IMG/VR virus record: IMGVR_UViG_3300009068_000190
Location: 1 to 23,950 of that record
Length of the DNA stretch: 23,950 nt
Direction: 5' to 3' (one strand)
From: a virus
The notes beneath the pieces are model-generated. The model was given only the letters and a program-made list of their open reading frames with translations. It had not been told where the DNA came from and made no database searches. Shown here piece after piece: positions 1-23,950 of this stretch. A program made the position numbers and the translations under genes. Positions within the stretch are counted from its first letter, which is position 1; every line of letters starts with the position of its first letter.

Positions 1-1
1 A

Positions 2-181
2 AAAACTGCAGTAGATTCACTTCAATCACAGATAGATAGTAATTCAAATCAATTGGTAAATCGTTGGATTCCCGATCCAAAAGCTGCAAATAAATTTGAA
101 GAAAAACCTACAGTAGATCCTACAAATTTAATATTTGTTAATAGAAGAGAAAGATTTAGTCGATTTCCATATTGGGCATAA
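2..181 (+). CDS. C-terminal end of an unidentified phage protein (partial)
   Basis: An open frame enters from the left edge and runs for 59 codons to a TAA at 179-181. Its start lies outside the window. The visible part is polar, with a run of Ser, Asn and Gln residues, and ends in an aromatic and basic tail (RRERFSRFPYWA). I do not recognise it. It is followed within two bases by a strong hairpin terminator, so it is the last gene of a rightward unit that converges on gp32. The neighbouring genes make a virion or phage-replication role plausible, but nothing in the sequence decides between them. Confidence 0.6.
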   Translation, partial: KTAVDSLQSQIDSNSNQLVNRWIPDPKAANKFEEKPTVDPTNLIFVNRRERFSRFPYWA

Positions 182-182
182 A

Positions 183-206
183 AAAAGCCCCCTTGCGGGG
201 GCTTTT
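183..206. terminator. Bidirectional rho-independent terminator between the partial gene and gp32
   Basis: A perfect 10-bp stem (AAAAGCCCCC / GGGGGCTTTT) closes a TTGC tetraloop. It is flanked by a T run on the right for rightward transcripts and by an A run on the left, which gives a U tail to leftward gp32 transcripts. It fits exactly between two convergent stop codons. Confidence 0.92.
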
Positions 207-207
207 C

Positions 208-1065
208 TCAATCATTCTCCATCTCGGAGAAGTACTTTAGAGGATCCTTTTCCTCAATGTCTTCAGACACCACCGTGTCTGCCACATCATCCTCAATGCT
301 CTTGCTTTCAGTAAACTGAGCACGAACATCATCACCAACAGCCTTCTTGTATCGTTCAGTGAGTTCTGCGAAACTCTTGAACTGGCTCTTATCAACAAAT
401 GGCTTTAGAGGATACTGCTTCTTCCAAAGTTCCTCTAGCTTCTTGTCATCTCCACCAAGAAGAGGGGCAGGAGATGCAAACTCTGAACGATCATAATTTA
501 CGTAACCTCCGACATTACGAATCTTGATCTTAAAGTCTGCACCAGTCCAGAAGTTGAATGGATCAACTGCAACCTCATCCTGATACTCTGGATGAGCGAG
601 ACTCTGGATCTTCTGAAAGATCTTGGTGCCATACTGGTAAAGGAAAACCTTTCCCTTGTTCTCTGGATTAGCAGGGTCTTCGATTACAAGAATATTGGAA
701 ATATAAGCCAACTTACGCTTACGATTCCTTGCAATATTCTTGTCATCCTCAATACCACTATTCCAAAGTTCCGTATTGCCCTGACAAATTGGACATTTCT
801 CACCAATGGTAGTTGGGCAGTTTTCAAAAAGCCAACCACCCTTGCCCTTGAACGCATGGCTGTACATAGACACAAAGGGTGTATCTTCCCCCTGAATTTC
901 GGGCAGGAAGCGGATTACAGCATATCCGTTACCTGACTTATCAATACCAGGCTTCCAAAGACGTTCATCCTTGTAACTCTCCTTGGAGGTGAGCTTATCC
1001 ATACGCTCGGTTAGAGATGCGACTGAGTTCTTACTCTTTTTCTTAAAATCTGCAAAGTTTGACAT
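208..1065 (-). CDS. 32: gp32-like single-stranded DNA-binding protein
   Basis: This is the T4 gp32 family, which coats single-stranded DNA cooperatively in replication, recombination and repair. The 285 residues follow the T4 plan. A basic N-terminal arm (FKKKSKNS, compare the KRKST arm of T4) serves cooperativity. A core begins GYAVIRFLPE. The zinc site is H70, C83, C91 and C94 (T4 uses H-x12-C-x9-C-x2-C, here H-x12-C-x7-C-x2-C). ISNILVIEDPANPENKGKVF matches a T4 core block very closely. The C-terminal tail is acidic (about residues 255-285), as needed for binding replication partners. The gene lies downstream of gp33, as in T4, but no gene 59 lies between them. A consensus sigma70 promoter and a leader hairpin precede it. 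Its codon use is more G+C-rich than the virion genes to the right. Confidence 0.96.
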   Translation of the reverse strand: MSNFADFKKKSKNSVASLTERMDKLTSKESYKDERLWKPGIDKSGNGYAVIRFLPEIQGEDTPFVSMYSHAFKGKGGWLFENCPTTIGEKCPICQGNTELWNSGIEDDKNIARNRKRKLAYISNILVIEDPANPENKGKVFLYQYGTKIFQKIQSLAHPEYQDEVAVDPFNFWTGADFKIKIRNVGGYVNYDRSEFASPAPLLGGDDKKLEELWKKQYPLKPFVDKSQFKSFAELTERYKKAVGDDVRAQFTESKSIEDDVADTVVSEDIEEKDPLKYFSEMEND

Positions 1066-1075
1066 AGTATTTTAC

Positions 1076-1092
1076 CCGAGGACCTACCTCGG
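1076..1092 (-). promoter_or_regulatory. Leader hairpin just upstream of gp32
   Basis: In the gp32 mRNA leader a 6-bp stem (CCGAGG / CCTCGG) with a 5-nt loop ends 10 nt before the ATG. Its 3' arm contains the only G-rich run near the start (CGGG), so folding would hide the likely ribosome site. T4 gp32 is known to repress its own translation by binding a leader pseudoknot and the unstructured ribosome-binding region. An equivalent role here is inferred from position only. Confidence 0.5.
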
Positions 1093-1105
1093 CCTTTCTA
1101 TTCTA

Positions 1106-1133
1106 ATTATAGCCCAATTAGGTGGTTAGTCAA
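1106..1133 (-). promoter_or_regulatory. Sigma70-type promoter for gp32
   Basis: Leftward TTGACT (1133-1128), a 16-bp spacer and TATAAT (1111-1106) match the bacterial housekeeping consensus closely. The -35 box overlaps the gp33 stop codon, so gp32 can be transcribed apart from gp33. The predicted start near 1099 gives a leader of about 34 nt that carries the hairpin at 1076-1092. Confidence 0.8.
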
Positions 1134-1359
1134 TTGGTAGTTTCTTGGTTTTGCCATTTTTTAGTAAATGGCGGTCTCTGGCTTCAATTTGAATTTTTTC
1201 AATTATTGGTCTGGTAATGAGTTTACCAGCCGTACTTGGATCAATATTCATTTCTTCAGATAATTCAATTATACAATCCATAAAACTAAGTTTTGTAGAT
1301 TTTACTCTATCTAAAACTTTATTTGAAAATTTTTCTTTTGCTGCTTCGTCTATATACAT
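1126..1359 (-). CDS. 33: gp33-like late-promoter transcription co-activator
   Basis: This 77-residue protein resembles T4 gp33, the RNA-polymerase-bound adaptor that links the late sigma factor gp55 to the sliding clamp gp45 so that late promoters fire. The shared block is residues 52-66, IIEKIQ-x-EA-x-D-x-x-LL, which T4 gp33 has as IIEKIQSEAIDENLL. It is preceded by a helical acidic stretch (IIELSEEMNID). Position supports the call, because T4 gene 33 also lies just upstream of 32. It is shorter than T4 gp33 (about 112 residues), mainly at the N-terminus. The gp55 partner is not in the window. Its promoter leaves only 6 nt between the -10 box and ATG, so a leaderless mRNA is expected. Confidence 0.82.
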   Translation of the reverse strand: MYIDEAAKEKFSNKVLDRVKSTKLSFMDCIIELSEEMNIDPSTAGKLITRPIIEKIQIEARDRHLLKNGKTKKLPID

Positions 1360-1365
1360 GGTTTT

Positions 1366-1393
1366 ATTATATATGATATATACCCATAATCAA
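1366..1393 (-). promoter_or_regulatory. Sigma70-type promoter of gp33, leaderless geometry
   Basis: Leftward TTGATT (1393-1388), a 16-bp spacer and TATAAT (1371-1366) are followed by AAAACC and then the ATG at 1359. With transcription starting 7 nt after the -10 hexamer, the mRNA would begin at the A of AUG. No Shine-Dalgarno sequence is present. Confidence 0.75.
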
Positions 1394-1405
1394 TAATTAA
1401 ATACA

Positions 1406-1413
1406 TCTAAATA
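1406..1413 (+). promoter_or_regulatory. T4-type late promoter box upstream of the first virion gene
   Basis: TCTAAATA differs from the T4 late box TATAAATA at one position. It lies 29 nt before the ATG at 1443 and leaves room for a Shine-Dalgarno (GAGG, 1431-1434). Confidence 0.55.
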
Positions 1414-1442
1414 TTCATGAACTATTTAACGAGGTCTAATCC

Positions 1443-2396
1443 ATGCCATCAGGAACAGGCGTAACATCAGATGCAATTCCAATTCAAACAGCAGGTATAA
1501 CCGCATATATTGCGACCGATTATGTCGGTACAGGCGGTATCACGGGTCACTACCAACTCATTAAACTTGGGTATGGTGTCGATGGCTCTGCTACTGTTGT
1601 AAATTCTTCAAACCCACTTCCCGTAACTATCGCTACAGGAATGACTGCCACTATTTCTGGATTCACTGGAACCATCGATGTGCGTGGAGTTGGTGGTGCG
1701 GCAGTAGTAGTATCTGGCTCCGTGGTAACAACTGGCCTAACTTCATCTCCAATGTGGGTCAAAACTTTTACAGGCTCACAAGTAGAAGTTACTGGTGGTC
1801 GCTATCTAGGAAAAGCTACAGATTCGGTCTCTGTATGGGGTCCAAGTGGCTTAACATACATTTATGCTCATCTCGTAACAGCTTCTGGTAATTCTTTAAG
1901 TTATACTAATGGCGCTCTTAATGTTAATATTACTGGAGCAACTATTAGTGCTACCATTCCTTCAACGGTTACTGTTGTTGGTTTGTCTGGTGCAACTGCA
2001 GTTAATGTAACTGTTGGTAATACTTTAGGAATAAATGATACGAATATCCTAAATGGTATGACTGCAATTTATTCACAAGTAGTTGGTCTAAGAGCAGATC
2101 TAGGTGGATTTGCGGTAACTAGACCCTCATCATTTAAAAATAGCAGAGTAAGTGCTACTACAGTAGTATCTCAACTAGACGTAACCGGATTCAGTGCAAG
2201 CAGTGGAATTAACTTGAAAGCACTATCTACGAATACAGATCTTATCTTTATTGGAAATACTGGTTCTTTTGTTGGATCATCTTCTGGATTTGCCATGGAT
2301 CCAGGAGATTCTGTATTCCTTAATATTTCAAATACAAATAAACTATTTCTACAAGCAAATTCTGGAACACAGGTTATAACTTATATGGCCTCATGA
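1443..2396 (+). CDS. Putative virion structural protein, beta-rich
   Basis: This 317-residue protein is rich in Gly, Ser, Thr and Val and has almost no charged helices, the profile of a phage fibre, neck or baseplate decoration protein. Near the N-terminus HYQLIKLGYGVDG is followed by NPLPVT, a pattern I associate with phage virion proteins. Repeated hydrophobic/Thr strands follow (for example ATISATIPSTVTVVGL). The C-terminus (about residues 240-317) looks like one compact beta domain ending VITYMAS. The start is supported by a GAGG ribosome site 8 nt upstream and a late box. It opens a rightward group of three genes separated by 3-8 nt. The exact virion position is unknown. Confidence 0.65.
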   Translation: MPSGTGVTSDAIPIQTAGITAYIATDYVGTGGITGHYQLIKLGYGVDGSATVVNSSNPLPVTIATGMTATISGFTGTIDVRGVGGAAVVVSGSVVTTGLTSSPMWVKTFTGSQVEVTGGRYLGKATDSVSVWGPSGLTYIYAHLVTASGNSLSYTNGALNVNITGATISATIPSTVTVVGLSGATAVNVTVGNTLGINDTNILNGMTAIYSQVVGLRADLGGFAVTRPSSFKNSRVSATTVVSQLDVTGFSASSGINLKALSTNTDLIFIGNTGSFVGSSSGFAMDPGDSVFLNISNTNKLFLQANSGTQVITYMAS

Positions 2397-2399
2397 TAA

Positions 2400-3689
2400 A
2401 TGTCTAGTTTTACACTAAATCAAGTAAGAAGCATTACAAACACAGGAATGGTGTTAAAAGGATCTACATATGATCCTTGCTACTCCAAAGGATGGATGAA
2501 TACTATTCCAAATATTTCTATAAATGGAAATACGTGTTATTTTGATTATAGTGATACTTATGATACATCCGACAGAACTTTATTAACTAAAATTTTCTCA
2601 ACAATTTCAGTTGGAACTTCTGTATACGTTGAACCAATTGACTATTACGATGAATTAAAAAATATAAGAACAGCTGTTGGAGGAACTTTTACTTACTCAT
2701 CATCATTTAATAGTAATAAAGTTATTGTAGGAAGTGTGGTTTCTGGATTCACATTTTCAACTAGTTATAATTTTTATGATAAAATAAATTTTGTCAAACC
2801 AATACAATTTACTTTAGGATATACTGGTGGAGCAACTGCGGCCAACTATATAATATATTCTCTTCCAAATAAAAACAATACTTCTTTTAGTAATTCTGGA
2901 ATTCTTGGATCCGCATTAAATTTTGAAGAATATGTTGAAGTATCTGGGTCTACTTTAAATTCTGGTAGATTACGTTGCTATGGAGTTATTAAATTAAAAG
3001 ATAGCCAAGAATTATTATATACTGTAAATACTTTAACAAATGAAGATTTATTTACAGCTAAAACTACATTAAAATATTTTATTCGTGGTTCTTCAAATAT
3101 TTCAGTCCAAGAAAAGCCAGAAGGTTCTCTCGGTGCTTTTACTGTATATGATCAAAATTTATTAAAACAAGATTGTTATGATAATCAAAATGAATATCAA
3201 ACTTTTTTAAGATCACAAAGTTTAGGAAATACTTATTATGGTTATTGGCTTCCATGTCAGAGCTGCGGAAACTTTGTAGAAAGTGCTTCTTATGCCAATA
3301 ATGGCAATAGAACTTTATTTTATGCCAATAGCATTTATTTTTCAATTGCACAATTAGCCACAACAGTAAATAATGTTACAACATCACCATTTGCTGTTTA
3401 CACCAATAGATCATATACCGCACAATCAAGTCTAATATCTGCTGTAACTCTTGCATCTTCATCTTCAAATGTCAAATTGGATATAAGCCACCCATCCCTT
3501 CAAGGCTGGTCAGTAGATATATTCACAGATCCAGACTTAACTCAAAAATTATCAACTTCATTTTATAGATCTGGTACACCTGGATTCGATCAAAGCTACA
3601 TTCTTTTATTATACGGCCAATATTTACCAAAAACCGTATACTGTGTATTTGATGGTCCAACAAAATTAACAGTAACATTATCAGTATAA
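2400..3689 (+). CDS. Putative virion structural protein, unidentified
   Basis: This 429-residue protein is rich in Ser, Thr, Asn and Tyr with few charges, which suggests an extracellular beta-structured phage protein such as a fibre or baseplate component. It follows the preceding structural gene with only three bases between stop and ATG, so the two are probably translated together. It has no clear own ribosome site. A PCQSCG motif near residue 285 is the only paired-cysteine site. The region around residues 340-429 is again beta-like and ends in an alternating hydrophobic strand (KLTVTLSV). I recognise no family. Confidence 0.6.
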   Translation: MSSFTLNQVRSITNTGMVLKGSTYDPCYSKGWMNTIPNISINGNTCYFDYSDTYDTSDRTLLTKIFSTISVGTSVYVEPIDYYDELKNIRTAVGGTFTYSSSFNSNKVIVGSVVSGFTFSTSYNFYDKINFVKPIQFTLGYTGGATAANYIIYSLPNKNNTSFSNSGILGSALNFEEYVEVSGSTLNSGRLRCYGVIKLKDSQELLYTVNTLTNEDLFTAKTTLKYFIRGSSNISVQEKPEGSLGAFTVYDQNLLKQDCYDNQNEYQTFLRSQSLGNTYYGYWLPCQSCGNFVESASYANNGNRTLFYANSIYFSIAQLATTVNNVTTSPFAVYTNRSYTAQSSLISAVTLASSSSNVKLDISHPSLQGWSVDIFTDPDLTQKLSTSFYRSGTPGFDQSYILLLYGQYLPKTVYCVFDGPTKLTVTLSV

Positions 3690-3697
3690 ACTTAAAT

Positions 3698-3982
3698 ATG
3701 TTTAAAGGACAATTTAAATTTAAAAATGCTTCTGGTATATCAAATACATATTCTCCCGGTGATGTTGTCATATATCAAGGAAAAATATATCAATCTACAA
3801 AATTAAATCAAAAAAGTCCACTACAAGAACCAAATAGTTGGAAATATGTAGATACTACTGAGCCATTTAAAGGTACATATCCACCAGTAAATCCAAAAGA
3901 AAATCAAATATGGATTTCAAATGATGCTATCAGTTATATTTACTTTTATGATGGCAACTCATATCAATGGATTGCAATATAA
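3698..3982 (+). CDS. Small carbohydrate-binding-like protein
   Basis: These 94 residues contain two short modules. Residues 18-50 (YSPGDVVIYQGKIYQST, then NSWKYV) match the chitin-binding type-3 / CBM5/12 pattern: Y-x-x-GD-x-V-x-Y-x-G-x-x-Y, then a W about 20 residues later. Residues 63-94 (NPKENQIWI, then YFYDGNSYQWIAI) resemble a motif common in phage tail proteins, in which an N-P-x-x-x-D/N-x-W stretch precedes a DG-x-S/D-x-QW end. A role in binding a surface glycan is inferred. It closes the rightward virion gene group, and its stop codon is built into a hairpin shared with the facing gene. Upstream, TATAAACT resembles a degenerate late box. Confidence 0.7.
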   Translation: MFKGQFKFKNASGISNTYSPGDVVIYQGKIYQSTKLNQKSPLQEPNSWKYVDTTEPFKGTYPPVNPKENQIWISNDAISYIYFYDGNSYQWIAI

Positions 3983-3994
3983 TCTATTATATTG
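3975..3994. terminator. Symmetrical hairpin spanning two facing stop codons
   Basis: An 8-bp perfect stem (CAATATAA / TTATATTG) closes a TCTA loop. The left arm ends with the TAA of the rightward gene and the right arm begins with the TAA (read leftward) of the opposing gene. A short T run follows on the right. It probably ends transcription in both directions, although the stem is A+T-rich and so weak. Confidence 0.5.
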
Positions 3995-4445
3995 TTTGAT
4001 TTGCTCCACAAGAACATGGTTTTTTTTGTTTTTGTAGCAAATTGCGTGGAATTGGTTTATCTTCTTCATTATTTCCATTATCTAAAACAGTTGTTACTAA
4101 TTTTTTTACTTTTATATCTATTGGAATAGGAAATTTATTATCAATATGTAAAAATGGAATATATAAATTCCATTTATTAAAATATTGTCTTCTTTTTTCA
4201 CATCCACATTCTTTAAATAATTTTGTTATTAACCATTTAATTCCTGTTTTTCTAGTGATAGAATCAATCACATCACCAAAAGGTTTTTGTAGAATTCCAA
4301 ATTTTAAAGAAAATGATTTTTTATGTGATTCTTTTCTTTGTTTATTCAGTTTATCAATATCCTGTTTATTTGTTAAATCAATTACACCAAGGGTATTTAT
4401 TTTTTGCATTTTTCCATTTATTACAACAGTTTTATTAGTATTCAT
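3987..4445 (-). CDS. Conserved-type phage protein with CGC-x-KR motif
   Basis: This 152-residue basic protein has a central block SITRKTGIKWLITKLFKECGCEKRRQYFN. I associate this kind of block (amphipathic helix, then CGC-x-KR-x-x-x-x-N) with small uncharacterised proteins of marine T4-like phages. A second cysteine pair, CSCG, lies at the extreme C-terminus, so two C-x-C pairs could form one metal site. No enzymatic motif is seen. It starts nine bases after the giant cysteine-rich gene with a good ribosome site (GAGGAA), so the two are probably one unit and may function together. Confidence 0.6.
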   Translation of the reverse strand: MNTNKTVVINGKMQKINTLGVIDLTNKQDIDKLNKQRKESHKKSFSLKFGILQKPFGDVIDSITRKTGIKWLITKLFKECGCEKRRQYFNKWNLYIPFLHIDNKFPIPIDIKVKKLVTTVLDNGNNEEDKPIPRNLLQKQKKPCSCGANQTI

Positions 4446-4454
4446 ATATATTCC

Positions 4455-7400
4455 TCAATATTCATAAGTATTCGCAATATCACTTGTTTTTATTTTTGGT
4501 ATTATTATTTTACTTTGTTTCAAATATCTACACCATTGTTGGGTTGTAACACAATCTCCACTGCCACTGACATAATAACTATAACCACTAATTAATGCTC
4601 CCGGACATAAAATTTCACCTAATGATGATTCATTAGAATGGCAAACACAATATTCATATGGATTGGAAACAGGATCATTTTGTTCACCACATGTCCCACA
4701 TTGCAATTTAGTATTGGCAACCTTTGCTATTGCACTACCAGCTTTCAAAATATGAATTGGTGTTGGCATAGAAATTGTATTATCTGTATAATACAAATTG
4801 CCAGAAGGATCTTCTTGTGGAGAATAAAAATGAGTACTTGCATTTTCTACGTATGATTGAACTTTTCCACCAAATCTAGCATAACAATAATTAGTTCCAC
4901 TACATTCACAAAACGAACATGGTTCATCAACTCCCGGAAGATAATGATCATTTCCCCATGAATAATTACTCTGAGACATTAATGCACACAATGGATGATA
5001 CTCAAATCCATCATATCCACAGTTTTCATCACATGGAGATCTTCCTAGTTGCCTACACGGTTCATTATTGGCATTACAGGGAAGGCATGCATTATTTCCA
5101 TTATTTTCTCCGTCAACACTATCTAAAATTCCACCACCTGGTCTTTGTTGTGGATCACCATTACCTTCATCATCTCCCGCATCACCGGGAATAAATGATA
5201 AGTTGAGTGGAATATCATCTGGACAATCTACAAAACATGCATCCCCACAGCTTTGACATTTTTTTTGTTGACCAAATAAAATGTCACTCCATTCTTTTAC
5301 GGTAATCGGATCATTTGGTAATTTTCCAATACACGCACAACAAGTAATTCCATATAAATCTTTACATAAATAATCACTTGCAGCAAAATTTTGTAATGGA
5401 GGGTACGTAGAACCATTATTAATTAAAGATGTAACAAAATTAGAACATCCTTCTAATGCTGCGCATATACTTCCACAGCGTGGATTTAGACTTGCACATA
5501 GTGAATCTCCAGCAATAGAGCAATTTGCATTACAACGAACTACTGTTGGAGAACCGCTAGCATCCCAACATATACCACCAGAGCCACATGGATCTAAAGT
5601 ACCATCACCACCACGACTATAGTTATCATTTTGACATCCATTATCTCCTTGTTGACTTGATGGTATTCCATGACATAAAGATAAAATATTATTAAATCTT
5701 GGATCTGGTGAACCACCGGGCAAAGTTTCTGGATAATATGCATTAATTATGGAATTTGAATGCCATAGATTTTCTGGATTAAAAGTAGAAACTGGACCAT
5801 ATCCATATAAATTATATGGACTGCATGGAGTTTCACCTCTACAATGGTCGCATTCATTAGTATCTAAACATAAACTTCCCCATTTAACTAGTTTCCATTC
5901 ACCTGGAACTGCTCTAAAAAATAATTGTCTATTAACATAGCCGGGAGATGATTCAGAATAAGATCCATTATTATAATATTTTGAAAACTGTAAATCTTGA
6001 ATTTTATATAAAGGTGTTGATGTAGAATCTAATGAACCATCTCTACAATTCCATAAACTAGAAGTACCTTCCTTAAAGATATCATTTGGATTTACTCCAT
6101 GCTCTTTATACATATAAACATTTCCACCCGGCACATCTTCACCTGCTTGCCATCCTTCCCATGCTAATAAACTTGGTGGAATTACTTTTCTTATTGGACC
6201 AAATTTTGATAATCCGTTTAAACCATTTTCAGAAAACATCTCTGCCGGAGTACACATTCTCATATTTGGTCTATAATATTTGTTATACAATTTATCAAAA
6301 TCATCTGGTGTTACTGGCATTGGGTTACCGGGTGCCCATGGCTTGTAATATGCACCATTTCTACCATTTTGAATTCCAGTTTCAATAATTTGTTTAATTT
6401 CATTATAGATATTTTCTCTATGGTCTCGTGTACCAATTATTCCAGCCTCACACATTGCACCCAAAATATCTCTTATAATTTGAACATATTGAAACCCAGG
6501 TCCACATGCGGGAGGATATGTTGCCTTTCCTCTCTCATCTGGAGTAATCTCATTCAATACAGAATTACTATACATACTAAAATATGACAAAAATCTTTCA
6601 ATAGTCATTTGTGCTGATAATTCATTTGAACGATCAGGATCTGCAAAAGCTTTAAATATACCCAATCTATCAGCATAAACTAAATCAAAATGAAATAAAG
6701 GTGTTCCAGAACTCTTAAAAGTAAAAACTTTAGGAGTTGTTCTTGTTAACCAATAACCCCATCTATCTTTTGCACTCTGTGTATTGCCTGTATTAGTTCC
6801 ACCAAAACCAACACCGGGTGGAATAGTACGTGTACCAGCTGCTTCAACATCATTTAAATTTGTTCCCATATAATGAAAATAATGTTCTAGGTGAACTATT
6901 CCTACAAATTGACTAAAAAAAGTACTTTCACCCATCATTTCCTTATATTGTTCCATTTGGAATCGAATATCACGTTGATATTCTATTCTACCAATATTTT
7001 CCTCATGCAATAGTTCTGATTGATATAGACCATAATCTCCTAAATTTGTTTTTACAAAATGTCTTCCAATATCATAAGTTTTTGCAGGAGCACCAACATC
7101 ACCACCTCCTCCACAAAATATATCAAATGCCCATGGATATGAAACTTTCATCATTCTTCTTAAATATGGACTTGAAGCACAAAAGTTACAATCGTTTTGA
7201 TCATATCCACCGCTAGAAGGTGTATATAAACTATTAACTAATGATTCTTTTATAAAATATGCAGAACCCAATTCCGTGTTTTTTCCCATTTCAAATGTTT
7301 GATTTAAGTTAATTGTTGTTGAGTTTTTTACAGAATTTGTTCTTCCTTGGAGAGGTGAATAGAATACATTTCCATTAGCTGTTTTTGGAGTTCTTAATGG

Positions 7401-8318
7401 ATGTAGTCCTTGTTCAATTGTTCTATAACTTTCAAGACCATAACATTCTCCAGGGCTTTCATTGCCATTATATATTTTATTCCAACAACTTACACTAGCA
7501 TCTGCTCTAGACTGAGGTGGCGTGGATTCTCGATCCATAAGACAAGCACAACAGTTTGCTCCAATGCTTGCTGGGTGTGATGGATATAAAAATGCTGTAT
7601 ATTGTGTTAACCAACCACTTTCAGAAAATCTAGCATGACCTATTGCTGGGACAGTTTTATCTGAAGATGGATTTGTATCACCCCATATATCAAAATTAGG
7701 GTTTCCATCAAATCCTTTTTCTTCGGCCTGTGTTGTATATGGGATTATTTGAGAACAAGATTCACATTTTCTGATTCCTAAGAAGGGTGGACTAATTGTT
7801 CCCGGAAATACTGTGCTATAAGGACAATCTGAAGCTCTAATTATTTGTTCATCATCTGGAGCCGTTGGATCACGATAAGTAGAATTGACACATTGTGGTA
7901 TTGTTGGGTTACCATCTATTGCATATTTGGGGGGGTACCACGTCCATGCACACCCAATATTTTTATATTTTTGTCTTATTGTTTGAGTTCTTAATGGCCT
8001 AAATGTAGTAGAACCATAACAACATTTACACCCACCGGGAAAGCTAGGAGTATCTGCTTCTCCACCGCCACCATATTGACCGGGTTTACCCGGACGTTGA
8101 AATAATATAATTTCATCATCTGGATGAATTGGATACACTCCAAGTTTTGGATCTAAAATAGGTTCATGTGTTACAGGATCTAATTCTATATCACCAGTTT
8201 GTGGATTGACTTTATAACCTTCTTCAATCAATAAATCGCCAAGCATGGCAACATTATTTGTATAATTATATGGAGCACAACAAGAAATTTTACCACAACA
8301 ACAAGCTTTTTTAGGCAT
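4455..8318 (-). CDS. Giant cysteine-rich protein, probably virion-associated
   Basis: This is the largest gene here, at 1287 residues. By my count it has about 64 cysteines, many as C-x-x-C, C-x-C or CC (for example CCCGKISCC at the N-terminus, CKCC, CESC, CCAC, CHSNE). They are dense at the N-terminus (1-270) and in the C-terminal half (about 800-1287), with a cysteine-poor middle (about 390-610). The spacers are rich in Gly, Pro, Asn, Ser and Tyr, as in extracellular proteins. The cysteine-poor middle has helical, aromatic-rich segments. No signal peptide, transmembrane helix or catalytic motif is evident. A perfect TATAAATA late box lies upstream, so late expression and a tail or adhesin role are inferred. 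Disulfide or metal stabilisation are both possible. I recognise no family. Confidence 0.65.
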   Translation of the reverse strand: MPKKACCCGKISCCAPYNYTNNVAMLGDLLIEEGYKVNPQTGDIELDPVTHEPILDPKLGVYPIHPDDEIILFQRPGKPGQYGGGGEADTPSFPGGCKCCYGSTTFRPLRTQTIRQKYKNIGCAWTWYPPKYAIDGNPTIPQCVNSTYRDPTAPDDEQIIRASDCPYSTVFPGTISPPFLGIRKCESCSQIIPYTTQAEEKGFDGNPNFDIWGDTNPSSDKTVPAIGHARFSESGWLTQYTAFLYPSHPASIGANCCACLMDRESTPPQSRADASVSCWNKIYNGNESPGECYGLESYRTIEQGLHPLRTPKTANGNVFYSPLQGRTNSVKNSTTINLNQTFEMGKNTELGSAYFIKESLVNSLYTPSSGGYDQNDCNFCASSPYLRRMMKVSYPWAFDIFCGGGGDVGAPAKTYDIGRHFVKTNLGDYGLYQSELLHEENIGRIEYQRDIRFQMEQYKEMMGESTFFSQFVGIVHLEHYFHYMGTNLNDVEAAGTRTIPPGVGFGGTNTGNTQSAKDRWGYWLTRTTPKVFTFKSSGTPLFHFDLVYADRLGIFKAFADPDRSNELSAQMTIERFLSYFSMYSNSVLNEITPDERGKATYPPACGPGFQYVQIIRDILGAMCEAGIIGTRDHRENIYNEIKQIIETGIQNGRNGAYYKPWAPGNPMPVTPDDFDKLYNKYYRPNMRMCTPAEMFSENGLNGLSKFGPIRKVIPPSLLAWEGWQAGEDVPGGNVYMYKEHGVNPNDIFKEGTSSLWNCRDGSLDSTSTPLYKIQDLQFSKYYNNGSYSESSPGYVNRQLFFRAVPGEWKLVKWGSLCLDTNECDHCRGETPCSPYNLYGYGPVSTFNPENLWHSNSIINAYYPETLPGGSPDPRFNNILSLCHGIPSSQQGDNGCQNDNYSRGGDGTLDPCGSGGICWDASGSPTVVRCNANCSIAGDSLCASLNPRCGSICAALEGCSNFVTSLINNGSTYPPLQNFAASDYLCKDLYGITCCACIGKLPNDPITVKEWSDILFGQQKKCQSCGDACFVDCPDDIPLNLSFIPGDAGDDEGNGDPQQRPGGGILDSVDGENNGNNACLPCNANNEPCRQLGRSPCDENCGYDGFEYHPLCALMSQSNYSWGNDHYLPGVDEPCSFCECSGTNYCYARFGGKVQSYVENASTHFYSPQEDPSGNLYYTDNTISMPTPIHILKAGSAIAKVANTKLQCGTCGEQNDPVSNPYEYCVCHSNESSLGEILCPGALISGYSYYVSGSGDCVTTQQWCRYLKQSKIIIPKIKTSDIANTYEY

Positions 8319-8335
8319 ATTAAGATCTCACATTA

Positions 8336-8343
8336 TATTTATA
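8336..8343 (-). promoter_or_regulatory. Late promoter of the cysteine-rich gene
   Basis: The leftward sequence is a perfect TATAAATA followed by TAATG, close to the extended T4 late consensus TATAAATACTATT. It lies 17 nt from the ATG, leaving a short leader. Confidence 0.75.
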
Positions 8344-8351
8344 CGCAAATA

Positions 8352-8382
8352 CAACAAAAACTCCCAAAAGGAGCTTTTGTTG
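8352..8382. terminator. Terminator downstream of the winged-helix gene
   Basis: CAACAAAA-A-CTCC pairs with GGAG-C-TTTTGTTG around a CAAAA loop, a 12-bp stem with one mismatch. Read leftward it is followed by a T-rich stretch. It separates the regulator gene from the late promoter of the cysteine-rich gene. Confidence 0.75.
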
Positions 8383-8401
8383 CTACAAACTTTACTAAAA
8401 T

Positions 8402-8638
8402 TTAACGAGACCGATTACGGACTACACGGTAGTACGAACGACCATTCTTTGTTTCACGAACTACAGTGTAGTTCATGTCAAAGCGATCAAAAGCCTCACG
8501 GAGATCATGCATCGTTGCGCGCATATTGGTAACACGGAAACGCTTGCGAGCCTCACCAGCGGTCAATGCAGTACCGCTGCGCATAAAATCAAACACTCTC
8601 TGAATCTTGGTCGGACGGTCAACAGTAGTAATTTCCAT
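8402..8638 (-). CDS. Small winged-helix / HTH-like protein
   Basis: From the ATG at 8638 the product is 78 residues. It has helices (TKIQRVFDFMRSG), then a turn-helix segment (LTAGEARKRFRVTNMRATMHDLREAF) that fits a winged-helix recognition unit, then two strands forming a basic wing (NYTVVRETKNGRSYYRVVRN). A DNA-binding regulatory role is likely, target unknown. Two upstream in-frame ATGs (8668 and 8689) exist. The -10 box of a consensus promoter overlaps the region between them and places the transcript start near 8660, so only the 8638 start is on the mRNA. That start also has a good ribosome site (AAAGGA). It is a single gene between its own promoter and terminator. Confidence 0.72.
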   Translation of the reverse strand: MEITTVDRPTKIQRVFDFMRSGTALTAGEARKRFRVTNMRATMHDLREAFDRFDMNYTVVRETKNGRSYYRVVRNRSR

Positions 8639-8668
8639 AAACTTTCCTTTCTTATAAGAAGTTGCCAT

Positions 8669-8696
8669 AATATACACCTTATAACTCATGTGTCAA
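8669..8696 (-). promoter_or_regulatory. Sigma70-type promoter of the winged-helix gene
   Basis: Leftward TTGACA (8696-8691) is a perfect -35. It is followed 16 bp later by TATATT (8674-8669), or 18 bp later by TATTAT (8672-8667). The predicted start near 8660 decides the start codon of the gene below it. Confidence 0.7.
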
Positions 8697-8703
8697 ACAA
8701 TTC

Positions 8704-8711
8704 CCTAAATA
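8704..8711 (+). promoter_or_regulatory. Late-type box before the metallopeptidase-like gene
   Basis: CCTAAATA matches the core TAAATA of the T4 late box. It lies 22 nt before the ATG at 8734, with an unusually strong ribosome site, GAAGGAGGG, between them. Confidence 0.5.
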
Positions 8712-8733
8712 ATTCTGACTGAAGGAGGGCCCT

Positions 8734-9333
8734 ATGGGACAGAGCAATCGTCAGTTCGTAAAATTTGTGAGGCAACATCTCGCACAATACGGTATGAAAC
8801 TTATTATTGGCCGTGGAAAGCATGTAAATACAGATGGTTTCCGTTGTTCTGGCTATTTTGATGAATCTGGCAAGGCTATTGCCGTAGCAGGCAAAGCAAA
8901 TGAATTTATGCAGGTTCTGGTGCATGAATATTGTCATTTTTTGCAATATATAAACAGCTCTAAAATTTATAACAAATCCTATGAAGCATCTTATATTGTG
9001 GATGCTTGGTTGAAAGGCAAAAATTATCCTCTTAAAAAGGTAAAACGCGCTTTTTTTATTGTACGTGCCATGGAGAGAGACTGTGAAAGACGAGCCATGA
9101 AGATCATCAAAGACTTCAATCTAGCGATTAACAGCAAAATGTACGCAAAACGAGCCCATGTGTACATCTACAGTCACTTTTTGATGGAAAAAACTCGTAA
9201 ATTTCACTCATACAAGCGAAATCCATACTATAGCAAGTATGTTTTGAAGATTATGCCATCAAATATGGCTGTTTTGAGTCATAAAACAATCCCACCGAAG
9301 GTTTATTCGGTGTTAGAATCGTTTACAATTTGA
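8734..9333 (+). CDS. HExxH metallopeptidase-like protein
   Basis: The 199-residue product contains H64-E-Y-C-H68 inside a hydrophobic helix (FMQVLVHEYCHFLQYI), the classic zincin zinc-binding helix. A later helix has acidic candidates for the third ligand (RAMERDCERRAMKI, about residues 112-125). The N-terminal part (about 10-50) is a small alpha/beta region with GRGKHVNTDGFRCSGYFD. The C-terminal half is basic and aromatic. No signal peptide is present, so it probably acts in the cytoplasm or virion. Substrate is unknown, and it could be an inactive zincin-fold protein. It overlaps the end of the facing gene by 31 bp. A strong Shine-Dalgarno supports this start. Confidence 0.7.
   Translation: MGQSNRQFVKFVRQHLAQYGMKLIIGRGKHVNTDGFRCSGYFDESGKAIAVAGKANEFMQVLVHEYCHFLQYINSSKIYNKSYEASYIVDAWLKGKNYPLKKVKRAFFIVRAMERDCERRAMKIIKDFNLAINSKMYAKRAHVYIYSHFLMEKTRKFHSYKRNPYYSKYVLKIMPSNMAVLSHKTIPPKVYSVLESFTI
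9293..9312. terminator. Hairpin in the convergent overlap (weak terminator candidate)
   Basis: CACCGAA pairs perfectly with TTCGGTG around a 6-nt loop, inside the overlapping 3' ends of two facing genes. Read leftward, a T-rich stretch (TTGTTTT) follows after a few bases. The position suits termination, but the tail is imperfect. Confidence 0.4.
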
Positions 9334-9668
9334 GATTTTAGATATTTTGATACAAATTTTGTAAATGGTTGTTCGCCATATGGCCAACGATCATTTTTAT
9401 CCATAAATCCATAGTGCACCAGGGCATCTATGTACTCTTCAAGCATTTTTAAGGTTACATCATCAATATTCCACTTGATGTTGTCGTCTTCATTTACTGC
9501 TGGATTTTCAGCAGCATTATGTTCTGCGACAGCAAGGTCGGATATCTTTGCAAGATTGCCAAGAATTTCCAGTGATTTGGCGCATTGATAAAAAAGATCC
9601 TTTTTGACGGGATCTTCTTCTTTGCGAGCCAAGTTGCGAATTTCGTAAACTAGCTCTGGGATTTTCAT
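9303..9668 (-). CDS. Unidentified phage protein, mostly helical
   Basis: This 121-residue acidic protein begins with an amphipathic helical half (PELVYEIRNLARKEEDPVKKDLFYQCAKSLEIL). It continues through an Asn/Glu-rich linker (NAAENPAVNEDDN) to a second helical half ending in a basic segment (TKFVSKYLKSQIV). No known motif is recognised. A strong ribosome site (AAGGAG) precedes the ATG. It ends the long leftward cluster that begins near 11987 and overlaps the metallopeptidase-like gene by 31 bp. The modest size and acidic composition fit an accessory phage protein, but function is unknown. Confidence 0.65.
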   Translation of the reverse strand: MKIPELVYEIRNLARKEEDPVKKDLFYQCAKSLEILGNLAKISDLAVAEHNAAENPAVNEDDNIKWNIDDVTLKMLEEYIDALVHYGFMDKNDRWPYGEQPFTKFVSKYLKSQIVNDSNTE

Positions 9669-9678
9669 TTGTAACTCC

Positions 9679-10041
9679 TTAACTTAACGTTAGAAGATAC
9701 TTGGTTTGTTGTACCACTCCAAGCATCTCGTCTCGTATATTTAACAGTTCTGTCTGAGACTCATCTATTTCTTTTGGAAGTTCATTCATCAAATAATCTT
9801 CAAAAGAATTCAATACTTGATTTGCAGTGGTGCGATACGGACCATTGAGTTGAAGCTCGCTGATTTGTTTCAGTTCTTCCTTGCCCAGAGCACCCATATA
9901 GGTCTCGGCAAAGGTATCTAAAAGACCATCAATGGCTTCATATGCCTTTCCTAGTGCTTTGTGTGCGGCATAGGATTTAGTACCCCAGTGATGAAGTCTA
10001 ATTTCGTTTTCAAAATTTAAAATAGTTTTAATGCAAGACAT
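9679..10041 (-). CDS. Dps / ferritin-like four-helix protein
   Basis: This 120-residue helical protein has the pattern of the first half of Dps/ferritin proteins: H17-H18-W-x-T-x-x-Y-x-x-H27, then Y-E-A-I-D-x-L-L-D42-x-x-x-E46. In Dps these positions carry the di-iron ferroxidase ligands (H, H, D, E). Phages carry small uncharacterised proteins of this type. The remaining helices (about 52-120) are less distinctive. Possible roles are iron or peroxide handling, or a structural four-helix bundle. It is too short for a full Dps (about 160 residues), so a 12-subunit cage is not assured. Its ATG shares one base with the upstream stop codon, implying coupled translation. Confidence 0.62.
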   Translation of the reverse strand: MSCIKTILNFENEIRLHHWGTKSYAAHKALGKAYEAIDGLLDTFAETYMGALGKEELKQISELQLNGPYRTTANQVLNSFEDYLMNELPKEIDESQTELLNIRDEMLGVVQQTKYLLTLS

Positions 10042-10256
10042 TAATATTTCCTGTGTTTGTGTTCTTGTGAAAAAGTTATAAAATCTTCTGGTACATCTTC
10101 TGGATTTCGTTCAGCTCTTTTCTGTGCCTTACGATATTCAGGGTCGGTTAGAAGGAGAGGGGTCACCTCTCCTGTAGAATCTAAATGAGCCACAAAATAA
10201 TAACTGGCACATTCATTTGGTTTTTTCTTTTTATTTTGAATTTTACCTCGTGCCAT
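10041..10256 (-). CDS. Small basic phage protein, unidentified
   Basis: From the ATG at 10256 the product is 71 residues, beginning MARGKIQNKKKKPNE and containing many Lys, Arg and Glu residues. A short core (YYFVAHLDSTGEVTPLLLT) looks beta-hairpin-like, and the tail is helical and basic. The function is not recognised. An upstream in-frame TTG (10280) would overlap the previous gene and is unlikely. The ATG choice is supported by an ACTAAATA late-type box that ends exactly 5 nt before it, but there is no ribosome site, so a leaderless mRNA is predicted. It is coupled to the Dps-like gene by a TAATG overlap. Confidence 0.62.
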   Translation of the reverse strand: MARGKIQNKKKKPNECASYYFVAHLDSTGEVTPLLLTDPEYRKAQKRAERNPEDVPEDFITFSQEHKHRKY

Positions 10257-10261
10257 AAAAA

Positions 10262-10269
10262 TATTTAGT
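10262..10269 (-). promoter_or_regulatory. Late-type box with leaderless spacing
   Basis: Leftward ACTAAATA is followed by five T residues and the ATG at 10256. If it works like the T4 late box (about -13 to -6), the transcript begins at the A of AUG. Confidence 0.5.
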
Positions 10270-10272
10270 TGA

Positions 10273-10917
10273 TTAAGCAACTGCGTAATCGACTGTAATT
10301 GTGCCTAAAACTGTTCCAGTTGTAATATTAGTAACAATCAATGATCCAGTACCAGATGATGTTGCAGCGGGTGCAATACCCACAGCCAAAGTATCATTGG
10401 CAGTAATTGTAAATGGTGTACTGTATGTAGTTAATCCTACAACACCACCTAAAATATTATTTTTAGCATATAAAAGATTGGGAGCAGTTCCGGTTCCAGT
10501 AATTGTAGATGTTATAGATATCGTAATTGTAGGAGTACTTTCTGCAAAAATAAATTGAACTCTATTAGTAGCGGAACTAGGCAATACCACTGGTCCAGAT
10601 GATGAAGCAAATTTATTTCCAGTACTCGTAATTTGTGGAGAACTTAAATTTCCCCAAGTTGTTGGAGAAAGAGTAAGGGCAGCATAAAGATTTGCAACTC
10701 CAGTTTCATTAGTAACGTCGTAATCCATCATAGCAAATTGGTCTTGAAATACTATGTTTGACATTACCATACCATTATTGGTGTTGACCCACATTTGTAG
10801 GTTGTCGTCCCAACTAAAGGGTCCCATTGGTGTGGTAATATTTTTTTGACCAGACCCCGATACTATTTGACTAGTCATCGAAGTAAAAAAGTTATTCATT
10901 GTATTTTTTACGCCCAT
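10273..10917 (-). CDS. Putative virion protein with shared N-terminal tag
   Basis: The product has 214 residues. Residues 1-16 (MGVKNTMNNFFTSMTS) closely match the start of the next gene upstream (MGAKETMNSFFNSINS), so the two share an N-terminal tag. Residues 31-60 (PMGPFSWDDNLQMWVN, then NGMVMSN) are a Trp-containing beta segment that I associate with small phage structural proteins. The rest (70-214) is Thr/Ser/Ile/Gly-rich beta sequence without charges, as in a decoration or fibre domain. A TCTAAATA box and an AAGGA ribosome site precede the start. It lies within the leftward cluster. The exact role is unknown. Confidence 0.65.
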   Translation of the reverse strand: MGVKNTMNNFFTSMTSQIVSGSGQKNITTPMGPFSWDDNLQMWVNTNNGMVMSNIVFQDQFAMMDYDVTNETGVANLYAALTLSPTTWGNLSSPQITSTGNKFASSSGPVVLPSSATNRVQFIFAESTPTITISITSTITGTGTAPNLLYAKNNILGGVVGLTTYSTPFTITANDTLAVGIAPAATSSGTGSLIVTNITTGTVLGTITVDYAVA

Positions 10918-10931
10918 ATGATTCCTTATAA

Positions 10932-11291
10932 TTATTTAGATAATTTAAATAACTTTTTAAGTTTGTCAAAAAAAGATTGATTTAACTCATTATTAACTAT
11001 AGTTAAACTATTTTCCAATATTTTAATATTTTCATTAATTTTATTAATTTCTGTTATTAATTCTTGAATTTGTTTATTATTATTTTTATCAGTTTCTTTA
11101 ACTTCATTTAATTGATATATTACATCATTAATTACATTTTTTGTATTAATAAAATCATCTGTTAATCTTTGAACATGTAAATAAAATGAATCATTTACTT
11201 GTTTTTTAGTAAATGATTCATTAATAAACACTGGATTTGTTTCAGAATTTATAGAATTAAAAAATGAATTCATTGTTTCTTTTGCGCCCAT
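10932..11291 (-). CDS. Coiled-coil protein with shared N-terminal tag
   Basis: The product has 119 residues. After the tag MGAKETMNSFFNSI (residues 1-14, shared with the next gene) it has a short polar stretch. A long heptad-rich coiled coil follows from about residue 35 to 105 (KNVINDVIYQLNEVKE, IQELITEINKINENIKILENSL), then a basic, Phe-rich C-terminus (FFDKLKKLFKLSK). This suggests a rod that links two partners, for example a virion or scaffold component. A GAGGT ribosome site supports the start. The gene sits between the deaminase-like gene and the tagged beta protein. No enzymatic role is seen. Confidence 0.65.
   Translation of the reverse strand: MGAKETMNSFFNSINSETNPVFINESFTKKQVNDSFYLHVQRLTDDFINTKNVINDVIYQLNEVKETDKNNNKQIQELITEINKINENIKILENSLTIVNNELNQSFFDKLKKLFKLSK
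10933..10940 (-). promoter_or_regulatory. Late-type box of the tagged virion gene
   Basis: Leftward TCTAAATA overlaps the stop codon of the upstream gene and lies 15 nt from the ATG at 10917, with AAGGA between them. Confidence 0.5.
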
Positions 11292-11297
11292 ATTACC

Positions 11298-11675
11298 TCA
11301 TTTGTTACAAACTATACCATCATTATTAGTATAATAGATTTGATGAAATATTTCTCCACACCATTTATCACATACAGGGCATGGCTTAGAATTTCTAAAA
11401 TCTCCAAATCTATTGAATCTAAAATTCAACAAAACCAACTTTTCTCCTCGTAGACTCTTTGGAACTTTTCTGTATGCATCCAATTCAGAATGCATATCTG
11501 CACAACGATATCCCAAACGCACAGTATCGGGGTGGGTCTTAAAAACATTTTGACCCACCGCGATAATCTTGCGCTTATAGATGATCAAAGATATGTGTTT
11601 CTTTTGTCTTTCCATTGCCATCGACAGTGGCTTGGCAATCGGAAGATAATTTTCAATCACATGATCTATATTCAT
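11298..11675 (-). CDS. Cytidine-deaminase-like zinc enzyme
   Basis: The 125-residue product has both halves of the deaminase zinc site in the right order: H62-S-E64-L-D-A (ligand plus catalytic Glu) and P-C99-P-V-C102 (two Cys ligands). Before these lies the usual strand pair (HISLIIYKRKIIAVGQN), and between them LVLLNFRFNRFGD. Members act on cytidine, dCMP or related bases. The short length and variant HSE instead of HAE mean the substrate cannot be told from sequence. In a T4-like phage, deamination of dCMP towards dUMP and dTMP would be the simplest role. It starts three bases after the Sm-like gene, in the same leftward cluster. Confidence 0.75.
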   Translation of the reverse strand: MNIDHVIENYLPIAKPLSMAMERQKKHISLIIYKRKIIAVGQNVFKTHPDTVRLGYRCADMHSELDAYRKVPKSLRGEKLVLLNFRFNRFGDFRNSKPCPVCDKWCGEIFHQIYYTNNDGIVCNK

Positions 11676-11678
11676 ATT

Positions 11679-11987
11679 TTACAACGTCAGCTTCAGTCCA
11701 CCCGTCTTATCAACGGCCTTGGACGGAGTAACGAGTCCTTTATTGAGACTGGAATCATACTGAGTCTTGAGTTCATCAAGAGGCTCAACAGTAAAAGCAA
11801 TAAAGGTCTTGGGAATAGTTATACCCTTAGAAGCCTTGCTGTACATAAGCCAAGGCATCAAACCAATATTGCCTTCGCCTACTGGAATAAGAATAGCTGG
11901 ATCTTTGAGAAGCCAAGAATCACCTTGATCTTCAAATCGTGCGAGAATTTCTTCACCGGAGTTTAGTCTAAATAGTTTTACGTTCAT
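11679..11987 (-). CDS. Sm-like (LSm) phage protein
   Basis: This 102-residue protein opens with VKLFRLNSGEEILARFEDQGDSWLLKDPA, the strand-turn-strand pattern of the Sm fold. GLMPWLMYSK and ITIPKTFIAFTVEP follow as the Sm2-like half, which fits small LSm-like proteins common in T4-like marine phages. LSm proteins usually bind RNA as rings, so a role in RNA handling is inferred. The start has an AAAGGA ribosome site, and a strong extended -10 promoter lies just upstream. It is the first gene of the leftward cluster that runs down to 9303. Codon use is slightly more G+C-rich than the virion genes. Confidence 0.65.
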   Translation of the reverse strand: MNVKLFRLNSGEEILARFEDQGDSWLLKDPAILIPVGEGNIGLMPWLMYSKASKGITIPKTFIAFTVEPLDELKTQYDSSLNKGLVTPSKAVDKTGGLKLTL

Positions 11988-12008
11988 ATGTTTCCTTTAC
12001 AGGGTTTT

Positions 12009-12036
12009 ATTATAGCAGGTATTTTAACAATAGCAA
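12009..12036 (-). promoter_or_regulatory. Extended -10 sigma70 promoter for the leftward cluster
   Basis: Leftward TTGCTA (12036-12031), a 16-bp spacer ending TGC, then TATAAT (12014-12009) give a TGnTATAAT extended -10. The predicted start is about 14 nt before the ATG at 11987. Confidence 0.75.
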
Positions 12037-12047
12037 GTAACAATAAT

Positions 12048-12680
12048 ATGAAATCATTTCAACAATTTTTAATTGAAGGCTCTGAACAAATGCAATGTGA
12101 TATTAATGGTATTTGCAAAGTAATAAAAGAATATGAATCTGCAGGTAATGAACAAAAAATTCTTTCTATCTATAAAGATAACAAAGGTTTATCAACAATT
12201 GGTCATGGACATTTAGTTACTCCAAAATCTTCAAAGATATTTTCTGAATTAAATATCAGTCCTGATATTTTAAGTGGCAAAGGAAAACTTACACCAGAAC
12301 AAGCAGATAAATTACTTGAAAGAGATGTAAATGATCGCTTACCTCAAGTTAAAAAATTAGTTCCTAAATTTGGTGAATATTCTCCAGAACTACAAGCCCA
12401 ACTTACCTCTGAACATTTTAGAGGTATGTTAGGAAAATCTCCTAGCGCTATTAAAAAATTAAGCGCAGGAGACTTTTCTGGTGCAGCAACAGAATATTTA
12501 AATGCTAAAGATTATAGAGAATCTGTAAGAGACAAAACTGGTATTGCACCAAGAATGCAAAAACTTGCAGATGCAATCAAAACGGAACCAGAACGTCAGA
12601 AGAAACGTCAGCAATCTTCTCTTCAAACCAATCAGGCACCTCAGTCGCCTTCCACTTCGCAAACGCTGCCTTCTCGTTAA
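12048..12680 (+). CDS. T4-lysozyme-family (GH24) protein with a capsid-targeting-like N-terminus
   Basis: The 210-residue product hydrolyses peptidoglycan by family. The GH24 catalytic signature is E30 (EYESAG), D44 (IYKDNKG) and T50 (LSTIGHGH), with the same 6-residue D-to-T spacing as T4 lysozyme D20/T26. LTPEQADKLLERDV matches the T4 ITKDEAEKLFNQDV helix. Residues 1-11, MKSFQQFLIE-G, closely match the T4 internal-protein capsid-targeting sequence MKTYQEFIAE-A, including a possible prohead-protease site after E10. This suggests packaging in the head rather than use as a free endolysin. An in-frame TTG-type extension to 11988 is less likely. After about residue 178 the tail is Gln/Ser-rich and overlaps the facing gene by 104 bp. 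Confidence 0.85.
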   Translation: MKSFQQFLIEGSEQMQCDINGICKVIKEYESAGNEQKILSIYKDNKGLSTIGHGHLVTPKSSKIFSELNISPDILSGKGKLTPEQADKLLERDVNDRLPQVKKLVPKFGEYSPELQAQLTSEHFRGMLGKSPSAIKKLSAGDFSGAATEYLNAKDYRESVRDKTGIAPRMQKLADAIKTEPERQKKRQQSSLQTNQAPQSPSTSQTLPSR

Positions 12681-13140
12681 TATAATAACTGCGATAAGCA
12701 ACTACTGCATTTTCATTCTTATATTGTTCTGGCATTGCCTGAACAAAAGTAGTCAGCTTACCTTTGGGCAAATTAACAGGGCAGTCATACAATTCATTCA
12801 ACAACATAGATTCCATTGAATGAACTTTGCTGTACCGCCGAGTGTATTCCTTGCACAGAGCATATGCATGTTTCCAAAGCCAAAGATAATTTTCTGAAGT
12901 AGTACGGGTCCAAATATTGCATGGATGATTAATCATTGCAGCCTTGCAAATATTCTTCTTTGTGCAAACATGAGTGGTGTATCTACGTTTGCCAGTGTTA
13001 ACTTCTAAGGGATCACCATCCAAAACATGATGGGCAGTTGAAAGCAACTGGCAAGATTCAAGAATCATTTTTACAACGTGCTTGTCGCACATCATACGAG
13101 CAGAAGTAGCGGCATCATTGTCCAAAACAAAAATGTTCAT
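12577..13140 (-). CDS. Conserved phage protein of the MNIFVLD / CDKHVVKM type
   Basis: The 187-residue product has the pattern of a widespread phage family: MNIFVLDNDA at the start, then CDKHVVKMILESCQLLSTAHH, NHPCNIWTRTTSENYLWLW, EYTRRYSKVHSME, TFVQAMPEQYKNENAVVAYRSYY and a final FAKWK. Such proteins are sometimes labelled pyrimidine-dimer DNA glycosylase-like. I have only weak memory of that label and see no clear T4 DenV similarity, so activity is left open. The many conserved His, Cys, Trp and Asn residues suggest an enzyme. Its ATG overlaps the GMP reductase stop (ATGA), so translation is coupled. Its 3' end overlaps the lysozyme gene by 104 bp. Confidence 0.7.
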   Translation of the reverse strand: MNIFVLDNDAATSARMMCDKHVVKMILESCQLLSTAHHVLDGDPLEVNTGKRRYTTHVCTKKNICKAAMINHPCNIWTRTTSENYLWLWKHAYALCKEYTRRYSKVHSMESMLLNELYDCPVNLPKGKLTTFVQAMPEQYKNENAVVAYRSYYINEKAAFAKWKATEVPDWFEEKIADVSSDVLVPF

Positions 13141-14174
13141 ATTTCGTGATTCTCAAAAATATTGTTTATAGTACGATTGACCTTAACCATTGTACCACGC
13201 GAATACAAGTCAGGCAAGTTAAAAGCACCAACATACGAACAAGCAGAGCGCAATCCACCAAGAATTTCTTGAACGGTGTGATGTACAGATCCACGATAAG
13301 GTACTTCCACAGTGCGGCCCTCGGAAGCACGGTAATCCTTAAGTCCGCCATTATATTTTTCATTTGCGGTTTTGCTGGACATACCATAATGAAGCATCGT
13401 GAGTGATGCATTATTATTGGAGTGACGAATTTCTCCACCACACTCGTCATGGCCTGCAAAAGCACCTCCAGCCATAACAAATGCAGCCCCAGCCACAAAA
13501 GACTTAGCAAAATCACCGGGATGTACAATTCCGCCATCAGATACGATCCCAATACCTAACGCTGTTGCGGTTTCCACACACTCTATGACCGCTGAGAGTT
13601 GGGGATATCCCACTCCTGCTACTCTGCGTGTCAGGCACATCGATCCCGATCCGATTCCCACTTTTACTAGGTCGGCTCCAGCATCTGACAATGCCACGAC
13701 CCCCTCTGGGGTTACTATATTCCCTGCAATCAATATTGACTTCGGCCATTTCTGTCTCACTTTCTTTACAAAGTTATGAAATTCTCTCATATAACCATTT
13801 GCAACATCAACACAAACAAAAGTTGGATCATTGATATTTGCACTATCAACAAACAATTTACTTTCGGGATCCAAACCCAAAGTCAATGACACATATTTTT
13901 CTTTGTCTGGATAACTAGTGGCAAAAGTAACATAATATTCACCACCCTTCTTCAAACAAGTAATCATCTTGTAATCTGACAATACAAGAGCCATCTGATG
14001 TGTTCCAACAGTGGACATGTTTGCTGCCATTACTGGAATACCATTCCAAGAAGATCCACAATTAAAAGTAGTACCAACTTCAAGATTTACATCTTTGCGA
14101 GACTTAACATCTGAAAGTCTTGGTACAATAAGTGCGTCTGAATAATCTAGTTTTGGTTCATAGTTTACAATCAT
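13137..14174 (-). CDS. guaC: GMP reductase
   Basis: The enzyme converts GMP to IMP with NADPH, releasing ammonia. The product is 345 residues (E. coli GuaC 347) and aligns along its whole length: LDYSDALIVPRLS at the start, GIPVMAANMSTVGT, VCVDVANGY, GADLVKVGIGSGSMC with the catalytic Cys at residue 180, GVGYPQLSAVIEC, VSDGGIVHPGDFAKSF, FVMAGGAFAGHDECGGEI, YGMSSKTAN, and EILGGLRSACSYVGA at the C-terminus. GuaC rather than IMP dehydrogenase is indicated by these motifs and the absence of CBS domains. The ATG at 14174 fits the family start. It is followed by a gene coupled through an ATGA overlap. A central segment (about 13545-13745) has markedly more G+C-rich codons than the flanks. Confidence 0.93.
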   Translation of the reverse strand: MIVNYEPKLDYSDALIVPRLSDVKSRKDVNLEVGTTFNCGSSWNGIPVMAANMSTVGTHQMALVLSDYKMITCLKKGGEYYVTFATSYPDKEKYVSLTLGLDPESKLFVDSANINDPTFVCVDVANGYMREFHNFVKKVRQKWPKSILIAGNIVTPEGVVALSDAGADLVKVGIGSGSMCLTRRVAGVGYPQLSAVIECVETATALGIGIVSDGGIVHPGDFAKSFVAGAAFVMAGGAFAGHDECGGEIRHSNNNASLTMLHYGMSSKTANEKYNGGLKDYRASEGRTVEVPYRGSVHHTVQEILGGLRSACSYVGAFNLPDLYSRGTMVKVNRTINNIFENHEI

Positions 14175-14182
14175 GACCAACA

Positions 14183-14210
14183 ATAATAACACAGTATGAC
14201 TATTGGTCAA
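14183..14210 (-). promoter_or_regulatory. Candidate promoter of guaC
   Basis: Leftward TTGACC (14210-14205), a 16-bp spacer ending in TG-t, and TATTAT (14188-14183) give a -35 with an extended -10. Eight bases separate the -10 from the ATG, so the leader would be one or two nucleotides. Only a weak ribosome site (GTTGG) is present. Confidence 0.55.
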
Positions 14211-14213
14211 TAA

Positions 14214-14387
14214 TTATTTTGACTCTTCTATTCTTTTTACTGCATCCCGGAGACTTAACATTTTATTTGCTAATTCTTTAGATGTAATTTTATCCCGAAG
14301 ATAATCTTCATATTTCGAAAGAATAATCTTCGCTTCTCGGAAAAGGATTGCATGTAAATGATCAAAACTTTTGGAATCATTCGACAT
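14214..14387 (-). CDS. Small helical protein, 57 residues
   Basis: An ATG at 14387 opens a 57-codon frame to TAA at 14214-14216. The product (MSNDSKSFDHLHAILFREAK at the start, then KYEDYLRDKIT, KELANKMLSLRDAVKRIEES) is strongly helical and charged, like a small regulatory or adaptor protein. It fills the space between guaC and the SH3-barrel gene with the same orientation as both. A late-type AATAAATA box ends 6 nt before the ATG, and there is no ribosome site, so the mRNA would be leaderless or nearly so. No family is recognised. Confidence 0.6.
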   Translation of the reverse strand: MSNDSKSFDHLHAILFREAKIILSKYEDYLRDKITSKELANKMLSLRDAVKRIEESK

Positions 14388-14393
14388 CAATAT

Positions 14394-14401
14394 TATTTAT
14401 T
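14394..14401 (-). promoter_or_regulatory. Late-type box of the 57-residue gene
   Basis: Leftward AATAAATA followed by ATATT resembles the extended T4 late consensus (TATAAATACTATT). It overlaps the stop codon of the upstream gene and lies 6 nt before the ATG. Confidence 0.55.
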
Positions 14402-15068
14402 CAATTCCAATTGTATCATCACGGACAAATCGAATTAAACCACTTACAAAAAATGAAGACCAATCTTTTTTAATTAAATTCCACATTACAATTCTATTGC
14501 CTTTTAAAGGACTAAAAAATTGAACTCTTTCGGAAGATTTGTTGGAATCAATAATATTTTTGTTCAAAGTACCAATAAATCTATCACTGTTTCCATTTTT
14601 CTTCAAATAATCAATTGTGCAAATTCCACTCAAACCTTCCATAATTATTTCATTTGGTGAAATATGATCACTTTTATATGTTTTTTCTTTTGTGTAAACA
14701 GTAACATCTGTTTTGATATCATATCTTGGATCAAATACACTATCAAAGTTTTTTTGAATTTGGTTTACAAACAAAAAATTTTGATAAGAGCCATATTGCG
14801 ATACAATATACCTTGCATAGGTAGGATCTGAATCTTCAAGATTTTCATATGTCTGAAGTTGTTCATCAGAACCATTGTATTTTTGTTTTTCACCAAGATT
14901 AAATTTACTAACAAATAAATCATTTTTCATGGCTTCTTTAATAGAAGCCATGAGATTTTTTTGTTGATCTTCTTGATTATATTCAACTTGATTTAAACGT
15001 GAAGGTTCAATGTTATAGTTTGAATATAGTTGATTATCAGCACCAGTTGTTCGTTTTTGTATTGGCAT
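14397..15068 (-). CDS. Phage protein with C-terminal SH3-barrel (WYL_2-like) domain
   Basis: The product has 223 residues. Residues 1-140 are polar, Asn/Gln/Lys-rich and partly helical, without a recognised fold. Residues 147-216 form a small beta barrel: ICTIDYLKKNGNSDRFIGTLNKNI, then NRIVMWNLIKKDWSSFFVSGLIRF. The pattern (strand, basic G/N turn, strand ending in T-L, then V-x-x-L-x-x-x-x-WRSF-like strand pair) matches the SH3-barrel WYL_2 family common in T4-like phages, usually of unknown function. The gene at 21857 carries the same kind of domain. Its start overlaps the preceding stop by one base (TAATG), so it is probably translated together with the gene at 15068-15313. Confidence 0.6.
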   Translation of the reverse strand: MPIQKRTTGADNQLYSNYNIEPSRLNQVEYNQEDQQKNLMASIKEAMKNDLFVSKFNLGEKQKYNGSDEQLQTYENLEDSDPTYARYIVSQYGSYQNFLFVNQIQKNFDSVFDPRYDIKTDVTVYTKEKTYKSDHISPNEIIMEGLSGICTIDYLKKNGNSDRFIGTLNKNIIDSNKSSERVQFFSPLKGNRIVMWNLIKKDWSSFFVSGLIRFVRDDTIGIE

Positions 15069-15313
15069 TAGTAATGTATTAGTGCAATTTTATCTTTTAA
15101 TTGAAGCTCTTTATAGATTAAATCACGTTCTTTGGTTTTATTCAAAAACTTCTCAAGAACATATATTGGAATTTTTATGAATACATTGCTAAATGGATAC
15201 TTCTTCAATTTTTGAATTTCAGCAATGTAATCTGAAATCATTTTGTCCTCGTTCTTACTGTTATAAGTCAAAGTCAAAAAAGTTCCAATTTTGTTCTCGG
15301 TTTTGTTAATCAT
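15068..15313 (-). CDS. Small phage protein, unidentified
   Basis: From the ATG at 15313 the product is 81 residues. It begins MINKTENKIGTFLTLTYNSKNEDKM and then has a helix (ISDYIAEIQKLKKY), a strand (NVFIKIPIYVLEKFL) and a second helix. The mix of strands and basic helices suggests a compact alpha/beta fold, but I do not recognise it. A TTG two codons upstream is in frame but less likely. A late-type AATAAATA box ends 9 nt before the ATG, with a weak TTTTGG in between. It shares one base with the downstream gene, so the two form a coupled pair. Confidence 0.6.
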   Translation of the reverse strand: MINKTENKIGTFLTLTYNSKNEDKMISDYIAEIQKLKKYPFSNVFIKIPIYVLEKFLNKTKERDLIYKELQLKDKIALIHY

Positions 15314-15322
15314 CGCCAAAAG

Positions 15323-15330
15323 TATTTATT
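15323..15330 (-). promoter_or_regulatory. Late-type box before the gene at 15068-15313
   Basis: Leftward AATAAATA followed by CTTTT is close to the extended T4 late consensus. The 9-nt distance to ATG predicts a leader of only a few bases. Confidence 0.55.
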
Positions 15331-15335
15331 GTTAC

Positions 15336-15363
15336 TTGACGGTCTTGAAGTAGATGATATACT
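15336..15363 (+). promoter_or_regulatory. Orphan sigma70 promoter on the + strand
   Basis: TTGACG, a 16-bp spacer and TATACT form a good rightward promoter, but no rightward gene follows. A transcript from about 15370 would run through a structured A+T-rich segment and then antisense to the gene at 15443-15628. Confidence 0.55.
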
Positions 15364-15378
15364 TACAGAAACTTTAAA

Positions 15379-15441
15379 GTTACTATAGATAAATTATAAA
15401 AAAATACTACAGAAGTATATCTAAAGATACTATAGAGTAAC
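15379..15441. repeat. Nested inverted repeats between two leftward genes
   Basis: Outer arms GTTACT (15379-15384) and AGTAAC (15436-15441) are complementary. They extend through ATAG/CTAT after a 2-nt bulge. Inner arms ATACT (15404-15408) and AGTAT (15414-15418) form a hairpin that, read leftward, is followed by seven T residues and could be a weak terminator for the 17096-15443 unit. TACTATAGA-like repeats occur on both sides. Confidence 0.5.
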
Positions 15442-15442
15442 C

Positions 15443-15628
15443 TTAAGTACCCTTAGATTTCTTTTTAAACATATTACCATACTTGGCTGCAATGGTATCA
15501 GCAGTCTGTGCAGCAGGATCTAAGAACTTTACTCTCTCTGCCGATCTCTTATAAATCTCTGCAAGAGGAGAAGGTTTATTAGCATTCTCGTTCAATACTT
15601 GTTTTACTGTATCTTCTAGTCTTTTCAT
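15443..15628 (-). CDS. Small protein with possible prohead-protease site
   Basis: The 61-residue product begins MKRLEDTVKQVLNE-N and has a basic C-terminus (YGNMFKKKSKGT). L12-N13-E14 fits the L/I-x-E pattern cut by the T4 prohead protease gp21, and the preceding 14 residues form an amphipathic helix, so it may be another packaged internal peptide. The central part is helical and Ala/Lys-rich. It follows the 488-residue internal-protein candidate by one base and is read in the same direction, so it is probably co-expressed. I recognise no family. Confidence 0.55.
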   Translation of the reverse strand: MKRLEDTVKQVLNENANKPSPLAEIYKRSAERVKFLDPAAQTADTIAAKYGNMFKKKSKGT

Positions 15629-15629
15629 T

Positions 15630-17096
15630 TTATGGCCTAAAGAAACTTGGTCCAGATTGAAGCGTTTGCATTATTTGTCGTTGTTTTTGAATTCTATCTA
15701 AATTTGGTGTAGAAGTTTTTGCACCCATTGCTTGTCTTTCCAACTTCGCTCTATCTTGTTGAGATACTGTAACTGCACCCAATGATGCAGCATCAACAGC
15801 GGATGTTGGAGAAGTAATTGAATCTACTGGAGCCAAACCTTGTTGTTTTCTTTGTTCTTCTTGTTCTTTTGCCCAGTCTTCTTTGGCTTTTATTTCATAT
15901 TCAGTCGGTGCAACTATATCGGACCCTTTACCGGCTTCTGAAGTGAATGCACCTATTGCTAATGGAGCCATTGCCAATCCTCCTGCAACTTCAGCAGCAC
16001 CTGCTGCAATAGGAACAATTCCTTCGGCCCCCAATGACAATGGATCTAACATGTTTAGACCTTTGCCAGCAGCACGTATTGCACCTCTTGCAAGTTGAGC
16101 AGTTCTTCTTCCAACTTCTTTACCAGTCATTGCTAAATCATTTACACCCTGTCCGGCTGCGGCAATATCTTCTGGAGTTATTGCTCCGATTGATCTTAAA
16201 TACTTATGAGGTTCATTTGCTTTGGGCGCCAACAAATCAATTGATTCCTGTTCCATTGGTTCGCCAATACTTTGAAAATAATCAGCTATTTTTGCTCTTC
16301 CTCCGGGTTGGAAAGATGTAACGCGTCCTGTTGGTGTATCACCTCTTCTTAAAAGGCCGTGTTGTGGATCTATTTCGCCTTCTTTCATAGCAGCAGCCAT
16401 TCTCAATATTGTTTGTTTTTGTTTTTCTACTCTTAGGAGTCTTTCTGCTTCTTTAGTTTGATTTGCAGCAGTTTCCTCTGCTGCTTTTTTTGCCGCTTCT
16501 GCAGCTTCTGCAGCAGCTGTTTGTTGAACTATATTTTCTAGTCTGTTTGTATTTCTTCTATCATTTATTGCGCGCGCTAACCAACCTCTGCCAGCAAATT
16601 CTGGTTTCTTTTTAAATATTCCTTGTATTGGTTCACCAGTAAGTTGATCAACTGCTTGAGATGCAAATATACTAGTCATTTTTCCTGCATTTTTTGGATT
16701 TATAGACCATCGTGGAGTTAAAAGACCATATATTCCCGCCCCCAATCCAAGTTTTTTTACTATGTCAGAGTATGGACTATTTTTTATATTAGCAACTCCA
16801 CGGTAAACTCCATTTACAAGATCATCATGTGTTTGAGCAATACGACCTAAAATTGGTCTTTCTTCAATATCTTTTCTAGCTTCTTCAGTTTTTTTAATTT
16901 CTACATCTGCAGCTGCTTTGGCGGCTGCTTGTGCTTGTGCATCTGCTTTTGCATTTGAAGCAGCCTCATTTTTTACACCCTGACTCATTCTTATTGGAGG
17001 AGCAACGACCATAGCCTCTAACAATCCTTCAAGACGATTGACTTCTTCTTGTAAAACTTTGGCACGATTCTGGTATAATTTAGTGATATGGTCCAT
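15630..17096 (-). CDS. Putative internal head protein, 488 residues
   Basis: The N-terminus MDHITKLYQNRAKVLQEEVN, continuing to L25-L26-E27-A, matches the coil module shared by four genes at 17125-20778, although read from the opposite strand. After it come an Ala/Lys-rich helical region (about 40-80 and 190-225) and a basic segment with ANIKNSPYSDIVKKLGLGAGIYG (about 100-130). A Gly/Ala-rich hydrophobic stretch lies at about 350-385 (VPIAAGAAEVAGGLAMAPLAIGAF) and could insert into a membrane. The composition recalls injected or internal virion proteins that pass through the tail. A CATAAATA late box ends 5 nt before the ATG. No enzyme motif is seen. Confidence 0.6.
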   Translation of the reverse strand: MDHITKLYQNRAKVLQEEVNRLEGLLEAMVVAPPIRMSQGVKNEAASNAKADAQAQAAAKAAADVEIKKTEEARKDIEERPILGRIAQTHDDLVNGVYRGVANIKNSPYSDIVKKLGLGAGIYGLLTPRWSINPKNAGKMTSIFASQAVDQLTGEPIQGIFKKKPEFAGRGWLARAINDRRNTNRLENIVQQTAAAEAAEAAKKAAEETAANQTKEAERLLRVEKQKQTILRMAAAMKEGEIDPQHGLLRRGDTPTGRVTSFQPGGRAKIADYFQSIGEPMEQESIDLLAPKANEPHKYLRSIGAITPEDIAAAGQGVNDLAMTGKEVGRRTAQLARGAIRAAGKGLNMLDPLSLGAEGIVPIAAGAAEVAGGLAMAPLAIGAFTSEAGKGSDIVAPTEYEIKAKEDWAKEQEEQRKQQGLAPVDSITSPTSAVDAASLGAVTVSQQDRAKLERQAMGAKTSTPNLDRIQKQRQIMQTLQSGPSFFRP

Positions 17097-17101
17097 AAAG
17101 A

Positions 17102-17109
17102 TATTTATG
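17102..17109 (-). promoter_or_regulatory. Late-type box of the leftward internal-protein gene
   Basis: Leftward CATAAATA is followed by TCTTT and the ATG at 17096, the exact 5-nt spacing that predicts a leaderless transcript. It is nearly back-to-back with the rightward box at 17112. Confidence 0.65.
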
Positions 17110-17111
17110 TA

Positions 17112-17119
17112 TATAAATA
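17112..17119 (+). promoter_or_regulatory. Late promoter of the rightward internal-protein gene
   Basis: A perfect TATAAATA is followed by ATTTT and the ATG at 17125. The 17 bases from 17111 through the ATG are identical to those at 20061-20077, before another member of the same family. Confidence 0.75.
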
Positions 17120-17124
17120 ATTTT

Positions 17125-18864
17125 ATGAATTATCTAACTAACCACTATAAAAATTTGTGCGAACAATATCAAAGCAAAATTAATATTCTTCAAAATTTAT
17201 TAAATGAAGATGCTCCTGCATCAACCTTTAGTGGTACTGGCCAAGGCCAGCAAACTTTTAGTGATGAACAACTTCGTGATCAAATGAAACAAAATAAGAG
17301 ATCAAATGCATTTGGTCCAGCAATTCCAGATGATAAGCAAAATCAAGCATATAGAGATGCTCAAGCAGAACTAGCCAGAAGACAAGGTGCAAGTGCTAAG
17401 GTAGAGTTAGATCCATCTATCAAACAATCATCAGATTATAAAACTGATCGCGTTGCTGGTGACTGGGTTGAAAGATATGCCCAGAAACTTGGAGAAGATC
17501 CTCGTAAAATTGAAGCAATGCGCCGTGGAGTGATTGACACATTGGGTGGTGATGCCGGAAAACCAATGGACACATCCATGACATCAAATCAAGTTGCTCA
17601 AAGAGGAGTTGATGCTTATAATAAAGCCAAAGAATATGTTGTAGGCTTGCAAAATCAAGCAAAGGCAGCTAAACCAGAATCTGCACCTTCATCTGCTCCT
17701 GCAAGAGTTTCTACTCCATCTGCTGCACCAGCTACCGCACCAAAAACCACACCTGCTCCAAAAGAAGAAAGAGGTTTAGGAATGGATGGAGAATACGGCC
17801 AGTTCCCAATCTATCCAGAAGGTCAAGAAGATTCAGCCTATAGTAAACCTGCTGCACAGGCTCCCGTTCAAACTGGAGCAACAGAGAGTGCAAAACAACT
17901 TGCAAATCTCTATACTGCTAGAATGACTGGTGGAGATGTATTTGGTAGAAAATATTCTAAACAGCCAGAAGCAGCAAAAGCCGAAGAAGTTAAAATTCCT
18001 GAAATGGGATTAACTCAAAAAAGTCCAACAAAATATGTTGTTCCAGAATCTGAAGAATGGGAGAAAATGTCTCCACAAGAACAACTTGCAATGGCACAGT
18101 CGGCCCTTAAAAATGATGAAGCAAATAAATTCTTTGGAGGCCGTGAAGGAAAGAAAGGTGGCTTCTTGGGTATTGGTGGTGAAAGAACTTATAGATTCAG
18201 TGAAGACAATTCTGGTCAAACTCCAGAAGAAACTGCAAGACTCAATCGTCAAGCAAAAATGTTAAACAATTTATTGAATACACAGGATGCAGGTGCAATG
18301 TCACAACAACTTAGTGACATATTATTTAAATATAATAATAACGGAAATAGTTCCTCATCTAAATCATCAGAAACCATATCCACTGGTGGAATGAACCAAC
18401 CAATGGATCTTGCAGATTTTCCTGATAATGAAGATACAGATAAACAATCCTCTTCAGCAGAATTAGAAAATGCAAGAAAACTTGCTCAGATGTATGCAAA
18501 TAGAATGGGTAGAAGAGTTTCTAAAGCACCTGCAACCCCACCAGCACCAGTAGCATCTAAGGAAAAAGTTTCATCTTTTGATTCTGCCTTTAAAGCATAT
18601 CAAGATCGCAATGCAAGAACAGCATCAATGCCTCTTGCAATGGCAGGAGAACAATCTTCCAAGGGATCAAGTATGGAAGGTCAGGCATTGGAAAATGATT
18701 CAGCGGCAAGAGCACGATATGCTCAAAGCGTAAAAACAAATGCATCACAAAAAGCTGCACAAGAAGAGTTTGTAAGAAGATTCGGAAGACTTCCAAATTC
18801 CAAATCAGCCGTAGACAACACATACATGGAAACATTGTTGTCCACCAAATTTAAAACTAGATAA
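17125..18864 (+). CDS. Putative internal head protein, 579 residues, with internal repeat
   Basis: The first 28 residues, MNYLTNHYKNLCEQYQSKIN, continuing to L26-N27-E28, are the shared coil module and end in an L-x-E site like those cut by T4 prohead protease. The remainder is low-complexity, rich in Ala, Gln, Ser, Lys and Pro, with a Pro/Ala/Ser linker at about 190-225. An internal duplication is visible: ESAKQLANLYTARMTGGDVFGRKYSK (about 253-278) and ENARKLAQMYANRMGRRVSK (about 450-469). The C-terminus is basic. This fits a scaffold or injected internal protein rather than an enzyme. The ATG is chosen because of the late box 5 nt upstream. A longer in-frame extension to 17038 would run through the opposing gene and promoters. 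Confidence 0.62.
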   Translation: MNYLTNHYKNLCEQYQSKINILQNLLNEDAPASTFSGTGQGQQTFSDEQLRDQMKQNKRSNAFGPAIPDDKQNQAYRDAQAELARRQGASAKVELDPSIKQSSDYKTDRVAGDWVERYAQKLGEDPRKIEAMRRGVIDTLGGDAGKPMDTSMTSNQVAQRGVDAYNKAKEYVVGLQNQAKAAKPESAPSSAPARVSTPSAAPATAPKTTPAPKEERGLGMDGEYGQFPIYPEGQEDSAYSKPAAQAPVQTGATESAKQLANLYTARMTGGDVFGRKYSKQPEAAKAEEVKIPEMGLTQKSPTKYVVPESEEWEKMSPQEQLAMAQSALKNDEANKFFGGREGKKGGFLGIGGERTYRFSEDNSGQTPEETARLNRQAKMLNNLLNTQDAGAMSQQLSDILFKYNNNGNSSSSKSSETISTGGMNQPMDLADFPDNEDTDKQSSSAELENARKLAQMYANRMGRRVSKAPATPPAPVASKEKVSSFDSAFKAYQDRNARTASMPLAMAGEQSSKGSSMEGQALENDSAARARYAQSVKTNASQKAAQEEFVRRFGRLPNSKSAVDNTYMETLLSTKFKTR

Positions 18865-18890
18865 ATTAAAGAAAATTCAAAATAAGAAGA

Positions 18891-18915
18891 GATCCAATTT
18901 CTTGGATCCCTTTTT
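18891..18915. terminator. Terminator after the 579-residue gene
   Basis: GATCCAA and TTGGATC form a perfect 7-bp stem around a TTTC loop, followed by CC and five T residues. It closes the rightward gene and also faces the leftward membrane-protein gene. Confidence 0.8.
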
Positions 18916-18936
18916 GTTCTATAGTGACTTATAGGC

Positions 18937-19095
18937 TCACTTGGCAGCAGGAGCCTCTACGGCTGCAGGACCAGCCTCGGGAGCCTTGGTGCGGCTTGCT
19001 AGGGTCAAAACGACTACAGCCAATACACCTACAGCAACGACGATCCAAGTGGTGGACGAAACAGACTTCACAAAATTCTTAATCTTATCTAGCAT
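18937..19095 (-). CDS. Small single-span membrane protein, 52 residues
   Basis: An ATG at 19095 with a strong ribosome site (AAGGAG) opens a frame to TGA at 18937-18939. The product starts with a basic amphipathic stretch (MLDKIKNFVKSVSSTT), followed by one clear transmembrane helix (residues 17-33, WIVVAVGVLAVVVLTLA). An Ala/Pro/Glu-rich tail of about 19 residues completes it. The basic residues before the helix suggest an N-in topology. Size and layout fit a small holin-like, spanin-like or superinfection-related phage protein, but nothing decides between them. It is alone on the minus strand between rightward genes, with a CCTAAATA box upstream (19114-19121). Its codons are more G+C-rich than the neighbours. 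Confidence 0.68.
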   Translation of the reverse strand: MLDKIKNFVKSVSSTTWIVVAVGVLAVVVLTLASRTKAPEAGPAAVEAPAAK

Positions 19096-19113
19096 AGTAT
19101 CTCCTTAAAAGAC

Positions 19114-19121
19114 TATTTAGG
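19114..19121 (-). promoter_or_regulatory. Late-type box of the 52-residue membrane protein gene
   Basis: Leftward CCTAAATA, the same variant as at 8704-8711, lies 18 nt before the ATG with AAGGAG in between. Confidence 0.5.
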
Positions 19122-19152
19122 CCACTCGCCACCCCTCCATTTTTTCGGTTTT

Positions 19153-19160
19153 GATAAATA
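19153..19160 (+). promoter_or_regulatory. Late-type box with leaderless spacing
   Basis: GATAAATA is followed by TTCTT and the ATG at 19166, giving 5 nt between box and start and no ribosome site. Confidence 0.6.
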
Positions 19161-19165
19161 TTCTT

Positions 19166-19681
19166 ATGCTATCTTTCATCGAATTTCTCACAGAAGCCAA
19201 AGCCAAGCCTTCAGACCCCCATATCTCAGAGGTACAGGGATCTTCGTGGTATCATCCAGAGACTGGAAAGGTATTGGCATTTGATGAAGATGATTTCAGT
19301 CATCAAACTTACTTCATAAAAAATCATAAAAAATTTGGAATTGATCCCAAAATTTTAAAGGCAAATTTGCAAGATGTCAAAGATACTGTTGGTACCATCG
19401 AAGGACATCCACTCAAATTTCTTTTTGATGCTGGATGGGTTAGAAGTTATGCTGACGGCAAGGACGTAAACTTTGAAGGAAACACTCGTCAGGTTCACGA
19501 AACCGTTCGTCGTCATGCAAACAGAATTCCAGATGCAACATATCGAATCGACATCGCTGATCCAAGAAGTGTACATGCAACCGCAAAAAGCGTATCACAC
19601 GAACTCATGGAACCTGAGCATGTAGACAGGTTTATTTCATCAAAAGGCAGACCTCACAGAGATTATACAACAATACTATGA
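19166..19681 (+). CDS. Putative packaged phage protein with capsid-targeting-like start
   Basis: The product has 171 residues. MLSFIEFLTE-AKAK at the start parallels T4 MKTYQEFIAE-A, with L8-T9-E10 as the likely cleavage site at the same position. The mature part includes SSWYHPETGKVLAFDEDDFSHQTYF, KKFGIDPKIL and a basic histidine-rich segment (VHETVRRHANRIPD). This resembles a class of small conserved proteins I have seen in marine T4-like phages (W-x-H-x-x-T/S-GK-x-x-x-W/F followed by F-GI), function unknown. It overlaps the next gene by ATGA, so the two are translationally coupled. The ATG is selected because the late box ends 5 nt upstream and the N-terminal pattern starts there. Confidence 0.65.
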   Translation: MLSFIEFLTEAKAKPSDPHISEVQGSSWYHPETGKVLAFDEDDFSHQTYFIKNHKKFGIDPKILKANLQDVKDTVGTIEGHPLKFLFDAGWVRSYADGKDVNFEGNTRQVHETVRRHANRIPDATYRIDIADPRSVHATAKSVSHELMEPEHVDRFISSKGRPHRDYTTIL

Positions 19682-20055
19682 CATACCTAATAAACTATTA
19701 CAAAAATCGTTGTGAAACACTTCAAGAACAAGTAAACAATCTTCAAAAATTATTAAATGAAATTGATACTAGTCATAATAAACGTGATCCAGGAGATCCT
19801 TATGATATGAGAAATTATGATAAAATATCAGATAAAGAAGAAGAAAAAATAAAAGAAAAATTAAATGATATGTATTCTATGCTTCTTGATGATGAAGATG
19901 GACCTGATCCAAATACTAAAGAAGGCATCAAAGCAGCATATGAAACTGCAAAATTAAAAGATTCTGCACAATCAGAAATTAATTTATATGGTCAACCAAC
20001 TGGCAGAATAATTACAAAAGCTAGTATGGGTACAATGGATACCAATAAATTTTAA
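19678..20055 (+). CDS. Coil-module family protein, 125 residues
   Basis: Residues 1-28, MTYLINYYKNRCETLQEQVN, continuing to L26-N27-E28, are the shared module with an L-x-E end. The rest is acidic and helical (DKEEEKIKEKLNDMYSMLLDDEDG), then contains GIKAAYETAKLKDSAQSE and a short Gly/Thr-rich C-terminus. The acidic, Asp/Glu-rich composition suits a scaffold-core or DNA-associated internal peptide. No enzymatic motif is visible. It has no own promoter box and begins inside the stop of the previous gene (ATGA), so it depends on coupled translation. I recognise no named family. Confidence 0.6.
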   Translation: MTYLINYYKNRCETLQEQVNNLQKLLNEIDTSHNKRDPGDPYDMRNYDKISDKEEEKIKEKLNDMYSMLLDDEDGPDPNTKEGIKAAYETAKLKDSAQSEINLYGQPTGRIITKASMGTMDTNKF

Positions 20056-20061
20056 TAATTA

Positions 20062-20069
20062 TATAAATA
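20062..20069 (+). promoter_or_regulatory. Late promoter with leaderless spacing (20075 gene)
   Basis: A perfect TATAAATA is followed by ATTTT and the ATG at 20075. Seventeen bases are identical to 17111-17127. Confidence 0.75.
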
Positions 20070-20074
20070 ATTTT

Positions 20075-20479
20075 ATGGACTACCTAACAAAATATTACAA
20101 GAATCTTTGCGAAAGTCTTCAAGAGAAAGTAACTTTACTTGAAGAAAGAATAAAAAAGAAACCACAGCATCTTCCTTTTGAAATTTTAGATATAGATGCA
20201 CCATTTGAATTTGGTAAAACACATTTCGATCCAAGCGATATAAAAATTTCTGGAAGACATGTTAGACCAGATGGAAGCAGAGGACCGGAAGTTATCATAC
20301 CAATACATGCCTTTGCTGATATACATTATCATGATGTTGCAGATCATGTCGAAGATTTTATGAAAGGAAGAAAATCTCCAGACAATCCTCTTTTCAAGGC
20401 TTTTAATGATCAAGGTGGCGATAGTCCCAGCACATTACGAGTCGATTCCAGCAAAGTTAAACCAATTAAACGAAATTAA
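20075..20479 (+). CDS. Coil-module family protein, 134 residues
   Basis: Residues 1-20, MDYLTKYYKNLCESLQEKVT, are the shared module, but the usual L-x-E end is replaced by LLEERIKKKP, so processing may differ or be absent. The body has a beta-rich central part (FEFGKTHFDPSDIKISGRHVRPDG) and a His-rich stretch (IHAFADIHYHDVADHVEDF) that could bind metal. It ends in a Ser/Lys-rich tail. It is one of four rightward members between 17125 and 20778, and has its own perfect late box with 5-nt spacing and no ribosome site. Function unknown. Confidence 0.6.
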   Translation: MDYLTKYYKNLCESLQEKVTLLEERIKKKPQHLPFEILDIDAPFEFGKTHFDPSDIKISGRHVRPDGSRGPEVIIPIHAFADIHYHDVADHVEDFMKGRKSPDNPLFKAFNDQGGDSPSTLRVDSSKVKPIKRN

Positions 20480-20485
20480 TAAATA
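20478..20485 (+). promoter_or_regulatory. Late-type box of the last coil-module gene
   Basis: AATAAATA overlaps the preceding stop codon and lies 17 nt before the ATG, with a purine-rich AGAGAAG stretch that may act as ribosome site. Confidence 0.5.
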
Positions 20486-20502
20486 AGAGAAGAAATAAAA
20501 CC

Positions 20503-20778
20503 ATGAATTACCTAACAAACTATTACAAAAACCTTTGTGAAAATCTTCAACAGAAAATTAATTATCTTGAAAAAATTATAAGTGAAGGTCAAGAAATGAA
20601 ATTTGAAGAAGAAGAAGAACAAGGTAAGGTATTGCCTTCTTCTGAGGAAGATAATAATGAAGATGAGACAAAAAATTCTGATCCCAGAGCAATGAAACTT
20701 GGAAAAGGTGCAGTAATAGGCCCCAGTAAAGTAAAAGGTCTGGGAGAGACAAAAAAATCTGAAAATAGTTCTTACTAA
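20503..20778 (+). CDS. Coil-module family protein, 91 residues
   Basis: Residues 1-20, MNYLTNYYKNLCENLQQKIN, continuing to I26-S27-E28-G, are the clearest copy of the shared module, with an I-x-E-G cleavage-like end. The remaining 60 residues are very acidic (EEEEEQGKVLPSSEEDNNEDET) and then Gly/Lys-rich (GKGAVIGPSKVKGLGETKK). It is the last gene of the rightward group and is followed by a strong terminator. Acidic peptides of this kind are typical of T4 core or internal proteins. No family recognised. Confidence 0.6.
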   Translation: MNYLTNYYKNLCENLQQKINYLEKIISEGQEMKFEEEEEQGKVLPSSEEDNNEDETKNSDPRAMKLGKGAVIGPSKVKGLGETKKSENSSY

Positions 20779-20806
20779 AATAACTTAAAAATTTTATCAT
20801 AAACTT

Positions 20807-20838
20807 TTGGGCTCCTTTCAGGGGCCCAAATTTTTTTT
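20807..20838 (+). terminator. Strong rho-independent terminator closing the A+T-rich part
   Basis: TTGGGCTCC pairs with GGGGCCCAA (9 bp, one G-U) around a TTTCA loop, followed by A and eight T residues. Confidence 0.92.
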
Positions 20839-21029
20839 ATGGCATCCCATGTATTTTGAAAAAGGGGGTCGTTTTATAAATGGACTTTTGAGAGGCTTAG
20901 GGGGCCAAAAAGTTTTTTTGAGAATATTAGAGAAAATTATAAGGGGTCGGTGGGGCTAGCCCGTCCGATAACCCCCCGGCGTATGGGACCCAAATCAGTA
21001 CTCGGACGCATCCCCCCCCTAATAACAAA
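20839..21029. other. Non-coding junction between A+T-rich and G+C-rich DNA
   Basis: About 190 bases without a supported gene. The first half is A+T-rich with isolated G runs (AGGGGGTCG, AGGGGGCC, AGGGGTCGG) and a terminator-like stretch ending in seven T residues near 20915. From about 20940 the composition switches to G+C-rich. A 7-bp inverted repeat, CGTCCGA / TCGGACG, encloses a C/G-rich loop, and GGGCTAGCCC is a small palindrome. No attachment-site duplication was recognised. Confidence 0.6.
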
Positions 21030-21056
21030 GATGCCCGGCGCTTCGCGCCGGGCATC
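21030..21056 (-). terminator. Terminator of the leftward zinc-ribbon gene
   Basis: A perfect 12-bp stem (GATGCCCGGCGC / GCGCCGGGCATC) has a TTC loop. Read leftward it is followed by TTTGTTATT. It lies 15 bp after the stop codon at 21072. Confidence 0.9.
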
Positions 21057-21071
21057 TGAGGGGCTGAGAGG

Positions 21072-21281
21072 TTAGCCCTCCCAGTATGGGTCGTCGTCGC
21101 CTTCGTAGCCCATGGCGCGCTCATGCGCGTCCCATGCCATGTCTGCGCGCACATCGTCCACGCACATGACGCACAGCGTACCATACTCGGTAGCGCGAAC
21201 GTTATCGTCCACGTGATCAGCGCCGCAGACGCAGCAGCAGGGGCGAGAGGTTTCAGCCGTGTTGTTCTGAGTGGTGCTCAT
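21072..21281 (-). CDS. Small zinc-ribbon-like protein
   Basis: From the ATG at 21281 the product is 69 residues. After a Thr/Asn-rich start it has CCCVCG and, 15-20 residues later, LCVMC, a pair of C-x-x-C knuckles typical of a small zinc ribbon or treble clef. The C-terminal third is acidic and aromatic (DMAWDAHERAMGYEGDDDPYW). A role as a DNA-, RNA- or protein-binding early protein that alters the host is plausible but unproven. The start is fixed by a promoter whose -10 ends 6 nt before it. There is no Shine-Dalgarno. A perfect terminator follows. Confidence 0.68.
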   Translation of the reverse strand: MSTTQNNTAETSRPCCCVCGADHVDDNVRATEYGTLCVMCVDDVRADMAWDAHERAMGYEGDDDPYWEG

Positions 21282-21287
21282 GCGAAT

Positions 21288-21320
21288 ATTGTAACACACA
21301 CAGGCGAGTGTGTGTTTAAA
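21288..21320 (-). promoter_or_regulatory. Repeated leaderless promoter cassette (copy 1)
   Basis: Leftward TACAAT (21293-21288) is preceded by a CACACTC block beginning 19 bp before it, and followed by ATTCGC then ATG: 6 nt. Further upstream, GATTTAAACACACACTC is shared with copy 2. Confidence 0.75.
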
Positions 21321-21347
21321 TCCCCACAATATTTCTTCTAATAACAT

Positions 21348-21416
21348 CGCCGGCCCTCTCCCGCCCCATCATTCGACCCGTGTAACGGGTAGGGGGCATT
21401 GGGTTCGGGGCCGGCG
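21348..21416. ncRNA. Conjectural structured element between two leftward genes
   Basis: Outer arms CGCCGGCCC (21348-21356) and GGGCCGGCG (21408-21416) are perfectly complementary over 9 bp and enclose an inner hairpin, ACCCGT / ACGGGT (21376-21390) with a GTA loop. C-rich and G-rich stretches flanking it may also pair. It lies downstream of the 21458-21742 gene in its reading direction, so it may be that gene's terminator, an RNA-stability element, or an independent RNA. No tRNA-like arms are present. Confidence 0.5.
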
Positions 21417-21457
21417 TGTTTGACTGGGCATTGCAGGTCACGGGCTTCCCATAGGGG

Positions 21458-21742
21458 TTACATTTCCCCCCATCCTGCGCTGGCCAGCCAGTCGTTATCG
21501 GCGTCCCAGTCCTCGCGGCTCATTCGGCTAGCCGCATCGCTGAACGCATCGTTATTGGCCTTGCGCTCCGCGTCATCCTGCGCCTCGTACTGACGGTTGA
21601 ACGCGGCCACCTGCTCCTCGCGCTCCATCTCGCGCTTCGCGTCCTCGCACATCGGGCAGAGGCTGTCCGTGTAGGCGTGTTCGGGGCGGTGGCAGTCGCA
21701 GGGGAAGTGTTCGTGTTCGTGGTTGGTAGTGGGGGTGCTCAT
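21458..21742 (-). CDS. Small acidic protein with Cys/His zinc motif
   Basis: The 94-residue product starts MSTPTTNHEHEHFPCDCHRPEH and then has LCPMCED, so C-D-C-H and C-P-M-C could bind one zinc. The rest is a charged helix (AKREMEREEQVAAFNRQYEAQDDAERKA) with an acidic, Trp-containing tail. It resembles the first zinc-ribbon gene in having a zinc knuckle followed by an acidic aromatic end, but the sequences are not clearly homologous. The start is set by promoter copy 2, with 6 nt between -10 and ATG and no ribosome site. It is divergent from the gene at 21857. Confidence 0.68.
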   Translation of the reverse strand: MSTPTTNHEHEHFPCDCHRPEHAYTDSLCPMCEDAKREMEREEQVAAFNRQYEAQDDAERKANNDAFSDAASRMSREDWDADNDWLASAGWGEM

Positions 21743-21748
21743 GTAAGT

Positions 21749-21780
21749 ATTGTATCACACTTGGGGGGAGTGTGTGTTTA
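21749..21780 (-). promoter_or_regulatory. Repeated leaderless promoter cassette (copy 2)
   Basis: Leftward TACAAT (21754-21749) with CACACTCCCCCC upstream, then ACTTAC and ATG: 6 nt. Upstream TATTTAAACACACACTC matches copy 1. Confidence 0.78.
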
Positions 21781-21820
21781 AATACCTCCAAACTTTCCAC
21801 CGAAATATTTGCTGCCAATT

Positions 21821-21850
21821 CTACACACACTCCCTATCATGTGATACAAT
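21821..21850 (+). promoter_or_regulatory. Repeated leaderless promoter cassette (copy 3)
   Basis: CTACACACACTCCCTATC, then TACAAT (21845-21850), GTACGC and ATG at 21857. It is divergent from copy 2, with about 65 bp between them. Confidence 0.78.
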
Positions 21851-21856
21851 GTACGC

Positions 21857-22207
21857 ATGAGCACCACCTCCACCCGTAACCTCATCGTCCTCCCCCTCCC
21901 CGCCCGTACCCTCCACCTGGATCGCGCTGCGTTCCTCTACACCGCGCTTGACTCCGGGTGGGTGCGTGTCCAGTACCTGAAGAATGACGGTACGCGCACC
22001 AGCCGAGTCTGCACCCGTAACCCCACGCTCGTGGGCAAGTACGGTACGGAGTCTGATATCCGCTCCATCCGCGAATCCGAGTCCGCCGATCTCGCAAACT
22101 ACAACATCGTCTACTTCGACTACATGAGCGGCGGACTGCGTTCCTTCCGCGTGTCGCAGGTGGAAGTCTGCGGAATCGACGCGGACTGCGTGGAGAATAA
22201 CCACTAA
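21857..22207 (+). CDS. SH3-barrel (WYL_2-like) phage protein
   Basis: This 116-residue protein is mostly one beta barrel: VRVQYLKNDGTRTSRVCTRNP, then YNIVYFDYMSGGLRSFRVSQVEV. Basic strand, N-D-G turn, a strand ending in T-x-N-P and a final G-x-RSFRV strand pair fit the WYL_2-like SH3-barrel family of phages. The same domain is seen in the gene at 14397-15068. A role in binding nucleic acid or protein is possible but not established. A start extension is not needed, as the ATG lies 6 nt after the -10 hexamer of promoter copy 3. There is no ribosome site. Confidence 0.7.
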   Translation: MSTTSTRNLIVLPLPARTLHLDRAAFLYTALDSGWVRVQYLKNDGTRTSRVCTRNPTLVGKYGTESDIRSIRESESADLANYNIVYFDYMSGGLRSFRVSQVEVCGIDADCVENNH

Positions 22208-22224
22208 ACTTTCGGGAATACTTT

Positions 22225-22253
22225 CCCACACACTCCCCCCTATCGGGTATACT
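22225..22253 (+). promoter_or_regulatory. Repeated leaderless promoter cassette (copy 4)
   Basis: CACACTCCCCCCTATCGGG is followed by TATACT (22248-22253), ACACCC and ATG at 22260. TTTCGGGAATACTTTCCC lies immediately upstream (22210-22227). Confidence 0.8.
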
Positions 22254-22259
22254 ACACCC

Positions 22260-22394
22260 ATGAGCACCATCGAACCCATCCTCGCCTTCACAATCTTCAT
22301 CCTCTTCTTCGGCACCGTCATCGTCGTCTGCGCTCTCCCCGCCATTCAGATGGCCATCGAAGTTTACGAAGCCCACAAGGATACCACCAAGTGA
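22260..22394 (+). CDS. Tiny membrane protein, 44 residues
   Basis: The ATG at 22260 opens a 44-codon frame to TGA at 22392-22394. The product (MSTIEPILAFTIFILFFGTV, then IVVCALPAIQMAIEVYEAHK) has one long hydrophobic helix (about residues 6-28) and a charged C-terminus. It is probably a single-span membrane protein. The next gene begins with GTG inside this stop codon, so the two are coupled. Paired small membrane proteins in early phage regions are often lysis, immunity or host-modifying factors, but the sequence does not tell which. Promoter copy 4 and 6-nt spacing fix the start. Confidence 0.68.
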   Translation: MSTIEPILAFTIFILFFGTVIVVCALPAIQMAIEVYEAHKDTTK

Positions 22395-22582
22395 ACACCA
22401 TCATCCGCATCCTCTGCATCGTCCTTCCCCTCAACGCGATCCTTGCCATCTACGGGGCAGTACGGGTTGCCATGGACGGCGACTACATCGGAGCAGTCAT
22501 CGCCGCGCTCGCTTGCCCTCTGTCCATCTTCCTCTGGACATTCTTCCGGTGGATGGATCGGGAGTACCGAGCCACGAACTAA
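22391..22582 (+). CDS. Small two-span membrane protein, 63 residues
   Basis: This gene begins at a GTG that overlaps the preceding stop (GTGA), so it depends on coupling. Residues 3-25 (TIIRILCIVLPLNAILAIYGA) and 34-55 (IGAVIAALACPLSIFLWTFF) are two hydrophobic helices separated by a short charged turn (MDGDY). The C-terminus is basic and charged (RWMDREYRATN). Two helices and small size fit a holin-like or immunity-like phage membrane protein. This is suggestion only. It is followed by a hairpin and a structured non-coding stretch. Confidence 0.68.
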   Translation: MNTIIRILCIVLPLNAILAIYGAVRVAMDGDYIGAVIAALACPLSIFLWTFFRWMDREYRATN

Positions 22583-22621
22583 CGAGGTGGTGCTCGTTTC
22601 AACCGAAGAGGATTCGTCCCT

Positions 22622-22650
22622 GCCCCGATTCGTTCGGGGCTAGGTTGTTT
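22622..22650 (+). terminator. Terminator after the membrane-protein pair
   Basis: GCCCCGA (22622-22628) and TCGGGGC (22634-22640) make a 7-bp stem with a TTCGT loop, followed by TAGGTTGTTT. Confidence 0.7.
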
Positions 22651-22657
22651 GGGGGCA

Positions 22658-22715
22658 GCTACTATCACAAATGCGCGCATTTGTGAGGATTGGATGGTCT
22701 GCGCCTGATAGTAGC
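22658..22715. ncRNA. Conjectural structured RNA with nested perfect inverted repeats
   Basis: Outer arms GCTACTATCA (22658-22667) and TGATAGTAGC (22706-22715) pair perfectly. Inside lies the 20-base perfect palindrome CACAAATGCGCGCATTTGTG (22666-22685), which shares two bases with the outer arm, and a G/T-rich single-stranded segment. It sits between a terminator and promoter copy 5, outside any gene. Possible roles are a small RNA, a transcript-stability element or a protein-binding site. It is not tRNA-like. Confidence 0.5.
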
Positions 22716-22770
22716 CGGCCCTGGATGCGTTATAGGACGCGAAAGAATTTATAATTTCCGGGCACCTATT

Positions 22771-22800
22771 CCCCACACACTCCCCCCTATAGGGTACAAT
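22771..22800 (+). promoter_or_regulatory. Repeated leaderless promoter cassette (copy 5)
   Basis: CACACTCCCCCCTATAGGG is followed by TACAAT (22795-22800), ACTTCC and ATG at 22807. The cassette is near identical to copy 4 over its spacer. An AT-rich ATAATTTCCG lies upstream. Confidence 0.8.
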
Positions 22801-22806
22801 ACTTCC

Positions 22807-23373
22807 ATGAGCACCACCCGCACCAACCGTTACGAATCCGTCCGCACCAACGCCATCGAAGCCTTCATCGGCCACCTCGCATCGGCTACCCTCTTCGACT
22901 ACGCCGCCGCGCAGAAGTGGTACGCCGAGGCCGGAGACTTCGCGGAATCGCTCCGCGTCCTGCGCCCGGAGTGGAGCATGGAAGTGTCCGCGTCCGTTGT
23001 CTCCGCGTTCTCGCCCCGCGTCACTTGGCAGCACAACAAGGCGAAGGCCACCCAGTACGCGCAGGGCATCACGCCGAAGGGTCTGCGCTCCCACGTGGAC
23101 GCTGCCGACCGATGCGTCCGGCAGGGCTTCAACGGCCTTCGCGGCCCCAAGACGAACGCGTTTGCCCGTGCCATCGCCGGGGATCGGGACGCGGTGGTGG
23201 TGGATGTGTGGATGTGCCGCGCTGCCGGACTGGGCAAGGATGCGCCCAACGCGACCGAGTACCGGGCCATTGCGGACGCGATCCGCACACTCGCCGGAAC
23301 GGGCGCCGTCTGCATGGCACCCGCCACGCTGCAGGCTCTGTTGTGGATCATCGTTCGGGGGAAGGCGGAATAA
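22807..23373 (+). CDS. Phage protein with VDVW motif, helix-hairpin-helix-like
   Basis: The 188-residue product is mostly helical. Notable blocks are ASVVSAFSPRVTWQHNKAKA, GLRGPKTNAFARAIAGDRDAVVVDVWMCRAAG, and a final helix (ATLQALLWIIVRG). I associate this order (S-x-V-x-A-x-SPR, K-x-x-AF, D-x-x-V-VD-x-W-x-x-RAA) with a family of uncharacterised phage proteins (possibly DUF7178) that may be related to helix-hairpin-helix DNA glycosylases. A DNA-binding or repair role is tentative. The start is set by promoter copy 5 with 6-nt spacing. A longer in-frame extension upstream would run through the promoter and the structured element. Its stop codon lies in the loop of a 6-bp hairpin (GGCGGA / TCCGCC). 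Confidence 0.62.
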   Translation: MSTTRTNRYESVRTNAIEAFIGHLASATLFDYAAAQKWYAEAGDFAESLRVLRPEWSMEVSASVVSAFSPRVTWQHNKAKATQYAQGITPKGLRSHVDAADRCVRQGFNGLRGPKTNAFARAIAGDRDAVVVDVWMCRAAGLGKDAPNATEYRAIADAIRTLAGTGAVCMAPATLQALLWIIVRGKAE

Positions 23374-23387
23374 TCCGCCCGACCCCC

Positions 23388-23416
23388 TTGACTTTCACCC
23401 CTCACCGAGGTACAAT
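23388..23416 (+). promoter_or_regulatory. Consensus sigma70 promoter, leaderless (copy 6)
   Basis: TTGACT (23388-23393), a 17-bp spacer and TACAAT (23411-23416) are followed by ACCGCC and ATG at 23423. It lacks the CACACTC block but keeps the 6-nt spacing, and its real -35 shows how the other copies differ. Confidence 0.82.
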
Positions 23417-23422
23417 ACCGCC

Positions 23423-23611
23423 ATGACCACTACCAACACCAAAACGGCCAAGCGTGTCGAAACTCTCTTGGCACACACTAAACGCATGTGGGGCCTCTCT
23501 AACGAGATCCGCCAGATGCACGCCGAGATCGACAGACTGGACAATAAACTTTCGGAAATAATTTCCGAAACCGAACTGCTGCTCTTCAAGATGCAGGAGG
23601 AAGAAGAATGA
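23423..23611 (+). CDS. Small coiled-coil protein, 62 residues
   Basis: The product is almost entirely one charged coiled coil: RVETLLAHTKRMWGLSNEIR, then EIDRLDNKLSEIISETELLL, ending EEEE. It probably forms a dimeric or trimeric rod and may act together with the next two genes, which it overlaps in series (ATGA at 23608). The start follows promoter copy 6 by 6 nt. No named family is recognised. A 21-nt perfect palindrome lies inside the gene (23550-23570). Confidence 0.65.
   Translation: MTTTNTKTAKRVETLLAHTKRMWGLSNEIRQMHAEIDRLDNKLSEIISETELLLFKMQEEEE
23550..23570. repeat. Perfect palindrome inside the coiled-coil gene
   Basis: Arms TTTCGGAAAT and ATTTCCGAAA flank a single central A. TTTCGGGAATACTTTCCC upstream of promoter copy 4 and ATAATTTCCG upstream of copy 5 are related. 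It may be an operator-like site, or a chance product of an A/T-flanked coding motif. Confidence 0.4.
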
Positions 23612-23832
23612 ACACCGAAACCGAAATCCAACGCCTCCGCATTGAGCGAGACGAGCGCGAGTACCTGAACGAAACGATCAGGAACCTCAACAATCAACTC
23701 GTTGATGCGTTGCGTGAGCGCGACGAAGCGAGGCGATTGGTCTGCAGGTACACAAAGAAAACCTATCGAACTCTCCGAGAAATGGCCGAAGAGCGCGGAT
23801 GGGACTGCTACGCAAAGGAAACCAAGCAATGA
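23608..23832 (+). CDS. Small charged coiled-coil-type protein, 74 residues
   Basis: The product begins with a long charged helix (EIQRLRIERDEREYLNETIRNLNNQLVDALRERDEARRL) and ends in a basic, aromatic region (CRYTKKTYRTLREMAEERGWDCYAKE). Heptad-like Leu/Ile spacing suggests a coiled coil, perhaps partnering the preceding gene. Its ATG overlaps the upstream stop (ATGA), and its own stop overlaps the next start in the same way, so the three genes are a tightly coupled unit from one promoter. I recognise no family and see no catalytic motif. Confidence 0.65.
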   Translation: MNTETEIQRLRIERDEREYLNETIRNLNNQLVDALRERDEARRLVCRYTKKTYRTLREMAEERGWDCYAKETKQ

Positions 23833-23950
23833 ACCACCGCCCAGCCAAGTTCGTCCATGACGCCTTCCGGGAGGGAATCCGGCTTCGCTCCAAGACCTGG
23901 GGCAAGAAGAGCCGAGACCCCCGGAAGGCGCGGAGGGAGGGGAAAAGGGA
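23829..23950 (+). CDS. Basic protein, partial (runs off the right edge)
   Basis: The ATG at 23829 overlaps the previous stop (ATGA). About 40 codons are visible before the window ends. The peptide (MNHRPAKFVHDAFREGIRLR, then SKTWGKKSRDPRKARREG) is strongly basic, which suggests nucleic-acid binding, but no family is recognised. The coupling chain and lack of a nearby promoter place it in the operon starting at 23423. Confidence 0.55.
   Translation, partial: MNHRPAKFVHDAFREGIRLRSKTWGKKSRDPRKARREGKR

Follow-up and report, generated by a model that had tools for sequence, protein, structure and literature searches.

T4 and its known relatives use mRNAs with a ribosome-binding leader, T4 being the standard example among phages, and the question raised by the locus described here is whether a phage of the same superfamily starts many of its mRNAs at the start codon itself. 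The window, by which we mean the whole 23,950-base stretch analyzed (the linear virus record IMGVR_UViG_3300009068_000190), is probably a fragment of a phage genome and, because it encodes gp32 (and also gp33), can be assigned on sequence grounds to the T4 superfamily (Pantevenvirales). Its A+T-rich part is mostly 26–42% GC; from ~20.95 kb on, the GC content jumps to ~58–62%, and a run of small genes starts there. These genes are presumably early, judging from their host-type sigma70 promoters and their clustering. The first-pass annotation had listed six starts in this block at which exactly 6 nt separate a -10 hexamer (TACAAT five times, TATACT once) from the ATG and at which a Shine-Dalgarno (SD) sequence is absent. 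Coordinates and hexamers proved exact, and none of the six starts has an SD (Table 1); we refer below to promoters placed in this way as fused to the start codon.

Between positions 20950 and 23950, each of the five TACAAT hexamers and the single TATACT has an ATG 6 nt downstream; the only TATAAT there (22750) does not. In 2000 simulated blocks (first-order Markov), the mean number of such sites was 0.0175 and the maximum 1, compared with 6 observed. The loose pattern TANNNT-N6-ATG, whose scan had been suggested along with the six starts, is not enriched over the whole window (28 sites vs. 23 expected); the signal comes from the particular hexamer within the G+C-rich block. Fused placement is also found outside the block, at gp33 (TATAAT-N6-ATG). 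The proposed ATGA/GTGA coupling of second genes is borne out at 23608 (ATGA) and 22391 (GTGA), each of which overlaps its predecessor; both genes can be reached by coupling and 23608 also by a canonical SD, its AGGAGG contrasting with the SD-free promoter-proximal genes.

Table 1. Genes and promoter elements in the window (except at gp33, spans include the promoter element where one is given)
Feature	Positions	Strand	Elements
gp32 single-stranded DNA-binding protein	208-1065	-	Pfam gp32, E 5e-48; without fused promoter
gp33 late-transcription coactivator	1126-1359	-	PF16805; TATAAT 1366-1371, 6 nt, ATG
Gene 10041-10256	10041-10267	-	TAAATA 10262-10267, 5 nt, ATG 10256; listed ORF uses upstream TTG
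Gene 15630-17096	15630-17107	-	Divergent late promoter, TAAATA 17102-17107, 5 nt, ATG 17096
Gene 17125-18864, N-terminal tag	17112-18864	+	Late promoter TATAAATA 17112-17119, 5 nt, ATG 17125
Gene 19166-19681	19155-19681	+	TAAATA 19155-19160, 5 nt, ATG 19166
Gene 20075-20479	20062-20479	+	TATAAATA 20062-20069, 5 nt, ATG 20075
Gene 21072-21281	21072-21293	-	TACAAT 21288-21293, 6 nt, ATG (A at 21281)
Gene 21458-21742	21458-21754	-	TACAAT 21749-21754, 6 nt, ATG (A at 21742)
Gene 21857-22207 (phrog_1086)	21845-22207	+	TACAAT 21845-21850, 6 nt
Gene 22260-22394	22248-22394	+	TATACT 22248-22253, 6 nt
Second gene of 22260 operon	22391-22582	+	GTGA overlap; without own promoter
Gene 22807-23373 (DUF7178)	22795-23373	+	TACAAT 22795-22800, 6 nt
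Gene 23423-23611	23388-23611	+	TTGACT 23388-23393, 17 nt, TACAAT 23411-23416, 6 nt
Second gene of 23423 operon	23608-23832	+	ATGA overlap and AGGAGG Shine-Dalgarno

A canonical -35 element is present in only one of the six block promoters (23423; 17-nt spacer). In the other five (21281, 21742, 21857, 22260, and 22807), the -35 region contains CACACACTC at the place where the relatives described below mostly have TTGACA. The exact CACACACTC motif recurs only in two of these relatives, G017 and its close relative G018; the -35 region therefore varies, while the register relative to the ATG stays constant. In two cases CACACACTC lies inside an inverted repeat (CACACT-N7-AGTGTG at 21742 and CACACAC...GTGTGTG at 21281), and it may serve as the operator of a phage-encoded regulator.

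Through the DUF7178 gene we reached 19 related viral contigs (up to 137 kb). Across them, the distance between TAYANT-type -10 hexamers and an ORF-opening ATG has one dominant peak, with 147 cases at 6 nt vs. 1–18 elsewhere (these counts include some of the window's sites through overlapping copies). The first-pass annotation had staked its claim of systematic leaderless expression on finding this spacing enriched elsewhere; the enrichment is strong, and leaderless expression is thus strongly indicated, as far as sequence can indicate it. TACAAT-N6-ATG occurs 0–14 times per related contig (0–2 in the reversed control). When hexamers were scanned by distance, unsupervised, at the non-redundant starts of the G+C-rich regions, TACAAT came out at 6 nt and TTGACA at 29 nt, and the usual early arrangement in the relatives is TTGACA-N17-TACAAT-N6-ATG. 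The first start lies exactly 6 nt away in 97 of 162 strong sigma70 sites in the G+C-rich blocks, several of the remaining sites having been scored at 0–2 nt only because of a chance GTG within the 6 nt. Of the sigma70 promoters in these blocks with no ORF at 6 nt, several stand in front of tRNA-like sequence. In one contig only (G011), six strong TTGACA-N17-TANNNT promoters (82437+, 83316+, 86514+, 89329+, 93490+, and 82862-) are followed by a common CTACTTGGTNGAC-type start and open short cassettes with no evident ORF at the 6-nt position; these cassettes may encode small RNAs.

In the A+T-rich regions, the same hexamer scan picked out TAAATA, 5 nt before the start (94 vs. 5.2 background). 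The motif TATAAATA, the T4 late promoter box, which has also served as a search motif (PMC9004378), occurs as TATAAATA-N5-ATG 44 times vs. 2 in the reversed control. There are 133 late sites ([A/C]TAAATA) in the clade with the first start at 5 nt, 6–16 per related contig; outside the clade, we counted 2 in T4 (100 kb), 1 in S-CAM1, 0 in S-SKS1 (50-kb part), and 2 in HTVC008M (50-kb part). The window has five, compared with 0.76 expected. The T4 box covers positions -13 to -6; it lies one helical turn ahead of the start and has its first two bases at -13/-12 (PMC2988020), so a 5-nt gap after the box would put +1 on the A of the ATG. As with the T4 late promoters served by gp55, gp33, and gp45, the box stands without a -35 element, and gp55 and gp45 are encoded in the relatives and gp33 in the window; we thus predict T4-type late transcription from the TATAAATA promoters. 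In T4 and the cyanophages the box is mostly at least 13 nt upstream of the ATG, unlike the large subset placed at 5 nt here. Fused placement hence reaches beyond the early genes, and the first-pass annotation, which had confined the pattern to them, under-called it. We also considered whether all late genes are leaderless and rejected the idea: other late promoters of the clade lie ~16–31 nt upstream of the start, including those of gp23 and gp22, and most late promoters in the neighborhood of gp23 come with a leader and an SD. Between positions 17094 and 17127 of the window, two divergent fused late promoters (17096- and 17125+) lie a few base pairs apart, an arrangement also present in G003 and G017.

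An N-terminal tag, M[DN]YLTNYYKNL[CS]EQLQxKxNxLE, is common to otherwise different late proteins and is often followed by LLNE-like sites. Its carriers in the window are 17125-18864+, 19678-20055+, 20075-20479+, and 20503-20778+, with a variant in 15630-17096-, and many copies occur in the relatives. Many of the tagged late genes have a fused late promoter. In sequence, the tag resembles a capsid-targeting sequence of the kind cut by the gp21 head protease, and many of the predicted leaderless late genes would encode tagged, perhaps internal head, proteins.

The bases around the starts can be compared between promoter classes. Half (50%) of the late starts with a leader have a strict SD, compared with 0.7% of the fused late and 8.6% of the fused early ones (background, 6%), the scarcity at fused starts being partly mechanical because the promoter occupies the SD position; for the same reason, SD-led initiation is unavailable at these starts. 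Transcription prefers to initiate on a purine that follows a pyrimidine. A pyrimidine occupies position -1 at 93% of starts in both fused classes vs. 60% of leadered starts, as a transcription start on the A of the ATG would predict.

On the whole, we put the probability at roughly 85% that the fusion of promoter and start codon makes transcription begin on the A of the AUG and yields leaderless mRNAs: the -10 elements are placed for +1 on the start codon, and an SD is lacking. Host RNA polymerase would read the TTGACA-N17-TANNNT-N6-ATG promoters of the G+C-rich, presumably early, block (the window mostly has CACACACTC instead of TTGACA), giving early mRNAs that would begin at the A of the AUG. 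The late sigma factor gp55, together with gp33 and gp45, would later read the TATAAATA-N5-ATG promoters of some late genes. The host ribosome would bind the 5'-terminal AUG directly, as for actinobacterial leaderless genes, and downstream operon genes, gp23, and gp22 would be served by overlapping start codons or SD leaders. The actual +1, the early timing, and the route taken by the ribosome are what we infer here; leaders of 1–2 nt are also compatible with the motifs, since the start nucleotide can vary by 1–2 nt.

Two other readings accept the promoters and place the 5' end or the start codon elsewhere. If the true starts lay downstream, the fused ATG would fall within a normal 5' leader, and it is true that our start codons are called from sequence, without proteomics. 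However, gp4 aligns with its homologue in the cyanophage S-CAM1 from residue 1 in 13/13 contigs, and in the five of them inspected at this position TAAATA precedes its ATG by 5 nt, so that conserved genes truly start at the fused ATG; many contigs have the late N-terminal tag starting at the fused ATG; and the early genes of the window share a common start, ATGAGCACC, at the fused ATG. We consider a general downstream shift of the starts improbable. Slightly less improbable, though still unlikely, is a leader supplied by a second upstream promoter or by operon read-through, with the adjacent -10 element playing a minor role. Some late genes of the clade do have SD leaders, and the near-absence of canonical -35 elements in the window's own promoters would fit such a scheme; yet complete TTGACA-N17-TACAAT-N6-ATG promoters have been retained in the relatives, the exact register would be left without a reason, and, as the fused starts lack an SD, lengthening the transcript would not remove the need for SD-free initiation.

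The remaining two readings question the pattern itself, and we regard both as refuted for practical purposes. The abrupt change in GC content from about 35% to 60% and the lack of DNA matches to the block in named phages might suggest foreign DNA misassembled onto a T4-like contig, the two promoter classes then coming from different phages, but the two-part composition recurs in almost every related locus of sufficient length, and BLAST matches span the junction in the independent contigs G002 (window 20783-22207) and G013 (20799-21298). Chance or base composition would account for the background level of the loose TANNNT-N6-ATG pattern over the whole window, but not for six specific hexamers in the block against 0.02 expected in simulation, nor for the clade-wide enrichment.

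The leaderless reading raises the question of the host. For the DUF7178 early protein, 73 of 74 matching records are from phages of Mycobacterium, Gordonia, and Rhodococcus, and a DUF3846-type early protein has 17/17 (weak) matches in Mycobacterium phages. In Actinobacteria, 19% of genes are leaderless on average, with TANNNT ~12 bp upstream of the start (PMC3160421). An actinobacterium is probably the host, this being the simplest reading. Profile scans of a bacterial genome collection with DUF7178 and gp23 returned no relatives and no host link. Mycobacteriophage Kimona carries a DUF7178 relative but has too few promoters of this kind for a comparison; phage C48C1, considered as a carrier after one protein match, has no fused spacing in the 40 kb covered. 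Published Nanopelagicales isolates belong to a different phage group with its own sigma70 factor and WhiB (PMC10202952), and no WhiB-family member was found among the 45 early proteins scanned.

The phage lineage is known from metagenomes only. In addition to the gp32 and gp33 of the window, the relatives encode gp23, gp20, gp17, gp43, gp45, and gp55, as well as gp44, gp62, gp46, gp47, uvsX, uvsW, uvsY, and regA. Their core genes are about 24–58% identical to those of S-CAM1, and the nearest named gp23, from S-SKS1, is 55.5% identical; no DNA relatives of the G+C-rich block were found among named phages. Core genes with roughly 24–58% identity and a cobS-like ATPase and peptidase pair are shared with Kyanoviridae cyanophages and the pelagiphage HTVC008M, which differ in lacking the two-composition genome, the fused promoters, and the actinophage-like early genes. 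Kyanoviridae are marked by a cyanobacterial host and photosynthesis genes, and the latter are not seen alongside this kinship: psbA, petE, and hli were not found in the related contigs, several of which are incomplete.

Leaderless genes as such are already known. Those of Actinobacteria and Deinococcus-Thermus, in which TANNNT adjoins the ORF (PMC3160421, PMC12340547), resemble the present case in having a -10 element ~12 bp upstream of the start, no SD, and SD-led genes in the same genome; the present case differs in that it concerns a T4-superfamily phage, in the use of a specific hexamer and a full -35 element at one exact spacing, and in the addition of a gp55-type promoter class in the same register. 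Leaderless initiation was first found in lambda (PMC3160421), where the cI mRNA likewise is a phage message without a leader; cI is a single gene, unlike the dozens of genes and two promoter classes here. A literature search, which was not exhaustive, found no report of leaderless T4-like late promoters. What appears to be new is that a T4-type phage would use leaderless genes systematically, at promoters of the gp55 type as well.

Tentatively, and with considerable doubt, one may see here two translation channels, a leaderless one for host-takeover and some late genes and one with SD leaders for the bulk of the structural genes, both promoter types having been shifted onto the starts in adaptation to a leaderless-permissive host, with the 5' end setting protein dose. 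More generally, a T4-superfamily lineage in which the promoters of two initiation factors are both locked to the start codon would show how a conserved phage program is remodeled to suit a host tolerant of leaderless mRNA. The fused pattern offers a genomic host clue for uncultured phages and a caller of start codons and promoters for the clade, and fused vs. leadered late promoters form natural sets for testing what a leader is for.

The two compositions extend to codon usage. In the relatives' genomes (G011, G016, G005, and others) and in window positions 20950-23950, the bulk is ~35% GC and the early block 55–62% GC. Codons per 1000 in bulk vs. early block are 61 vs. 7 for AAA, 28 vs. 3 for ATA, and 22 vs. 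4 for AGA, and the phage tRNAs read codons that the bulk uses often and the early block seldom, as though early genes relied on the tRNAs of the host and late genes on those of the phage. The phages also have a tmRNA gene in permuted (two-piece) form, in L029 (1335-1613-) and L042 (5555-5832+), with Rfam RF04321 scores of 81.8 and 75.7 bits, respectively; in L033 (11851-12226-), a permuted tmRNA was called by ARAGORN only.
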